NCBI GenBank assembly: GCA_949296115.1
Contig: CASFNR010000003.1
Span: forward strand, 57,310-121,309
Reading direction: 5' to 3'
Length of the DNA: 64,000 nt
From: an uncultured Eubacteriales bacterium
GTDB lineage: Bacteria; Bacillota; Clostridia; Oscillospirales; Oscillospiraceae
Positions within the stretch are counted from its first letter, which is position 1; each line of letters begins with the position of its first letter. Shown here in pieces: positions 1 through 64,000 of the stretch. A program made the position numbers and the translations under genes. The notes under the pieces were generated by a model. It was not told the origin of the DNA. It did not search any database and worked only from the letters and a program-made list of their open reading frames with translations.

Positions 1-107
1 GAAGGACTTTGTCAATGCTTTCCGAAGTTTAAAATTAAATTTCTGCCCGTCCGTCGGGACGCAGCATTCGCTGCGGATTCAGCAGTTTTGCCGGAAAGAA
101 ACGCAGG

Positions 108-1148
108 CTACAGGGCGAACCGGGTCTGTCCTTCGCAGGGAATGTGAAGGTGCTCGTAGGCCAGGGGCGTGACGCACCGGCCCCTGGGCGTCCGGGTCAG
201 GAAACCCAGCTGCATCAGGTACGGTTCGTACACATCCTCCAGGGTCACGGCCTCTTCTCCGATGGTGGCCGCCAGGGTTTCCAGACCCACGGGGCCGCCG
301 GAATAGTTCTGGATGATGGCGGTAAGCATCCGCCGGTCAATATTGTCCAAACCAAGATGGTCCACCTCCAGCCGCCGCAGAGCCAGGTCTGCCGCCTCCT
401 TGGTGATGGTGCCGTCCCCCATGACCTCGGCAAAGTCCCGGACCCGGCGCAGGAAGCGGTTGGCGATCCGGGGGGTGCCCCGGCTCCGGGAGGCAATTTC
501 CATGGCCCCTTCCGGGTCAATGGGCATCCCCAGAATGGTGGCGGACCGGGTGACAATCCGGGTCAGTTCTTCCGGGGAATACAGCTCCAGCCGGAGGTTC
601 ACGCCGAATCGGTCCCGCAGGGGAGCGGACAGCTGCCCGGCCCGGGTGGTGGCGCCCACCAGGGTAAACTTGGGCAGATCCAGCCGGATGGAGTTGGCGC
701 TGGGGCCTTTTCCTACAATGATATCAATGGCGAAATCCTCCATGGCAGGGTAGAGAATCTCCTCCACCACCCGGTTCAGCCGATGGATTTCGTCGATGAA
801 CAAAATATCGCCGGGATTCAGGTTGGTCAGCAGGGCTGCCAGGTCCCCGGGCTTTTCAATGGCCGGGCCGGAGGTGATGCGGATGTTCACCCCCATCTCA
901 TTGGCGATGACACCGGCCAGGGTGGTTTTGCCCAGGCCCGGGGGACCATAGAGCAGGGTGTGGTCCAGCGGCTCCCCCCGGCGGCGGGCCGCTTCAATGT
1001 AAACCGACAGGTTGCTCTTGGCCTTTTCCTGTCCGGTGTAGTCCTGGAGCAGTTTGGGACGCAGGCCGATTTCCCCTGCGTCCTGGGGAGCAAAGGTGGG
1101 GGAAATGATGGGGGCGGCCGCCATCTCCTGGGAAAATTCAAGACTCAT
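108..1148 (-). CDS. ruvB: Holliday junction branch migration helicase RuvB
   Basis: RuvB is the hexameric AAA+ motor that, with RuvA, drives branch migration of Holliday junctions in recombination and repair. The 346-residue product has the usual family length. Walker [10 protein letters not shown] lies near residue 68, followed by Walker B with DEIHRL, a sensor-type GATTRAG, and the winged-helix C-terminal part with PRGR. The ATG at 1148 follows a GGAGG-type site (minus strand). It is the last gene of a minus-strand run ruvC-ruvA-ruvB, about 30 bases after ruvA, so the three subunits of the resolvasome are probably co-transcribed. No clear intrinsic terminator is visible in the 107 bases left before the window edge. 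Identification is by direct recognition of the family. Confidence 0.98.
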
Positions 1149-1178
1149 CGTGTTACCTCCAATCCGGGCGCCCGCCCC

Positions 1179-1781
1179 TTATCCTTTCATGACCATGGCC
1201 CGCAGGGCATAGCGTACCAGTTCCTCAGTGGAGGCGTTGGGGTCCGCCCCCTTCAGGGCGGCGGAGATTTCTGCGGGGGAATATCCCAGCTCCTGCAGCG
1301 CCGCCTGGGCCAGGGAAACGGCGGAACCGGATGCAGGGCGGACGGGGCCCATTCCGGCGGACAGGTCCAGCTCCACCGTGCTGCCGCCCAGCTTGTCCTT
1401 CAGCTCCAGAATAATCCGCTGGGCAATCTTCTTGCCGATGCCCTGGGCGGCGGTGAGCATTTTCTCGTCCCCGGTCATTACCGCCAGGGTGAAGTTCTGA
1501 GGACCGCCGGAGGACAGGATGGCCATGGCCGCCTTGGGGCCCACGCCATTGACAGAGGTCAGCAGCTCGTAGCAGCGCTGTTCCTCCCGGCTGGAGAATC
1601 CGTACAGCTCAAAAGCATCCTCCCGGACAGATTCCGTCACATATAATTTGGCCTGCTGGTTCAGCTTCAGCTGGCCGGCGGTATAAGCGGTGACCCGGCA
1701 GCCATAGCCCACGCCGCCGCAGTCGATCACGGCCAGGCCCGGTTCCAGCACGGTCACCGTTCCGTTGACATAATACAGCAT
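1179..1781 (-). CDS. ruvA: Holliday junction DNA helicase subunit RuvA
   Basis: RuvA binds the four-way junction as a tetramer and loads RuvB. The protein starts MLYYVNGTVTVLEPG and is 200 residues, the normal RuvA length. An N-terminal OB fold is followed by helix-hairpin-helix segments, seen as LLTSVNGVGPKAA and AAQGIGKKIAQRI, and a C-terminal RuvB-interacting domain (ALQELGYSPAEISAAL). I place the start at 1781 because AGGAGGG stands just upstream; the frame is open further upstream but the added residues do not resemble RuvA. It sits about 20 bases after ruvC and 30 bases before ruvB, consistent with a ruvCAB operon. Confidence 0.97.
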   Translation of the reverse strand: MLYYVNGTVTVLEPGLAVIDCGGVGYGCRVTAYTAGQLKLNQQAKLYVTESVREDAFELYGFSSREEQRCYELLTSVNGVGPKAAMAILSSGGPQNFTLAVMTGDEKMLTAAQGIGKKIAQRIILELKDKLGGSTVELDLSAGMGPVRPASGSAVSLAQAALQELGYSPAEISAALKGADPNASTEELVRYALRAMVMKG

Positions 1782-1801
1782 AAAACCCTCCTGTGGGGAA
1801 A

Positions 1802-2317
1802 TTATCGTCCTTGCTCCCGGGTCTGGGCTGCCGCCCTGGCCAGCAGGGAAGTGCTGGACCGAGCATGACACAACGCAATGGCAATGGCATCCGCCGCATC
1901 GTCAGGCTTGGGCATGGTTTGCAGGCCCAGCAGCCGCCGGGTCATGTCCTGCACCTGATGCTTGGTAGCGCCGCCGTAGCCCACCACCGCCTGCTTGACC
2001 TGCATGGGCTTGTACTCCGCAATGGGCAGTCCGGCCTGGCGGATACTCAGCAGAATCACCCCCCGGCTCTGGGCCACGTTGATGCCGGTGGTGACGTTCT
2101 GTCCGAAGAACAGTTCCTCAATGGCCACCACATCCGGCTGGGCCTGACGCAGCAGCTGGGTCATGTCGTTGTAGATCACTTCCAGCCGCCAGGGGAAACC
2201 CGTATTGGGGGGCGTGGTAATGGCCCCGCAGCCCAGAAGCCGGTACTGCCCGGACTGAGCCTCAATCAAACCGAATCCGGTGATGCCGTACCCCGGGTCA
2301 ATTCCCAGAATCCGCAT
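1802..2317 (-). CDS. ruvC: Crossover junction endodeoxyribonuclease RuvC
   Basis: RuvC cuts Holliday junctions symmetrically after branch migration by RuvAB. The 171-residue protein has the RNase H-like fold signature: the first catalytic Asp in MRILGIDPGYGITG, a Glu in AIEELFFGQN, and the C-terminal acidic cluster PDDAADAIAIALCH. The ATG at 2317 directly abuts the stop codon of the small membrane-peptide gene upstream, so translation is probably coupled. It is the first resolvasome gene of the operon. Confidence is very high from these motifs and the neighbouring ruvA and ruvB. Confidence 0.97.
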   Translation of the reverse strand: MRILGIDPGYGITGFGLIEAQSGQYRLLGCGAITTPPNTGFPWRLEVIYNDMTQLLRQAQPDVVAIEELFFGQNVTTGINVAQSRGVILLSIRQAGLPIAEYKPMQVKQAVVGYGGATKHQVQDMTRRLLGLQTMPKPDDAADAIAIALCHARSSTSLLARAAAQTREQGR

Positions 2318-2464
2318 TCAGTTCCCGCCTCCGGCAATGGTCAGAATCTGCACCGCCACCAGAATCAGCGCAATCACCACGCCGGCCCTGGCTGCCCAGA
2401 CCTGCCAGGCGGGACGGGGGACGTAGCCGCCGGATTTTTCCTGTTTTTCTTCCATTTCATCCAT
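2318..2464 (-). CDS. Small single-span membrane peptide, 48 residues, upstream of ruvC
   Basis: A 48-residue reading frame starts at the ATG at 2464 behind a good ribosome binding site (GAGGTGAG, about 6 bases away) and ends with a TGA that abuts the ruvC start. The predicted peptide has a charged N-terminal part (MDEMEEKQEKSGGY), a short Pro/Trp-containing stretch, then one hydrophobic helix (AGVVIALILVAVQILTIAG) near its C-terminus. This looks like a tail-anchored or single-span inner membrane peptide. I do not recognise a family. Position, start signal and codon content support it as a real gene, first in the ruvCAB transcript; function unknown. Confidence 0.6.
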   Translation of the reverse strand: MDEMEEKQEKSGGYVPRPAWQVWAARAGVVIALILVAVQILTIAGGGN

Positions 2465-2484
2465 GTGTCTCACCTCTACCGGAT

Positions 2485-2513
2485 ATGATAGCACATTTGT
2501 TTCTATTTTCCTA
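2485..2513 (-). promoter_or_regulatory. Promoter of the small peptide-ruvCAB operon
   Basis: Minus-strand -10 TATCAT (2485-2490) is preceded by TGC, giving an extended -10, with a weak -35 TAGGAA (2508-2513) at 17 bases. It lies 21 bases upstream of the ATG at 2464. No LexA-like box was recognised here. Confidence 0.5.
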
Positions 2514-2588
2514 GAAATTTTTTTGAGCCCCTGCCGGGAAAGGCAGGAAAAAGCGGAGTCATTTTACCGGATGTTTACGAAATCCGCC

Positions 2589-2617
2589 TTGTCCCCCGGT
2601 GGGAATCGTGGTATACT
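2589..2617 (+). promoter_or_regulatory. Promoter of the metallo-beta-lactamase gene at 2641
   Basis: TTGTCC (2589-2594) and TATACT (2612-2617) are spaced 17 bases. The -10 overlaps a small inverted repeat with arms ATACT and AGTAT (2613-2626), a possible operator. The gene's AGGAGGTG site and ATG follow directly, leaving a leader of only about 15-20 bases. Confidence 0.6.
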
Positions 2618-2640
2618 GACTAGTATCAGGAGGTGTTCAT

Positions 2641-4251
2641 ATGAAGGTCCAATTTATCGGCGCAACCCACGAAGTGACCGGCAGCTGCACCCTGCTGGAA
2701 GTGGGCGGACGGTATTATCTGGTGGACTGCGGCATGGAGCAGGGCGTGGATGTATTCCAGAATATGCCCCTGCCGGTGCCTGCCAACGCCATCGAAGCGG
2801 TGTTTCTGACACACGCCCACATTGATCACTCCGGTATGCTGCCCAAGCTGGTGAAGGATGGGTTTTCCGGGGCTATCTACGCCACCGAAGCCACCTGCAG
2901 CCTGTGCGACATCATGCTCCGGGACTCGGCTCACATTCAGGAATCTGAGGCTACCTGGCGCAACCGAAAGGCGGAGCGGGCAGGTGAACCGGTGGTTGAG
3001 CCAACCTATACCACGGCTGATGCGGAAGCTGCCATTAAGCTGCTGCGTCCATGCCGGTACCAGGAGCCGCTCCGGGTGGCGGAGGGCATCGTTATCCGTA
3101 TGACAGATGTGGGCCACCTGCTGGGGTCCGCCGCCATTGAGCTGTGGCTCACCGAGGGGGGAGAAACCCGGAAAATCGTATTCAGCGGCGATGTGGGAAA
3201 TACCAACCAGCCCCTGCTGAAGGATCCCCAGACCATCCAGGAGACCGATTATCTGGTCATTGAATCCACTTACGGCGACCGGCTCCATGAGGCCAGCCGC
3301 TCCGATGTGGTGGCGGAGCTGGCAGACTGCATCCAGCGGGCCCTGGACCGGGGCGGCAATGTGGTGATTCCCTCCTTTGCCGTGGGCCGGACCCAGGAAA
3401 TGCTCTATGCCATCCGGGAGATCAAGCAGCGGGGCCTGGTGAAGGGGCACAAAAATTTCCCGGTGTATGTGGACTCCCCCCTGGCGGTGGAAGCCACTGG
3501 AATTTTCCTCCAATGTCCTACAGATTGCTTTGACGAGGAAACCCTGGCGATCATCCGGCAGGGGGTCAATCCCATCTGGTTCCAGGGGCTGACCCTGTCG
3601 GTTACCTCCGAGGAATCCAAGCGCATCAACGCTGACCCCGTGCCTAAAGTGATTCTTTCCGCCAGCGGCATGTGCGAGGCAGGCCGGATCCGGCATCACC
3701 TGAAGCACAACCTGTGGCGCAAGGAGAGCATTATCCTCTTTGTAGGCTACCAGGCGGAGGGATCTCTGGGCAGCCGCCTGCTCGATGGAGTAAACGCCGT
3801 CAAGCTGTTTGGCGAGGAAATTGCCGTGTGCGCAGAGGTTACCTCCCTCCATGGAACCTCCGGCCATGCCGACCAGCAGGGCTTGCTGAACTGGCTGGGG
3901 GGCTTCCGGGAGAAGCCCAGATTGGTGTTTGTCAACCATGGCGACGACGCCAGCTGCGAGTCCTTCCGGGCGCTGCTGGACTCCAGGGGCTATCAGGCGG
4001 TGGCACCGTACAGCGGCACAGAGTATGACCTGCTTACCGGACGGATTACCGCCTACACCGAGGGTGCGAAGATTGACCGGGAAGCCGCCTTCAAGGGCAG
4101 CCGGCGGGCACGGCAGGTCTACGGCGAACTGGTGGCTGCAGCGGAAGAGCTGCTGGCACTGGTTCACACCCGCCGGGGCCGGACCAACAAGGACAATGCC
4201 CGGCTCACCGCCCAGATCCGCAGCCTCATCGACAAATGGCGCAACGACTGA
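2641..4251 (+). CDS. Beta-CASP metallo-beta-lactamase fold RNA-processing exonuclease family protein
   Basis: The 536-residue protein has a metallo-beta-lactamase domain with the zinc motif HAHIDHSG (about residues 58-65), the later metal ligands in VGHLLGS and FSGDVGN, then a beta-CASP insert (DYLVIESTYGDR, FAVGRTQEML) and the RMMBL-type end (HGTSGHADQQG). This architecture is that of the CPSF73/YsgA-like RNase group, which cleaves RNA in the cytoplasm; related bacterial genes are often annotated as exonucleases. It differs from RNase J1/J2 in order and length. It is a monocistronic gene with its own promoter (2589-2617) and a strong terminator (4261-4300). The ATG follows AGGAGGTGTTCAT. The family call is firm; the RNA substrate is not known. 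Confidence 0.9.
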   Translation: MKVQFIGATHEVTGSCTLLEVGGRYYLVDCGMEQGVDVFQNMPLPVPANAIEAVFLTHAHIDHSGMLPKLVKDGFSGAIYATEATCSLCDIMLRDSAHIQESEATWRNRKAERAGEPVVEPTYTTADAEAAIKLLRPCRYQEPLRVAEGIVIRMTDVGHLLGSAAIELWLTEGGETRKIVFSGDVGNTNQPLLKDPQTIQETDYLVIESTYGDRLHEASRSDVVAELADCIQRALDRGGNVVIPSFAVGRTQEMLYAIREIKQRGLVKGHKNFPVYVDSPLAVEATGIFLQCPTDCFDEETLAIIRQGVNPIWFQGLTLSVTSEESKRINADPVPKVILSASGMCEAGRIRHHLKHNLWRKESIILFVGYQAEGSLGSRLLDGVNAVKLFGEEIAVCAEVTSLHGTSGHADQQGLLNWLGGFREKPRLVFVNHGDDASCESFRALLDSRGYQAVAPYSGTEYDLLTGRITAYTEGAKIDREAAFKGSRRARQVYGELVAAAEELLALVHTRRGRTNKDNARLTAQIRSLIDKWRND

Positions 4252-4260
4252 ATTTCGCAG

Positions 4261-4300
4261 CGGTGCCGCCCCGGATATACCCGGGGCGGCACCGTTTTTT
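4261..4300 (+). terminator. Intrinsic terminator after the beta-CASP gene
   Basis: A perfect 14-base stem (4261-4274 with 4281-4294), loop ATATAC, followed by six T (4295-4300). It also separates this gene from the convergent ABC-2 permease gene ending at 4310. Confidence 0.93.
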
Positions 4301-4309
4301 ATGCTGCCA

Positions 4310-5110
4310 TCAGATGGAAAGATCCTTTCGGGAGAAAATCACGATTCCCGCCGCCAGCATGGCACACCCACCCAGCAGCAGAATGCCGGAACCGGCGTAG
4401 GCGGAAGCCCGCCCCGCCAGGATGCCCTCCGGGCTGAACAGGGTGAAGAAGGTGGCGTAGCGCAGACCCTCCAATTTTCCTCCCATGTTTGCCAGCATCT
4501 GAATGACATACATCAGCGCCGGAATCCCCGCTCCACAGGCCAGAGAATGCCTGGTTTCCGAGAACAGGCAGGAGCTGAGGTAACAGATTCCTCCGATAAA
4601 CAGATGAAGTCCCAGCAGCCCGGCGTTCAGCTTCAGCAGCTGGACGATTTCCAGCTCACCGGGGAAGCTGACGTGACAGACCACCACTTCCAGCCCAGTG
4701 ACGTAGCCAAGCAGCAGCAGGATTCCGCTGAGGAGCACCCACATCTGGGTGGCGGCAATGGTTTCCCGCCGCACCGGCGCAGCCAGCAGGGTCACCATGG
4801 ACCCCTGCTCCACATATTTGGCAATCAGGGCGTTGGCCCGAAGTATACAGAATACCATGGGAAATACCAGCAGAATAAAGCCATACAGGTACGACACCAT
4901 AAAGCCCAGCAGGGTATCGGAACCGGGGTGCATTCCAACGGCGGCCATGATTTCCGGCATCATTTCCGTGAAGCGGTCCAGGGTTTCCGACATCTCCGGG
5001 TCATACATGCCGATGATCAGCCCCACATACATGGTCAGAATTGCGAGGAAAATCAGCAGGAGCCGAATGCTGCTTTTCACCTCCCGGATGTACAGGGTAC
5101 GATTAAGCAT
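4310..5110 (-). CDS. ABC-2 type transporter permease
   Basis: The 266-residue membrane protein begins MLNRTLYIREVKSSIR, then shows about six hydrophobic segments, for example LLLIFLAILTMYVGLIIGMY near the N-terminus and GILLLGGCAMLAAGIVIF near the C-terminus. The cytoplasmic loop around RANALIAKYVEQGSMVTLLAAPVRR is typical of ABC-2 permeases. I set the start at 5110 because GGAGGCGGCAAAC precedes it; the same frame runs on upstream inside the ATPase gene without resembling a permease. The start overlaps the end of the ATPase gene by 8 bases, so the two form one exporter operon. The substrate (lipid, peptide or drug) cannot be told from the sequence. Confidence 0.88.
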   Translation of the reverse strand: MLNRTLYIREVKSSIRLLLIFLAILTMYVGLIIGMYDPEMSETLDRFTEMMPEIMAAVGMHPGSDTLLGFMVSYLYGFILLVFPMVFCILRANALIAKYVEQGSMVTLLAAPVRRETIAATQMWVLLSGILLLLGYVTGLEVVVCHVSFPGELEIVQLLKLNAGLLGLHLFIGGICYLSSCLFSETRHSLACGAGIPALMYVIQMLANMGGKLEGLRYATFFTLFSPEGILAGRASAYAGSGILLLGGCAMLAAGIVIFSRKDLSI

Positions 5111-5924
5111 GTTTGCCGCCTCCTCCGTAATAGTGCAGGAAAATGGTCTCCAGATTCTGGCTGGCGGTGACCCGCACCCGGTTCCCGGCGCAGACGCCGC
5201 CGAAGTCTTTGGCAAAGGCCCGGGCCTTCTGGGGACTGTCCAGGGTGACGGTATAGGTGTGCATATGGCGACGCCGGAGGGTTTCCATGCTGTCCACTGC
5301 CGCCAGCCGTCCTGCCCGGATAATGCCCACCCGGTCGCAGGTGCGCTCCACTTCCTCGAACATGTGGCTGGAGAGCAGAATGGTCTTGCCCTGTTTCTTT
5401 TCCTGAGCCAGCAGCTCCACAAACCGGTTCTGCATCAGCGGGTCCAGGCCGCTGGTGGGCTCGTCCAGAATGAGGATGCGGGGGTCATGCATAAAGGCAG
5501 CGACAATCCCCACCTTCTGCTTCATGCCTTTGCTCATTTTCTTGATTCTGACCTTGGGGTCCAGTTCAAAACGTTCCAGCAATTCCTTTTGACGGCCTTC
5601 ACCATTCATTCCACGGTAGCGGGCCAGGAATCGGAGAAACTCCAGGCCGGTCATGTCGTCGAAGAAGCTGATTTCGCCGGGAATATACCCCATGTCCCGC
5701 TGAATCCGCTCCCGCTCCGTCCAACAGTCCATCCGGTTGATCCGACATTTCCCGGATTCGGGACGAAGAAAGCCCATCAGATGCCGGATGGTGGTGGTTT
5801 TTCCTGCGCCGTTTGGCCCTAGAAAACCGAATACTTCCCCTTCCTCCACCCGGAAGGAAACGTCGAAGATTCCCTTCCCGCCGCCGTAGTCCCGGGTGAG
5901 ATTGGATATTTTGATTACACTCAC
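5103..5924 (-). CDS. ABC transporter ATP-binding protein (ABC-2 exporter partner)
   Basis: This 273-residue ATPase powers the exporter formed with the permease encoded next to it. It shows Walker A GPNGAGKTTT (near residue 36), Q-loop region, a signature MSKGMKQK in place of the common LSGGQ, Walker B ILILDEPTSGLDP, and the switch His in LLSSHMFEEVER. The C-terminal 60 residues resemble the extension common in drug or bacteriocin exporter ATPases. The start is GTG at 5924 behind AGGAGGCGGAGG. A likely promoter lies at 5975-6002. Family assignment is firm; the transported compound is unknown. Confidence 0.93.
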   Translation of the reverse strand: MSVIKISNLTRDYGGGKGIFDVSFRVEEGEVFGFLGPNGAGKTTTIRHLMGFLRPESGKCRINRMDCWTERERIQRDMGYIPGEISFFDDMTGLEFLRFLARYRGMNGEGRQKELLERFELDPKVRIKKMSKGMKQKVGIVAAFMHDPRILILDEPTSGLDPLMQNRFVELLAQEKKQGKTILLSSHMFEEVERTCDRVGIIRAGRLAAVDSMETLRRRHMHTYTVTLDSPQKARAFAKDFGGVCAGNRVRVTASQNLETIFLHYYGGGGKHA

Positions 5925-5974
5925 TGCCTCCGCCTCCTATCATGCCGTAGCTCAATCCAAAAGATTCTGCTTTC

Positions 5975-6002
5975 ATTGTATCGTATTTTTCCGACAATGC
6001 AA
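5975..6002 (-). promoter_or_regulatory. Promoter of the ABC-2 exporter operon
   Basis: Minus-strand TTGCAT (5997-6002) and TACAAT (5975-5980) with a 16-base spacer, about 45 bases before the GTG start. Confidence 0.5.
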
Positions 6003-6043
6003 GGGGCAGCCGGGAAAATGGCATATTCAATCATCCAAAAAAG

Positions 6044-6084
6044 AACCCCGCGCGGTGGGGCCAAGGGCCGTCCCGCGCGGGGTT
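6044..6084 (-). terminator. Terminator of the 25-codon gene transcript
   Basis: Arms AACCCCGCGCGG (6044-6055) and CCGCGCGGGGTT (6073-6084) pair perfectly. On the minus strand the hairpin runs into a T-rich stretch (complement of 6036-6043). This is a strong rho-independent terminator placed about 35 bases after the stop codon of the small gene. Confidence 0.85.
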
Positions 6085-6116
6085 TGATGTTATGGGGTCT
6101 GATGACAGACGCTCAC

Positions 6117-6194
6117 TCAGCGATAGATCCAGTTGTTCTGCTCGCCGTACATAATCAGAGCGTTGATCAGATTTTCCTTCATTTTATCTTCCAT
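6117..6194 (-). CDS. Small protein of 25 residues with its own promoter, leader and terminator
   Basis: An ATG at 6194 stands 8 bases after a near-perfect AGGAGG site (GCAGGAGGTATTGAACC) and opens 25 codons ending in TGA at 6117. The peptide begins MEDKMKENL and ends NNWIYR; it looks amphipathic rather than membrane-spanning and has no Cys. An extended -10 promoter (6339-6344) and a strong terminator (6044-6084) bound a transcript of about 290 bases in which this is the only evident gene. I do not recognise it. The compact unit could be a small regulatory protein, or an RNA whose short frame is a leader peptide. Neighbours on both sides are on the same strand but appear to be transcribed separately. 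Confidence 0.55.
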   Translation of the reverse strand: MEDKMKENLINALIMYGEQNNWIYR

Positions 6195-6332
6195 GGTTCA
6201 ATACCTCCTGCTGAAAACACGTCCGGGCAGCCTGAGCGGAGAATCCCCGTCGATTGCCCTTCCGGCGCAGTTTCTGTTCTGCGGCGGCTGCGGGCCGCCC
6301 CCGCCGGCGATGCGCCCTCTGCGCTTACCGGT
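6195..6332 (-). ncRNA. GC-rich structured 5' leader of the 25-codon gene
   Basis: About 138 bases lie between the predicted start of transcription and the small gene. On the minus strand they hold several self-complementary blocks, for example GGGCA pairing with TGCCC and GGCGG pairing with CCGCC. I compared it by eye with the riboswitch classes I know (cobalamin, TPP, FMN, SAM, glycine, ZTP) and saw none of their cores. It may be a structured leader or a small RNA in its own right. Confidence 0.35.
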
Positions 6333-6338
6333 TGCCGT

Positions 6339-6367
6339 ATTATAGCAGGCTGTCTGCCTTAGTTCCA
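6339..6367 (-). promoter_or_regulatory. Extended -10 promoter of the 25-codon gene
   Basis: On the minus strand TGC precedes a perfect TATAAT (6339-6344), giving an extended -10. The -35 position (6362-6367, TGGAAC) is weak, as is usual for extended -10 promoters. Confidence 0.55.
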
Positions 6368-6513
6368 GTGGGATAATTGCGCAATCTATGGTAAATATTG
6401 ACTTTTTTCCGGAATTCGACAGGATTTTTCCTGCCACGCATCCCGGCCCGGATGAAATTCTTATGCCCGGAAAAGCAGTGCGCAGAGTGGCTGGACAACC
6501 GGCTCCGACAGAA

Positions 6514-6541
6514 ACCGGCAGAGCGAAAACGCTCTGCCGGT
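6514..6541 (-). terminator. Hairpin terminator after the serine hydrolase gene
   Basis: Perfect 12-base arms (6514-6525 and 6530-6541) around an AAAA loop, followed on the minus strand by TTTC. It lies 30 bases past the stop of the gene ending at 6571. The inner arms CGGCAGAGCG/CGCTCTGCCG recur at 40502-40525, at the other end of the catabolic island. Confidence 0.7.
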
Positions 6542-6570
6542 CAGGAAACAGGATTTTAAAAAGGAGAATA

Positions 6571-8076
6571 TCAAGCGCGGACCAGCTTGGTGATTTCAGG
6601 ACCACGGGAGAAGGCATGATTGGTATAGTCGCCAATTTCCAGCGTGCCGTCTCCGAAGGTGAGGGTCAGTTCCCGCTCATTGCAGGTCTCAATCATCCGC
6701 ATGGTCAGCTTAAAGACATTGGGCTGGACCCAGCAGCCGCTGCACAGGGCAATGCCGGGGAGAATGCCCAGATCATTCTCGGTTCTGGAGCCGTCCAGGG
6801 AGGCGGTGACGCCGTCAACCTTTCCGCCGCTGACGGTTTCCAGCCGGGCCTTGCCATTGGCGAAGGACAGCGTCACGGTATCGGCGCCTGCGGGGTCGGC
6901 TGCGCCGGTCATGAACTTGCCCATGCCGGAGCTGGCCAGGGAGAAGCTGCCTTCGGTTACCTTGTAGGCGACGCCGCTGATCTGCTCCTGGAGGGGAGAG
7001 ATGGGGGAGCGCTTGGGTGCTGCCAGGGAGAGCCGCTCCATCCGCTTGGCCAGATGGGCCGATGCCTGGGCATCCTCCGGCAGGGTCTCCACGCTGGCAT
7101 CGGGCAGGCTGGCAGCCCACTCCCAGATGGTATCCAGGGCCTTCTGAGGCATGGCGCCGCCGGTGCTGCCGGAGGCGTTTTCTGTGATGGCCAGCAGCAT
7201 ATCCCGGTCGGGGAAAACAATGGTGAACTGACCCATGGCGCCGTCGGCACGGTACACGCCCTTGGGACGGCACATCCAGATCTGGAAGCCGTAACCCACA
7301 AAGTTATCCTCGGCGGGGGGATTCACGGCACGCTCCGTGGCGGAGTCGTTCTGCTTGGAGGTGGCCAGCTTTACATAATCCTCCGCCAGAATCCGTTCGC
7401 CTTCCCACACGCCGCCGTCGGCGTACAGCTTCATCAGCCGCAGGTTGTCCTCAGTGGTGGCGTACATGCCGCCGCCGCCGATTTCCATGCCGTCGGGCAT
7501 GCACAGATAGCGCAGGTTGTCTGCGTCAATGCCAATCTTGTCGAACAGACGGGGCTTCAGGTAGTCGTGCAGGCCCAGGCCGGTGATTTTGCGGACAATG
7601 GCGCCCAGCAGGGTGGAGCCGGTGGAGTTGTACATGAACCGGGTGCCGGGCTCGTGGACCACGGGGGTAGCCAGGAAATCCTTGATCCATTCCTTACTGG
7701 GGCGGGGCATGGTGTCCATGCCGCAGCCCATGCACAGCACGTCCCGGACGGTGAGCTTCTTCAGGTTCTCGGAGGGGTCGGCAGGGCTTTCCTCCCGGAA
7801 AATGTCAATGACCCGATCGGTCAGCTTCAGCAGGCCCTCGGTGTAGGCAATGCCCACTGCGGTGGCGGCGTAGGTCTTGGTATGGGACTGCAGACCGTGA
7901 CGGATGCCGGGGGCGTAAGGGGCCCACCAGCCTTCGGCGCAGACTTTACCGTGGCGCATAATCATCAGGCCATGGGGCTCGGTCCACCCCTCTTCCAGCC
8001 GGTCCAGCAGGGTTTCGATGGTAGCGGAGGGAATGCCGACGGATTCCGGGGTGACTCGTTCAAATTCTTTGCGCAT
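6571..8076 (-). CDS. Beta-lactamase-family serine hydrolase
   Basis: The 501-residue protein belongs to the class C beta-lactamase / penicillin-binding-protein-like hydrolases. The nucleophile motif SHTK (Ser64-Lys67) and a YNS motif near residues 149-151 are visible, within the usual context FMYNSTGSTLLG. There is no signal peptide, so it probably acts in the cytoplasm as an esterase or amidase rather than on cell wall. The C-terminal 130 residues form an extra domain of the kind seen in family esterases. It is the second gene of a minus-strand pair with the esterase ending at 8148, 71 bases upstream, and closes with the terminator at 6514. The sugar-locus context suggests an acyl hydrolase for imported glycosides; the substrate is inferred only. 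Confidence 0.85.
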   Translation of the reverse strand: MRKEFERVTPESVGIPSATIETLLDRLEEGWTEPHGLMIMRHGKVCAEGWWAPYAPGIRHGLQSHTKTYAATAVGIAYTEGLLKLTDRVIDIFREESPADPSENLKKLTVRDVLCMGCGMDTMPRPSKEWIKDFLATPVVHEPGTRFMYNSTGSTLLGAIVRKITGLGLHDYLKPRLFDKIGIDADNLRYLCMPDGMEIGGGGMYATTEDNLRLMKLYADGGVWEGERILAEDYVKLATSKQNDSATERAVNPPAEDNFVGYGFQIWMCRPKGVYRADGAMGQFTIVFPDRDMLLAITENASGSTGGAMPQKALDTIWEWAASLPDASVETLPEDAQASAHLAKRMERLSLAAPKRSPISPLQEQISGVAYKVTEGSFSLASSGMGKFMTGAADPAGADTVTLSFANGKARLETVSGGKVDGVTASLDGSRTENDLGILPGIALCSGCWVQPNVFKLTMRMIETCNERELTLTFGDGTLEIGDYTNHAFSRGPEITKLVRA

Positions 8077-8147
8077 GATGCTTTTTCCTCCTTAATCAGA
8101 TCAGATGGGAATGACAGGATTGCTTCCGGCGGATGGCCGGGTTGATG

Positions 8148-9377
8148 TCAGGCGTGATAGATGCTCTCGCCGGTCTGGGGGTCCCGGGAGAAGTGGGAGA
8201 AGAAGGAGAAGGCCTGGCGGGACATCTCCGGGGTGGGCCAGTGGGGCATGTTCATGGTGCACATGATCTTCACCCGGGCCACGCCGTCCTCGCTCTTCAG
8301 GCTGGCGATGTAGGAAACGATTCCGTCCCGCTCCACGGTTTCCCGGCAGTCCGGGGCCAGAGGCAGACCGATGTGCTTTTCCTCCGGGGAGATGTCCTCC
8401 CGGCCCTTCAGAGCCATCACATCCTCCAGGGAGACTTCCGGGGCGTGGTTGACTTTGGCCCAGCAGTTGACGCCGTCGATCAGTTCCTTGGGACCCTGTT
8501 CGCCGGTGAAGAATCCCTTGAAGTCGTAGAACGGGAACCGGAACCCGTCCAGATTTCCGTAGATGTTCATGACGGGCATGTAAATTCCCCTTTCCAGGGC
8601 GCGGGGATTGCCGTCGAAGGGAAGCTGGGGTTCGGGGCCCATGGCCTTTTCGCAGTAGCCGTTGGAGATGGGGGCGCCGCAGGGGGCAACGGCGGCAAAG
8701 AGGTCGGGACGCTTGTTGCCCAGCAGGTTGCTCATGAAGCCGCCGTAGGAGAAGCCACAGGCATAGACCCGGCTTTCGTCCACGGGATAGAGCTTCTTGG
8801 CCTCCTGAATGATCTCCTCCACGATGTCATCCAGCTCAATGGAGGGAACCACCACAATCCACTCCCGCTTGGCCGCTTCCTGCACCCAGCCCCAGCCGTC
8901 GATGACGCTGATGGGGTTGAAGCCGCCGTGGAGCACCACGACCAGCGGGTATTTCCGATCCTTGTTTTCAGGTGCGAAAGCCGAAACAGGAACAAAGGAA
9001 TTCCACCGCTTGAACCGGTTCTGGGGGGCCTGATTATCCGTGTCCTCCCAGAGGTAGCCGGTCTTGGCGGCATATTCCGTCCAGCTCATGGGAACGTCCT
9101 CTCCATGGAATTCCTTGACCATGCCCAGCTTGGCCCAATAGGCAATCACCTGGGGGCTGTGGTCATTCAGACTCATGGTGATGGGTTCCATCATTTTGTC
9201 TACTACGTTGATATAGCCGCCGTCTTTCAGTGCCTGCAGATCCACGTTGGGATTGAACGTGGTGTACAGGTCCCGAATCCGGTCAATACGGCCGGCGTCG
9301 GTCATGACGAACTGCTTGTCCAGAATCAAGTCCTGGGGAGAGGGGGGCGGCGGGGTTCTTCTTTCACTGGGTGCCAT
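8148..9377 (-). CDS. Alpha/beta hydrolase of the PHB depolymerase / feruloyl esterase-like type
   Basis: This 409-residue protein has an alpha/beta hydrolase core: the strand and oxyanion segment YPLVVVLHGG, the nucleophile elbow GFSYGG, and a late His in the NMPHWPTPEM region. Its N-terminal 110 residues are a separate helical part. No signal peptide is visible, so it should act inside the cell on imported esters. It is clearly paralogous to the product at 17474-18688, sharing long blocks such as KLYPVDESR and VAPCG; the two lie at either end of the divergent unit around the first oxidoreductase operon. The start at 9377 follows AAAGGAGCG. It is probably the first gene of the operon with the serine hydrolase. 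The exact ester is unknown. Confidence 0.82.
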   Translation of the reverse strand: MAPSERRTPPPPSPQDLILDKQFVMTDAGRIDRIRDLYTTFNPNVDLQALKDGGYINVVDKMMEPITMSLNDHSPQVIAYWAKLGMVKEFHGEDVPMSWTEYAAKTGYLWEDTDNQAPQNRFKRWNSFVPVSAFAPENKDRKYPLVVVLHGGFNPISVIDGWGWVQEAAKREWIVVVPSIELDDIVEEIIQEAKKLYPVDESRVYACGFSYGGFMSNLLGNKRPDLFAAVAPCGAPISNGYCEKAMGPEPQLPFDGNPRALERGIYMPVMNIYGNLDGFRFPFYDFKGFFTGEQGPKELIDGVNCWAKVNHAPEVSLEDVMALKGREDISPEEKHIGLPLAPDCRETVERDGIVSYIASLKSEDGVARVKIMCTMNMPHWPTPEMSRQAFSFFSHFSRDPQTGESIYHA

Positions 9378-9677
9378 GGTTCTTCGCTCCTTTGCTGATG
9401 ATCGCCGCCGGAGGGCGGACGTGTAAATATAGTCCTAAGATACAGTTGCTCCGGGGCCGGGGGCAATAAAAAAAGTGGGAAGATGCTTTAAAAAAGTATA
9501 AGGAAAAACCTTCTATATCCAGGGCTAAAATCAAGAAAATTCCGTTTTTTTGAAGAAAAGTCAATTTTGAAAATGCTAAATACTTTTTTTAAGGCAGTTG
9601 GCCGGAAAAGGCGATACCATTTGTATGGTAAGAAATGCAAACGGCAGTCTCACATGGTTTTACAGGAGGAAACGACA
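9378..9677. promoter_or_regulatory. 300-base divergent control region
   Basis: This AT-rich gap separates the minus-strand hydrolase pair from the plus-strand oxidoreductase operon. On the minus strand TTGCCC (9461-9466) and TATCTT (9437-9442) with an 18-base spacer form a plausible promoter. On the plus strand only a weak -10 (TACCAT, 9615-9620) is seen, as expected of an activator-dependent promoter. Two opposed TACTTTT elements are present: minus strand 9491-9498 and plus strand 9581-9590. The surrounding sequences form an imperfect inverted repeat (13 of 14 bases). I found no gene in it. Confidence 0.5.
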
Positions 9678-10784
9678 ATGGGAAAATTGAAAATCGGATT
9701 CATCGGCTGCGGCGGAATTGCCTTTGACAAGCACCTGCCTGGAATGGCATCCCAGCGGGATCGCATTGATATGTATGCATTCTGCGACCTGATTTCCGAG
9801 CGGGCGGAAGAGGCACGGCAGAAGTATGGCTGCCCGGGAGCCAAGGTGTTCACGGACTACCGGGAACTGCTGGCCTGCCCTGAGATTGACGCCGTGCATG
9901 TGCTGACGCCCAACGTGAAGCATTGCGAGATTTCCTGCGCCGCCATGGAGGCCGGAAAGCACGTCATCTGCGAGAAACCCATGGCCGCAACCTACGCCGA
10001 TGCCCTGAAGATGTACGAAACCCATCTGCGCACCGGCAAGCTGCTGACCATCGGATACCAGTACCGCCATATGGATTCCAACAAGGCCATGAAAGCCTAT
10101 GTGGATACCGGCGCTCTGGGTGAAATTTACTACGCCGAAGCGACCGCCTTCCGCCGCCGGGGCATTCCCACCTGGGGCGTGTTCACCAACAAGGCGGAGC
10201 AGGGCGGCGGCCCGCTGATTGACATGGCCACCCATGCGCTGGACCTGACCCTGTGGATGATGAACAATTACGAGGTGGCCAGCGTCACCGGCCAGACCTT
10301 TGCCAAGATCGGCCCTGTGGCAACCCCGGATGAGATGGGCAACGATTTCGGACCCTGGGACCCTGCCAAATATGAGCTGGAGGATTCCGCCTTCGGCTTT
10401 GTCAAGATGAAGAACGGCGCTCTGATCAATATCCGCTGCTCCTGGGCGCTGAACCTGATTCCCAAGGAAGGCATGGTCCGTCTGTGCGGCACCAAGGGCG
10501 GCCTGGACACCTCCGGATTCAAGGATGTGACGGCCAACCATGTGATTGCCAACCGCTGCGTGGACAGCAAGATTGCGACCCGCTCTCCCTTCCCCCGGAT
10601 GGCCGGCACCATTGACCGCAACCCCATGGTTACCCCCCAGGATGCAGAGGCAAAGATCTGGGTGGATGCGCTGCTGGGCCAGGGAGAACTCTTCGTTACC
10701 CCGGAGCAGGCACTGACGGTTACCAAGATTCTGGATGCCATCTACGAGTCTGCCAGAACCGGCAAGACCATCTATTTTGATTGA
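9678..10784 (+). CDS. Gfo/Idh/MocA-family NAD(P)-dependent oxidoreductase
   Basis: Enzymes of this family oxidise or reduce a sugar hydroxyl with NAD(P). The 368-residue protein starts MGKLKIGFIGCGGIA with the Rossmann GxGGxA loop, then VHVLTPNVKH and HVICEKPMAA, the conserved EKP with the catalytic-region Lys, and a C-terminal beta-sheet domain with GGGPLIDMATHALD (the family's D-x3-H type catalytic pair). I place the start at 9678 behind CAGGAGG; upstream in-frame ATGs have no site. It heads a plus-strand operon of seven genes to 17393 and is paralogous to the product at 14401 (shared GVF-NKA and LTLWMMNNY blocks). Substrate unknown; a sugar or sugar derivative is likely. Confidence 0.9.
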   Translation: MGKLKIGFIGCGGIAFDKHLPGMASQRDRIDMYAFCDLISERAEEARQKYGCPGAKVFTDYRELLACPEIDAVHVLTPNVKHCEISCAAMEAGKHVICEKPMAATYADALKMYETHLRTGKLLTIGYQYRHMDSNKAMKAYVDTGALGEIYYAEATAFRRRGIPTWGVFTNKAEQGGGPLIDMATHALDLTLWMMNNYEVASVTGQTFAKIGPVATPDEMGNDFGPWDPAKYELEDSAFGFVKMKNGALINIRCSWALNLIPKEGMVRLCGTKGGLDTSGFKDVTANHVIANRCVDSKIATRSPFPRMAGTIDRNPMVTPQDAEAKIWVDALLGQGELFVTPEQALTVTKILDAIYESARTGKTIYFD

Positions 10785-10793
10785 GGCGGCGCC

Positions 10794-12047
10794 ATGGAGG
10801 AAAAGACGATTCTGTGGCTGCGCCAGTGGGCGGAGGACCAGGCCCGCAACTGCATTTTCCCCTTCTGGACCAACCCCATGCTGCTGGACGAGGAGCATGG
10901 CGGTATTGTGGGCCGGATTACCCTGGACATGGAGATCGACAATTCCGAACCCCGGGGTCTGACGCTGACGGGCAGAATGCTGTACGCCTTCTCCACCGCC
11001 TACCGGAAACTGGGTCTGGAAGTTTGCCGGGAACGGGCGCAGTGGGTATTCCGGGACCTGGTAAACCGGTTCTACGACCGGGAATTCGGCGGCGCCTTTA
11101 CCACGGTGACGGCGGAGGGCCAGGTGCTCAGCGACGACAAGCCCAATTACTGCGAGGCATTCCTGATTATGGGCTGCGCGGCATACTACAGTGCGGTAAA
11201 GGATGAGCAGGCCCTTTCCATTGCCATGGAGGCCTTTGACCGGATAGAAACCAAGACCCGCTTCGCCCCGGGATGCTATTACAGCAACATGACCCGGCAG
11301 TGGGAAAAGGCGGAGGGAATGGGCTTCGGAAGCCGAAAAAACGCCCCCGGATTCCCGGAGGGTGCGGTGGTGTTCCCCCATCATCTGTGCCAGGCCTACG
11401 TGGCCCTGTACCAGGCAACCGGGGATCAGCGGGTAGCCAAGGCCCTGAACGAAATGCTGGACTTTGTCATTGAGCCCCTGTACGATTCCCGGTACCGGTG
11501 CTTCAAGACCATTACCGACGGGGAAGGCCACCGGATCGGCACCAGACAGAGTTATGGCCACGACTGCGAAATCACCTATCTTGCCTGGAAGGTGGCCAAT
11601 CTGGTGGGCACGCCGGAGCAGGTGGAGAAGATGCGGCAAATCAGCATTCAGGTGCTGGGGAAGGTGCTGGAGCGGGACTTCGATTCCTACGGCAGCCTGC
11701 TCAACGGTGGAGACCTGGTCACCGGACAGACGGAGAAGAGCCATGTCTGGTGGGCCCAGGCAGAGGCGGTAACCGCCATGCTGTGCGGCTATGAACTGAC
11801 GGAAAATCCCGCCTTCCTGGAAGCATGTGAGAAGCAGGCTCGGTATATCGATCAGTATTTTGTGAACCGGGAGCACGGCGACTGGTATAACAATGTGATT
11901 GTGGATGAACAGGGCTGGCGGGTTGTGGACGGCATGCACGGCTTTGACAAGCTTAACGGCGGCAAATGTCCCTTCCACAACAGCCAGATGTGCTTTGAGG
12001 TTATGGACAGAACAGACTCGCTGATGAACAGGAGGAGCGGAACATGA
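10794..12047 (+). CDS. AGE-family epimerase/isomerase (cellobiose/mannobiose 2-epimerase-like)
   Basis: N-acylglucosamine 2-epimerase-family enzymes are (alpha/alpha)6 barrels that epimerise or isomerise sugars at C2 using two His residues. The 417-residue product has the expected length and blocks: ILPFW-like IFPFWTNPMLLDEEHGG at the start, LTLTGRMLYAFS, the His-containing SYGHDCEITYLAWK, KSHVWWAQAEAV, and the C-terminal CPFHNSQMCFEV. These resemble 2-epimerases acting on beta-linked disaccharides more than renin-binding proteins, though I cannot fix the substrate. It lies 9 bases after the oxidoreductase gene and overlaps the next gene by 4 bases (ATGA), so the three are tightly co-translated. 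Confidence 0.85.
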   Translation: MEEKTILWLRQWAEDQARNCIFPFWTNPMLLDEEHGGIVGRITLDMEIDNSEPRGLTLTGRMLYAFSTAYRKLGLEVCRERAQWVFRDLVNRFYDREFGGAFTTVTAEGQVLSDDKPNYCEAFLIMGCAAYYSAVKDEQALSIAMEAFDRIETKTRFAPGCYYSNMTRQWEKAEGMGFGSRKNAPGFPEGAVVFPHHLCQAYVALYQATGDQRVAKALNEMLDFVIEPLYDSRYRCFKTITDGEGHRIGTRQSYGHDCEITYLAWKVANLVGTPEQVEKMRQISIQVLGKVLERDFDSYGSLLNGGDLVTGQTEKSHVWWAQAEAVTAMLCGYELTENPAFLEACEKQARYIDQYFVNREHGDWYNNVIVDEQGWRVVDGMHGFDKLNGGKCPFHNSQMCFEVMDRTDSLMNRRSGT

Positions 12048-12877
12048 AAGATGTCTATCTGATTACGGCTTCTTTCGCCGGGGAAATCAAACGGGATTTC
12101 CTGGGGTATCTGGATATGACCCGCCGGGCGGGATACAAGGGAATTGAGTTGTTCAACTGCCCTTATAAGGACTATACGCCCCAGGCTTTCCGTCGGGTCC
12201 TGGAGGACTACAATCTGACTGCCATCAGCGGCCATGTCAACGTGGAGGACACGGACTTCATGCTGGATTACCTGCCGGAGACCGGCTGCCGGTTCATGAT
12301 CTGCCCGGGCATCCATGTGGGCTCCCGGGACGAGGCCTTCGAAAAGGCGGAACTGCTCAACAAGCTTGGAGAAAAGGCCAAGGCAGTGGGCCTGCGGTAC
12401 GGCTACCATAACCATGACAATGATTTTGATGTTTACGACGGGGAACGGGTCATTGACATCTTCATCAAAAACACGGACCCGGAACTGGTTACCTTTGAGC
12501 TGGACGCTGCCTGGGCCTGGCGGGCCGGGGTCAATGCGGCGGATTTCATCCGGACTTACAGCGGACGGTTCGACCTGATTCATGTGAAGGAAACCTCCCG
12601 GGTTCTGGGAGCGGAGGACGATCTGCGGCCCCTGTTCGCCAAGGTGAAGCGGGATGAGGAAGGGCGGCCGATTTTCACGCCGGAACTTCAGGCCATCTTT
12701 GACGAGCGCAGGAAGATCAATTGCCGCCTGGGCGACGGCATCATCAACATGCCGGACATCAAGCAGGCGGCGGACGCCCAAGGTGCCAAGGCATACATTG
12801 TGGAGCGGGAATACGCCTATACCGGCGACCCCTACACCACTATCCTGGAAGACCTGGAATATCTGAAGAAACTGTAA
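12044..12877 (+). CDS. TIM-barrel sugar phosphate isomerase/epimerase
   Basis: The 277-residue protein belongs to the xylose isomerase-like TIM-barrel family (AP endonuclease 2 fold) with metal-binding residues on barrel strands. Features that fit are GYKGIELFNCPYKDY near residue 25, SGHVNVED, RYGYHNHDNDF (family metal-site His region), TFELDAAWAWRAG, and LIHVKETSR. Its ATG overlaps the previous stop. In an operon with two Gfo/Idh/MocA enzymes and an aldehyde dehydrogenase, it would isomerise or cleave the keto-sugar made by the oxidoreductase. Similar pairs act in myo-inositol breakdown and in oxidative glycoside cleavage; which applies here is not decided by the sequence. Confidence 0.87.
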   Translation: MKDVYLITASFAGEIKRDFLGYLDMTRRAGYKGIELFNCPYKDYTPQAFRRVLEDYNLTAISGHVNVEDTDFMLDYLPETGCRFMICPGIHVGSRDEAFEKAELLNKLGEKAKAVGLRYGYHNHDNDFDVYDGERVIDIFIKNTDPELVTFELDAAWAWRAGVNAADFIRTYSGRFDLIHVKETSRVLGAEDDLRPLFAKVKRDEEGRPIFTPELQAIFDERRKINCRLGDGIINMPDIKQAADAQGAKAYIVEREYAYTGDPYTTILEDLEYLKKL

Positions 12878-12896
12878 AGAAGGAGGCGGACTTATT

Positions 12897-14336
12897 ATGA
12901 AAATGCTTATCGGCGGGGAATTTGTAGATGCCTCCGACAAAAAGGTATCCGAAGTTGTGAACCCCGTGACCGGCGAAGTGGTGGATACGGTGCCGGAAGC
13001 AACCCTGGAGGATCTGGACCGGGCCATTGCCCTGGCAGTGGAAGGCCAGAGGGAGTGGAACGCAGTGCCCCTGCACCGGAAGCTGGCCATTCTGGAAAAA
13101 TACTGCTGCCTGCTGGAGGAGAATGTGGAGCGGATCTCCGCCCTGGCCTGCGAGGAAGGCGGCAAGCCCATCGAGCAGTGCCGCACCGAGGTGTATGCCA
13201 ACACGGCGATCTTCCGGATTTACATCAGCGCCGCCAACACCTTTTATGGAAAGACCCTGCCCTACAATGCGGAGGCACGGTCGCAGGGAGACGTGGCGTT
13301 TACAATTCATGAGCCTCTGGGTGTGTTTGCCAACATCGTCCCATTCAACTATCCCGTGGAACTGGCGGCCCATAAGCTGGCCCCCATGCTGGTCACCGGT
13401 AACAGCGTGGTGCTGATGCCATCCAGCAAGACCCCCCGGACGGCCATTGTGATTGTGGAGCAGCTGCTCAAGGCCGGTGTGCCGGCCAAGGTGGTTTCCT
13501 GTGTCACCGGACGGGGCAGCGTCATCGGTGCGGCAGCTTCCGCCGATCCCCGGGTTGCCGCAGTGAGCTTCACCGGCAGCACGGAGGTTGGATTGTCCCT
13601 GGCTCAGACCTGTGCCAAGAGTCTTCGGCCGGTTTCCCTGGAGCTGGGGGGCAATGACCCGCTGATTATCTTTGACGACTGCGACTATGATCTGGCAATG
13701 GCTGAGACCATCGGCGGCCGCATCGGCAATGCGGGACAGACCTGCTGTGCCAGCAAACGATTCCTGATTCAGCGGGGAATCTTTGACCGGTTTGTGGCGG
13801 ACCTCTGCGCCCGTCTGGATAAGGTCAAAATGGGAGACCCCAAGGACCCCACGGTGGAGCTGGGCCCCTGCATCCGGGAATCCGCCGCCATTACCGTGGA
13901 ACAGCAGATTCAGGATACCCTGGCCCAGGGCGGCAAGCTGCTCCGGGGCGGCAAGCGCAGCGGCGCCTTTGTGGAGCCGACGGTGATTCAGGTATCCCGG
14001 GAAACGGACATTGCCAAGGATATGGAAGTGTTCGGACCGGTGTGGCCGGTGATCCCCTTCGACACCATGGAGGAAGCAGTTTCCATCGCCAACCAGACCC
14101 GCTACGGCCTGTCCAGCGGCGTGATCAGTTCCAATATCAAGACGGCGATGAAGGTTGCGAACCGGATTGAAGCCGGAGCCTGCATTATCAACGGAACCGG
14201 CAACTACCGTCTGGCCCACCAGCCCTTCGGCGGATACAAGTATTCCGGCGTGGGCCGGGAAGGTGCGGTGTGCACCCTGGAAGAGATGACCAGACAGAAA
14301 ATGATCTCGTTCAAAGGCGTATTGAATGAAGAATAA
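12897..14336 (+). CDS. NAD(P)-dependent aldehyde dehydrogenase
   Basis: The 479-residue enzyme has the standard aldehyde dehydrogenase superfamily parts: the Rossmann-like cofactor region with FTGSTEVG, the general base Glu in LELGGNDP, the catalytic Cys in GNAGQTCCASKR, and the C-terminal EVFGPVWPV and PFGGYKYSG segments. Its overall pattern fits the lactaldehyde/succinate-semialdehyde/glycolaldehyde dehydrogenase branch. It would oxidise a sugar-derived aldehyde to an acid in the cytoplasm, giving NAD(P)H. It stands in the middle of the oxidoreductase operon, 19 bases after the TIM-barrel gene, with a GGAGG site. The specific aldehyde is unknown. Confidence 0.9.
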   Translation: MKMLIGGEFVDASDKKVSEVVNPVTGEVVDTVPEATLEDLDRAIALAVEGQREWNAVPLHRKLAILEKYCCLLEENVERISALACEEGGKPIEQCRTEVYANTAIFRIYISAANTFYGKTLPYNAEARSQGDVAFTIHEPLGVFANIVPFNYPVELAAHKLAPMLVTGNSVVLMPSSKTPRTAIVIVEQLLKAGVPAKVVSCVTGRGSVIGAAASADPRVAAVSFTGSTEVGLSLAQTCAKSLRPVSLELGGNDPLIIFDDCDYDLAMAETIGGRIGNAGQTCCASKRFLIQRGIFDRFVADLCARLDKVKMGDPKDPTVELGPCIRESAAITVEQQIQDTLAQGGKLLRGGKRSGAFVEPTVIQVSRETDIAKDMEVFGPVWPVIPFDTMEEAVSIANQTRYGLSSGVISSNIKTAMKVANRIEAGACIINGTGNYRLAHQPFGGYKYSGVGREGAVCTLEEMTRQKMISFKGVLNEE

Positions 14337-14400
14337 ATCCGCTGGCCTGATGAAATGCAGGAACGGATACGGAACTTTGGTAAAACGGAGGAATGAACCG

Positions 14401-15525
14401 ATGAAAGACGGAAAGCTGCAGATTGGCATTATCGGCTGTGGCGGTATTTCCAATCAGAAGCACATGCCCAATCTGAAGAAGCTGGGTGATCTGTGCCAGA
14501 TGGTAGCGTTTTGCGACATTATAGAAGAGCGGGCCCTCAAGGCCAAAGCGGAATACGGAACCCCGGAGGCAAAGGTGTATACCGACTATCGGGAGCTGCT
14601 GAAGGACCCGGAAATTGACTTGGTGCATGTTCTGACGCCCAACGTGTCCCATTGCCCCATTACCGTGGCGGCGTTTGAGGCAGGAAAAAATGTCATGTGC
14701 GAAAAGCCCATGGCGGCCAGCTCTGCGGATGCCAGGAAAATGATTGACGCCTGGAGAAAGAGTGGAAAGAAATTCACCATCGGCTATCAGAACCGGTTCC
14801 GCCCCGAGGTGCAGGCGCTGCACAAGGCCTGTGAAAACGGGGAGCTGGGTGAAATTTACTATGCCAAGGCCCATGCCATCCGCCGCCGGGCAGTTCCCAC
14901 CTGGGGTGTGTTCCCCAACAAGGCCCTCCAGGGCGGCGGTCCCCTGATCGACATCGGCACCCACTCTCTGGATATGACGCTGTGGATGATGAACAACTAT
15001 CATCCGGTCAGCGTCACCGGCTCCGTGTTCTACAAGCTGGGACACCTGCCCCAGGCAACGGAAGGCAACGCCTTCGGCCCCTGGGACCCGGAGACCTATG
15101 AGGTGGAGGATTCCGCCTTCGGCATGATCAAGATGGCGGACGGCGCTGCCATCAACCTGGAAGCCTCCTGGGCCCTGAACGTGCGGGAATCCAAGGAAGC
15201 TTCCACCACCCTCTGCGGCACGCTGGCCGGTGCGGAAATTCTCTCCGGCATGAGCTACAAGACGGACGAACTGATTATCAACCGGGGCAGAAACGGTGTG
15301 CTGATGGATGAGCACATGGCAGGCGGCGGCAATGTGGCCTACTTCGAGGGGGCAACCGGCGAGCCGGGCTATGAGGAGGCCAAGCAGTGGCTCCATGCCA
15401 TCCTGGAGGACAAGGAGCCTTTGGTCAAGCCGGAGCAGGCTTATGTGGTGACCCAGATTCTGGAGGCCATTTACCGTTCCAGCGAGCTGGGCAAGGAAGT
15501 TTTCCTGGAAGAACTGGAGGGATAA
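14401..15525 (+). CDS. Gfo/Idh/MocA-family oxidoreductase (second copy)
   Basis: This 374-residue protein is a paralogue of the one at 9678: it shares the N-terminal GIIGCGGIS, the VHVLTPNVSH block, MCEKPMAA, WGVFPNKALQGGGPLIDIGTHSLD and TLWMMNNY. It should use NAD(P) to oxidise a sugar hydroxyl, probably a different but related substrate or the next intermediate. The start at 14401 follows ACGGAGGAATGAACCG; the upstream frame adds 25 residues without family resemblance. It is followed after one base by a TIM-barrel isomerase gene, the same pairing seen for the first copy. Duplication within the operon is the likely origin. Confidence 0.9.
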   Translation: MKDGKLQIGIIGCGGISNQKHMPNLKKLGDLCQMVAFCDIIEERALKAKAEYGTPEAKVYTDYRELLKDPEIDLVHVLTPNVSHCPITVAAFEAGKNVMCEKPMAASSADARKMIDAWRKSGKKFTIGYQNRFRPEVQALHKACENGELGEIYYAKAHAIRRRAVPTWGVFPNKALQGGGPLIDIGTHSLDMTLWMMNNYHPVSVTGSVFYKLGHLPQATEGNAFGPWDPETYEVEDSAFGMIKMADGAAINLEASWALNVRESKEASTTLCGTLAGAEILSGMSYKTDELIINRGRNGVLMDEHMAGGGNVAYFEGATGEPGYEEAKQWLHAILEDKEPLVKPEQAYVVTQILEAIYRSSELGKEVFLEELEG

Positions 15526-15526
15526 T

Positions 15527-16447
15527 ATGAAACTGGGATTCATTACATCCATTCTGGATTACTGCGGCTTTGAGGAGATGATTGACACCGCTGCGGAGCT
15601 GGGCTTTGCCTGCGTGGAAGTGGCCTGCTGGCCCGGCGGCAAAGCGGAGCGGCGTTATGCCGGCGTCTGCCACATTGACGCGGAGCGGGTGCTGGAGGAG
15701 GACGCCTATGCCCGGCATATCCTGGATTACAGCCGGGAGAAGGGCGTGGAGCTCTCTGCCCTGTCCTTCTACCCCAACACCCTGGACCCGGATTTGGAGA
15801 AGCGGGCCGCCAATGTGGAGCACCTGAAAAATGTCATCCGTGCCAGCGCAAAGCTGGGAGTGAACCGGGTGGGAACCTTCATTGGGCGGGACCAGAGCAA
15901 ATCCGTGGAGGAAAATCTGGAAATCGTGGCCCAGGTCTGGCCGGAAATCATTGCCCTGGCGGAGGAGAACAAGGTTCAGATCGCCATCGAGAACTGCCCC
16001 ATGCTCTTCGGCAGCGATCAGTGGCCCGGCGGACAGAATCTGATGACCTCTCCGGCGCTGTGGGAGAAGATTTTCCAGCTGCTGCCCAGCCAGTATCTGG
16101 GGCTGAATTTCGACCCGTCCCATTTTGTCTGGCAGATGATGGACTATATCCAGCCCATCTACGCTTTCCGGGATAAGATATTCCACGTCCACTTCAAGGA
16201 CATCAAGCTCTACCAGGACCGGCTGGCGAAGGTGGGCACCATGGCGTATCCCCTGGACTATATGCAGCCGAAAATCCCGGGGCTGGGAGACGTCCGCTGG
16301 GACCGGTTTGTTTCTGCGCTGACCGACATCGGCTATGACGGCTATGCGTGCATTGAAGTAGAAGATCGGGCATTCGAGGGCAGCAAGGAGAAGGTACGCA
16401 ATTCGCTGGCGCTGTCCAAACGGTATATGGAGCAGTTTGTGATTTAA
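15527..16447 (+). CDS. TIM-barrel sugar phosphate isomerase/epimerase (second copy)
   Basis: The 306-residue protein is another xylose isomerase-like TIM-barrel enzyme. Visible family features are FACVEVACWPGG near residue 27, CHIDAERVL, GVNRVGTFIGRDQS, QIAIENCPMLFG with the metal-site Glu, GLNFDPSHFVWQ with Asp and His, and FHVHFKDIKLY near residue 225. A C-terminal YACIEVEDRAFEG completes the metal-site pattern. It begins two bases after the oxidoreductase gene at 14401 and ends two bases before the hydrolase at 16449, so all three are probably translated as one block. It differs enough from the copy at 12044 to suggest a separate step. Confidence 0.88.
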   Translation: MKLGFITSILDYCGFEEMIDTAAELGFACVEVACWPGGKAERRYAGVCHIDAERVLEEDAYARHILDYSREKGVELSALSFYPNTLDPDLEKRAANVEHLKNVIRASAKLGVNRVGTFIGRDQSKSVEENLEIVAQVWPEIIALAEENKVQIAIENCPMLFGSDQWPGGQNLMTSPALWEKIFQLLPSQYLGLNFDPSHFVWQMMDYIQPIYAFRDKIFHVHFKDIKLYQDRLAKVGTMAYPLDYMQPKIPGLGDVRWDRFVSALTDIGYDGYACIEVEDRAFEGSKEKVRNSLALSKRYMEQFVI

Positions 16448-16448
16448 T

Positions 16449-17393
16449 ATGGATAGATACAACGATAATTATGAAATTCTGCGGCAGATTGTGGCAAAGC
16501 GCGGCGTGATCCGCCACGTCTCCAAACATCGCAAGCCCGATGGGACCATGGACCTGGAAGGAAACAAGCAGATCTGGAATACCGCCCTGGCCCGGTTCCG
16601 GCAGATTCCCCTTTGGGAAACCGGGACGCCCAACTATGACGACCGGGACCCCCTGCAGCCGGAGCCGTCCATTGTGTTCATTCCCGGCGTGAACCAGACT
16701 GCCCCCCGGGGCACCATTATCGTGGCCCATGGCGGCGGCTTTGAAAGCCGCACCGGGTGCGAAGGCATGAATGTGGCCCTGTATTTTGCGGACGCAGGCT
16801 TCAACACCGCCATTCTGACCTACCGGCTGAAGCCCTACACCCGGCTGGATGCCATGGACGATATGCAGCGGGCAATCCGGCTGCTCCGGGCCAGAAAAGA
16901 GGAGCTGGGCATCACCGACAAGGTGGTGGCCATGGGCTTCTCCGCCGGCGGCATGCTCAGCGGAAACTGCGCCACCCATTTTGACCTGGGAAAACCGGAG
17001 GCAGAGGACCCCATTGAGCGGCAGTCCTGCCGCCCGGATGCGGCGGTGCTGGGCTATGGCGCATTCGCCTTCACGGCATTCCCGGCGGGCCTGTTCCGGA
17101 ACCCCTTTGCCCGGAACCAGCAAGAGCTGTACTACCTGGCGCCGGAGGCAAATGTCACCCTGGATACGCCCCCCTTCTTCATCTGGCAGACCAACAGCGA
17201 TGACCCCCGGCACTCCTTCGCTCTGGGCAGCGCCCTGACTGCAGCGGGCGTCCCCTTTGAACTGATGTGCTTTACGGATGGCGTCCACGGACTGGCCCTG
17301 GCGGACGGGGAAAATGATCTGGATATGAACATCCCCCATGTCCACCGCTGGGCGTCCCTTTGCGCCGAGTGGCTGGAAAACCTGGGTATCTGA
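16449..17393 (+). CDS. Alpha/beta hydrolase, acetylxylan-esterase-like (BD-FAE type)
   Basis: This 314-residue esterase carries the oxyanion-hole motif AHGGGF, the nucleophile elbow GFSAGG near residue 160, and a late catalytic His in FTDGVHGLAL. The layout matches the small BD-FAE / hormone-sensitive-lipase-like hydrolases that remove acetyl groups from xylo- or other oligosaccharides. It lacks a signal peptide and so works on imported material. It is the last gene of the plus-strand operon; a hairpin followed by TTTT (17398-17434) comes right after the stop codon. Acetyl specificity is an inference. Confidence 0.85.
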   Translation: MDRYNDNYEILRQIVAKRGVIRHVSKHRKPDGTMDLEGNKQIWNTALARFRQIPLWETGTPNYDDRDPLQPEPSIVFIPGVNQTAPRGTIIVAHGGGFESRTGCEGMNVALYFADAGFNTAILTYRLKPYTRLDAMDDMQRAIRLLRARKEELGITDKVVAMGFSAGGMLSGNCATHFDLGKPEAEDPIERQSCRPDAAVLGYGAFAFTAFPAGLFRNPFARNQQELYYLAPEANVTLDTPPFFIWQTNSDDPRHSFALGSALTAAGVPFELMCFTDGVHGLALADGENDLDMNIPHVHRWASLCAEWLENLGI

Positions 17394-17397
17394 ATGA

Positions 17398-17434
17398 TGC
17401 AGGCGGGCTGTTTCTGACGGCCTGCCTGCAAGTT
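17398..17434 (+). terminator. Hairpin after the oxidoreductase operon, possible partial terminator
   Basis: TGCAGGC (17398-17404) pairs with GCCTGCA (17424-17430), extended inward by several more pairs, then AGTTTT. The T run is short, so read-through to the esterase and MATE genes is likely. Confidence 0.55.
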
Positions 17435-17473
17435 TTGAGAAAAATATGAAAAGAAGAAAGGTTGGGTTCAGTC

Positions 17474-18688
17474 TTGGAAAAAGAGCATATCAAAAAGATT
17501 GTGGAGCGCCAATATCTGATGACCGATATTGGCAGAGTCAATAATATCCGGCAGCTGTATACGGAGTTCAGTCCCAATGTGAACTACGATGCTCTGTGTG
17601 AAAGCGCATTTTTCCCGGCGCTGGAAAAAATGATGGAGCCTGTTCTGGACCAATTGGAGGAGACCCCGGGGCAGAATGTGGAATACTGGGCCCAGCGGGG
17701 CATGGTGAAGGAGTGCCACGGCAGCGACAGGCCCATCGACTGGGATACCTACCAGTGGGAGAACGGTTATCGCTGGGAGCCCCAGGGTTTTGAGACCAAG
17801 CAGAACAGCCACCTGTTCTGGAATTCCTATGTACCTGCCTCTGCGTTCCGTCCGGAGAACAAGGATCGGAAATATCCCCTTGTTTTTGTCCTCCATGGGG
17901 CAAACAACGGGATGTTCCTGATGGAAGGCTGGGGCTTTGTTCAGGCGGCAGCGGAGCGGGAGTGGATTGTAATTGTTCCGTCGCTTCAGGTGGATGACTT
18001 TATCCTGGACGTTCTGGAACAGGCCAAACACCTGTACCCCGTGGATGAGAGCCGGATTTATGCTGCTGGGTTCTCCTATGGCGGCTGGTGCTCCAACCGG
18101 CTGGGCAACCAGCATCCGGAGATTTTTGCAGCAGTGGCGCCCTGCGGCGCAGCCATGGATTCCGGCTTCACCCCGGGTGACCCCCACGACCGGGAGCCGA
18201 TTCCGCCCTTTGACGGTGTCCCCCGGGCTTTGGAAAAGGGAATCTGCATGCCCATTATCAACTGTTATGGGGACTGCGACGGAAACCGTTTCCCCTTCTA
18301 TGATTTCCACGGCAGAGCCTTCGGCCTGTCCGGCATGGAAACGCCTCAGGATTTGGTGGATGGTATTAACGTATGGGCCAGAGTCAACCATGCCCCAGAG
18401 CTGAAGCTGGAGGATGTGATGGCCCTGAAGGACCGTACAGATGCCACTCCGGCGGAGAAGGAAACCGGGATTCCGCTGGCTCCGGGCTGCGGACATACCT
18501 TCCAGGCGGATGGGGTGCGGTACCACACCTGCGACATCAAAAGTGAGGACGGCGTTGCCAGAGTCCGGATTCTTGCGGAAATGAACATTCCCCACTGGCC
18601 CACGCCGGAGATGATCCGCCAGATTTTTGCGTTCTTTGACCGATTCAGCAGGGACCCGGTTACCGGGGAGAGCGTGTATCGCCGCTGA
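17474..18688 (+). CDS. Alpha/beta hydrolase of the PHB depolymerase / feruloyl esterase-like type (second copy)
   Basis: The product (about 404 residues) is a paralogue of the hydrolase at 8148: same N-terminal helical part (MTDIGRVNNIRQLYTEF), YPLVFVLHGANNG, nucleophile elbow GFSYGG, VAPCGAA, and C-terminal IPHWPTPEM with the late His. No ATG fits; TTG at 17474 is chosen because AGAAAGG lies about 12 bases upstream, while an in-frame TTG at 17462 would sit directly on that site. It is an intracellular esterase candidate. It follows the hairpin at 17398 and is followed by the MATE gene after about 10 bases, so the two are probably co-transcribed. Confidence 0.8.
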   Translation: MEKEHIKKIVERQYLMTDIGRVNNIRQLYTEFSPNVNYDALCESAFFPALEKMMEPVLDQLEETPGQNVEYWAQRGMVKECHGSDRPIDWDTYQWENGYRWEPQGFETKQNSHLFWNSYVPASAFRPENKDRKYPLVFVLHGANNGMFLMEGWGFVQAAAEREWIVIVPSLQVDDFILDVLEQAKHLYPVDESRIYAAGFSYGGWCSNRLGNQHPEIFAAVAPCGAAMDSGFTPGDPHDREPIPPFDGVPRALEKGICMPIINCYGDCDGNRFPFYDFHGRAFGLSGMETPQDLVDGINVWARVNHAPELKLEDVMALKDRTDATPAEKETGIPLAPGCGHTFQADGVRYHTCDIKSEDGVARVRILAEMNIPHWPTPEMIRQIFAFFDRFSRDPVTGESVYRR

Positions 18689-18698
18689 GGAAGGTGGG

Positions 18699-20084
18699 GT
18701 GGCCAGATTGAAATTTGTGGATAACTGCATTGAAACAGACCGAATCTTTTACAAGCGGCTGTTCCGGACCGCCGTGCCGGTGATTCTCCAGAGCCTGATC
18801 ACCACCGGCGTCAACCTGATGGACAATATCATGCTGGGACAGCTGACAGAAACGGCCCTGGGCGCATCCACCCAGGCAAACCAGTTTATCAGCCTGTTTA
18901 CCTTTGCCATTATGGGCATCAGCATGGGCTCCTCGGTGCTGTCCTCCCGGTTTTATGGGGCGGGGGATTCCAAGTCCTTGAAAAAGATTATTACCATTGC
19001 CCTGCGGTTCGGACTGATTCTGGGCGCTGTTTTTACCCTGGCGAACGTTTTGTTCCCGGAGCAAATCATGAGCCTGTACATCAAGAAGGGGGAAACCTCC
19101 TTTATTGAGGCCGGCGTCACCTATCTGCGCTGGTCTACCGCCACTTATCTGCTGATGAGTGTGTCCTTTGTGTGCACCAACATTCTGCGCAGTGCGGGAA
19201 TGACCCATGTTCCGCTGATTGCCTCGATTTGCGCCTTTGGCGTGAATGTGGGCGCCAACTATGTCTTTATCTTCGGCAAACTGGGGATGCCTGCCCTGGG
19301 CGTTGCCGGTGCCGCCCTGGGCACAGTGCTGGCCAGGATCGTGGAAACCACCATTCTGCTGGTGTATTTCTTCCGGGACAAGAAGATTCACTACCGGCCC
19401 CGGGATATCCTGCTGCCCTGCGGCGATCTGGTGGGAGACTTTGTACGCATCAGCGTGCCGGTTATGCTCAGCGATACCCTGCTGGGCCTGGGCGACAGTG
19501 TTCTGGCCATCATCATGGGACAGATTGGCGCATCCTTTGTCTCGGCCAATTCCATTACCATGGTGGTACAGCGGGTGAGCACCATCTTTATCACCGGCCT
19601 TGCCTTCTCCAGCTGCTTCCTGACGGGACAAGTCCTGGGGGAGCGACGGATTCAGGCGGCGAGAAAGCAGGGGTATACTTATCTGTTCCTGGGACTGGTT
19701 ATTGGTGCTGCGGCTTCAGTGATTATTCAGCTGATCAGTGGTCCGGTTGTGAATGCCTATAAGATCAGCGACGAAACCAAGGACATTGCCTTCTCCCTGA
19801 TGAATGCGGTGAGCGTCATCATCATCTTCCGTTCCAGTAACTCCATCTTGACCAAGGGCGTCCTGCGGGGCGGCGGCGATACCAAATTCCTGCTGGCGGC
19901 GGACATGTCCACCATGTGGCTCATTGCGGTGCCCCTGGGTGCGCTGGCGGGACTGGTGCTCCACCTGCATGCCTTCTGGATTTACATCTTCCTCCACTCC
20001 GACCAGATTATCAAGGCCATTTGGTGCATCTTCCGGCTGAAGAGCGGGAAATGGATCAAAAAGGTCAAGGGTCTGGACCTCTGA
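18699..20084 (+). CDS. MATE-family efflux transporter
   Basis: MATE proteins export organic cations, drugs or plant compounds in exchange for Na+ or H+. The 461-residue product has about twelve hydrophobic segments in two similar halves, including ILQSLITTGVNLMDNIMLGQ near the start and the second-half counterpart VMLSDTLLGLGDSVLAIIMG. I favour GTG at 18699 behind GAGGAAGG; TTG at 18708 is possible. It is the last gene of this plus-strand run and ends at a bidirectional terminator. Its location in a sugar/ester catabolism island suggests export of a by-product, perhaps the aglycone or acyl acid, which is speculation. Confidence 0.88.
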   Translation: MARLKFVDNCIETDRIFYKRLFRTAVPVILQSLITTGVNLMDNIMLGQLTETALGASTQANQFISLFTFAIMGISMGSSVLSSRFYGAGDSKSLKKIITIALRFGLILGAVFTLANVLFPEQIMSLYIKKGETSFIEAGVTYLRWSTATYLLMSVSFVCTNILRSAGMTHVPLIASICAFGVNVGANYVFIFGKLGMPALGVAGAALGTVLARIVETTILLVYFFRDKKIHYRPRDILLPCGDLVGDFVRISVPVMLSDTLLGLGDSVLAIIMGQIGASFVSANSITMVVQRVSTIFITGLAFSSCFLTGQVLGERRIQAARKQGYTYLFLGLVIGAAASVIIQLISGPVVNAYKISDETKDIAFSLMNAVSVIIIFRSSNSILTKGVLRGGGDTKFLLAADMSTMWLIAVPLGALAGLVLHLHAFWIYIFLHSDQIIKAIWCIFRLKSGKWIKKVKGLDL

Positions 20085-20108
20085 GCCATTCTCTGCCTTA
20101 TTGAAAAT

Positions 20109-20152
20109 ACCCCTCGCCGACCCTGGACAGATGCCCGGGATTGGCGAGGGGT
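20109..20152. terminator. Terminator between convergent MATE and sugar ABC ATPase genes
   Basis: Arms ACCCCTCGCC (20109-20118) and GGCGAGGGGT (20143-20152), followed by TTGAATTT on the plus strand and by TATTTTC on the minus strand, so it may act in both directions. Confidence 0.7.
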
Positions 20153-20162
20153 TTGAATTTGA

Positions 20163-21341
20163 TTAGCCGAATATGGAATTTCCATCCTGGTCGAAAAGAT
20201 AAAAGCGGCTGGGATTGAGCTGGAAACAGACGTCCTGCCCCTTCCGGCAGACCGGGACTTCCGGGGCGTCGGGAATGACGGCGCTGATCTTCTGGGAGGG
20301 AAGTAGCAGGTGAACCAGCGTTTCACCACCCAACGGTTCTGTATATTCCACCCGGGCCTGGTGAGGGCCTTTGCCCAGCTCGATGTTGACCGGGCGGATG
20401 CCAACGGTTATGCGCTGGCCGGGTGTTCGGGACTCCAGCCCGGAGTGCAGGGCTTCCGGCAGAGCATAGACCTGACCAAAGAGGTCCACCGTCCAGCGGC
20501 CCCCTTCCCAGCAAAGCGGAACCTCTTCCACGAAATTCATGGCGGGCTGCCCCACGAAGGAAGCGACAAAGCGGTTGACTGGCCGGGTATAAATTTCCTG
20601 GGGCGTACCGACCTGCTCCAGCATGCCGTCACGAAGGAGGGCGATTCTTGTGCCCAGGGCGAAGGCCTCTGCCTGATCGTGGGTCACATAGATGAAGGTG
20701 GTTCCCAATTCCCGGTGGAGCCGCTTCACCTGCAGGCGCAGGGCCTGCCGCATGGGGGCGTCCAGGTTGCTGAAGGGTTCGTCCATCAGGAACAGCTTGG
20801 GCCTGCGGACAATGGCGCGGCCAATGGCCACACGCTGCAGCTGACCGCCGGACAGCTGATTGGGCCGTTTGTTCAGCTGGTTTTCCAAACCCAGCAGCCG
20901 GGCGGTTTCCCGGACAATGGGATCCAGCTTTTCCCGGGGGGTGTGAAGGTTGCGCAGGGGGAAGGCAATGTTATCGTAGACCGTAAAGTGGGGATAGAGG
21001 GAATAGTTCTGAAAGATCATAGCCATGTCCCGCTCTTCCGGGGGCAGATCGTTAATAACTGTCCCTTCCATCACAACTTCTCCGTCCGTCACATCCTCCA
21101 GCCCGGCAATCATCCGCAGCAGGGTGCTCTTTCCGCAGCCGGATGCCCCCAGAAGCACCAGAAATTCCCCCTCCTGGATGTCCAGACTCAGATCCTGGAT
21201 GGCCAGAACGCCTTCGTTGGTGGTGAAGGGCTTTTGCCGCTGCTCTCGGAGAAAAGCGGCGGCCTTCCGGCGGCCCAGGATACCGCTGACCTTTACAAAG
21301 GGATACACTTTCACGAGATGTTTCAGTTCCAGCTGGGCCAT
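20163..21341 (-). CDS. Sugar ABC importer ATP-binding protein (MsmK/UgpC type)
   Basis: The 392-residue ATPase energises CUT1 sugar importers. It shows Walker A GASGCGKST, Q-loop FQNYSLYPH, signature LSGGQLQR, Walker B LFLMDEPFSNLD, the switch region TFIYVTHDQAEA, and a C-terminal TOBE/regulatory domain of about 130 residues. An unusual insert of about 25 residues (FVKVSGILGRRKAAAF onward) precedes the Walker A strand. It is the last gene of a minus-strand operon that also encodes two permeases; its ATG overlaps the stop of the DUF624 gene by one base. In Gram-positive bacteria such ATPases may serve several importers, so a dedicated copy beside its permeases suggests a self-contained system. 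Confidence 0.93.
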   Translation of the reverse strand: MAQLELKHLVKVYPFVKVSGILGRRKAAAFLREQRQKPFTTNEGVLAIQDLSLDIQEGEFLVLLGASGCGKSTLLRMIAGLEDVTDGEVVMEGTVINDLPPEERDMAMIFQNYSLYPHFTVYDNIAFPLRNLHTPREKLDPIVRETARLLGLENQLNKRPNQLSGGQLQRVAIGRAIVRRPKLFLMDEPFSNLDAPMRQALRLQVKRLHRELGTTFIYVTHDQAEAFALGTRIALLRDGMLEQVGTPQEIYTRPVNRFVASFVGQPAMNFVEEVPLCWEGGRWTVDLFGQVYALPEALHSGLESRTPGQRITVGIRPVNIELGKGPHQARVEYTEPLGGETLVHLLLPSQKISAVIPDAPEVPVCRKGQDVCFQLNPSRFYLFDQDGNSIFG

Positions 21342-22060
21342 CAGGGTGCCTCCTTCTCAGACTCTGTCAGGTATCGATCCAGGGCGATGCTGCCCATATC
21401 CTCTGCCGCTGATTGGGGGGCGTCCTCTTCTTCATCGTCATCCTCAGAAAGTCCGGCGCTGGTGATGTATGCTTCCATTGTTTTCTTCATCCCGGTGGCA
21501 ATCAGGTCCATATAGACCGCCGGAAGAATCAGCAGCAGCACGGGATAAAAATCAATCAGCACCCCAACCAACACCAACAGTACCAGCATATACACATCCC
21601 GAAGAATGTGCTGGCTGGAAAAATACAGGGAAAGCCGCACGACGCCCATGGCGCTGCAGGTAAACCGGGACAAAACAGGGGGCAGATACAGAATGGACGG
21701 AATCAGAATGACAGCCAGCAGCAGCCCGACAGCGGTGTGAACCACACCGAAAACACTGTCCTGCCACAGCTGAGAGCCCAGGAACCAGCCGTAAGCCAGC
21801 AAGCCGCAGCAGAGCAGACAAACAACACTGAGAAGAATGCCGTTTTTCAGCTCCCGGATAAACACCTGGAAAAAGTCCTTGGTGACGCCCGCCCCGTTGC
21901 CCTGGACCACGGTGACAATGGTGTGATACAGCGCAGCGCTGGCAGGAATGATGGTCACAACCGGGATGCAGCACACGGCCCAATAGAAGCTCAGCAGCAT
22001 CAGATTGGCGATGCGGATCATGACTGCCATGATGGGATTGTCATAGTTGAATACGCCCAT
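21341..22060 (-). CDS. DUF624 (YesL-like) membrane protein
   Basis: The 239-residue protein begins MGVFNYDNPIMAVM and has about five hydrophobic segments, such as LMLLSFYWAVCCIPVVTIIP and LLSVVCLLCCGLLAYGWFLG. This matches the YesL/DUF624 family, small membrane proteins that sit with Lpl/Yes-type sugar importers and YesMN sensors in Bacillota; their function is not established. The C-terminus is acidic (SEDDDEEEDAP). The start at 22060 is set by AAGGAGATAACCCT. It overlaps the ATPase gene downstream by one base and follows the deacetylase gene by 23 bases. The context supports a role in sugar uptake or its sensing. Confidence 0.82.
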   Translation of the reverse strand: MGVFNYDNPIMAVMIRIANLMLLSFYWAVCCIPVVTIIPASAALYHTIVTVVQGNGAGVTKDFFQVFIRELKNGILLSVVCLLCCGLLAYGWFLGSQLWQDSVFGVVHTAVGLLLAVILIPSILYLPPVLSRFTCSAMGVVRLSLYFSSQHILRDVYMLVLLVLVGVLIDFYPVLLLILPAVYMDLIATGMKKTMEAYITSAGLSEDDDEEEDAPQSAAEDMGSIALDRYLTESEKEAP

Positions 22061-22083
22061 AGGGTTATCTCCTTCTGATTGGG

Positions 22084-22941
22084 TTACAGGGGGGTCTCGG
22101 GAATCCGGGCAGTCTGACCTGCGGCGAGCAGGAAGGGAGCCCGGTTCAGCTGAATCCACACATCCACAGCGCTGGAATTGTGAATCATGCTGCCGTCAGC
22201 GGAATAGACCAGTTGCTGATAGGCAGCCACATATTCCAGAATCTGGGTATTGGATGCGAACCAGATCTGATCGGCGAATTGGCTTACATACCGGAAGAGG
22301 GTTTCAATCACGTCCCAATTGTCATCGCTGTCGAACTCATAGGCATGGCCCCAGAGGAAGAACAGGGAGGGACCAAAGTGAAATTCCGTACAGAAAGACT
22401 TGGCAAGCGCCATCAAGTCCGGGTCGCCGTGGTGACAGGTGGGGTCCCACTCCAGAAAATCCGCAGGCAGATCAAACGAGTGGGTGGAGCGCACCGTCCG
22501 GGCGCCCCGGTATCCGCAAAGCCGCAGGGCCTCTTTGACCTCGGGGTTGAAGGTCCCGAAGGGGTAAGCGAACATCTGCACCAGACGGCCGGAAAGCTGC
22601 TCCAGGCGGCGGCGGTCCTCGATGATTTCATAAACCGCCAGAGGGGTACCAACGGCATCCAAAGCGGAGTGATACAGCCCGTGTCCGCCGATGTCCTGGT
22701 TTGCGTAAAGGGAAATCTCCTCCGGCAGAATTTTAGAAATGTCCGTGGGCTTTCCCTTGGGGCCGGGCATCTGGCCCTGGAAGCCCAGCACACCGCTGCC
22801 CAGATTGAAGGTGCACTGAATGCCATATTGCTCGCAGAGCGCCACCAGCCGGCGATCCTGCACCACGCCGTCATCATAACTCAGAGTCAGTGCTTTTGAC
22901 TTCCCGTTGGGGAACAGCATTTTATCCATTCTTTTTCCCAT
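22084..22941 (-). CDS. Polysaccharide deacetylase (NodB-like) family protein
   Basis: The 285-residue protein has the CE4/NodB homology fold. Visible motifs are LTLSYDDG (catalytic base and metal Asp), GGHGLYHS giving the H-x3-H metal pair, and FAYPFGTFNPEVKEAL with YRGARTVRS downstream. These enzymes are metal-dependent N- or O-deacetylases of amino- or acetylated sugars. There is no signal peptide, so it should act on imported oligosaccharides, unusual for the family, which is mostly exported. The ATG at 22941 follows GAAAGGATG. It lies between the permease gene and DUF624 in the importer operon, after a 16-base-pair intercistronic hairpin. Confidence 0.85.
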   Translation of the reverse strand: MGKRMDKMLFPNGKSKALTLSYDDGVVQDRRLVALCEQYGIQCTFNLGSGVLGFQGQMPGPKGKPTDISKILPEEISLYANQDIGGHGLYHSALDAVGTPLAVYEIIEDRRRLEQLSGRLVQMFAYPFGTFNPEVKEALRLCGYRGARTVRSTHSFDLPADFLEWDPTCHHGDPDLMALAKSFCTEFHFGPSLFFLWGHAYEFDSDDNWDVIETLFRYVSQFADQIWFASNTQILEYVAAYQQLVYSADGSMIHNSSAVDVWIQLNRAPFLLAAGQTARIPETPL

Positions 22942-22964
22942 TATATCGCATCCTTTCTGAAATT

Positions 22965-23014
22965 ACAATCTTGCAAGGCACGACCCGAAGGGGGCTCATG
23001 CCTTGCAAGATTGT
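22965..23014 (-). repeat. Perfect 16-base inverted repeat inside the importer operon
   Basis: Arms 22965-22980 and 22999-23014 are exact complements with an 18-base loop. No T run follows on either strand, so it is probably an mRNA-stabilising or processing hairpin between the permease and deacetylase genes, not a terminator. Confidence 0.75.
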
Positions 23015-23037
23015 GAAATAATGGAATTAAGCGGGGA

Positions 23038-23943
23038 TCAGCCCTTGACGCCGCCGACCACCATGCCCTTGACCAGCTCTTTCTGGATGAAGGGGTAGAC
23101 CAGCAGGATGGGGAGGATGGCGATGATGGCGATGGCCATCCGGGCGCCTTCTGTGGGCAGGGACTTGAACGCCAGAGCGGCGGATTCCGCAGCCACGTCC
23201 GAGGACTTCAGGAAAGCGATGCTGTCCATCAGACGCTTCAGGTAGACCTGAATGGTGTACAGCTTGGTGTTGGTGATGTAGTACAGACCGTTTGTCCAGT
23301 TGTTCCAATAACCCAGGGCTGCAAACAGGCCGATGGTGGTCAGAACCGGCTTGGACAGAGGGACCATAATACCGGTGTAGATTCTGGCGTCGCTGGCGCC
23401 GTCGATGCGGGCCGCCTCAATGATGGAGTAGGGGATGTTGGTGTTGTAGTAGTTGCGTACCATCAGAACATTCAGTGCGCCCATCAGGCTGCCGGGAAGC
23501 AGATAAGCCCAGACGGTGTCCTTGATGTGGAACAGCCGGGTCCAGACAATGTAGCTGGCGGTCAGACCGCCGTTGAACAGCACGGTGAAGAACAGGATGA
23601 AGGCGAACAGGTTGCGCTGCTTGAAGTCCTTCCGGCTGAGGGGGTAGGCGAACAGAGAGGTGAGAACCAGGTTGCTGGCCGTGCCCACAACCGTTACCAG
23701 AATGGTCAGGGCATAGCACCGGCCGATGGTGAACCGCTTGGCCCACAGGTACTCATAGGCGGCGGTGGAAATTTCCGCAGGCCAGAACTTATAACCCTGT
23801 GCCAGGGCGCTTTCCGAAGTGAAGGAAACGGAGAGCATCAGCAGGAAGGGAATAATGCAGTAGATTGCCAGAAGGCTCATCAGAACCAGCGCCACATTGT
23901 GGAAGGCACGCTCGTCCTTAATGGCAGGCTTTTTGTTTTTCAT
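23038..23943 (-). CDS. Carbohydrate ABC transporter permease (LplC/YtcP type)
   Basis: This 301-residue inner membrane subunit of a CUT1 importer has six hydrophobic segments, beginning with VALVLMSLLAIYCIIPFLLMLS. The EAA motif that contacts the ATPase is seen as IIEAARIDGASDARIYTGIMVPLSKP near residue 190. The C-terminus VKGMVVGGVKG is typical of the LplC/YtcP group, which works with an LplB/YteP partner and a large binding lipoprotein. The gene follows the partner permease gene by 14 bases (minus strand), with GGAGG before its ATG. The sugar is unknown; relatives take up rhamnogalacturonan-, xylan- or glycan-derived oligosaccharides. Confidence 0.93.
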   Translation of the reverse strand: MKNKKPAIKDERAFHNVALVLMSLLAIYCIIPFLLMLSVSFTSESALAQGYKFWPAEISTAAYEYLWAKRFTIGRCYALTILVTVVGTASNLVLTSLFAYPLSRKDFKQRNLFAFILFFTVLFNGGLTASYIVWTRLFHIKDTVWAYLLPGSLMGALNVLMVRNYYNTNIPYSIIEAARIDGASDARIYTGIMVPLSKPVLTTIGLFAALGYWNNWTNGLYYITNTKLYTIQVYLKRLMDSIAFLKSSDVAAESAALAFKSLPTEGARMAIAIIAILPILLVYPFIQKELVKGMVVGGVKG

Positions 23944-23957
23944 ACAGTGCTACCTCC

Positions 23958-24941
23958 TTAGAACAGTGCGTCATCCGGATCAACAACCCGGACAAAGGCG
24001 TTGGAAAGGCAAACCAGAATGAAGCCGATAATGGCCTGGAACACACTGGCCGCGGAGGACATGCCCACGTCGTTGAGCACCAGCAGGGCACGGTATACAT
24101 AGGTATCGATGGTCTGGGTGGTGCTGTTCAGCAGACCGGAACCCAGAGGAACCTGGTAGAACAGACCGAAATCGGAGTTGAAGATGCGGCCCACGCTCAT
24201 CAGGAGCATCAGGATCATCATGGGCTTCAGCATGGGCAGCGTGATATAGATGATCTGCTTGAATTTGTTGGCGCCGTCAATCCGGGCGGACTCGTAGAGA
24301 CCTTTGTCAATGCCGCCGATGCTGGCCATGTAAATGATGGAGCTTTGACCGGAGGATTGCCAGAAGTGAACAATGGTCAGAATCACGGGCCAATACTTGG
24401 CGGTGGCGTACCAGTTGATTTTTTCATGCAGAATGGCGGTGTTGACATAACCGTAGGTTGTGCTGAGGAAGGCGTACACGATGAAGGACAGGATAACTGC
24501 GGACACCATGGAGGGGAAGCAGATGACGGGCTGAATCACCTTGGCGATGGGGCGGCTGGAAATTTCCGACATGCAGATGGCGATAAAGACTGCAATGACC
24601 ATCCCCAGAATGATCCAGACCACGTTGTATGCCAGGGTGTTGCGGATCATAATCATGGCGTCCTTGGTCTTGAACAGGAACTCGAAGTTGTCCAGACCAA
24701 CCCAGGGGCTGGCCAGGATGCCCTTGGAGAAATTCACACGCTTGAACGCAATGAGGATACCAAACATCGGCAGATAGTTGTTGCACACCAGATAGATGAG
24801 CCCAGGGAGCATCATCAGGTACAGCGGCAGCATATTCAGGAAAGTGGACTTGCGGGATTTCTTCTTTCTGGCTGCCAGCAGACCGTCGTACTGCGATTTG
24901 CCGGCTTCTTTTAGCTGAGTTGAGTCGGTTTTCCTTGACAT
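23958..24941 (-). CDS. Carbohydrate ABC transporter permease (LplB/YteP type)
   Basis: This 327-residue permease begins MSRKTDSTQLKEAGK, with a basic cytoplasmic N-terminus and six hydrophobic segments starting LPLYLMMLPGLIYLVC. The family mark YLPMFGILIAFKRVNF follows, and the EAA loop is YESARIDGANKFKQIIYITLPMLKP. The start at 24941 follows AAGGAGAGA; upstream in-frame codons look unlike the family. It pairs with the permease at 23038. It is the second gene of the operon that begins with the Nif3-like gene. The matching solute-binding lipoprotein is most likely the one at 38934, 14 kb away, an unusual separation for this class. Confidence 0.93.
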   Translation of the reverse strand: MSRKTDSTQLKEAGKSQYDGLLAARKKKSRKSTFLNMLPLYLMMLPGLIYLVCNNYLPMFGILIAFKRVNFSKGILASPWVGLDNFEFLFKTKDAMIMIRNTLAYNVVWIILGMVIAVFIAICMSEISSRPIAKVIQPVICFPSMVSAVILSFIVYAFLSTTYGYVNTAILHEKINWYATAKYWPVILTIVHFWQSSGQSSIIYMASIGGIDKGLYESARIDGANKFKQIIYITLPMLKPMMILMLLMSVGRIFNSDFGLFYQVPLGSGLLNSTTQTIDTYVYRALLVLNDVGMSSAASVFQAIIGFILVCLSNAFVRVVDPDDALF

Positions 24942-24974
24942 AAACAAATCTCTCCTTGCTGTTATGGAAGTACG

Positions 24975-25010
24975 CATCCCCGGGCATCTTTCCTGCACCC
25001 AGCGGGGATG
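24975..25010 (-). repeat. Intercistronic hairpin between Nif3-like and permease genes
   Basis: CATCCCCG (24975-24982) and CGGGGATG (25003-25010) are exact complements in the 81-base gap between the two genes. No T run follows. It may tune relative expression inside the operon. Confidence 0.45.
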
Positions 25011-25022
25011 GATTGCCGGAAA

Positions 25023-25832
25023 TTACAGATAGCGGAACAGGTCTCCAGCCGGAACAAAGGTAATGGGGAGGTCGTCTCCAACCAGGGGACGCAGCCACTC
25101 GGGAGCCCAGCGCATTCCAGCCTCCTCCTGAACGAAATGACCGGGAATAATCATTCCCTTGGCATGGCCCAGCTCAGCGGCGTCGTAATAATACAGCGGA
25201 GCGGTCCAGTCCACCGTCTCTCCCGGGATAATCACATCGTACTTCCAGGAAGCGGCGACCTGGTCGTTGTTGCTCCAGTTGGTGTGGGGGCCGGGAAGCA
25301 GATGGCCGCAAAAGCCCACCGTGGAAACCAGGGCGTCAGGGTTGCCGATGAAGCGGATGTGCTCCAGCCCCATTGCCTCTTTGATGTGCAGGGTCAAGTC
25401 TTTGAGCGTGGTTTCGGGAAGCTTGATTTCCATTTCCCGGGTACCGGGCACCACATAATCGTCCCAGCCCATCTGCCGGATCAGATAATGGAAGATTCCG
25501 TCGGGCTTGTGGGCGTGCATATGGTCGTGATCCCGGAAAACCACAATGCCGTTGTCCCGGAGCAGTTTGAGCTTCTGCTCATAAACCGGGTTGCCCTCCA
25601 GCCACTCGCACTCGTCATCGTAACCGCTGTAGAATGTGGGTTCATGGACGAAAATGAAATTGGCACCGATTTCGATGGCTTTGCGGATGATGGGAACGGT
25701 GGGCGCGATGGATACCAGGATGCCGGTGCACTCCACATTGGGATCGCCGCCCACCATTACATCGCAGGTTCTGCGGTCGCCGATATCCGGATGGTATGCC
25801 AATATTTTGTCGACAATGTTCTGAATCGTCAT
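25023..25832 (-). CDS. Nif3-like dinuclear metal centre protein
   Basis: The 269-residue product begins MTIQNIVDKILAYHPDIG and resembles the Nif3/YbgI family, which forms a hexamer with a two-metal site; its general role is unknown. Metal-site-like segments are FIFVHEPTFY (usually HHP in the family), FRDHDHMHAHKPDG, and GMIIPGHFVQEEAG. The HHP motif is altered, so this is a divergent member, which I would read as a metal-dependent hydrolase adapted to the locus. The ATG at 25832 stands behind AGGAGGAACCCAAC. It heads the minus-strand importer operon and has a promoter at 25943-25972. A housekeeping Nif3 would be expected elsewhere in the genome. Confidence 0.72.
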   Translation of the reverse strand: MTIQNIVDKILAYHPDIGDRRTCDVMVGGDPNVECTGILVSIAPTVPIIRKAIEIGANFIFVHEPTFYSGYDDECEWLEGNPVYEQKLKLLRDNGIVVFRDHDHMHAHKPDGIFHYLIRQMGWDDYVVPGTREMEIKLPETTLKDLTLHIKEAMGLEHIRFIGNPDALVSTVGFCGHLLPGPHTNWSNNDQVAASWKYDVIIPGETVDWTAPLYYYDAAELGHAKGMIIPGHFVQEEAGMRWAPEWLRPLVGDDLPITFVPAGDLFRYL

Positions 25833-26119
25833 GTTGGGTTCCTCCTGCATTCAACAATTTCACCAAGCGGGCAGCTTTCCGGGCGAAGGGAATGCGCCGA
25901 CAGTCAGAAAAGGGGTGCACAAAACCGCCGCTTTATTCACGCAATATAAAAGTAATTCATTTTGATGGCCAACCGCAATTGAAAATCACGACTTCACTTT
26001 CAATTTTCTATAGCAAAGGTCTCCAATCTCAAAATAGGTGATTACTTTTTCGAATGAAGGTGGAATCAAATTGGTGCTACAATGTCTGCCAGAAGGTATC
26101 AAACAGGAGGCTTTGTTCT
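25833..26119. promoter_or_regulatory. Divergent control region of importer operon and third oxidoreductase
   Basis: The 287-base AT-rich gap has a minus promoter TTGGCC/TATATT (25967-25972, 25943-25948, 18-base spacer) and a plus extended -10 TGC-TACAAT (26078-26083). Opposed TACTTTT elements occur at 25948-25954 (minus) and 26043-26050 (plus), the latter ending where the plus -35 would be. An inverted repeat with arms AATTGAAA (25977-25984) and TTTCAATT (25998-26005) lies between. No gene is seen. Confidence 0.55.
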
Positions 26120-27238
26120 ATGAAAAATATCGCAATTGTTGGCTGCGGAGGAATGGGCAGCGGACATGCCTTTGCCATTTCCTCCGGCAGCGGAAATGCG
26201 GTTGGCACCTACTCCAATGACCGCAGCGGGGGCTTTCTCCACCAGACGGACACCGACCTTCGCAATGTGCTGCATCTGACGGGTGTGTGCGACATCAATC
26301 CCCAGCGGATCCAATGGGCCCACGAGCATGGGTTCCCGGTTTACCCCGACTTTGACGCAGTCCTGGCGGCGCCGGAGGTGGACATTGTTCTGATCGCTAC
26401 CCCCAACGACCTGCACAAGGAGATGGCAATTGCAGCCATGCGGGCGGGAAAGCATGTGCTCTGTGAGAAACCGGTGATGATGAGCAGCCGGGATCTGGAA
26501 GAGGTGATGGCGGTGTCTGCGGAAACTGGGATGGTGTTCTATCCCCGCCAGAACCGCCGCTGGGATGAGGATTTCCTGACCGTGAAAAAAATCTTCCAGG
26601 AGAAACTGCTGGGAGAGGTCTACCACATTGAAAGCCGGGTTCACGGTTCCCGGGGAATCCCGGGAGACTGGCGGGGGAAAAAGGAACACGGCGGCGGTAT
26701 GATGCTGGACTGGGGCGTCCATCTGATTGACCGGGTTGTGGACATGATTCCCGGAAAGATCACCAATCTCTACTGCCAGACCACCCATGTTACCAACAAG
26801 GAAGTGGATGATGGCTTCACCCTGATGCTCACCTTCGAGAGAGGTCTGACGGTGACGGTGGAGGTTGCTACCAACAACTTTATTGACCTGCCGTTGTGGT
26901 ATGTCAACGCAGAGAACGGTACCGCCATGATCTGGAACTGGGATCTGGAGGGGAAGACGGTGCTTCGGGTTCCGGGAGAGGAGAAGGACAGCGCACCCAT
27001 TCTGGCCGGTTCCGGACTGACCAAGACCATGGCGCCCAGAAAGAAGGATACCACCCAGACCCTGCCCCTGCCTTCGGTGGAGTTTGACGCCAACACCCTG
27101 TACGTCAACCTGGTGGAAACAGTGGAGGGGACCGCGGAGCAGATTGTGAAGCCGGAGCAGGCGCTGCGGATTCTGCGGATCATGGAGGCGGCGCTGGAAT
27201 CAGCCCGGACCGGAAAAACCATCCAACTGGAGAAATAA
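26120..27238 (+). CDS. Gfo/Idh/MocA-family oxidoreductase (third copy, divergent)
   Basis: The 372-residue protein has the N-terminal Rossmann loop NIAIVGCGGMGSGHA, then IVLIATPNDLH, HVLCEKPVMM, and the second-domain GGGMMLDWGVHLIDRV with the family's Asp-His pair. Between the first strand and helix there is an insert (SSGSGNAVGTYSND) not seen in the two copies at 9678 and 14401. It is therefore a separate subfamily, likely acting on a different glycoside. The start at 26120 follows CAGGAGG. It appears monocistronic, divergent from the importer operon, with its own extended -10 promoter, and no clear terminator before the promoter at 27318. Confidence 0.9.
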   Translation: MKNIAIVGCGGMGSGHAFAISSGSGNAVGTYSNDRSGGFLHQTDTDLRNVLHLTGVCDINPQRIQWAHEHGFPVYPDFDAVLAAPEVDIVLIATPNDLHKEMAIAAMRAGKHVLCEKPVMMSSRDLEEVMAVSAETGMVFYPRQNRRWDEDFLTVKKIFQEKLLGEVYHIESRVHGSRGIPGDWRGKKEHGGGMMLDWGVHLIDRVVDMIPGKITNLYCQTTHVTNKEVDDGFTLMLTFERGLTVTVEVATNNFIDLPLWYVNAENGTAMIWNWDLEGKTVLRVPGEEKDSAPILAGSGLTKTMAPRKKDTTQTLPLPSVEFDANTLYVNLVETVEGTAEQIVKPEQALRILRIMEAALESARTGKTIQLEK

Positions 27239-27305
27239 CGGCGGAGCGTCGGCGGGCATGTGCCTGCCGGCGCCCTTTGAATGGAATAAAATCACAAGCA
27301 CTGGA

Positions 27306-27346
27306 TACTTTTCTGGATTTCTACCGGAAATCTCTTCTGGTATACT
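27306..27346 (+). promoter_or_regulatory. Promoter with adjacent TACTTTT element before the 27412 operon
   Basis: TTTCTA (27318-27323) and TATACT (27341-27346) with a 17-base spacer. A TACTTTT element (27306-27312) lies just upstream of the -35, at the same 35-base offset from the -10 as in the promoter at 26078. Confidence 0.6.
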
Positions 27347-27411
27347 AGCATAAGGGACTGTGTGGTTTCACGACCATATTCTAAATTTATAATAGAAAGG
27401 CGGACATATCA

Positions 27412-28272
27412 ATGCCGGAAATCAAAATTTTAGACCTGGGCGATGTGCAGCTTGCGTACAAGGAGATCGGTTCCGGAGACAAGTACCTGATTTCAACCCA
27501 GAATTTTTTCCTGACTGACTGCCACATGGAACTGCTGGGCAAGCCGCCCTATGATTATCATTGCTTCCTGGTGTACATGCGGGGGTATGGCCAGTCCAGC
27601 CATATCACCGACCCCACCCCCCGGGACTACAACACCATCTGGGGGGAGGACATCATAAGATTCGCAGAGGCACTGAATATCCCTTCTTTCTACTATACCG
27701 GTGTGTCCCACGGCAATCTGGCCGGCTGGCATATTGCTTTCAACCGTCCGGAACTGCTGCGTGCCTTTGCCTGCGTGGACGGAATCGCCCAGTACCGGGA
27801 GAATCAGGGGCCTTTGCCCCGGACACCGGGATATTATGCCGACGTGGACGCCATGGTAGGCAACTATGAAAAATTGGAAAAGACAGCCTGGATGGAGCCC
27901 TGGCCCACGGAGAATCCCCAGCGTCTGGCCCGCCGGGCGGCAAACCATGCGGAGCATACCCAGATCCTGATGGGCCGCAAGCGGGAGGAATTCCTGATTC
28001 CCAACTGCGGAGATATGAGCTGCTGCGGCGCCAAATCGGCAGAGGAATTCTATGAGAAGCTGTCCAAAATTCCGGTTCCCACCCTGATCTGGGAAGGCGG
28101 ACTGGATCCCCTGGCCAAGGTGGAGGACGCTCTGAAGGTGGCCCAGACCATTCCCGGCGCTTCCCTGCTGACTTACCAGCACCTGGGCCATGGCGGTGCC
28201 GACGAGTGCCCGGAAATGGCTGCCCGGGACTGCGACCGGTTCTTCCGGGACGTGGAAGGACGAATCCTGTAA
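27412..28272 (+). CDS. Alpha/beta hydrolase (small esterase/lactonase-like)
   Basis: The 286-residue protein has the single-domain alpha/beta hydrolase pattern: strands at LAYKEIGSGD and HCFLVYMRGYGQSS, the nucleophile elbow GVSHGNLAG near residue 104, an acidic residue in LIWEGGLDPLAK, and the late His in LGHGGADECPE. The usual G-x-S-x-G is present as GVSHGN with Asn replacing the last Gly, a small deviation. No signal peptide. It is first in the plus-strand operon 27412-33647 that also encodes two carbohydrate esterases, a kinase and a phosphorylase. A lactonase or acyl-glycoside esterase role would fit but is not shown. Confidence 0.8.
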   Translation: MPEIKILDLGDVQLAYKEIGSGDKYLISTQNFFLTDCHMELLGKPPYDYHCFLVYMRGYGQSSHITDPTPRDYNTIWGEDIIRFAEALNIPSFYYTGVSHGNLAGWHIAFNRPELLRAFACVDGIAQYRENQGPLPRTPGYYADVDAMVGNYEKLEKTAWMEPWPTENPQRLARRAANHAEHTQILMGRKREEFLIPNCGDMSCCGAKSAEEFYEKLSKIPVPTLIWEGGLDPLAKVEDALKVAQTIPGASLLTYQHLGHGGADECPEMAARDCDRFFRDVEGRIL

Positions 28273-28287
28273 AGGGAGGAAAAGCAT

Positions 28288-29820
28288 ATGAAACTGCAGC
28301 CTGCATTGTTGTTTGGTGAATCCATGATCCTGCAGCGCCGCAAGCCAATCCCGGTGTGGGGGCGGAGCGTGCGCGGGGACGTGGTGACGGTAACCCTGGG
28401 GGGAAACACCGCCTCCGCAGTGGCGGAGGGTGGCCTCTGGCAGGTGACCCTGCCCCCCATGGAAGCGGCAGAAGGGGTCGCCATGACCATCAGCTCTCAG
28501 ATCACCGGTGAAAAAGTTGAATTTTCCAGTGTCGCAGTGGGAGAAGTGTGGCTGGCCGGCGGCCAGTCCAATATGGAATTCCTGCTGAAATATGACGAGG
28601 AATTCGAACAGGTGAAGCAGCTGCCGGAAGATACCGGCCTGCGGTTCTTCCGCTTTCCCCAGGCCAATTATACCGGCTGCCTGGAGAAACAGCCCTATCC
28701 GGATGACGGATTCTGGAGAACCTGGACCAGTCCGGAGAATCGGAGCTTCTTCAGCGGCCCTGCGGCGTACATGGGCCTGATGCTCCGCAAAACCTTGGGA
28801 GTCCCGGTGGGCTTTGTGGGATGCAACTGGGGCGGCACACCGGCGGCGGCCTGGACGGCAATGGAGGATCTCCAGTCGAATCCCGCCCTCAAGACAGTGC
28901 TGGACTGGCACAAGGAGAACTGTGAACAGGTGGATCTGGCCAGCTACTATGCGGTTTCCGATCTGCCGGAACCGGAACCCTCCCGGGAGCAGCAGGAGCG
29001 GATGGACTATCTGATGATGGGCGGAGATTTCAGCAAGCTGCCCCCCATGCCCATGCCGGACATGTCCCAGATTCCCTACAGCCCCTTCAAGCCGGGTCCC
29101 AGAGCCTGCATCCGTCCCGCCGGACTGTATGAGAACATTCTCGAGCACATTGCCCCCTATGGGGTCAGAGGTATCATCTGGTACCAGGGGGAGGACGATG
29201 ACTTCCGGGGCTGGGTGGATTTCTACGATGAGAGCATGAAAACTCTGATCGGGTCCTGGCGCAAGCTGTGGAAGGAGGAACTGCCCTTCCTGCAGGTGGA
29301 GCTGGCGCCCTTCCAGGGCAGCGGCTTCAACGGCGCCAAGGACTATCCCGGTATGCGCCGAAAGCAGCGGGCCGCTGCAGATGCGCTGCCCGGGGTGCAT
29401 GATGTGTGCATCATGGATTCCGGAGACGCCATGAACATCCATGTCCGGAAGAAGCGCCCGGTTGGCGAGCGGCTGGCCCTGCTGGCCAGAAAATATGTCT
29501 ACGGCGAGTCGGACCTGCTGGCAGACAGCCCCCGGGCGGCGGCGGCAAGCCGGGATGCGGATACGGTGACGGTGCGCTTTGAAAATACCGGAGACGGTCT
29601 GACGGTACGGGGGGATCTTCAGCAGGTGCTGGAAGTCACGGCGGACGGCGCAGCGGTCACGGCGGAAGCCTGGGCAGAGGGAGACTCCCTGATTCTGCGC
29701 AGCCCGGCCTTCCGGGATGCACAGAAGGTCTGCGTCCGGTTTGCGGAGATGAATTTCTGCCAGGACCCCCTGTTCGGGAGCACCGGCCTGCCGGCGTTCT
29801 CCTTTACCATGGAGCTGTGA
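28288..29820 (+). CDS. Sialate O-acetylesterase-family protein (SGNH hydrolase)
   Basis: This 510-residue product matches the SIAE family: an N-terminal beta-domain (LLFGESMILQRRKPIPVWG), then EVWLAGGQSNMEF with the catalytic Ser in GQSN, GIIWYQGEDD, and a C-terminal beta-domain. These enzymes remove O-acetyl groups from sugars; bacterial members act on sialic acid or on acetylated xylan-type glycans. The usual D-I-H-P before the catalytic His reads NIHVRKKRPVGERLA here, with Asn replacing Asp. The protein has no signal peptide, so it acts on imported sugars. The ATG follows AAAGGGAGGAAAAGC, 15 bases after the hydrolase gene. Confidence 0.87.
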   Translation: MKLQPALLFGESMILQRRKPIPVWGRSVRGDVVTVTLGGNTASAVAEGGLWQVTLPPMEAAEGVAMTISSQITGEKVEFSSVAVGEVWLAGGQSNMEFLLKYDEEFEQVKQLPEDTGLRFFRFPQANYTGCLEKQPYPDDGFWRTWTSPENRSFFSGPAAYMGLMLRKTLGVPVGFVGCNWGGTPAAAWTAMEDLQSNPALKTVLDWHKENCEQVDLASYYAVSDLPEPEPSREQQERMDYLMMGGDFSKLPPMPMPDMSQIPYSPFKPGPRACIRPAGLYENILEHIAPYGVRGIIWYQGEDDDFRGWVDFYDESMKTLIGSWRKLWKEELPFLQVELAPFQGSGFNGAKDYPGMRRKQRAAADALPGVHDVCIMDSGDAMNIHVRKKRPVGERLALLARKYVYGESDLLADSPRAAAASRDADTVTVRFENTGDGLTVRGDLQQVLEVTADGAAVTAEAWAEGDSLILRSPAFRDAQKVCVRFAEMNFCQDPLFGSTGLPAFSFTMEL

Positions 29821-29891
29821 CCCAGGAAAAGATTCCGGGGCGAAATCCTGCCGGCAGACTGGAGGATTCCCCCATCTAAGGAGGACATAGA

Positions 29892-30965
29892 ATGGAAATT
29901 CGAAACATGCTGCCCCAGCTGACCTGCCACGGAAGAACCCGGCTTGATGGGGATTGCCTGTATATGAACTGGACCTGCACAGGGGTATCTGTGCAGTTCA
30001 CCGGGAAACAGCTCAAAGCCCGGCTCCGGGCTCTGGGGGAGGTCTCTATGGAAGGCCCCGTGGAATATCCCTGGGTTGGCGTCACGGTGGACGGCGGGGA
30101 AACTCTGGTGAATCGGTTCGAATGCCGGGAGGAGGATGCCTGGTATACCCTCTGGGAATGCCCGGATGATCTGCCCCACGTCGTCCGGCTAATCAAGCTC
30201 ACGGAGAACGCCCGGGGAAAGCTGGGAATCCTGGAACTGGAAACCGACGGAACATTCCTGGAAGCACCCCGGACGAGCAGCCGGAAAATTGAGTTCGTGG
30301 GTGATTCCATCACCTGCGGGTTCGGAAACGAAGCGGCGAACCGGGATGATCTGTTCAACCCGGCGGAGGAAAACGGCTGGATTACCTATGCGGCAACCGC
30401 CGCCCGGGAACTGGGAGCGGAGTTCAACTGCGTCAGCGTGTCCGGCATCAGCGCCAATGCACCGGAGAAGCCCTTGTTCCCCATGAAGCCCATGCGGGAG
30501 CTGTATCCCTACTGCGACCGGCTGTACGACGATCGGATGGAGCAGGAGCCGGCAGCCTGGGACTTTGCCGGAAACCGGAAGGACCTGGTCGTGGTCAATC
30601 TGGGCACCAATGATGTCAACCCGGTTCGCTTCTACACGGATCTGGAGCAGGCTGACCGGGAGGAAGCTCATTTTATCCGGATGTACAAGGAATTCATCCG
30701 GGAGATCCGCAGCCTGAATGGCCCGGAGACGAAAATCGTCTGCGTGCTGGGACCCATGGACTTCTATCTGTATGACGACATCAAAACAGCGGTGGCCGAA
30801 TACCGGGCGGAAAGCGGCGACCAGCAGGTCTGGAGTCTGAAGATCATCGGAACGAATCTGATGACGGAGGGCTTTGGCGCAGTGGGCCATCCTTCCGCCA
30901 AGACCCACCAGCGGGCTGGCAGGGAACTGGCCGCCAGACTCCGGCAAATTCTGAACTGGGAATAA
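29892..30965 (+). CDS. CE2-type SGNH carbohydrate esterase
   Basis: The 357-residue protein has a beta-sandwich N-terminal domain followed by an SGNH esterase domain, the order found in carbohydrate esterase family 2 acetyl esterases. The nucleophile Ser is in EFVGDSITCGFGNE near residue 137, the Gly and Asn blocks are in VVVNLGTNDVN, and the catalytic His is in VGHPSAKTHQ. CE2 enzymes often rely on a Ser-His dyad and remove acetyl groups from xylo- or mannan-type sugars. No signal peptide is present. The gene is behind TAAGGAGGACATAGA and between the SIAE-like and the kinase genes, strengthening the idea of an acetylated-sugar substrate. Confidence 0.85.
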   Translation: MEIRNMLPQLTCHGRTRLDGDCLYMNWTCTGVSVQFTGKQLKARLRALGEVSMEGPVEYPWVGVTVDGGETLVNRFECREEDAWYTLWECPDDLPHVVRLIKLTENARGKLGILELETDGTFLEAPRTSSRKIEFVGDSITCGFGNEAANRDDLFNPAEENGWITYAATAARELGAEFNCVSVSGISANAPEKPLFPMKPMRELYPYCDRLYDDRMEQEPAAWDFAGNRKDLVVVNLGTNDVNPVRFYTDLEQADREEAHFIRMYKEFIREIRSLNGPETKIVCVLGPMDFYLYDDIKTAVAEYRAESGDQQVWSLKIIGTNLMTEGFGAVGHPSAKTHQRAGRELAARLRQILNWE

Positions 30966-30986
30966 GGATAAAAGGAGCGTTCAGCC

Positions 30987-31940
30987 ATGAAAGAAAACAG
31001 ACTCGCCCTCCTGGCGGAGGGAATGAAGAACTGGAAGCCCCCGGAAATCCCCGAGAACATTCCCCATGGGGATATGCCCGGAGACAAGGTGGAAATCGGC
31101 CAGGGACATATTGACAAGGCAAATCTGATTTTCCCTCTGCTGGTGCCCATGGCGGCCGAGGCGGCGGAGAAAACCGGAAAAGCCGTGGTTTGCGTTTGCG
31201 GCGGGTCCGGCGTAGGCAAGTCCGAAACGGCATCTCTGCTGAGCCATTACTTCCGCAGCGCCGGCGTGGGAAGCTATACCCTTTCCGGGGACAACTATCC
31301 CCGGAGAATTCCCATGTACAACGACGCAGAGCGGGTCCGGGTTTTCCGCACCGCCGGCCTGGAAGGCATGCTGGAGCAGAAGGTTTACTCTGCCGAGGCG
31401 GGCCGGACCCTGCAGGAACTGTGGGAAAAGGAAACGGATGCCGACCCGGGAAAGGCAAAGGAATATCCCTGGCTGGCGGTATACCAGCAGGCAGGCAGAA
31501 AAGCCCTCAGCGGCTATCTGGGTACAGACCTGGAGCAGGACTATGAGCAGCTGAGCAGAATTATCGCCGCCTTCAAGGCCGGGGAAGAAACCATCTGGCT
31601 CAAGCGCATGGGCCGGACAGAGGACCAGCGCTGGTATGATGCCGTGGATTTTTCCGATGTGCAGGTGCTGATCATTGAATGGACCCACGGGAACAGCGAC
31701 CACCTTCAGGGCGTGGACGTTCCGGTGCTGCTCAACAGCACCCCGGAGGAAACCCGGGCCCATCGGCGCGCCCGGAACCGGGACGGTAAGACGGACAGCG
31801 CCTTTACTACCATGGTGCTGGAAATTGAGCAGCAGGAGCTGGATTCCTGCGCCCACAAGGCAAAGCTGATTATCTCCAAGAGCGGGCAGGTGCTGTCCTA
31901 CGAGCAGTACCGCCGGCTGATGGACGGCCAGGAGGGATAA
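30987..31940 (+). CDS. P-loop kinase (adenylylsulfate/uridine kinase-like), probably sugar-directed
   Basis: The 317-residue protein carries a P-loop VVCVCGGSGVGKSETA near residue 73, and a later Asp-Glu-type segment VLIIEWTHGNSDHL where family members bind Mg2+ and substrate. It resembles the adenylylsulfate-kinase/uridine-kinase-like superfamily but has an N-terminal extension of about 65 residues and a 60-residue insert after YNDAERVRVFR. I do not recognise a named enzyme. It starts 22 bases after the CE2 gene behind AAAGGAGCG, and its stop lies four bases before the phosphorylase start, so it is probably a partner kinase making a phosphorylated sugar or glycerate derivative. The substrate is inferred only. 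Confidence 0.6.
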   Translation: MKENRLALLAEGMKNWKPPEIPENIPHGDMPGDKVEIGQGHIDKANLIFPLLVPMAAEAAEKTGKAVVCVCGGSGVGKSETASLLSHYFRSAGVGSYTLSGDNYPRRIPMYNDAERVRVFRTAGLEGMLEQKVYSAEAGRTLQELWEKETDADPGKAKEYPWLAVYQQAGRKALSGYLGTDLEQDYEQLSRIIAAFKAGEETIWLKRMGRTEDQRWYDAVDFSDVQVLIIEWTHGNSDHLQGVDVPVLLNSTPEETRAHRRARNRDGKTDSAFTTMVLEIEQQELDSCAHKAKLIISKSGQVLSYEQYRRLMDGQEG

Positions 31941-31943
31941 CCC

Positions 31944-33647
31944 ATGACGCAGAAAAAAGGAAATCTGGGCGCCATGCTCAACGCCTATCCGGACAGCATG
32001 GGCCGGAATCTGTCCACCGCGGTGTCCGTCCTGAGCAAGCCGGAATTTGCGGATGCCTTTCAGTCGTTCTATATCCTGCCCAGCATCTTCAATACGGACC
32101 TGGACCGGGGATTTTCCCTGATTGACTACGGCCTGAATGAACTGATGGCTTCCGAGGCGGACCTGGAGAGCCTGAAGGAACTGAACATTGATCTTGCCCT
32201 GGACTTCATCCTGAACCATGCCTCCGTGCTGTCTGCGGAGTTCCAGGACATTCTGAAAAACGGCGATCAATCCAAATACCGGGATTTCTTCATTGACTGG
32301 AACCGGTTCTGGGAAGGTCACGGCACCATGACCGAGGAAGGCTACATCCAGCCGGACCCGGAACTGATCCGGGACATGTTCTTCCGGAAGCCCGGCCTTC
32401 CCATTCTGATGGTTCGTTTCCCCGATGGGCGGAACGTGCCTTACTGGAACACCTTCTATCAGGAGGTGCGCTATGACCGGGTGGATGCCCAGGACCTGAT
32501 GGGGGCCATGAAGGTCCAGTATGCCACGGCGGACGCCCTGGCGAAGCGGGTGAACGCAGCGCTGGACCAGGGTGTCCTTCCCAAGGATATGGACTTCGGT
32601 GAATTTGACAAGTACCGTGCGGCAGTGGTGGAGTACCTGGACAGCCACCGGAAGTATCTGGGACAGATGGACCTGAATATCCGCTCACCGCTGGTGTGGG
32701 ACTATTACCGCAAGACGCTGCAGACCCTGGCGGGCTACGGCGCGGCCATTGTCCGTCTGGATGCCTTTGCCTACGCACCCAAAGAGGTGGGCGCCAAGAA
32801 CTTCCTGAATGACCCGGGCACTTGGGACCTGCTGGACCGGGTGGCGGAGATTGCGAAGCCCCTGGGCCTGACCCTGCTGCCGGAGATTCACGCCAGCTAT
32901 GAGGAAAAGACCTATGATCTGCTGGCTTCCAAGGGCTACATGGTCTATGACTTCTTCCTGCCTGGGCTGCTGATTGACGCCATGGAGCGGCACAGTGGTG
33001 AAATCCTTGCCAAGTGGGCCCAGGAAATTGTGAGCAAAAATATGCTGACGGTGAATATGCTGGGCTGCCACGACGGAATCCCGCTGCTGGATTTGAAGGG
33101 ACTGCTGGATGAGCAGAGCATTGGAAAACTCATTGACACGGTGGTGGCCCGGGGGGGCTATGTGAAGAATCTGCACGGACAGAAAAACGTGTATTATCAG
33201 GTCAACGCCACCTACTACAGCGCCCTGGGAGAGGACGACCGGAAGATGCTCCTGGCCCGGGCCGTGCAGCTGTTTATGCCCGGAAAGCCCCAGATCTGGT
33301 ATCTGGACCTGTTTGCCGGACGCAATGACTATGAGGCCATGCGCCTGGCTGGTCCCGGCGGTCACAAGGAGATCAACCGCACCAACCTGTCTGCAGAGGA
33401 AATTGACCAGCGCCTGGGCATGGAAATTGTGCAGAAGCAGCTGGAGCTGCTGCGGATGAGGAACCGCTACAGCGTATTCTGCCGGGAGGCTGCGGTTTCT
33501 GCCGGAACGGAGGGCAGCTGCCTGACCCTGCAATGGGAGACAGAGGACCAGATTGCGGTTCTGAAGGCGGATTTTGCCGGTTACGGCTACGAGATTACCA
33601 TTCAGGACAAGAAGTCCGGGGAAACCCTCTATCACAGCGCACAATAA
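31944..33647 (+). CDS. GH13 subfamily 18 sugar phosphorylase (sucrose phosphorylase-like)
   Basis: Members of this subfamily split an alpha-glucosyl bond with phosphate to give alpha-glucose 1-phosphate; known ones use sucrose, sucrose 6'-phosphate, glucosylglycerate or glucosylglycerol. The 567-residue protein has the nucleophile Asp in RLDAFAYA (Asp273), the acid/base Glu in LLPEIHA (Glu314) and the third acid in GCHDGIP (Asp377), with spacings close to those in sucrose phosphorylase. It is longer than classical sucrose phosphorylases (about 490-505). No signal peptide. It ends the plus operon, with a terminator at 33659-33692. Its partner kinase gene is four bases upstream. The acceptor specificity is open. 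Confidence 0.85.
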   Translation: MTQKKGNLGAMLNAYPDSMGRNLSTAVSVLSKPEFADAFQSFYILPSIFNTDLDRGFSLIDYGLNELMASEADLESLKELNIDLALDFILNHASVLSAEFQDILKNGDQSKYRDFFIDWNRFWEGHGTMTEEGYIQPDPELIRDMFFRKPGLPILMVRFPDGRNVPYWNTFYQEVRYDRVDAQDLMGAMKVQYATADALAKRVNAALDQGVLPKDMDFGEFDKYRAAVVEYLDSHRKYLGQMDLNIRSPLVWDYYRKTLQTLAGYGAAIVRLDAFAYAPKEVGAKNFLNDPGTWDLLDRVAEIAKPLGLTLLPEIHASYEEKTYDLLASKGYMVYDFFLPGLLIDAMERHSGEILAKWAQEIVSKNMLTVNMLGCHDGIPLLDLKGLLDEQSIGKLIDTVVARGGYVKNLHGQKNVYYQVNATYYSALGEDDRKMLLARAVQLFMPGKPQIWYLDLFAGRNDYEAMRLAGPGGHKEINRTNLSAEEIDQRLGMEIVQKQLELLRMRNRYSVFCREAAVSAGTEGSCLTLQWETEDQIAVLKADFAGYGYEITIQDKKSGETLYHSAQ

Positions 33648-33658
33648 AATTAAATTGA

Positions 33659-33692
33659 GGGGAGCTGCATTGGGCGGCTCCCCCCGTTTTTT
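33659..33692 (+). terminator. Terminator of the esterase-kinase-phosphorylase operon
   Basis: GGGGAGC (33659-33665) and GCTCCCC (33677-33683) form a stem, then CCG and six T (33687-33692). Confidence 0.88.
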
Positions 33693-33699
33693 ATGATGT

Positions 33700-34503
33700 T
33701 TAGACGGGCAGCGCCCAGTCCAGGGCCGGCCCGATCATTTTGTTCCAGAATGCCCAGTCATGGACGCCGGAATCTTCCAGATAGGTAACCGGAACATTCT
33801 CATCCACCAGGAATTGATGGAATTCACGGTTCTGCTGAAGCAGGAAATCCTCGGTGCCGCAGGCCATGAACAGACGGGGAATTTCCTTCCCGGTGCATTT
33901 CAGTTCCTTCACAAGGAACTCCGGATTCTGGGGGCTTTCCAATACTTTGGCAGGATCGCCGAAGGTTTCCAGGTAGTACGGATAGTCGGCCATCATGCCG
34001 CCGTCCCACTTGTCCGGGGTGAGAGCGGCTACCTGACGGACCACCAGGGCACTGGAAAGGCCGATGGCGCAGCCGAACTGCTCCGGATAAGCCAGGGCAG
34101 TGTGCAGCGCACCGAAGCCGCCCATGGAGTTGCCGCCAATCAGGGTGTCCTCCTTGCTCTTGGCCAGGCCAAAGGTGTTCTGCAGGTACTGGGGCAGATC
34201 CTCCCCGATGAAACGGCAGTAGCCGTTGCCTACACCCGGACGGTCCAGGTAGAAGCTGATGCCGCCGTCGGGCATGACCACGGCCAGATTATACTTCATG
34301 GACAGCTCCGCCGCACCGCCGTGGTAGAGCCAGTCGCCGCTGTTGCCGGTATAGCCGTGGAGCAGAATCAGGGTTTTCATGGGGCGATCGTAGTGGGGAT
34401 TTGGCCCGAAGATCTCTTCCGGCAGTTTCTCCGGATAGAACATCCAGAAGCTGGCCGGACGAGTCAGGGCCTGGGAGCGGAATTCCACACGAATCGTTGA
34501 CAT
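33700..34503 (-). CDS. Esterase of the EstA/esterase D-like family
   Basis: This 267-residue alpha/beta hydrolase begins MSTIRVEFRSQALTR and shows MKTLILLHGYTGNSGDW, the nucleophile elbow GGNSMGGFGA near residue 125, an acidic residue in FMACGTEDF, and the catalytic His in DSGVHDWAFW. This is the pattern of tributyrin esterase / S-formylglutathione hydrolase-like proteins, which cleave short-chain acyl esters. The start at 34503 follows CAGAGGAGGTCC; in-frame codons upstream do not fit. It has its own promoter (34619-34647), divergent from the sensor kinase gene. It is the seventh ester-hydrolase type gene of the island. Confidence 0.87.
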   Translation of the reverse strand: MSTIRVEFRSQALTRPASFWMFYPEKLPEEIFGPNPHYDRPMKTLILLHGYTGNSGDWLYHGGAAELSMKYNLAVVMPDGGISFYLDRPGVGNGYCRFIGEDLPQYLQNTFGLAKSKEDTLIGGNSMGGFGALHTALAYPEQFGCAIGLSSALVVRQVAALTPDKWDGGMMADYPYYLETFGDPAKVLESPQNPEFLVKELKCTGKEIPRLFMACGTEDFLLQQNREFHQFLVDENVPVTYLEDSGVHDWAFWNKMIGPALDWALPV

Positions 34504-34618
34504 AATGCTGGACCTCCTCTGTATGATGATTGAAATTGCGAATGCTGTTGATGCTGCGGATGGTGCCGAGTGAGACAGCGTCATGCATTCCATTGCGCAC
34601 ATACTCTCCTGTTACTCT

Positions 34619-34647
34619 ATTATGGGATGCAAAAGAAGTCTTTTGAA
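34619..34647 (-). promoter_or_regulatory. Promoter of the EstA-like esterase gene
   Basis: Minus-strand TTCAAA (34642-34647) and CATAAT (34619-34624) with a 17-base spacer. The leader is about 110 bases. Confidence 0.5.
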
Positions 34648-34692
34648 AATGGAGCATTCTTTTCCAAATATGTATCGAGCCCTAAAAATATG

Positions 34693-34721
34693 TGGACAGC
34701 CAGCGGCTGACTTGCTAAAAT
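34693..34721 (+). promoter_or_regulatory. Promoter of the two-component system operon
   Basis: TGGACA (34693-34698) and TAAAAT (34716-34721) with a 17-base spacer; TGC directly before the -10 makes it an extended -10. It opens the kinase-regulator-accessory operon. Confidence 0.68.
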
Positions 34722-34782
34722 GTATGGTGGTACTGTCAAAAAAGTGCACTGTGGAGCTGCGAGGCGAAGGGAGATCGGAGAT

Positions 34783-36492
34783 ATGGTCAGGTCCTGGATA
34801 AAACAGACAACGGTTTTGCTGCTTACCATTTTGCTCTCGCTTTCCCTGTTTATCACCTGGACAAACTATAATTTCAACACGCAGATCCGCAAGACGGCCA
34901 ACCGGGAAAATACCAACACGGTGTCTACGTGGTGCAAGACGGTGGAGGTGCGGCTTGATGCGCTGCATGAGAATCTGTACGACCTGCTTCTGACAATTTA
35001 CAACAACACCGAGTTGAAACGAGGAACACCGATGATGCAGTTTGAGGCCCGTCAGAGCTGCATCGATGAAATGTCGGACAAACTGATTGCAAGTGAAATG
35101 GCAGAGGCTTTTTTTGTCCGGGACGATGAGAGCCTCTTCCTGTTCTGCTCCAAGTCCGGCATTCCCAACCGGGAGGCCAGCGCCATGAAGGCGTTTGCCC
35201 TGGAGCAGACCTTTGAACAGACCACGGGCATCTGGGAAAAATCATGGCGTTTGGCAACGATAGACGAGCAGGACTATTTTGTGAAAACCATTGCGCTGGG
35301 CAAATATATGGTCGGCGCCATCAGCAAGCTTTCCCAGTACGACATTCAGAAATCCTTTAATGTTTTGGGGGAAGAAATGTCGCTGATGCTGGAGCAGAAG
35401 GATACGGAAGCGCTGTACCTGTGCAGCGGGCAGGACTGGCGGCAGGAGATGCAGAGCGAAAAGGGAGTCCGATTTTTCCAGGATGAGCGAATGGTTGCTG
35501 AGATCCCCTTTGAGGATGAAAATATTGCTGCCATTCTTGCGGTACGTTCGGATACTTTGCTGGAAAATGCGGGATACGGTTCGGCAGGGGTGCTGCTGAT
35601 TTGCAGTTTGATTTGCCTGGGGCTGATTGTGTATCTGCTGATTTTTCTGAATCACCAGGTCCTGAAACCCACCAAGGTGCTGCTGAAAGCCAACCAGGAA
35701 ATCGGGTCCGGCAATTTCAGCTACCAGATTACCGCTCCGGCCCATAACCGGGAATTTGCCGAGCTTTATGAGAGCTATAACAACATGGCGGCGCGGATTT
35801 GCCGGCTTAACCAGGAAGCATACGACCACCTGCGGCAGCAGCAGGAAAACCAGCTTCGGCTGTTCCGGGCGCAGATCAAGCCGCATTTCTACCTGAATGC
35901 GATTACCACCATTGTGAATATGACCTACCAGGATAAACCGGAGAAGATCAGAACCTACATCTCCGGCCTGGCCAAATACCTGCGCTATATGCTCAATACG
36001 CAGGCCCGGTGGACGACGGTGGCGGAAGAAGTCACCCATATCCGAAATTATCTGCAGATGCAGGAACTTCGTTTCCCCGGGAGCATCATCGAAGACATTC
36101 AGTATGATGATGACGTGGCCCATACGCCCATTCCCATGCTGGCACTGTTTACGCTGGTGGAGAACTCCATCAAGCACGCCATGACACTTTATGAGCCTTT
36201 GAAACTGACGATTCGCTGCACCCGGTTTGAGACGGAGGGATTCGTGGGAGCCCGAATTGTGGAGGAGGACAGCGGTGACGGCTTTCCGCAGGAGGTGTTG
36301 GACATGATCGGCGGAGAAAAGCCGCCTGCAATGACCAAGGAACATCTGGGCTTGAGCAACCTGAGTTATACCTTGAATTTGATCTACCATCGAGGGGATC
36401 TGCTTCGTATCGGCAACCGACCCGAAGGTGGCGCCCGTGCGGAAATCTGGATTCCGGAAGGAGAAATAGAAGATGAAGCTATTGATTTGTGA
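34783..36492 (+). CDS. Membrane sensor histidine kinase (LytS/YesM type)
   Basis: The 569-residue kinase has a first transmembrane helix (residues 8-27, VLLLTILLSLSLFITW), an extracellular sensor of about 235 residues, a second helix near residues 265-290 (VLLICSLICLGLIVYLLIFL), a HAMP linker, the His-kinase domain and an HATPase domain. The phospho-acceptor His is about residue 368 in QIKPHFYLNAI, where most relatives read PHFLYN. N-box VENSIKHAM and the DSGDGFP G-box follow. The start at 34783 is set by GGGAG/GGAG upstream. The kinase overlaps the regulator gene by 20 bases. It should sense an extracellular sugar, perhaps with the binding lipoprotein, and phosphorylate the AraC-type regulator. 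Confidence 0.93.
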   Translation: MVRSWIKQTTVLLLTILLSLSLFITWTNYNFNTQIRKTANRENTNTVSTWCKTVEVRLDALHENLYDLLLTIYNNTELKRGTPMMQFEARQSCIDEMSDKLIASEMAEAFFVRDDESLFLFCSKSGIPNREASAMKAFALEQTFEQTTGIWEKSWRLATIDEQDYFVKTIALGKYMVGAISKLSQYDIQKSFNVLGEEMSLMLEQKDTEALYLCSGQDWRQEMQSEKGVRFFQDERMVAEIPFEDENIAAILAVRSDTLLENAGYGSAGVLLICSLICLGLIVYLLIFLNHQVLKPTKVLLKANQEIGSGNFSYQITAPAHNREFAELYESYNNMAARICRLNQEAYDHLRQQQENQLRLFRAQIKPHFYLNAITTIVNMTYQDKPEKIRTYISGLAKYLRYMLNTQARWTTVAEEVTHIRNYLQMQELRFPGSIIEDIQYDDDVAHTPIPMLALFTLVENSIKHAMTLYEPLKLTIRCTRFETEGFVGARIVEEDSGDGFPQEVLDMIGGEKPPAMTKEHLGLSNLSYTLNLIYHRGDLLRIGNRPEGGARAEIWIPEGEIEDEAIDL

Positions 36493-38068
36493 TGATGACA
36501 TCTCCACGGTGGACGTTATCCAGAATCAACTGAATTGTCAGGAACTGGGAATCACCAAGATTCTGCGGGCTTATAACGGAGAGGCTGCGAAAACCATCAT
36601 CATGGAAGAGTCTCCGGAGTTGATTCTCTGCGACATCGGCATGCCCAAATGCAGTGGAATTGAGGTGCTCCGCCACATCCGGGAGCATGGGAATGATTCA
36701 CAGTTTGCTTTCCTGACCTGCTATGAATCTTTTGAATTTGCCCGGGAGGCCATTCGCTATGGGGTTTCCAACTATCTGTCCAAGCCCATCGACTTCGAGG
36801 AGCTGAATGCCGCCCTCCACAGAATGATCCAGACGGCCAAGGCCAAATCACAGCCCTGGAAAATGACTGAGGATGAGGGGCTGGTGGACAGCCGGATCAA
36901 TAACATTCTGCGCCAGATCAACAATGGCTTTCTGGGGACCAATCGGGAACGGATCGACGGCGTTCTGCGCCGCAATCGGGTAGGGTTCAATGCGGACAGC
37001 CTCTGGCGGGTGGTGTGTTCATCGGCAGACATGACCCCGGCGCTGAAGGATGGCTGGCGGCGGGAACTGCTGGTGTTCAGTTTTACCAGATTGGTGGAGG
37101 AAGTGCTCACCGACCACATCGGGGCAGCCTACACCATTGTAAACATGGGAGATCGATTTGTGAGAACCACCTGCTATGTGGCAAAGGACAACTGCACCGA
37201 GGCGGAACTGCTCCAGAAGTGCCGGAAAATGGCGCAGCTGTGTGAGATGAACATCAATGTTACGCCGGTCAGCATTGTAGGCGACCCTATTGCATTGTAC
37301 CAGTCCAGTGATGTGGTTCCGCAGATCGATGCCCGCTGCCGGAAGCTGCGGCTGAAATCCGGAGCGGTGTACCTGATGCGGGAAACGGAAAACCTGGAAG
37401 GGAACATGACCAGCCCCCTGGATGACCAGGAGGTGATCCTGCTGATCAAAACCAGAAACCGTGAGAAATTTACGGACATGGTTACCATGGTTCTGGACAA
37501 GATTACCCACACCCAGGGGGACTCCGACAGCATGATCGCCATGCTCCACCATGACCTGCAGCAGGTATTCAGCAACTGCCTGCGGGATAACCACTTGTCC
37601 ATCCGGAGCATTCTGGAGGACGAACAAATGCGAATTCTGGATACCAACGCCACCCGGTCCTCGGAGGATATGCTGCTGTTTGCCCAGGCACTGTATGACA
37701 AGACGCTGGAAAAGCTGCAGGAACTGGCGGACTCCACGGACATCATTGCCAGCGTGAAAAAGTACATTCAGGAGAACTTCCGGGAGGACATCGACCGGGA
37801 TACCATCGCCGCCATGGCTTATATCACCCCCAACTACCTGTCCAAACGGTTCCGGACAGAAATGGGGCTGAACCTGCGGGAGTATATCAATCAGCTTCGG
37901 ATTGAGGAGGCAAAGCGGCTTCTGCTGAGCACCAACGATGCGGTCAGTGAAATTGCCAGCAAGGTGGGTTACGCCAACATCTCCTATTTTTCGACGGTGT
38001 TCCGGAAGCAATGCGGTATGAGCCCCATTGACTGGCGGAACAAAATGACAAGCGGAGGCGCCAAATGA
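36473..38068 (+). CDS. AraC-type response regulator (YesN-like)
   Basis: The 531-residue regulator has an N-terminal receiver domain with phospho-acceptor Asp54 in LILCDIGMPK, the conserved Lys in NYLSKPID, a middle linker of about 300 residues, and a C-terminal AraC-type double helix-turn-helix (DRDTIAAMAYITPNYLSK, then SEIASKVGYANISYFSTVF). Such regulators activate sugar-utilisation operons when phosphorylated. Its ATG lies inside the kinase gene, 20 bases before that stop. It overlaps the next gene by four bases. The TACTTTT elements described in this window are candidate binding sites, by inference from position only. Confidence 0.93.
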   Translation: MKLLICDDDISTVDVIQNQLNCQELGITKILRAYNGEAAKTIIMEESPELILCDIGMPKCSGIEVLRHIREHGNDSQFAFLTCYESFEFAREAIRYGVSNYLSKPIDFEELNAALHRMIQTAKAKSQPWKMTEDEGLVDSRINNILRQINNGFLGTNRERIDGVLRRNRVGFNADSLWRVVCSSADMTPALKDGWRRELLVFSFTRLVEEVLTDHIGAAYTIVNMGDRFVRTTCYVAKDNCTEAELLQKCRKMAQLCEMNINVTPVSIVGDPIALYQSSDVVPQIDARCRKLRLKSGAVYLMRETENLEGNMTSPLDDQEVILLIKTRNREKFTDMVTMVLDKITHTQGDSDSMIAMLHHDLQQVFSNCLRDNHLSIRSILEDEQMRILDTNATRSSEDMLLFAQALYDKTLEKLQELADSTDIIASVKKYIQENFREDIDRDTIAAMAYITPNYLSKRFRTEMGLNLREYINQLRIEEAKRLLLSTNDAVSEIASKVGYANISYFSTVFRKQCGMSPIDWRNKMTSGGAK

Positions 38069-38742
38069 CAATCAAGGGGATCAAAAAACGGTTTGCCCGG
38101 GATGCGCAGGCGCTGCGGGAGCTGAAGGGCAGAAGAAAGCTGTACTTTATCTGGGATTACTACAAGATTCCCGTTATTTCGGTTCTGAGCGTGGCAGTTC
38201 TCCTTCTGCTGAGCGCAGCCTTCAGCATAGGCCGGGGGGATATTGCCATGTACGCCGTCCTGGTCAATGCGAATGAAGAAGTGGAGAGCACGGTGCTGGA
38301 TGACCTGCTGTCCCGGAGCGGAATGGACCTGGAAGGGAAAACCGTGCAGGTAACGGCGAGCTACAAGCTGGGTCAGGATTATTCGGAAGCCTACGATGTC
38401 CAGACCCTGCAGGTGCTGGCGGCGGAGTTTGCCATCGGCGACCTGGACCTGTTTGCAGCGGACGAGTCCGTGTTTCAATCCTACGCGGAAAAGGATGCAT
38501 TTGTGGACCTTTCCCTGTTTATTGAGACGGAACTGCTGGACCAGCATCAGGAGAATCTTTATATTTATGAGAATGAAGACGGCTACTCCATTGTAGGCGG
38601 AATCTGGCTGCGGGAGGGGTCGCCCCTTCACCAGGCGGGCTACTACAGCGCTGATGTGCTGCTGGGCGTGGTGGCCAATGCACAGAATCTGGACGAGGCC
38701 CTGGCGGTTGCCCACCAGCTTGTCCGGGAAATGGATTCCTGA
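38065..38742 (+). CDS. Single-span membrane protein co-transcribed with the two-component system
   Basis: The 225-residue product has a basic N-terminus (KGIKKRFARDAQ), one transmembrane helix (near residues 36-56, IPVISVLSVAVLLLLSAAFS) and an outside domain of about 165 residues. The latter contains GKTVQVTASYKLGQ and VLAAEFAIGDLDLFAADE, the kind of alternating strand/helix and periplasmic-binding-like text seen in solute-binding proteins, though much too short for a complete one. I do not recognise the family. Its start overlaps the regulator stop (ATGA), so it is co-translated with the sensor system. It may present a ligand to the kinase or modulate it. No terminator is seen before the binding lipoprotein promoter. 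Confidence 0.65.
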   Translation: MTIKGIKKRFARDAQALRELKGRRKLYFIWDYYKIPVISVLSVAVLLLLSAAFSIGRGDIAMYAVLVNANEEVESTVLDDLLSRSGMDLEGKTVQVTASYKLGQDYSEAYDVQTLQVLAAEFAIGDLDLFAADESVFQSYAEKDAFVDLSLFIETELLDQHQENLYIYENEDGYSIVGGIWLREGSPLHQAGYYSADVLLGVVANAQNLDEALAVAHQLVREMDS

Positions 38743-38754
38743 AAGATGCAGGCA

Positions 38755-38790
38755 TACTTTTTTGAAACAAACCAGAATCTTTTCTAAAAT
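38755..38790 (+). promoter_or_regulatory. Promoter and TACTTTT element of the binding lipoprotein gene
   Basis: TTGAAA (38762-38767) and TAAAAT (38785-38790) with a 17-base spacer. TACTTTTTT (38755-38763) overlaps the -35. The leader of about 135 bases holds small hairpins, one with arms ACTTTTC and GAAAAGT. Confidence 0.68.
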
Positions 38791-38933
38791 GCACAAAATT
38801 TGATGCTTTAAATGAAGTTTTTTTGAAAATCTTCAACACATATTTTAAGGACTTTTCCTCTGAAAAGTGCGATGATATGGGCGTGGACAACACAATCATC
38901 CAGGTTGTCTCGGATAAATAAGGAGGAAAAATC

Positions 38934-40460
38934 ATGAAGAAAGTTCTGGCGCTCATTCTGGTCCTGGCTATGGCTTTCGGCCTGGTTGCCTGCGGTGGCA
39001 ACGGACAGGACGATTCTGCTGCAAACAATGGCACACCCGCTTCGGACGGCGGCTCTACGGCTGGCGAGCCCTATGCTGTTCAGCTGTACCTGCCCACGAT
39101 GATGACGATTCCTGCGGAAGAAGATGTTCAGGTCGTTGAGGACGCAATCAATGACTACATCCTCAATACCCTGGGAATCACCGACTACAAGATGGATCTG
39201 GTTCTGGCCTCTCTGTCCGACTATGTAACCAACGTCAACATGCAGCTGGCCGGCGGCGAAAAGATGGACCTGATTTACACCGGCCCCCTGAACACCGCTG
39301 TTGCCAACGGCTACCTGACTGACCTGACTCCCTACCTGGATAACGAGCTGGCCGGTGCCTGCGGCGTGCTGCCGGAAGGCTGGCTGAACTGCGGCGCCAT
39401 TGACGGAACTGTCTATGCGATTCCTTGCTTCAAGGGCCAGGTTCTGTCCTGGAAGTACATCTATGACGAGGCCATGGTGGACGGTGTGTACGACATGAGC
39501 ACCGTGAATTCCGTGGATGACCTGGATGCCATGCTGGCAGCCGTGAAGGAGGCCCATCCTGACGAGCGGATGATGGTTTACAACGATCAGCTGCACACCC
39601 TGTACTGCTTCCAGGATCACACCTCTGTGATCGGCACCTACTTCGCTACCGTTGGCGACAGCACCGAGATTGTGAACTACTTCGCCACCGACGCTTTCCG
39701 CAAGGGCTGCGAGAAGGCTTACGAGTGGAGCCAGCTGGGCTACTCTGATCCGGAAGGCTCTGCCAACACCCTGACCCACGACGCCGTTGTCATGGCCGGT
39801 ACCTCCAAGGGCGTTATCATGGGCCATGCCTACTCCATCGATACCATCAACCAGATGTTCACCATGAACAACTCCTACGGCGGTACCTTCAAATCTGTTG
39901 AAATCGAAACCTCCGATATGACCACCAACACCCTGGTCTACGGCATTGCATATACCTCTGAGAATCCTGCTGCGGCTGCCTCCATGCTGAACCTGATCTG
40001 GACCGATGAATTCATCGCCTCCACCCTGATCTACGGCGTTGAGGGTATCAGCTGGGAGTGGAATGAGGACCACACCTCCATCCAGTATCCCGAGGGCCTG
40101 GGCATTGACTCCGTCCCCTACACCGCCCTGTACACCTGCGGTGCGTTCGGCAACCAGTTCCTGCTGTACGGCTTCGACGGCAACACCTCCGAAGAGGACA
40201 AGGAATTCATGAGAGAGCTGATCGACAATGCTTGGTATCCCAAGCTGTTCGGCTTCACGCCTGATTCCACCAACGTGTCTACCCAGATCGCAGCCATCTC
40301 CAACGTCTACGATCAGTACTACAAGATGCTGACCTACGGCGATGTGGATCCTGATGTGTACCTGCCTCAGTTCCTGGATGCGCTGGATGCAGCCGGCATC
40401 AACGATGTAATCGCAGAGTACCAGGCTCAGGCCGATGCCTGGCTGGCGGCGAATGCCTGA
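38934..40460 (+). CDS. Extracellular sugar-binding lipoprotein of an ABC importer
   Basis: The 508-residue protein starts with a lipoprotein signal (MKKVLALILVLAMAFGLVAC) whose Cys20 would be lipid-anchored outside the membrane. A Ser/Gly/Ala-rich linker follows, then a solute-binding domain (YAVQLYLPTMMTIPAEED, and a C-terminal half containing VYLPQFLDALDAAGIND) of the size used with Lpl/Ytc-type permeases, with DUF3502-like features at the C-terminus. It would bind the sugar and deliver it to the permeases at 23038-24941. Codon choice is more biased than neighbours, resembling the str operon genes, suggesting very high expression. The gene follows GGAGG at 38922 and its own promoter. Two hairpins close it at 40502 and 40540. 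Confidence 0.9.
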   Translation: MKKVLALILVLAMAFGLVACGGNGQDDSAANNGTPASDGGSTAGEPYAVQLYLPTMMTIPAEEDVQVVEDAINDYILNTLGITDYKMDLVLASLSDYVTNVNMQLAGGEKMDLIYTGPLNTAVANGYLTDLTPYLDNELAGACGVLPEGWLNCGAIDGTVYAIPCFKGQVLSWKYIYDEAMVDGVYDMSTVNSVDDLDAMLAAVKEAHPDERMMVYNDQLHTLYCFQDHTSVIGTYFATVGDSTEIVNYFATDAFRKGCEKAYEWSQLGYSDPEGSANTLTHDAVVMAGTSKGVIMGHAYSIDTINQMFTMNNSYGGTFKSVEIETSDMTTNTLVYGIAYTSENPAAAASMLNLIWTDEFIASTLIYGVEGISWEWNEDHTSIQYPEGLGIDSVPYTALYTCGAFGNQFLLYGFDGNTSEEDKEFMRELIDNAWYPKLFGFTPDSTNVSTQIAAISNVYDQYYKMLTYGDVDPDVYLPQFLDALDAAGINDVIAEYQAQADAWLAANA

Positions 40461-40501
40461 TTCACGGCAGCAAGTTTGAAATTTTCCTTCCGATAAAGGG
40501 G

Positions 40502-40525
40502 CGGCAGAGCGGCGACGCTCTGCCG
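40502..40525 (+). terminator. Hairpin after the binding lipoprotein gene
   Basis: CGGCAGAGCG (40502-40511) and CGCTCTGCCG (40516-40525), the same arms as in the hairpin at 6514-6541. Followed by TCTCCTTT, a weak T tract. Confidence 0.65.
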
Positions 40526-40539
40526 TCTCCTTTACGCCA

Positions 40540-40571
40540 GAACATCCGCCGGTAAAAACCGGCGGATGTTC
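40540..40571. terminator. Second hairpin, shared by convergent genes
   Basis: Perfect 14-base arms (40540-40553 and 40558-40571) around AAAA, followed by GTTTATTTC on the plus strand. It lies between the lipoprotein gene and the minus-strand DUF3786 gene ending at 40574. Confidence 0.8.
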
Positions 40572-40573
40572 GT

Positions 40574-41194
40574 TTATTTCTCCATGGCTTCTTTCAGCAG
40601 ATTCAGCAGCAGTCCCCGGGCAAAGTACATGGTCTCGTACCGGATGTACAGCAAGGCGTTCTCATCCCAGAGCAGGCGCAGATTGGCGGGGAAATCCGCA
40701 TCCCCGAACCACAGCTGAAGGGCAATTTCCAGACCGTCAAAAATCTCGATGGCATAGGCAATGTCCGCTGTGGTGTCCAGCTTCCGGCCCCCCAACTGTT
40801 CGCAGGCCCGGATAAAGTCCTGGGGGTGGGATTCAAACAGTTCCGCCCAGGGGTCCCGGGCCCCTTCCAGAAGATTCTGGTGAAACAACAGCCCGAAGGA
40901 AGCCATATTTTTCCAGGTTCCGCTGAGGCAGCGGTCCTCCCGGCTGTCGCAGACCAGATCCAGCAGGGTCATCACTTCCTCGTAGCTGTTTGCGGGAATC
41001 CAATCCTCCCCGGATTTTCGTTCCAGATCGCCGGTTTTTCGATGGATGCGGTAGGGACGGCGGAAAAGCTGGGTGTACAGATAGGCATCATCCCATTCCA
41101 GGTTCAGTTTTTGAATCAGGTGCGCCTGATCGTAGCCCAGGAAATGGGCTTTTGCCTGCTGGGCCTGCAGCAGATAGTTGTCGGTATGTTTCAT
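40574..41194 (-). CDS. DUF3786-like protein of unknown function
   Basis: The 206-residue protein begins MKHTDNYLLQAQQAKA. Its C-terminal third, with LQLWFGDADFP, LRLLWDENALLYIRYET and MYFARGLLLNLL, resembles DUF3786 proteins, which are found in anaerobes and have no assigned function. It lacks a signal peptide or membrane helix and is probably cytoplasmic. The start at 41194 follows AAAGGAGAACC. It seems monocistronic, convergent with the binding lipoprotein gene and divergent from alr, 137 bases away. The family assignment is from memory of pattern, so moderate. Confidence 0.6.
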   Translation of the reverse strand: MKHTDNYLLQAQQAKAHFLGYDQAHLIQKLNLEWDDAYLYTQLFRRPYRIHRKTGDLERKSGEDWIPANSYEEVMTLLDLVCDSREDRCLSGTWKNMASFGLLFHQNLLEGARDPWAELFESHPQDFIRACEQLGGRKLDTTADIAYAIEIFDGLEIALQLWFGDADFPANLRLLWDENALLYIRYETMYFARGLLLNLLKEAMEK

Positions 41195-41278
41195 CCGGTT
41201 CTCCTTTCTCCGGGGGGCGTTTTTTTCATCATACCATGCCTGTGGGGAAAACACAAGAAAACCTTAACGAGTTATAGG

Positions 41279-41307
41279 TTTACTTTTTGGGGATTCTATG
41301 CTAGAAT
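41279..41307 (+). promoter_or_regulatory. Promoter of the alanine racemase gene
   Basis: TTTACT (41279-41284) and TAGAAT (41302-41307) with a 17-base spacer, plus an extended TGC before the -10. The leader to the chosen TTG start is only about 18 bases. Confidence 0.6.
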
Positions 41308-41331
41308 GATTTCGATTGTCTGGTAAGCGAG

Positions 41332-42495
41332 TTGATTTATTTGAATTTTGATACAACCTTGGTCAAAATTGACCTGGATGCCATCCGGGAGAATTTTGAG
41401 GCCGTCCGGACCAAGGCCGGCGTGCCGGTGATGGCGGTGGTCAAGGCCGATGCCTATGGCCACGGGGCCATTCAGGTCGCCCGGCTGCTGCAGGATCGGT
41501 GCGCCTTCTTTGGCGTCAGTTCCATGCTGGAAGCCATGGAGCTGCGTCAGGCGGGATTGGACACACCCATTCTGATTCTGGGGCATACTCCCACCAAGGC
41601 TTTCCCCAAAGCCATTGAACAGAACATCCGGCCGACCATCTTCTCCTGGGAGGATGCGCTGGCCTTGTCCAGGGCGGCGGAAAAGGCAGGGAAAACCGCC
41701 CGGTTTCACTTTGCGGTGGACACCGGCATGAGCCGCATCGGCTTTCAGGCGGAGCCGGAGGAAGCGGAGGTCTGCGCCCGGATTGCCCGCCTGCCGGGAT
41801 TGGAAGCGGAGGGGCTGTTCAGCCACTTTGCCACGGCGGACTGCGCCGACCTGAGCCGGGCGGAGGCCCAGCGCCGGAAATTTGACGCCTTCGATGCCAT
41901 GCTCCGGCAGCGGGGGGTGGAAATTCCCATCCGGCACCTGGATAATTCTGCGGGGCTGATGAATTTTGACCGCCACTATGAAATGGTCCGCTCGGGCATT
42001 GTCACCTACGGCATGTACCCCAGCGACGAGGTTTCCCCGGATCAGCTGCCGCTGCGGCCTGCACTGCAGTGGTTCAGCCGGGTGACCCATGTGAAAACCC
42101 TGCCCGCCGGGCGGGAGATCAGCTACGGCGGCACCTATGTGACCAAGGGGGATACCGTGGTGGCAACCGTTCCCGTGGGCTATGCCGACGGTTACCGCCG
42201 AAGCTTGTCCGGGAAATTTTATGTGCTGATTCATGGACAAAAAGCCCCGATTCTGGGCAGAATCTGTATGGATCAGATGATGGTGGACGTTACCGCCATT
42301 CCCGGAGTCTGCCCCGGCGACCGGGTGACCCTTATCGGCCGGGACGGAGCGGAAGAAATCACCATGGAGCAGATCGCTGCCCAGGCGGACAGCTTCAACT
42401 ATGAATTTGTCTGCGGCATCAGCCGCCGGGTGCCGAGAATTTATCTCAGCGGCGGAAAAACCGTTCATTCTGTACATTATTTGCTGGATAACTGA
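41332..42495 (+). CDS. alr: Alanine racemase
   Basis: Alanine racemase converts L- to D-alanine with PLP for peptidoglycan. The 387-residue protein has the PLP lysine in VVKADAYGHG near residue 40, the second base Tyr region in EISYGGTYV, GRICMDQMMVDVT, and the C-terminal QADSFNYEFVCGISRRVPR. No ATG is near: TTG at 41332 or TTG at 41341 are the choices; the ribosome site is weak (TAAGCGAG). A promoter ends only 18 bases upstream, which favours the first. It is followed after 16 bases by the CapA-like gene, and together they look like a cell-envelope pair. Family identity is certain. Confidence 0.95.
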   Translation: MIYLNFDTTLVKIDLDAIRENFEAVRTKAGVPVMAVVKADAYGHGAIQVARLLQDRCAFFGVSSMLEAMELRQAGLDTPILILGHTPTKAFPKAIEQNIRPTIFSWEDALALSRAAEKAGKTARFHFAVDTGMSRIGFQAEPEEAEVCARIARLPGLEAEGLFSHFATADCADLSRAEAQRRKFDAFDAMLRQRGVEIPIRHLDNSAGLMNFDRHYEMVRSGIVTYGMYPSDEVSPDQLPLRPALQWFSRVTHVKTLPAGREISYGGTYVTKGDTVVATVPVGYADGYRRSLSGKFYVLIHGQKAPILGRICMDQMMVDVTAIPGVCPGDRVTLIGRDGAEEITMEQIAAQADSFNYEFVCGISRRVPRIYLSGGKTVHSVHYLLDN

Positions 42496-42511
42496 TTGAA
42501 GGAGGAACTTC

Positions 42512-44023
42512 ATGGCCCGAAACCCCAAGCACTGCGGCACGGGAGCCACCGTGCTGGTGACGATTCTGATTCTGCTGATGATTGCGGCGACTGCGTTCGT
42601 AATCTGGCTGTGTATTGATATGACCAACCGGGAACCGGACAGCGGCGCCACCACCCAGGATCATCTGGTGCAGCTGCCCACTGCTGCCGTCACCCAGGCC
42701 CCTGAGACCCAGCCGCCCACCACAGAGCCGGAACCGGAGCCGGAGAAAGTGGTGGCCACCGCCACCGTTGCATCCATGGGGGACCTGCTCATGCACCTGC
42801 CGGTGATTACTACCTGCCGGCAAAGCGATGGCAGCTACAATTTTGATTCCATCTTCCAATATGTGGAGGACACCATCTCCGGCTACGACTATGCGGCGGC
42901 GAATCTGGAAACCACCTTTGGCGGGTCGGACTACCCCATCCAGGGAAATCCCCTGTTCAACTGTCCGGATTCTCTGGCAGATGCGGTGCTGGCCGCCGGG
43001 TATGATATGCTCCTCACCGCCAATAACCACTGCGGCGATACCACTGCCTCCGGTGTGCTGCGCACCCTGGAGCAGGTGCGCAGCGTGGGCCTGGCCACCC
43101 TGGGTACCCAGCTCAACGCCGAGGAAAAGAAGTATGAGGTGGTGGATGTGAACGGCATCAAAATCGGCATGGTTGCCTATACCTATGCAACCGGCGTCAC
43201 CTCCGACGGTCGTCCCTCCCTGAACGGCAACGCCGCCCTGAGCCAGGCGGGCATTGTGAACTACTTCTTGGAGAATAACCTGGACCAGTTCTATGCCGAC
43301 GTGGAGCAGCGGCTGGAGGAAATGAGAAATGACGGCGCCGAGGCCACCATTCTGTATATCCACTGGGGCGTGGAGTACCAGATGAAGGAGAACCAGACCC
43401 AGCGGACCATTGCCCAGAAGCTGTGTGACCTGGGGGTGGACGTGATTGTGGGCGGTCATCCCCATGTGGTGGAGCCGATGGACCTGCTGGAGAGCACGGT
43501 TGACCCCAACCACAAGAGCGTGATTCTCTACTCCATGGGCAATGCGGTATCCAACCAGCGCACCGGTATCAGCGACCTGTTCCCCGCCGGATACACCGAG
43601 GATGGGGCCCTGTTTACGGTGACCTTTGAAAAGTATTCCGACGGCAAGGTTTACCTGGCCGGGGCGGACGTGGTGCCCACCTGGGTGAATATGCACAGCA
43701 ACAACGGATCCAAGGAATACAACATCCTGCCCCTGGTGAAGGACCGGCAGGAGGAGTGGATGGCGCTGTTCAATCTGACCCAGGCCAATTATGATGCCGC
43801 TGTGAAGTCCTATGACCGGACCATGGGCATTGTGGGCGAGGGCCTGACAGAGTGCCAGACCTGGCTGGAGGAGGCCAAGGCAGAGCGGGAGGCCTATTAT
43901 CTGGACCTGGCCCAGAACCCGGAGAAGTACGAAACCACCCAGACTGCTGCCCCGGAGACAACCCCTGTAACGGAGGGGACAACCCCCTTGACGGCGGAGA
44001 CAACCCTCCCCGCCGCAGCCTGA
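42512..44023 (+). CDS. CapA-family poly-gamma-glutamate-capsule-type metallophosphatase
   Basis: The 503-residue protein has an N-terminal transmembrane helix (ATVLVTILILLMIAATAFVIWL), a Thr/Pro/Glu linker, then the CapA/PGA_cap domain with metallophosphoesterase motifs: ASMGDLLMHLP, AAANLETTFGG, LTANNHCGDT, YIHWGVEY and VIVGGHPHVVEP. It is exposed outside the membrane. In bacilli CapA helps make poly-gamma-glutamate, but many CapA-like proteins occur without capsule genes, and no PgsBC partners are near. A Thr/Pro-rich tail (ETTPVTEGTTPLTAETT) ends the protein. Ribosome site GAAGGAGG precedes the ATG. The gene ends at the terminator at 44029. The true reaction is unknown. Confidence 0.87.
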   Translation: MARNPKHCGTGATVLVTILILLMIAATAFVIWLCIDMTNREPDSGATTQDHLVQLPTAAVTQAPETQPPTTEPEPEPEKVVATATVASMGDLLMHLPVITTCRQSDGSYNFDSIFQYVEDTISGYDYAAANLETTFGGSDYPIQGNPLFNCPDSLADAVLAAGYDMLLTANNHCGDTTASGVLRTLEQVRSVGLATLGTQLNAEEKKYEVVDVNGIKIGMVAYTYATGVTSDGRPSLNGNAALSQAGIVNYFLENNLDQFYADVEQRLEEMRNDGAEATILYIHWGVEYQMKENQTQRTIAQKLCDLGVDVIVGGHPHVVEPMDLLESTVDPNHKSVILYSMGNAVSNQRTGISDLFPAGYTEDGALFTVTFEKYSDGKVYLAGADVVPTWVNMHSNNGSKEYNILPLVKDRQEEWMALFNLTQANYDAAVKSYDRTMGIVGEGLTECQTWLEEAKAEREAYYLDLAQNPEKYETTQTAAPETTPVTEGTTPLTAETTLPAAA

Positions 44024-44028
44024 AATAC

Positions 44029-44068
44029 AATAGCGCAGACAGAAAAGCCTCTGTCTGCGCTATTTTTT
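44029..44068. terminator. Terminator between the CapA-like and XRE regulator genes
   Basis: Perfect 15-base arms (44029-44043 and 44050-44064) with T-rich end (44063-44068) for the plus strand. The stop codon of the convergent XRE gene (44060) lies inside the hairpin. Confidence 0.85.
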
Positions 44069-44857
44069 CTGCATACAGGCGTATTCGTAGGCACGCTTGT
44101 AGTCTCCCAGCTCCCGGTAGCAGATTTCCAGCTTCTGGGCTGTCTCCCGGGGGAAGGTGGCCTCCGCCTTGTGAAAGCACTGGGTGGCGGGAAGATACTG
44201 GCTGTCCTGAAGATAGCTTTCTCCCCGCAGCAGGTACCATTGGGGATGGGCCTGGTCCTCCGCTGCGTCCAGCAATTTTCCGGCACGGTCAGGGAGTCCC
44301 TGAAGAAGGGCATCTCTGGCACGCAGCAGCAGTTCCGTGTCCAGGCTGGGCAGATGCTGGGTGACGGCTTCCCCGGAGACCTGCCCAAGCAGCAGCAGCC
44401 GCTGCCGCTCCAGTTCCCGGGTGCAGTAACAGGGGAGGGAGGGAATCCGCTCCAGCAGGGATTGGGCGTAGGGCCTCCGCCCTTCCTCCAGGGCTTTCCG
44501 GGCCAATTCCAGATGGCAGCAGACCCAGATCAGCTGCTGCTCCCGGTCGTACACCGGGTCCGGCTTCTGGTAGGTTTTCAGAGCCTCCAGCGCCTCGGAC
44601 CAGTCCCCGGCGTCAAAATTGCGGCGGGCGGCATCCATGGCGGCCTGATTGGGAGAGAGGACGGCGGATTCCTCCAGGAAATAGCTGACGTTTTTTCCCA
44701 GACGGGCGGCCAGGTACTGGAGGGTTTTCATGGATGGCTGGGCGGTGCCGTGTTCGATCAGCGAGAGCATATTCCGGGTAATTTCCTCCCCGCACAGCTG
44801 ACGCTGGCTCAGACCGGCGTCCAACCGGGCCTGCCGGAGCTTTTCTCCCAGTTCCAT
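44060..44857 (-). CDS. XRE-family HTH regulator with helical repeat domain
   Basis: The 265-residue protein begins with an XRE-type helix-turn-helix (LRQARLDAGLSQRQLCGEEI, TRNMLSLIEHGTAQPSMKTLQYLAARL, residues about 7-55). The rest is helical with TPR-like pairs such as ALKTYQKPDPVYDREQQLIW and HKAEATFPRETAQKLEI. This is the design of RRNPP-like or SutR-like regulators, which bind DNA through the HTH and sense a peptide or small ligand with the repeats. It has its own promoter with an extended TATGAT -10 (44896-44901) and is divergent from the DUF975-like membrane protein gene, which it may control. No RRNPP peptide gene was seen nearby. Confidence 0.85.
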   Translation of the reverse strand: MELGEKLRQARLDAGLSQRQLCGEEITRNMLSLIEHGTAQPSMKTLQYLAARLGKNVSYFLEESAVLSPNQAAMDAARRNFDAGDWSEALEALKTYQKPDPVYDREQQLIWVCCHLELARKALEEGRRPYAQSLLERIPSLPCYCTRELERQRLLLLGQVSGEAVTQHLPSLDTELLLRARDALLQGLPDRAGKLLDAAEDQAHPQWYLLRGESYLQDSQYLPATQCFHKAEATFPRETAQKLEICYRELGDYKRAYEYACMQKK

Positions 44858-44895
44858 GGAACCGCCTCCTTTTCATAAAGTGGGGGATATCTGCA

Positions 44896-44924
44896 ATCAT
44901 AGCACAAATCCGCCCGGTTTTCTA
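44896..44924 (-). promoter_or_regulatory. Promoter of the XRE regulator gene
   Basis: Minus-strand TAGAAA (44919-44924) and TATGAT (44896-44901) with a 17-base spacer and an extended TGC before the -10. Confidence 0.55.
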
Positions 44925-44942
44925 CCGTCACAAAAATTTCAT

Positions 44943-44971
44943 TTGCTATTTTCTTGGGAATGGTTTATAAC
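44943..44971 (+). promoter_or_regulatory. Promoter of the DUF975-like gene
   Basis: TTGCTA (44943-44948) and TATAAC (44966-44971) with a 17-base spacer. The small inverted repeat ACAG/CTGT around 44970-44983 overlaps the start of transcription. Confidence 0.6.
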
Positions 44972-45025
44972 AGTAGTAATCTGTTGTAGAATTTTGAACC
45001 GGAACGAGAAACGGAGCTGAGGTCT

Positions 45026-46021
45026 ATGGATATTCAGGATGGAAGCCGGATGCGGGCAGTGTCCCGGCAGCGGTTGGAAAATGCGCCCCAGGCGGGAAAA
45101 ATTGTACTGGTGTACGCCCTTCTCAGCGTGGGGCTGCACGCCGTCTCCATGGCGGTGGACTGGCTTCTGTCGGTGCAGGTGAATTCTGCAGGGGGGCTGG
45201 ATAATCTGAGTACCCGCACCATGTTCCAGGCGGTGCAGACCATGCTTCCTCTGATTCTTCCGCTGATTACCATGTGCCTGGATGTGGGTTATTTGTCTGC
45301 GGTGCTGCGGATTGCCCGCCGCCAATACGCTTCTCCTCAAAGTCTGCGGCTGGGATTTGACCGATTCTGGGTGCTGCTGCGGCTGACAGTGGCCCGTGGG
45401 GTTATTTTCACCGTAATCGGTTTTGGCTGCATTTATGTCGGAATCAGCATCTATCTGATGACGCCCCTGGCTGAGCCGGTGATGGAACTGCTGATGCCGC
45501 TGGTACAGGATGCATCCGTGCTCAGCGGCGGCCTGGTGATTGATGATGCCACCTATGCCCAGCTGGTTTCTGCCATGACGCCGGCGTTCCTGATTTGCGG
45601 CGGGCTGTTCCTGGTGGCGGCGCTCCCGGTGCTGTTCCAGTATCGGATGGCGGAATACGTGGTGGTGGATAAGCCTGCGGTGGGGGCATTGGCCTCCATG
45701 CGGGAAAGCCGCCGGATGCTCCGGGGGAACCGAATCCGGCTGCTGCGGATGGATTTCAGCCTGTGGTGGTATTATGCGGCAATTGGGATTGCCAATGTGG
45801 TGTGCTACGGGGACCGGATTCTGCCGCTTTTTCATGTGACGCTGCCCTGGTCGGCGGATGTGAGCTACTATGTGTTTTACTTTGCTTATCTTCTGCTCCT
45901 GTTTGTTATCTGCTGGCAGCTGCGCAACGGGGTGGAGGTGCGTTATGCCCTGGCCTATGACCAGATGCGGCCCCAGGAACCCAGCGGAGGCGCTGTGCTG
46001 GGGAATATCTTCCAGATGTAA
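45026..46021 (+). CDS. DUF975-like integral membrane protein
   Basis: The 331-residue protein has about six hydrophobic segments, for example IVLVYALLSVGLHAVSMAV near residue 25 and YYVFYFAYLLLLFVICWQL near residue 290. A block with SMRESRRMLRGNRIRLLRMDFSLWW is close to the AMKESRRLMKGN-type signature of DUF975 membrane proteins. Function is unknown. The gene has its own promoter and is divergent from the XRE regulator. A bidirectional terminator (46027-46062) follows directly. The ribosome site is only GAGG at suboptimal spacing, so expression may be modest. Confidence 0.65.
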   Translation: MDIQDGSRMRAVSRQRLENAPQAGKIVLVYALLSVGLHAVSMAVDWLLSVQVNSAGGLDNLSTRTMFQAVQTMLPLILPLITMCLDVGYLSAVLRIARRQYASPQSLRLGFDRFWVLLRLTVARGVIFTVIGFGCIYVGISIYLMTPLAEPVMELLMPLVQDASVLSGGLVIDDATYAQLVSAMTPAFLICGGLFLVAALPVLFQYRMAEYVVVDKPAVGALASMRESRRMLRGNRIRLLRMDFSLWWYYAAIGIANVVCYGDRILPLFHVTLPWSADVSYYVFYFAYLLLLFVICWQLRNGVEVRYALAYDQMRPQEPSGGAVLGNIFQM

Positions 46022-46026
46022 CAAAA

Positions 46027-46062
46027 AACGCCGCCGTTTCCGGGAAAGGAAACGGCGGCGTT
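46027..46062. terminator. Terminator of the iron-sulfur operon, also usable from the plus side
   Basis: Perfect 15-base arms (46027-46041 and 46048-46062) followed on the minus strand by TTTTTTG, seven bases after the rrf2 stop. The plus tail is poor. Confidence 0.85.
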
Positions 46063-46068
46063 GTGCTG

Positions 46069-46479
46069 TTATTTGTTCTCTTTCAGCAGATCGGCAATGG
46101 TAATGCCCTCAAAGAAGTCGTTGATCATCTTGTCCAGCTTCTCCCACATGGGCAGGGCGTTGCAGCACTCCGCCCGGGCGCAGGCTGCGGCCCCCTGGCT
46201 GGTGCAGGAAACAGCGGTAAGCCCGCCTTCGGTCAGCTTGAGAATGCTGCCCACGGTGTACTCCTCCGGCTTGCGGTTGAGCCGGTAGCCGCCGCCCTTG
46301 CCGTGGACGGCGTCCACGAACCCGGCCTTGGACAAGGTGGTCATAATGGATTCCAGATATTTCTGGGAAATGCCTTCCGCTTCGGCAATTTCCTTCAGGG
46401 GAATGTACTCTTCCCCGCCCCGCTGGGCAAAGCTGACCATCACCCGCAGGGCATAGCGTCCTTTGGTAGATACGATCAT
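46069..46479 (-). CDS. Rrf2-family transcriptional regulator (IscR-like)
   Basis: The 136-residue protein has the Rrf2 winged helix (MIVSTKGRYALRVMVSF, then SQKYLESIMTTLSKAGF and GKGGGYRL) and a Cys-rich loop (CTSQGAAACARAECC) in the position where IscR binds a [2Fe-2S] cluster. It would sense iron-sulfur sufficiency and repress its own operon. Its ATG is five bases from the iscU stop and overlaps no obvious ribosome site, so it is probably translated by coupling. It is last in the transcript nifS-iscU-rrf2, unlike E. coli isc where iscR leads. Two CCTA-N9-TAGG repeats at the operon promoter are its likely operators. Confidence 0.93.
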   Translation of the reverse strand: MIVSTKGRYALRVMVSFAQRGGEEYIPLKEIAEAEGISQKYLESIMTTLSKAGFVDAVHGKGGGYRLNRKPEEYTVGSILKLTEGGLTAVSCTSQGAAACARAECCNALPMWEKLDKMINDFFEGITIADLLKENK

Positions 46480-46483
46480 GGCT

Positions 46484-46912
46484 TTACTCGCAGTGCTCGC
46501 AATGCTCGCAGTCGGGGAACTGGGACTTGTCGTAGGGGATGTTGTTGCGGTCGAAATAGTCTTTCAGGGCGTTGTGGATGGCTTCCTCCGCCAGCACGGA
46601 GCAGTGCATCTTGTGGGCGGGCAGACCGTCCAGGGCCTCGGCTACCGCCTTGTTGGTCAGGGCCATGGCGTCATAGACGGACTTGCCCTTGATCATCTCC
46701 GTGGCCATGGAGGAGGAGGCAATGGCGGAGCCGCAGCCGAAGGTTTCGAACTTCACATCCTCAATGATGTCGTTTTCGATTTTCAGGTAAATCTTCATAA
46801 TGTCGCCGCACTTGGCGTTGCCCACTTCACCCACGCCGCTGGCGTCCTCAATCACGCCCACGTTCCGGGGGTGAGTAAAATGATCCATTACTTTTTCACT
46901 GTACAGTGCCAT
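46484..46912 (-). CDS. Iron-sulfur cluster assembly scaffold protein (NifU/IscU-like)
   Basis: The 142-residue scaffold holds nascent [Fe-S] clusters made with the sulfur from the neighbouring cysteine desulfurase. Conserved Cys residues are in GNAKCGDIM, FETFGCGSAIASSS and MHCSVLAEEA, the expected three of the IscU-type fold. Its C-terminus has a Cys/Glu/His run DCEHCEHCE, which is not part of the basic fold. The start at 46912 follows AGGAGAAAC. It is the middle gene of the operon, 38 bases after the desulfurase gene. Assignment is certain as to family. Confidence 0.95.
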   Translation of the reverse strand: MALYSEKVMDHFTHPRNVGVIEDASGVGEVGNAKCGDIMKIYLKIENDIIEDVKFETFGCGSAIASSSMATEMIKGKSVYDAMALTNKAVAEALDGLPAHKMHCSVLAEEAIHNALKDYFDRNNIPYDKSQFPDCEHCEHCE

Positions 46913-46950
46913 GGTTTGTTTCTCCTATTCTATATGAAATGTGAGGGTTT

Positions 46951-48138
46951 TTACAGGATATACTGCCGCTTTCCGGTCTGCAGATCCCGCCAGACCGGGC
47001 TCATGTTCCGCAGGTACTGCACCACCTCGGGGACCACCTTCAGGATGTGGCCGACTTCCTCGTCGGTGTTGTACTCGCTCAGGGACAGCCGCAGGGAGCC
47101 GTGGGCCACATCGTGAACCCGGCCGATGGCCAGCAGCACATGGCTGGGATCCAGGGAGCCGGAGGTGCAGGCGGAGCCGGAAGAAGCCGCCACGCCGTTC
47201 ATGTCCAGCAGAAGCAGCAGGCTCTCGCCTTCGATGCCCTCAAAGCAGAAGCTGACGTTGCCGGGCAGCCGATTCACCGGGTCGCCGTTCAGGGCGCTGT
47301 GGGGAATCTGGCTCAGGCCGGCGATCAGCTTGTCCCGCATGGCGGCCACCCGGGGCATATTCTCGTCCATATGGTCGCAGGCGTCCTTCAGGGCTGCCGC
47401 CATGGAGACGATACCGGCGATGTTCTCAGTGCCGGCCCGCTTGCTGCGCTCCTGGGCGCCGCCCTCAATCAGATTCTGAATGGGGAAGCCCTTGCGGACG
47501 TACAGGGCGCCCACGCCCTTGGGACCGTGGAATTTGTGGCCAGACAGGCTGAGCATGTCAATGTTCTCTTCCTTCACGTTGATGTGCAGGTGGCCCACAG
47601 CCTGAACGGCGTCGGTGTGGAAGGGAACGCCGGCCTCCTTGCAGATGGCGCCGATCTCCCCGATGGGAAGGATAGAGCCGATTTCGTTGTTGGCGTACAT
47701 CACGGTAACCAGGCAGGTATCTTCCCGGATGGCGTCCTTGACCTGCTGGGCGGTGATGGTATGGCCCTGGCTCACATCCAGGTAAGTGACCTCGAAGCCT
47801 TCCTTCTCCAGCTTGGCCAGGGTATGGAGCACGGCGTGGTGTTCAAAGGCAGTGGTGATGATGTGCTTTTTGCCTTTCCGGGCGCCGTTGAAAGCGGCGG
47901 AACGGATGGCCTGGTTGTCGGCTTCGCTGCCGCCGGAGGTGAAGATGATCTCCCGGGGCTCGCAGCCCAGGCACTGGGCCACTGTGGCCCGGGCGGACTC
48001 CAGGGCTTCCTTGGCCCGCTGACCAACGGAGTGGAGGCTGGAGGGGTTGCCGTATTCCTGCATCAGATAGGGGGTCATGGCGTCCACGGCCACTTTGCTC
48101 ATGGCGGTGGTGGCGGCATTGTCGGCGTAAACGTACAT
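46951..48138 (-). CDS. Cysteine desulfurase (NifS/IscS type)
   Basis: This PLP enzyme takes sulfur from L-cysteine for Fe-S clusters. The 395-residue protein has YADNAATTAMS at the start, FTSGGSEADNQA, the PLP Lys in SLSGHKFHGPKGVG, and the catalytic Cys loop ASSGSACTSGSLDPSHVL near residue 330. It is the first gene of the operon, with the start at 48138 behind AAGGAGGATTATATAGA. The promoter at 48184-48212 has a perfect TTGACA -35, overlapped by a predicted Rrf2 operator, so the operon is probably controlled by its own third gene. Confidence is high; IscS and NifS groups cannot be separated here. Confidence 0.97.
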   Translation of the reverse strand: MYVYADNAATTAMSKVAVDAMTPYLMQEYGNPSSLHSVGQRAKEALESARATVAQCLGCEPREIIFTSGGSEADNQAIRSAAFNGARKGKKHIITTAFEHHAVLHTLAKLEKEGFEVTYLDVSQGHTITAQQVKDAIREDTCLVTVMYANNEIGSILPIGEIGAICKEAGVPFHTDAVQAVGHLHINVKEENIDMLSLSGHKFHGPKGVGALYVRKGFPIQNLIEGGAQERSKRAGTENIAGIVSMAAALKDACDHMDENMPRVAAMRDKLIAGLSQIPHSALNGDPVNRLPGNVSFCFEGIEGESLLLLLDMNGVAASSGSACTSGSLDPSHVLLAIGRVHDVAHGSLRLSLSEYNTDEEVGHILKVVPEVVQYLRNMSPVWRDLQTGKRQYIL

Positions 48139-48164
48139 TCTATATAATCCTCCTTGTGGTTCAA

Positions 48165-48181
48165 CCTAGTAATTCCATAGG
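48165..48181. promoter_or_regulatory. Predicted Rrf2 operator, downstream copy
   Basis: CCTA (48165-48168), nine bases, then TAGG (48178-48181). It sits just past the -10 and covers the start of transcription, where a bound repressor would block initiation. A second copy with the same geometry is at 48200-48216; the centres are 35 bases apart. Confidence 0.6.
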
Positions 48182-48183
48182 GA

Positions 48184-48212
48184 ATCATAGCACGCTCTGC
48201 CTACCTTGTCAA
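48184..48212 (-). promoter_or_regulatory. Promoter of the nifS-iscU-rrf2 operon
   Basis: Minus-strand perfect -35 TTGACA (48207-48212), 17-base spacer, -10 TATGAT (48184-48189). It lies 46 bases upstream of the nifS ATG. One predicted operator overlaps the -35, the other overlaps the transcription start. Confidence 0.8.
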
Positions 48213-48216
48213 TAGG
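48200..48216. promoter_or_regulatory. Predicted Rrf2 operator, upstream copy
   Basis: CCTA (48200-48203), nine bases, then TAGG (48213-48216), overlapping the -35. A further TAGG half lies at 48221-48224. Confidence 0.6.
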
Positions 48217-48246
48217 TAAATAGGGCACGATGGAATTTTCCTCCCA

Positions 48247-48702
48247 TTATTTCACAATGGTTCCCAGATAGGCCGCAATCGTTTCCAGCCCGGCCTGGTC
48301 CGCCGGGGTAAAGCGGCTGTAGTCCGGACTGTCGATGTCCAGCACGCCCCACACCTGCCCGCCTGCCCGGATGGGCAGCACGATCTCGGAATTGGAGGCG
48401 CCATCGCAGGCAATGTGTCCGGGAAATTCGTGGACATTGTCCACCCGCTGCACCTGGTTTTGCTCTGCGGCGGTGCCGCAGACCCCCTTGCCCATAGGGA
48501 TGCGGATGCAGGCGGGTTTTCCCTGGAAGGGACCGAGAATCAGGGCGTCTCCCTCCCGCTTGTAAAAGCCTGCCCAGTTGATCCGGGGCAGGCTCTGCCA
48601 CAGCATGGCGGAGGCGTTGGCCAGATTGGCAGTTTCATAGGGTACGCCCTGGGTCAGGGCCTTCAGCTGGGCCAGCAGCAAGGAATAATCAGTCGGTTCC
48701 AT
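48247..48702 (-). CDS. GAF-domain free methionine-(R)-sulfoxide reductase
   Basis: fRMsr reduces free methionine R-sulfoxide with thioredoxin. The 151-residue GAF protein has the family's three redox Cys at positions 65, 75 and 99 (ACIRIPMGKGVCGTA and HIACDGASNSE), with spacings of 10 and 24 that I recall as the same as Cys84/94/118 of the E. coli enzyme. The C-terminus VWGVLDIDSPDYSRF with GLETIAAYLG is the usual GAF end. A promoter TTGCCT/TAAAAT (48753-48758, 48730-48735) lies upstream. It seems monocistronic, between the iron-sulfur operon and the SpoIVB-like gene. The catalytic Cys conservation makes the call strong. Confidence 0.93.
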   Translation of the reverse strand: MEPTDYSLLLAQLKALTQGVPYETANLANASAMLWQSLPRINWAGFYKREGDALILGPFQGKPACIRIPMGKGVCGTAAEQNQVQRVDNVHEFPGHIACDGASNSEIVLPIRAGGQVWGVLDIDSPDYSRFTPADQAGLETIAAYLGTIVK

Positions 48703-48729
48703 AAGCAGTCTCCTTCGCTTGTTTTTGTT

Positions 48730-48758
48730 ATTTTACCGTGTTTTGACAAGACAGGCAA
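48730..48758 (-). promoter_or_regulatory. Promoter of the fRMsr gene
   Basis: Minus-strand TTGCCT (48753-48758) and TAAAAT (48730-48735) with a 17-base spacer. Confidence 0.6.
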
Positions 48759-48807
48759 GAAGAATCTGCGGTTTCCACAGCCTTCCTCTGTTTTCGACTT
48801 TTTCAGC

Positions 48808-48836
48808 GGTTACATTTCCGCCGCCGGGTCATATTA
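48808..48836 (+). promoter_or_regulatory. Candidate forespore sigma-F-type promoter of the SpoIVB-like gene
   Basis: GGTCATATTA (48827-48836) matches the B. subtilis sigma-F -10 pattern GGNNANANTW, and GGTTA (48808-48812), 14 bases upstream, is a partial match to GYATA. No good vegetative promoter is visible in this gap on the plus strand. Confidence 0.35.
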
Positions 48837-48864
48837 AGAGGGCAGACAAAAAGGAGGCTGAGCT

Positions 48865-49833
48865 ATGAAACGAATGCTGCGTTCCATCGCGCTGACGGCG
48901 ATGCTGTTTGCTCTGCTGCCGATGAAAACCTGGGCGGCGGAGTTTTTGATACCGGTGGGGGAAGTGATCGGCCTGCAGATGGGAAGCGATACGCTGACGG
49001 TGGTGGCTTATGATGAAATTCTGGGAGAAGCGGCCCGGAGCGCCGGGCTGAAAATTGGTGACGAGCTGGTAAAAATTGAAGAAACTGCCATCCATGGCCC
49101 GGAGGATGTGCGCACTGCGCTCCGGGAGCAGGATGCGGCGGTGGAAGTGACGGTCCGGCGGAACGGAAAGCTCAATACCCTGCATATCACCCCCCGGCAG
49201 ACGGAGGAAGGTCCCCGGCTGGGCATTTATCTGCGCCAGGGCATTGCAGGCATCGGCACCGTTACCTATTATGACCCGGAAACCGGCCGGTTCGGCACGT
49301 TGGGCCATGGGGTCAGCGACGCCAAGGGAAATCTGCTGAACATGACCCAGGGCGGGGCATACGAAGCCACGGTGCAGTCCATTAAAAAAGGAAAATCCGG
49401 GGAACCGGGCCAGCTGAAGGGGACGGCCAGCAATTCCATGCCCTTCGGCGTGCTGCTGCGGAACACGGAACAGGGCGTATTCGGCACCACACCCCAGGGT
49501 TGGCAGGGGGAAGCGGTGGAGACGGCTTCTTATGAAGAGATACAGGGCGGCCCGGCGGTGATTCGCTCTACGGTTTCCGGCGGCGTTCCCCGGGAATATT
49601 CTGTGGAAATTTTGAAAATCTATCCCGAAACCAGAACCGACGGCCGGAACTTCCTGCTGAAAGTGACGGACCCGGCGCTGCTGGAGCTAACCGGGGGCAT
49701 TGTCCAGGGAATGTCCGGAAGTCCCATTCTCCAGAATGGGAAACTCATCGGCGCGGTAACCCATGTCCTGGTCAGCGATGCAACCACCGGCTATGGAATT
49801 TATATCGGCAATATGCTGAAGGCGGCAGCATAA
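48865..49833 (+). CDS. SpoIVB-like serine peptidase (PDZ-S55 type)
   Basis: SpoIVB is secreted from the forespore and triggers sigma-K activation by cutting SpoIVFA. This 322-residue protein has a signal peptide or anchor (RSIALTAMLFALLPMKTWAA), a PDZ domain (SAGLKIGDELVKIEE), then the S55 peptidase with the His in FGTLGHGVSDAKG and the catalytic Ser in GIVQGMSGSPILQNG (about residue 284), and GAVTHVLVSDATTGYG at the end. It is about 100 residues shorter than B. subtilis SpoIVB, mainly before the PDZ domain. It has AAAAGGAGG before the ATG. Its presence argues for an endospore-forming lineage. The neighbourhood lacks spo0A, which often follows spoIVB in Bacillota. Confidence 0.88.
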   Translation: MKRMLRSIALTAMLFALLPMKTWAAEFLIPVGEVIGLQMGSDTLTVVAYDEILGEAARSAGLKIGDELVKIEETAIHGPEDVRTALREQDAAVEVTVRRNGKLNTLHITPRQTEEGPRLGIYLRQGIAGIGTVTYYDPETGRFGTLGHGVSDAKGNLLNMTQGGAYEATVQSIKKGKSGEPGQLKGTASNSMPFGVLLRNTEQGVFGTTPQGWQGEAVETASYEEIQGGPAVIRSTVSGGVPREYSVEILKIYPETRTDGRNFLLKVTDPALLELTGGIVQGMSGSPILQNGKLIGAVTHVLVSDATTGYGIYIGNMLKAAA

Positions 49834-49842
49834 AAAATAAAA

Positions 49843-49868
49843 ATGGGAACGGCGTGAGCCGTTCCCAT
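49843..49868 (-). terminator. Terminator of the MazG-like gene
   Basis: Perfect 11-base arms (49843-49853 and 49858-49868) around GTGA. The T-rich tail (complement of 49830-49842) is on the minus strand, so it serves the minus-strand gene ending at 49918. It may also stop the SpoIVB-like transcript. Confidence 0.72.
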
Positions 49869-49917
49869 ACTGACACCCAGATGGCTGCCTGGGGGGTTGA
49901 GGAAAACAAATGGAAAG

Positions 49918-50238
49918 TTACCAACGATTCATATTCTTTTGGAATTTTGCGATATAGGCCTGTTCCAATTCCGCTTCTGAAATATCATAGCAGCGCAGGA
50001 CATCGTTATAGTACATCAGAACATCAGCCAGTTCTTCAATGAAACTGTTTCTGATTTCCTGATTTTCGGTGATTTTTTCAGGCCCGTTCTTCTTGATAAT
50101 GTCAATTACTTCCCCAATCTCGCCAATCATCCAAAGGAGCTTGTGCTTTCCCGCTTCGGCGCAAATCGGCTCCCATTTTCCCTGATATTTTTCCTGAAGT
50201 TCATCCTGCATCTTCTGCATCTGGCAAATGCTGAACAT
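49918..50238 (-). CDS. MazG-like nucleotide pyrophosphohydrolase
   Basis: The 106-residue protein has the all-alpha NTP-PPase fold signature: KLLWMIGEIGEVIDIIKK with the first E-x-x-E pair, and IEELADVLMYYNDVL with the E-x-x-D pair, together binding Mg2+. Such enzymes hydrolyse unusual or excess (d)NTPs to the monophosphate. Length is that of a single MazG domain. The start at 50238 follows GGGAGGGGACGTT, and the promoter TTGCAG/TATAAT is at 50263-50291. It is monocistronic with a terminator at 49843. Substrate not determined by sequence. Confidence 0.85.
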   Translation of the reverse strand: MFSICQMQKMQDELQEKYQGKWEPICAEAGKHKLLWMIGEIGEVIDIIKKNGPEKITENQEIRNSFIEELADVLMYYNDVLRCYDISEAELEQAYIAKFQKNMNRW

Positions 50239-50262
50239 AACGTCCCCTCCCTTTTGCGCTTC

Positions 50263-50291
50263 ATTATAACGCAGTGCAATCCATCCTGCAA
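50263..50291 (-). promoter_or_regulatory. Promoter of the MazG-like gene
   Basis: Minus-strand TTGCAG (50286-50291) and perfect TATAAT (50263-50268) with a 17-base spacer. Confidence 0.7.
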
Positions 50292-50377
50292 TGAAAAAAC
50301 GTGGGTTCCATTTATAAATACCTCATCCCAAAACCATTTTTTGGAAAAAGATTGGCAGCATAACCCGACGGCCCAAT

Positions 50378-50401
50378 CCGGGGTGGACAATCCCACCCCG
50401 G
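50378..50401. promoter_or_regulatory. Perfect palindromic operator candidate over the 50384 promoter
   Basis: Nine-base arms CCGGGGTGG (50378-50386) and CCACCCCGG (50393-50401), six bases apart, exactly overlap the -35 element and spacer. A repressor dimer bound here would block polymerase. Confidence 0.6.
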
Positions 50402-50412
50402 CAGGATATAAT
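50384..50412 (+). promoter_or_regulatory. Promoter of the flavin-oxidase-like gene
   Basis: TGGACA (50384-50389) and perfect TATAAT (50407-50412) with a 17-base spacer. Confidence 0.78.
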
Positions 50413-50443
50413 GAGCACAGCATAAAAAGAGGAGGAGAGGAAC

Positions 50444-50920
50444 ATGTTCCGACCCATGAGAAGATTCGGCCAGCAGCTGCCGGAGGAGACTTGCCTGGAA
50501 CTGCTGCGCCGGGAGAAACGGGGCGTGCTGTCCCTGCTGGGGGACGAGGGCTATCCCTACGGGGTGCCCCTGGATTTCTGGTACTGCCCGGAGGACGGGT
50601 GCCTGTATTTTCACTGCGCACCGGAGGGCCACAAAATCGACGCCATGAACTGCTGCGACAAGGCGTCCTTCTGCGTGTGCGACCAGGGAACGGCAATCGA
50701 GGGAGATTGGGCGCTGCGCTTTGAAAGCGTTATCGTGTTCGGCCGTCTGGCCCGGGTGGAGGAGCCGGAGCGGATTCAGGCGGCGCTGCGGGGACTGGCG
50801 GGAAAATTTACGGAGGATTCTTCCTACATAGAGCGGGAGATCGAAAGTTATGTTAACCGCGTCCGGATTCTAGCCCTGCGTCCGGAGCACATTACCGGAA
50901 AGAGAATCAAGGAATCCTGA
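50444..50920 (+). CDS. Pyridoxamine 5'-phosphate oxidase-family (NimA-like) flavoprotein
   Basis: The 158-residue protein has the split-barrel flavin-binding fold: RRGVLSLLGDEGYPYGVPLDFWY-type start (here KRGVLSLLGDEGYPYG), CLYFHCAPEGHKID, and the strand SVIVFGRLARV. This is the layout of nitroimidazole-resistance (Nim) and related FMN proteins of anaerobes; activity on a nitro compound is only a family-based guess. Cys-rich short stretch NCCDKASFCVCD may bind metal or be redox active. It is behind GAGGAGAGG and has a strong promoter overlapped by a perfect palindrome, so it is probably inducible. It seems to be a single gene. Confidence 0.85.
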   Translation: MFRPMRRFGQQLPEETCLELLRREKRGVLSLLGDEGYPYGVPLDFWYCPEDGCLYFHCAPEGHKIDAMNCCDKASFCVCDQGTAIEGDWALRFESVIVFGRLARVEEPERIQAALRGLAGKFTEDSSYIEREIESYVNRVRILALRPEHITGKRIKES

Positions 50921-50962
50921 GCCGGCGGCTGAATCTTCCCTGAAAAACAGCGGCCTTTGTTC

Positions 50963-50991
50963 TTGCATCTGCCGCCGGACCGTGGTACACT
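50963..50991 (+). promoter_or_regulatory. Promoter of the Nudix gene
   Basis: TTGCAT (50963-50968) and TACACT (50986-50991) with a 17-base spacer, 30 bases before the ATG. Confidence 0.6.
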
Positions 50992-51020
50992 GTATCTGGC
51001 AGAAACGGGGGGGAGAACCC

Positions 51021-51539
51021 ATGGAATATAATGACATTTACGATGAGAACCGGCAGCTGACCGGCCGGGTGCACCAGCGGGGAACCCCTTGGAATCCAGG
51101 GGAATACGGCGTGGTGGTCTGCGTCTGGGTGTATGACGGACGGGGTCATCTGCTGCTGACCCGCCGGGCGAAAGGGAAAAGCTTTGCCGGTACCTGGGAA
51201 AATTCCGGGGGCGCTGCCAAGGCGGGGGAGACCAGCCGCCAGGCCATTGCCCGGGAACTGTTTGAGGAAACCGGCATCCGGGCGGACCCGGAGGAATTTG
51301 AACTGCTGGACAGCGACATGGACCGGAACATCTTCTATGACCACTACTGCCTGTGCCGCCGGATTCGGCTGAAGGACATTGTGCTGCTGCCGGGAGAGAC
51401 GGAGGATGTGATGTGGGCCAGCTTCGGCAAAGTTCACTGGATGATCCGCACCGGGAAAATCTGCAAAATCATTGCCCACCAGTTCCTGCGCCAGGAGCAG
51501 GCGCTGCGACTGCGCAATATGCCCAAGTTTCGATTGTGA
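51021..51539 (+). CDS. Nudix hydrolase
   Basis: The 172-residue protein begins MEYNDIYDENRQLTG and has a complete Nudix box (residues 64-86): Gly64, Glu70, then REL-FEE-TGI, in the right spacing GX5EX7REUXEEXGU. The N-terminal HQRGTPWNPGEYG and the RRAKGKSFAGTWE segment resemble the isopentenyl-diphosphate isomerase-like Nudix group. It would hydrolyse a nucleoside diphosphate linked to some moiety, in the cytoplasm. The start at 51021 follows GGGGGGAG. It has its own promoter and terminator. The substrate is not readable from sequence. Confidence 0.88.
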   Translation: MEYNDIYDENRQLTGRVHQRGTPWNPGEYGVVVCVWVYDGRGHLLLTRRAKGKSFAGTWENSGGAAKAGETSRQAIARELFEETGIRADPEEFELLDSDMDRNIFYDHYCLCRRIRLKDIVLLPGETEDVMWASFGKVHWMIRTGKICKIIAHQFLRQEQALRLRNMPKFRL

Positions 51540-51544
51540 ATTTT

Positions 51545-51581
51545 GGCAGGGAAGGACTTCGGTTTTTCCTTGCCTTTTTTT
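51545..51581 (+). terminator. Terminator of the Nudix gene
   Basis: GGCAGGGAA (51545-51553) pairs with TTCCTTGCC (51566-51574, one G-U) followed by seven T. It overlaps the -35 of the next promoter. Confidence 0.85.
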
Positions 51582-51598
51582 CATGAGCGGGTTACAAT
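51570..51598 (+). promoter_or_regulatory. Promoter of the phosphoribosyltransferase-like gene
   Basis: TTGCCT (51570-51575) and TACAAT (51593-51598) with a 17-base spacer. Transcription should start in or near an A7 run (51600-51606). Confidence 0.6.
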
Positions 51599-51602
51599 GA
51601 AA

Positions 51603-51670
51603 AAAAGCGTTTTTCAGGGAACCGGCGAAAACGCTTCGGCCGGGTATTGAAAAACGCTTTTATTATTTTT
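51603..51670 (+). promoter_or_regulatory. Attenuator-like leader of the phosphoribosyltransferase-like gene
   Basis: A 14-base stem (51603-51616 with 51648-51661) encloses an inner stem CCGGC/GCCGG (51622-51626, 51639-51643) and is followed by a T-rich end (TATTATTTTT). A competing short helix can form between 51605-51613 and 51628-51636. A terminator-versus-antiterminator switch is thus possible. Confidence 0.5.
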
Positions 51671-51690
51671 GGAGTGGAGGAAGAAAACCT

Positions 51691-52326
51691 ATGATTGAGC
51701 TTATGAAACTGTCGATCCGCCGGGGCAATGCGCCGCTGCGTCTTGCGAAGGGTCATTTCGTGACCAACCATTCCCATATCAATTACTATATCGATATTAC
51801 TTACCAGAAAACCCGGCTCAGCGAAGCCAAGGACAGCGCTTATCAGCTGGTGTCCCACTTCATCAATGATACGCCGGTGGACACCATCCTCTGCCTGGAC
51901 GGAACGGCGGTGCTGGGCACCTGCATTGCCGAGGAGCTGACCAAGAGCGGCTTTGCCACCATCAACGCCCACCAGACCATCTATGTGGTGGAGCCGGAAT
52001 ACAACGCCAATTCCCAGATCATCTTCCGGGACAACATCCAGCCCATGATCCGGGGCAAGCATGTCCTGGTGCTGATGGCTTCCGTGACCACCGGCTTCAC
52101 CGCCAAGCGCTCCATTGAGGCGATCCAGTATTACGGCGGTCGGGTGGCGGGAGTTGCCGCCATCTACCGGGCCTTGGACGAGGTTGCGGGTTATCCCATC
52201 CGCTCCGTTTATTCCATCGCCGATCTGCCGGACTACGAGAGCTACGACTATCATGACTGCCCCTACTGCAAGGCGGGGGTGAAGGTGGACGCCCTGGTCA
52301 ACAGCTTCGGCTATTCCGCTCTGTAA
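51691..52326 (+). CDS. Orotate phosphoribosyltransferase-like protein
   Basis: The 211-residue protein has the type I PRTase fold, with LCLDGTAVLGTCIAEEL, the PRPP-loop region at about residues 125-135 in VLVLMASVTTG, and GGRVAGVAAIYRAL. Family PRTases carry two acidic residues just before the TTG/TSG; here the segment reads MAS, lacking them. The C-terminus has a CPYCKAG pair of Cys that could bind a metal. It might be a degenerate orotate PRTase or a nucleobase-sensing regulator. The gene stands alone behind a predicted attenuator and GGAGTGGAGG, and is closed by a terminator. Confidence 0.7.
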   Translation: MIELMKLSIRRGNAPLRLAKGHFVTNHSHINYYIDITYQKTRLSEAKDSAYQLVSHFINDTPVDTILCLDGTAVLGTCIAEELTKSGFATINAHQTIYVVEPEYNANSQIIFRDNIQPMIRGKHVLVLMASVTTGFTAKRSIEAIQYYGGRVAGVAAIYRALDEVAGYPIRSVYSIADLPDYESYDYHDCPYCKAGVKVDALVNSFGYSAL

Positions 52327-52347
52327 AAATCAACATCCGGCCAAAAT

Positions 52348-52385
52348 CCCCGGCGCAGCGACTGGCTGTGCCGGGGAATCTTTTT
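52348..52385 (+). terminator. Terminator after the phosphoribosyltransferase-like gene
   Basis: CCCCGGC (52348-52354) and GCCGGGG (52370-52376) then AATC and five T (52381-52385). Confidence 0.75.
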
Positions 52386-52453
52386 GCGGGAGACAATGTA
52401 AAAAAGAGCATAAAAAAACGAGGCGCATGCCCCGGAATTGTGGAAATTATTCA

Positions 52454-52482
52454 TTGACAAACGTGCAACAAAATGGTAAAAT
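52454..52482 (+). promoter_or_regulatory. Strong promoter of the rpoBC/str operon
   Basis: Perfect TTGACA (52454-52459), 17-base spacer, TAAAAT (52477-52482) with TGG directly before the -10 (extended). It opens the RNA polymerase genes. Confidence 0.88.
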
Positions 52483-52493
52483 AGTAGTCCATA

Positions 52494-52549
52494 CTGTGGT
52501 AGTCTGCCCAGACGGCGATTCCTTCCCCAACATGGTCATTTTACCACAG
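52494..52549 (+). promoter_or_regulatory. Leader hairpin of the rpoB transcript
   Basis: CTGTGGTA (52494-52501) and TACCACAG (52542-52549) are exact complements at the start of the predicted mRNA, enclosing a smaller hairpin GTCT/AGAC. It may protect or regulate the operon transcript. About 90 further bases without visible features lead to the ATG at 52641. Confidence 0.45.
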
Positions 52550-52640
52550 GAAACGGTTGCTGTCAAGCATCAAGTTTGACGAAAATAACAACCGAACCGA
52601 GCGTATCATAAGTAACACACAATTCGCAAGAAAGGCTGTG

Positions 52641-55600
52641 ATGATCCATATGGAAATGGTCAAGGACGTGATGTTCGGCAAGACCATGCGTAAATCTTAC
52701 GCAAAGTATGAAGAGATCCTGGAGATCCCCAACATGCTGAAAATCCAGAAGGACTCCTACCAATGGTTCCTGGAGACGGGACTGCGGGAGGTTTTCCGGG
52801 ATGTGGGAACGATTACGGATTTCTCCGGCAAACTGGAACTGAGCTTCCTGGACTATACCATGGAAGACAAGGCCAAGTACACCATCGAGGAGTGCAAGGA
52901 GCGGGACGCCACCTATGCCAAGCCCATCAAGGTCCGGGTGCGCCTGCGCAACACCGAGACCGATGAAATCAAAGAGCAGGAAATCTTCATGGGTGATTTC
53001 CCTGTGATGACCAACGGCGGCACCTTCGTGATCAACGGTGCAGAGCGTGTCATCATCTCCCAGATCGTCCGCTCTCCCGGCATGTACTATGGCCATGAGG
53101 TGGACAAGGCGGATCAGCACACCTATACTGCCACGGTGATTCCCTATCGGGGCGCCTGGCTGGAATATGAAACCGACAACTCCAATGTGTTCTGGGTCCG
53201 GATCGACAAGAACCGGAAGCTGCCCATTACCTGCCTGATTCGTGCCCTGGGCGTCAAGACCGATGAGGAGATCAAGGCCCTGTTCGGCGAGGATGAGCGG
53301 ATCCTGGCCACCTTGGAAAAGGACGCCTGCAAGACCCGGGAAGAATCCCTGCTGGAAATCTACCGCCGTCTGCGCCCCGGTGAGCCTCCCACGGTGGAAA
53401 CCGCTACCGCCCACCTGGAGGGGTTGCTGTTTGACCCTCACCGCTACGACGTCAGCAAGGTGGGCCGCTACAAGTTCAACAAGAAGATGGACATCTGGAG
53501 CCGGCTGTCCGGTCAGGAAGCCGCCGAGCCCATCACCGACCCCATGACCGGTGAGATCCTGGTCATGCCCGGGGAGTTTATCTCCCGGGCCCAGGCCCAC
53601 GAGCTGAGCCGCCGGGGCGTCAATGAGGCGGTGGTCAAGGTTGGCGATACCAACGTGAAGGTGTTCTCCAACAACATGGTGGATATGTCCGCCTTCGTGG
53701 ACTTCGATCCCGCTGCGTATGGCATCAAGGAGAAGGTTTACTTCCCCGCTCTGAAGGAATTGCTGGATACCGTGAGCGCCGACGGCTGGAAGGACGCCAT
53801 CGCCGAGCACATGACCGACCTGATTCCCAACCACATCATTGTGGACGACATCATGGCCTCCATCAACTACCTGAACTGCGTGGCCATGGGCATCGGCACC
53901 CCTGATGACATTGACCATCTGGGCAACCGCCGCCTGCGCTGCGTGGGCGAGCTGCTGCAGAACCAGTTCCGCATCGGCTTCAGCCGTCTGGACCGGGTGA
54001 TCCGGGAGCGGATGACCGTCCAGGACCTGGACGCCGTCACTCCCCAGAGCCTGATCAACATCCGGCCTGTCACTGCCGTGATCAAGGAGTTCTTCGGCTC
54101 CAGCCCCTTGTCCCAGTTCATGGACCAGAATAACCCCCTGGCGGAACTGACCCACAAGCGCCGCCTGTCCGCTCTGGGCCCCGGCGGCCTGAGCCGTGAC
54201 CGGGCCTCCTTCGACGTCCGGGATATTCACTACACCCACTATGGCCGGATGTGCCCCATTGAGACCCCCGAAGGTCCCAACATCGGCCTGATCAACTACC
54301 TGGCCACCTTTGCCAAGATCAACGAGTACGGCTTCGTGGAAGCCCCCTACCGGAAGGTGGACAAGGCCACCGGCTTTGTCACCAAGGAAGTGGAGTATAT
54401 GACCGCCGATGTGGAGGATGATTACTATATCGGCCAGGCCAACGAGCCCCTGGACGAGAACGGCTGCCTGGCCAATGCCCGTATCACCTGCCGGCACCGG
54501 AATGAGATCATCGAGGTGGATCGGAACCTCATTGACTATATCGATGTGTCTCCCCGGATGATGATCTCCATCGCCACCTCCTTCATTCCCTTCCTGCAGA
54601 ACGACGACGCCAACCGGGCTCTGATGGGCGCCAACATGCAGCGGCAGGCTGTGCCGCTGCTGACCACCGAGCCGCCGGTGGTTGCCACCGGCATCGAGCA
54701 CAAGGCCGCCGTGGACTCCGAGGTCTGCGTCAAGGCCAAGATGCCCGGCACCGTCATGGCGGTGTCCGCCGATTCCATCACCGTCAAGTACGACAGCGGC
54801 GAAATCTGCACCCACCATCTGACCAAGTTTGCCCGGAGCAATGCGGGAACCTGCATCAACCAGCGGCCCATCGTGGTGGTGGGCGAACGGGTGGATACTG
54901 AGCAGATCATTGCCGACGGCCCCTCCTGCTCCGGCGGCGAGGTTGCCCTGGGCAAGAACGTGCTCATTGGCTTCGTCACCTGGGAAGGCTACAACTACGA
55001 GGACGCCATTCTGCTGAATGAGCGCCTGGTCCGGGAGGACGTGTTCACCTCCATCCACATCGAGGAGCACGAGACCGAGGCCCGGGACACCAAGCTGGGA
55101 CCTGAGGAAATCACCCGGGACATCCCCAACGTGGGCGAGGACACCCTGAAGGACCTGGACGAGAACGGCATCATCCGCATCGGCGCAGAAGTCCGCTCCG
55201 GCGACTACCTGGTGGGCAAGGTCACTCCCAAGGGCGAGACCGAGCTGACCCCCGAGGAGCGTCTGCTCCGGGCCATCTTCGGCGAGAAGGCCAGAGAGGT
55301 CCGGGACACCTCTCTGAAGGTGCCCCATGGCGAAAGCGGCATTGTGGTGGACGTGAAGGTGTTCACCAAGGAGAACTCCGACGAACTGGCCCCCGGCGTC
55401 ACCAAGTCTGTCCGGGTCTATATTGCCCAGAAGCGGAAGATTTCCGTGGGCGACAAGATGGCCGGCCGCCACGGCAACAAGGGTGTTGTCTCCCGGGTCC
55501 TGCCGGAAGAGGACATGCCCTTCCTGCCCGACGGCACTCCCCTGGATGTGGTGCTGAACCCCCTGGGCGTGCCTTCCCGTATGAACATCGGTCAGGTGCT

Positions 55601-56321
55601 GGAGGTCCACCTGGGCTATGCCGCCCGGGCGCTGGGCTGGCATGTTGCCACTCCCGTGTTTGACGGCGCCAACGAGAAGGACATCCGGGATACCCTGAAG
55701 CTGGCTGGCCTGCGGGAGGACGGCAAGACCGTCCTGTACGACGGCCGGACCGGCGAACCCTTCGACAACCTGGTCACCGTGGGTTATCCCTATTACCTGA
55801 AGCTCCACCATCTGGTTGACGACAAGATTCACGCCCGTTCCACCGGCCCCTATGCCCTGGTCACCCAGCAGCCTCTGGGCGGCAAGGCCCAGTTCGGCGG
55901 CCAGCGGTTCGGCGAAATGGAAGTCTGGGCCCTGGAGGCTTACGGCGCTGCCTACACCCTGCAGGAAATTCTGACGGTGAAGTCCGACGACGTCACCGGC
56001 CGTGTCAAGACCTACGAGGCCATTGTCAAGGGCGCCAATATTCCCAAGCCCGGCGTGCCGGAATCCTTCAAGGTCCTGGTGAAGGAGCTGCAGGCCCTGT
56101 GCCTGGATATCCGGGTGCTGGACGAGAACGGCAACGAGATCGAGCTGAAGGAAGACGACGATGATGATGAGATCGTCTACAGCGCCGACAGCGAGAATGA
56201 AACCGTTGTCGGTTCCGCAGACGAAGTTTTGGAGGCCGGCTTTGTGATTGACGAGGACGGTCCTGAGGATATCATGGATGTGTTCGACGGCATGGAAGCC
56301 GACGACAACGACGAAGAATAA
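52641..56321 (+). CDS. rpoB: DNA-directed RNA polymerase subunit beta
   Basis: RpoB is the catalytic-core beta subunit. The 1226-residue protein begins [19 protein letters not shown]; the frame is open upstream but GAAAGG at 52630-52635 sets this start. Conserved regions are present: [20 protein letters not shown] of the rifampicin pocket in its sensitive form (Asp, His and Ser positions normal), [30 protein letters not shown] and the C-terminal [17 protein letters not shown] short acidic tail with an EDDDDDE run ends the protein. rpoC begins 12 bases after the stop. No inserted domains were noted. Confidence 0.99.
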
Positions 56322-56333
56322 GGAGGCGGAAAC

Positions 56334-60029
<3,696 letters not shown>

Positions 60030-60036
60030 TGCTGAA

Positions 60037-60067
60037 CAGGCCGCCGGCTTTCCGGCGGCCTGCTTTT
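60037..60067 (+). terminator. Terminator after rpoC
   Basis: CAGGCCGCCGG (60037-60047) and CCGGCGGCCTG (60052-60062) form a perfect 11-base stem with CTTTTC after it. The T run is short, so it may only partly stop polymerase before rpsL. Confidence 0.72.
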
Positions 60068-60118
60068 CACACCGGGACAGATATCAGCACAATTACAAAA
60101 ATAATTCTCATAATTTTG

Positions 60119-60146
60119 TTGACTTTTTCGAAATATTGCGTATAAT
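60119..60146 (+). promoter_or_regulatory. Promoter of the L7Ae-like/rpsL segment
   Basis: TTGACT (60119-60124) and perfect TATAAT (60141-60146) with a 16-base spacer. Transcription would start near 60153, four bases before the ATG at 60157. Confidence 0.75.
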
Positions 60147-60156
60147 AGGTATCTGT

Positions 60157-60441
60157 ATGGATAGGAAAAACGATAGTAGAATACCGGACTGCGGCAAATT
60201 GCCCGATTTCAGCGGCGGAAAGCTGATCGTGGGCAGCAAGCAGCTGCGCAAGGCAGTCTGCGCCGGCCGTGCCCGGTGTGTTTTTCTGGCAGAAAATGCC
60301 GATCCCGGCCTTACCGGCCCCTTGCAGGCCCTTTGCCAGGCTCACAACATCCAAATCACCTGGGTTCCCACCATGACGGACCTGGGGCGCGCCTGCGGCA
60401 TTGAAGTGGGCGCGGCGGCGGCAGCTGTCGTCAATACCTGA
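60157..60441 (+). CDS. L7Ae/L30e-family ribosomal-like K-turn-binding protein
   Basis: The 94-residue protein has the L7Ae-family core: GGKLIVGSKQLRKAV, the helix VFLAENADPGL, and the signature LGRACGIEVGAAAAAVV at the C-terminus. Bacterial homologues in the str operon (YbxF type) bind kink-turn RNA and are non-essential in B. subtilis. The ATG at 60157 has no Shine-Dalgarno and lies only about four bases after the predicted transcription start, so the message is nearly leaderless; TTG at 60199 is a weaker alternative. It lies between rpoC and rpsL, its usual place in Bacillota. Confidence 0.88.
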   Translation: MDRKNDSRIPDCGKLPDFSGGKLIVGSKQLRKAVCAGRARCVFLAENADPGLTGPLQALCQAHNIQITWVPTMTDLGRACGIEVGAAAAAVVNT

Positions 60442-60509
60442 TTCTACCGGAAAAATCCGTAGAATAAATACCCGCCGAATCGGCGAGAACAAAAGAAAGG
60501 AGAACGAGA

Positions 60510-60935
60510 ATGCCTACTTTTAACCAGCTTGTGAGAAACGGCCGTCAGCAGGTCGCTTACAAGTCCACCGCTCCCGCTCTGCAGAGAGGACTGAACACCC
60601 TGGAGAACAAGGCCACTACCCTGCCTTCCCCCCAGAAGCGTGGCGTCTGCACCGCTGTGCGTACCACCACCCCCAAGAAGCCGAACTCTGCGCTGCGTAA
60701 GATCGCTCGTGTGCGTCTGACCAATGGTATGGAAGTTTCCGCTTACATTCCCGGTGTTGGCCACAATCTGCAGGAGCACTCTGTGGTGCTGATCCGTGGC
60801 GGCCGTGTCAAGGACCTGCCTGGTGTGCGTTACCACATCATCCGCGGCACTCTGGATACCCAGGGCGTGCAGAACCGGATGCAGGCCCGTTCCAAGTACG
60901 GTGCCAAGCGTCCCAAGGCCGGCAAGAAGAAGTAA
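60510..60935 (+). CDS. rpsL: Ribosomal protein S12
   Basis: The 141-residue S12 helps decoding at the A site. It contains [12 protein letters not shown] and [13 protein letters not shown], the loops mutated in streptomycin resistance, both in sensitive form. Length is typical of Bacillota S12. It starts at 60510 behind AAAGGAGAACGAG. Two small hairpins lie in the 68-base gap after the L7Ae-like gene (60441-60465 and 60473-60485). The gap to rpsG is a long 160 bases with three more hairpins. It is translated as part of the str operon. Confidence 0.98.
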
Positions 60936-60980
60936 TCTTCCGCTGCGCCGAATTGAATTGCCCCAATCGCCTGTTCGCAA

Positions 60981-61054
60981 GGCAAGGCCTTGCCAAAGCG
61001 TTTTTATAGATGTATAAAAACCTCTGGCCAGGCACAACGAAAGTCACACTTTCG
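60981..61054 (+). promoter_or_regulatory. Three consecutive hairpins in the rpsL-rpsG intercistronic region
   Basis: A palindrome GGCAAGGCCTTGCC (60981-60994), an exact stem TTTTTATA/TATAAAAA (61001-61008 and 61013-61020, extended by G/C at 61000/61021), and an exact stem CGAAAGT/ACTTTCG (61038-61044 and 61048-61054). In E. coli the rpsL-rpsG gap is the S7 translational operator; here it is long and structured, but I cannot tell whether S7 binds it. Confidence 0.55.
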
Positions 61055-61095
61055 AGTACCGATGAAATCATTATATTATGAAGGAGGGAAGCAAA

Positions 61096-61530
61096 GTGCC
61101 CAGAAGAGGTAATGTTCCCAAGAGAGAGGTCCTTCTCGTAAACAGCATCATGCTGGACGGCAAGAAGGGTGTTGCCCAGAAAGTTGTCTATGGTGCATTT
61201 GAAATTGTCGAGAACAAGACCGGCAAGAACGGCCTGGAAGTGTTCCAGCAGGCCATGGAAAACATCATGCCCGCCGTGGAGCTGAAGGCCCGCCGTGTGG
61301 GCGGCGCCACCTATCAGGTGCCCATCGAAGTGCGGCCCGACCGTCGTCAGACCCTGGGTCTGCGTTGGATCACCACCTACAGCCGTACCCGCAGCGAGAA
61401 CACCATGAAGGAGCGGCTGGCCGCTGAGATCATGGACGCCGCCAACAACACCGGCGCATCCGTGAAGAAGCGCGAGGACGTCCACAAGATGGCCGAAGCC
61501 AACAAGGCGTTCGCCCACTTCCGCTGGTAA
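61096..61530 (+). CDS. rpsG: Ribosomal protein S7 with an internal in-frame deletion
   Basis: S7 nucleates assembly of the 30S head and contacts the E and P sites. The start is GTG at 61096 behind GGAGGGAAGCAAA. The 144-residue protein reads [13 protein letters not shown] and then directly [12 protein letters not shown]. Bacterial S7 has about 12 more residues in between (B. subtilis reads ...RDVL, then PDPLYNSKLVTR, then LINKMMIDGKKG). The rest is normal: [47 protein letters not shown] and the end FAHFRW. The missing part begins the first long helix and touches 16S rRNA. The frame and both sides are intact, so this is either a real deletion or a clean assembly/sequencing error. Confidence 0.93.
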
Positions 61531-61548
61531 CAAAGGAGATTCACCTAA

Positions 61549-63627
61549 ATGCCTAGACAGTATTCTCTGGAAAATACCAGAAACTTCGGCATCATGGCGC
61601 ACATCGATGCCGGCAAAACCACTACTACCGAGCGTATTCTGTTCTACACCGGTAAGAACTACAAGATCGGTGAGACCCACGACGGCTCCGCCACCATGGA
61701 CTGGATGGCCCAGGAGCAGGAGCGCGGCATCACCATCACTTCCGCTGCTACCACCTGCTTCTGGAAGGGCTGCCGGCTGAACATCATCGACACCCCGGGC
61801 CACGTGGACTTCACTGTGGAAGTGGAGCGTTCCCTGCGTGTGCTGGACGGTGCTGTGACCGTTCTGTGCGCCAAGGGCGGCGTGGAGCCCCAGACCGAGA
61901 CCGTGTGGCGTCAGGCCGACGAGTACAAGGTCCCCCGGATGATCTACGTCAACAAGATGGACATCATGGGCGCCGATTTCTATCGGGTGCTGCAGATGAT
62001 TGACGAGCGCCTGAAGTGCAACGCAGTTGCCATTCAGCTGCCCATCGGCTCCGAGGCCTTCTTCAAGGGCAACATCGACCTGCTGACCATGAAGGCCAAC
62101 GTGTTCTATGATGAACTGGGTAAGGATGTCCGGGTGGAAGAGATTCCCGAGGACATGGTGGACCTGGCCAACGAGTATCACGAAAAGCTGATGGACGCCG
62201 TTTCCGTGTTTGACGACGACATCGCCATGAAGTACCTGGAGGGCGAGGAGATTCCTGTTGAGGACATCAAGGCCGTCATCCGGAAGGCGACCATCGCCAA
62301 CGAGATGGTGCCCGTTGTCTGCGGTACTTCCTACAAGAACAAGGGTGTTCAGGAAGTCCTGGACGCCGTGGTGGACTATATGCCCAGCCCCCTGGACAAG
62401 AAGGGCATCAAGGGTGTGAATCCCGAGACCGAGGAAGAGGACTTCCGTCCCGCTTCCGACGAGGCTCCCTTCTCCGCCCTGGCCTTCAAGATTGCCACCG
62501 ACCCCTATGTGGGCAAGCTGTGCTACTTCCGTGTGTACTCCGGTACCCTGGAGAAGGGCACCAGCGTGCTGAACTGCACCAAGGGTGTAAAGGAGCGTAT
62601 GGGCCGTATCCTGCAGATGCACTCCAATCACCGGGAGGACATCGACGTCGTATACGCTGGCGATATCGCGGCCGTCGTGGGTGTGAAGAACACCACCACC
62701 GGCGACACCCTGTGTGACGAAGATCATCCCATCATCCTGGAGTCCATGGTGTTCCCCGAGCCTGTTATCCGGGTCGCCATCGAGCCCAAGACCAAGGCCG
62801 GTCAGGAGAAGATGGGCATCGCCCTGAGCAAGCTGGCGGAAGAGGATCCCACCTTCCGGACCTACACCGACCAGGAAACCGGTCAGACCATCATCGCCGG
62901 CATGGGCGAACTGCATCTGGAGATCATCGTGGACCGTCTGCTTCGCGAGTTCAAGGTGGAAGCCAACGTGGGCGCACCCCAGGTCGCTTACAAGGAGACT
63001 ATCCGCAAGGCTGTGGAGCAGGACACCAAGTATGCCCGTCAGTCCGGCGGTAAGGGCCAGTACGGTCATGTCAAGATCCGTGTGGAGCCCAACGAGCCTG
63101 GCAAGGGTTACGAGTTCATCAATGCCGTCGTGGGCGGCGCGGTGCCCAAGGAGTATATCCCGGCTGTCGATGCCGGTATCCAGGGCGCCATGCAGGCCGG
63201 CGTGATGGCCGGGTTCCCTGTGGTGGACGTGAAGGTTACCCTGTTCGACGGTTCTTACCATGAGGTTGACTCCTCTGAAATGGCCTTTAAGATCGCCGGT
63301 TCCATGGCGTTCAAGGAAGCCTGCCGGAAAGCCAACCCCACCATCCTGGAGCCCATCATGAAGGTTGCCGTCACGGTGCCTGACGATTATATGGGCGTTG
63401 TCATCGGCGACATCACTGCCCGCCGTGGCAACATCCTGGGTCAGATCACCCGTACCGGCAGCGTCCAGGTGGATGCCAACGTGCCTCTGGCCGAAATGTT
63501 CGGCTACGCCACCGACCTGCGGTCCAAGACCCAGGGCCGCGGCAACTACTCCATGGAGCCCAGCCACTACTCCGAGCTGCCCAAGTCCAAGGCCGAGGAG
63601 ATTATCAAGGCCCGCACCAAGGATTGA
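61549..63627 (+). CDS. fusA: Elongation factor G
   Basis: EF-G drives ribosomal translocation. The 692-residue GTPase starts [14 protein letters not shown] with G1 [15 protein letters not shown], the switch region, G3 DTPGHVDF, G4 VNKMD, then domain II, and domains III-V with the conserved [11 protein letters not shown]-like block (here [16 protein letters not shown]) and RGNILGQI. It begins 19 bases after rpsG behind AAAGGAG. It ends at a strong inverted repeat (63636-63673) followed by the tuf promoter. All GTPase motifs are intact. Confidence 0.99.
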
Positions 63628-63635
63628 TTGCGACA

Positions 63636-63673
63636 CATTCTCAGGGAAAAGCCCCGGTTTTTCCCTGAGAATG
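63636..63673 (+). repeat. Long hairpin between fusA and tuf
   Basis: Perfect 15-base arms (63636-63650 and 63659-63673) with an 8-base loop. No T run follows, so it may be a weak terminator or an mRNA stabiliser rather than a full stop. Confidence 0.6.
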
Positions 63674-63705
63674 CGAAATAATTCCGGAGAAATCAAAAAT
63701 TTCTC

Positions 63706-63734
63706 TTGTGTTTCTGCACATTATGTAGTATGAT
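63706..63734 (+). promoter_or_regulatory. Promoter of tuf
   Basis: TTGTGT (63706-63711) and TATGAT (63729-63734) with a 17-base spacer. The leader is about 70 bases and ends with AGGAGG. Confidence 0.68.
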
Positions 63735-63808
63735 ATGCGTGATGTGCGGAAGTGCACCAACCGAAGCTGTTAATTTTATTTACAATTATAACAGGAGGAA
63801 TATTTCAA

Positions 63809-64000
63809 ATGGCAAAGCAGAAGTTTGAAAGAAATAAGCCCCACGTTAACATCGGCACCATCGGCCACGTTGACCACGGCAAGACCACTCTGACCGCTGC
63901 GATCACCAAGTACCTGTCCCTGAAGGGCCAGGCTTCCTTCGAGGACTACGCTTCCATCGACAAGGCTCCCGAAGAGAAGGCTCGTGGTATCACGATCAAC
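63809..64000 (+). CDS. tuf: Elongation factor Tu, 5' part, cut by the window edge
   Basis: Only 64 codons are in view. The product starts [21 protein letters not shown] with the G1 loop [14 protein letters not shown] and then [18 protein letters not shown], the EF-Tu switch I region. The start is behind AGGAGGAATATTTCAA. The gene continues beyond 64000, so its length, later G motifs and stop cannot be seen. The identity is certain from these motifs and its place after fusA. Confidence 0.98.

Follow-up and report, generated by a model that had tools for sequence, protein, structure and literature searches.

The rpsG gene and its surroundings

The window, by which we mean the whole stretch of 64,000 nucleotides analysed, is taken from contig C3 of a draft assembly of an uncultured Eubacteriales bacterium (G000), and near its right-hand end the order rpsL-rpsG-fusA is kept. 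The features of this region are listed below, where private denotes an insertion or deletion seen in one genome against all relatives covering the site.

60510..60935, + strand: rpsL (S12); no private indels of at least 6 nt
61081..61087, + strand: ribosome-binding site AAGGAGG, 8 nt ahead of the rpsG GTG start
61096..61530, + strand: rpsG (S7) as assembled, 144 codons plus stop, GTG to TAA; matches TIGR01029
61134..61135, + strand: junction of the private 36-nt deletion in rpsG, between codon 13 (Leu) and the next codon
61549..63627, + strand: fusA (EF-G); no private indels of at least 6 nt
63809..64000, + strand: start of tuf, cut by the contig end (C3 stops at 121309, the last base of the window)

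After base 61134 the rpsG frame passes from REVL directly to LVNSIM and is kept, with at most 1 nt of microhomology at the junction. The 12 residues that are gone read PDPNYNSVLVTK in the two nearest relatives. The sequence-only reading of this DNA had described an S7 shortened in frame near its N-terminus, and comparison with relatives bears this out in length, place, frame and segment; the missing residues had been given there as PDPLYNSKLVTR. This single gap is the only lesion in the gene, its length is 36 nt against all six relatives compared over the str region, and the remaining 144 residues are identical to those of the S7 of one relative, G006.

The assembled protein shares with bacterial uS7 (rpsG; TIGR01029, PF00177) the rpsL and fusA flanks, the start and the ribosome-binding site, which is invariant across ten aligned sequences (the window and nine relatives), and its residues 14-144 match the family well over the cut-off; it differs in being without the PDPxYNS segment. 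Against TIGR01029 (rpsG_bact) it scores 200.3 bits (cut-off 135.85) over profile positions 24-154 of 154 only, a partial match with the N-terminal segment unmatched, whereas the G006 copy covers the full profile, 1-154. Against PF00177 the score is 199.2 bits (cut-off 24) over positions 25-148. We take the missing segment to comprise the last part of the N-terminal arm and the first part of helix 1. Structure modelling had been proposed as a check, and an AlphaFold2 model of the 144-residue protein was obtained with a mean pLDDT of 68 and values under 50 for residues 1-22, too low for the deletion site to be judged from it.

Distribution of the segment among relatives

The PF00177 profile was run against 136 genus genomes, each from a different species, and matched in 71, with nothing found in 65. 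All 70 of the other genomes with a match keep the segment lost in the window: in 66 the match spans 444 nt and profile positions 1-148, and in G108, G078, G070 and G127 rpsG is cut by contig ends, yet the pieces include the segment. The 12-residue gap was seen against each of the 30 whole-genome relatives fetched, and the segment is kept in 79 of 80 further loci taken from relatives' contigs; the remaining locus lies at a contig end and begins downstream of the deletion. Across the 79 loci that are complete, the columns holding D, the second P, Y and V of the segment are invariant. A 30-base pattern spanning the junction, with up to 3 mismatches allowed, occurs in the window's own genome and in none of the other 135 of this one-per-species set. 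That all close relatives keep the segment had been named beforehand as an outcome that would speak against a biological deletion, and as far as the relatives could be tested they do keep it.

S7 was also matched in 322 of 400 genomes sampled from the family, in which weak cases were picked by per-genome E-value. Six weak cases were found besides G127, five of them at contig ends and one under the family cut-off.

The search for a second, full-length rpsG that the sequence-only reading had suggested came back empty, the assembly having a single S7 match. A single match is also the rule in the genus (70 of the 71 matching genomes, the exception being G108 with its two contig-end pieces), and 28 bases of the missing stretch, used as a pattern at 3 mismatches or fewer, gave no hit elsewhere in the G000 assembly.

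Further private deletions in the same assembly

While genus genomes without ribosomal genes were being counted, a second lesion was noticed in rpsB, as the S2 match of G000 scored 322 bits against 341-352 for 80 whole-profile matches. Here 12 nt are lost and FGHQ is gone from GVHFGHQTRRWNPKM, on which five relatives agree. A third was found in rplL (L7/L12) after loci around rplK and the ATP synthase genes had been fetched: 24 nt are lost and with them ASKLGVIK (G113 and G103 agree), eight residues of a helix that binds elongation factors. No private indels of at least 6 nt were found in RpoB, RpoC, S12, EF-G, L11, L1, L10 or the ATP synthase subunits, in the parts covered by at least two relatives.

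The scan was then widened to the first 20 kb of twenty further G000 contigs, which were compared with stretches of G113, G003 and G105 picked by contig number or size, irrespective of content. Two gene-breaking losses were detected, in both of which G113 and G003 agree. In a gene for an RlmL-like methyltransferase 18 nt are lost with a stop codon at the junction, and the ORF has 290 residues against 381 in G113, the copy of which carries THUMP and UPF0020 domains. The second lies in polC:

L182:10780-15019: polC, interrupted by a private 71-nt loss; two overlapping ORFs

The loss shifts the frame, leaving overlapping ORFs of 775 and 753 aa that match the PolC profile at 211-680 and 704-1444, whereas G003 has one ORF of 1435 aa. 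Automatic annotation would enter this locus as a pseudogene or as two genes. In Firmicutes PolC is the essential replicative polymerase, and a cell could hardly live on polC as assembled unless another copy exists; nor is the full set of five lesions (rpsG, rpsB, rplL, methyltransferase and polC) one that a living cell could easily carry.

Frequency and length of the deletions

One rule was applied to every genome. Alignments had to be at least 300 nt long with at least 75% identity, gaps at least 6 nt long with at least 23 of 30 matching bases on each side, and all covering relatives, at least two of them, had to agree. The outcome is 4 private deletions for G000, in 67.2 kb, against 0 for eight relatives taken together, in 254.9 kb. 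The 71-nt polC event splits the alignment and was counted apart, outside these 4; a second scan, for split alignments, found no deletion in any other genome on which two relatives agreed. The sample is biased in that the rpsG and rpsB stretches were fetched for looking odd, but without them G000 still has the rplL, methyltransferase and polC losses, which were not. Among the relatives, G108 shows one private insertion, 6 nt long.

Three gaps were left out of the private count, as each of them is seen against a single relative: 12 nt at C21:13481, 26 nt at C30:24503 and 12 nt at window position 2628. With G113 as the sole comparison and no demand on the flanks, gaps of at least 6 nt number 18 deletions and 2 insertions in G000, with lengths often not multiples of 3, a figure that was set aside because two untidy regions (C17:1067-1103 and C2:11198-11215) account for 6 of the 18 deletions. 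For indels of 1-3 nt, G000 against G113 shows a balance of 22 deletions and 23 insertions, and base-level quality thus looks fair, with no sign of general noise; some of those of 1-2 nt lie within open frames. Of the 12 genomes compared over window positions 27400-39000, only G102 is syntenic, and this in pieces.

Four of the five losses, of 12, 18, 24 and 36 nt, are multiples of 3 and of 6, and the fifth, of 71 nt, is neither. The chance of four or five multiples of 3 in five is 11/243.

Position of the losses relative to conserved DNA and contig ends

In the comparison with G113, about 200 nt around a position contain a median of 20 mismatches, whereas the figure around the losses is 3 in rpsG, 2 in rpsB and 0 in rplL, which places these sites in the top 4.2%, 2.6% and 0.7% for conservation, respectively. 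Over 123 bases the left arm at rpsG is a perfect match to the genome of a congener. Conservation is unremarkable at the methyltransferase site, which 25% of positions equal or exceed; this site falls outside the pattern, and shared DNA does not explain every loss.

Contigs of relatives end within the genes concerned, within rpsG in the four genomes named above and within rplL in G113, and 51 of 132 S2 matches are partial, many (counted by eye) starting in the first ten bases of a contig. In the 136 genus genomes a match is absent for S7 in 65, S12 in 45 and S2 in 20; among the 40 with a completeness of 90% or more and a contamination of 5% or less, S7 is unmatched in 8, S12 in 8 and S2 in 1. 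Ribosomal genes are often lost from the draft genomes of this genus.

Origin of the deletions

Taken together, the comparisons make it very probable that the 36-base loss in rpsG is an assembly error and does not reflect the biology of the organism. This reading is favoured because the same assembly holds other private losses, some of them gene-breaking: an error predicts private lesions in other conserved genes, some of which should break the gene, and a real, tolerated loss in S7 predicts none. Of the two options that the sequence-only reading had weighed, a very unusual essential protein and, as its main alternative, a 36-base loss in assembly, it is the second that the other private deletions favour, and the first that loses ground. 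With 85 contigs and a completeness of 89.58%, G000 appears to be a metagenome bin in draft form, from a genus rich in very similar species, and the organism itself presumably has intact genes, which reads would be expected to show.

As to how such losses could arise, ribosomal stretches identical between congeners over about 100 bases or more would form a tangle for the assembler. At DNA common to several congeners in the sample, the assembler most likely joined both sides minus the bases between, which would have been dropped at a graph or scaffolding step. The contigs of relatives often break in ribosomal genes, and in the G000 draft the sides would instead have been joined with bases missing. 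The losses resemble local misassembly in metagenome drafts in being private, several per assembly and gene-breaking in two cases, and in that three of the five lie in DNA near-identical between congeners. They differ from it in their lengths, which range from 12 to 71 nt and of which four out of five are multiples of 6. Such multiples would not be expected of an ordinary misjoin and are a point against an artefact, and we know of no described assembly error with this signature. It is mainly on account of these lengths that we stop short of regarding the error as certain. A ladder of k-mer sizes with a step of 12 was considered as a cause, as an idea only, but the losses of 18 and 71 nt do not fit it.

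Other routes to the junctions were tried and set aside. A chimera of two strains was looked for at the rpsG junction, but G113 and/or G006 come out as nearest for the rpsL side as well as for rpsG and fusA; the lack of a visible chimera is itself a point against the artefact reading. Slippage between direct repeats does not fit repeats of at most 1 nt at the rpsG, rpsB and rplL junctions. In the methyltransferase gene and in polC, the junctions hold a few bases that are not an exact match to either flank in the relatives. A contig end is not the cause at rpsG, where the deletion is about 2.9 kb away from the end of contig C3.

The foremost alternative to an assembly error is a real deletion in this lineage, with an S7 that remains functional although its N-terminal arm has lost its end and helix 1 its start. 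The kept rpsG frame, the identity of the remaining 144 residues to the S7 of G006 and the balanced 1-3 nt indels against G113, which show that the sequence is not generally noisy, are all in keeping with this. The same organism would, however, also require a polC with a shifted frame, the absence of FGHQ from S2 and of eight residues from L7/L12, and a stop in the methyltransferase; none of these lesions is found in the relatives compared, and the direct repeat flanking the rpsG junction is at most 1 nt. We regard a real deletion as unlikely. The losses in rpsG, rpsB and rplL keep the frame, which would suggest selection, but the polC frameshift and the stop in the methyltransferase take this argument away.

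It is less probable still, and in our view very unlikely, that decaying duplicates were seen and that the intact copies are in DNA missing from the assembly. Parts are indeed missing from an assembly of this completeness, and rplB (PF00181) is unmatched in G000 and matched in 8 of the 10 genomes of that search, but the single S7 match noted above, both in G000 and almost throughout the genus, the usual neighbourhoods of rpsG and rplL and the improbability of rpsG, rpsB, rplL and polC all being copied simultaneously argue against it. That the lineage trimmed S7, S2 and L7/L12 together to a pared-down ribosome, with a split PolC or one restored by recoding, is just as improbable.

A loss of this kind in S7 would be startling if it were real; it is most likely an error and for that reason worth recording. 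In genera with many close species, short losses in draft assemblies can mimic clean in-frame deletions, and can do so in the most conserved genes. When a conserved segment is found to be missing, the other conserved genes of that assembly should be the first to be checked. The case would be very striking if reads confirmed the junctions.

Additional observations

The leader between rpsL and rpsG (60990-61095) is near-invariant in the ten sequences, the window and nine relatives, with predicted stems and little covariation, as there is hardly any variation. A search of 60900-61250 against Rfam gave no match up to E = 1. The stretch 60990-61095 is a candidate for a site of S7 control, such as the str operon of E. 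coli has.

The rplKA-rplJL cluster varies within the genus. Between rplA and rplJ, G113 (L162:12464-15000) and G103 (L172:11188-14736) carry different genes, the two genes are close together in G000 (L161), and in G105 (L164:1-7000) rplJ was not seen in the 7 kb examined.

Contig C16 of G000 and contig C11 of G105 have 85213 bases each, and their first 20 kb differ. On the minus strand of the window an open frame of 2441 codons (52563-59888) runs antisense to rpoB and rpoC and is probably a by-product of codon usage.
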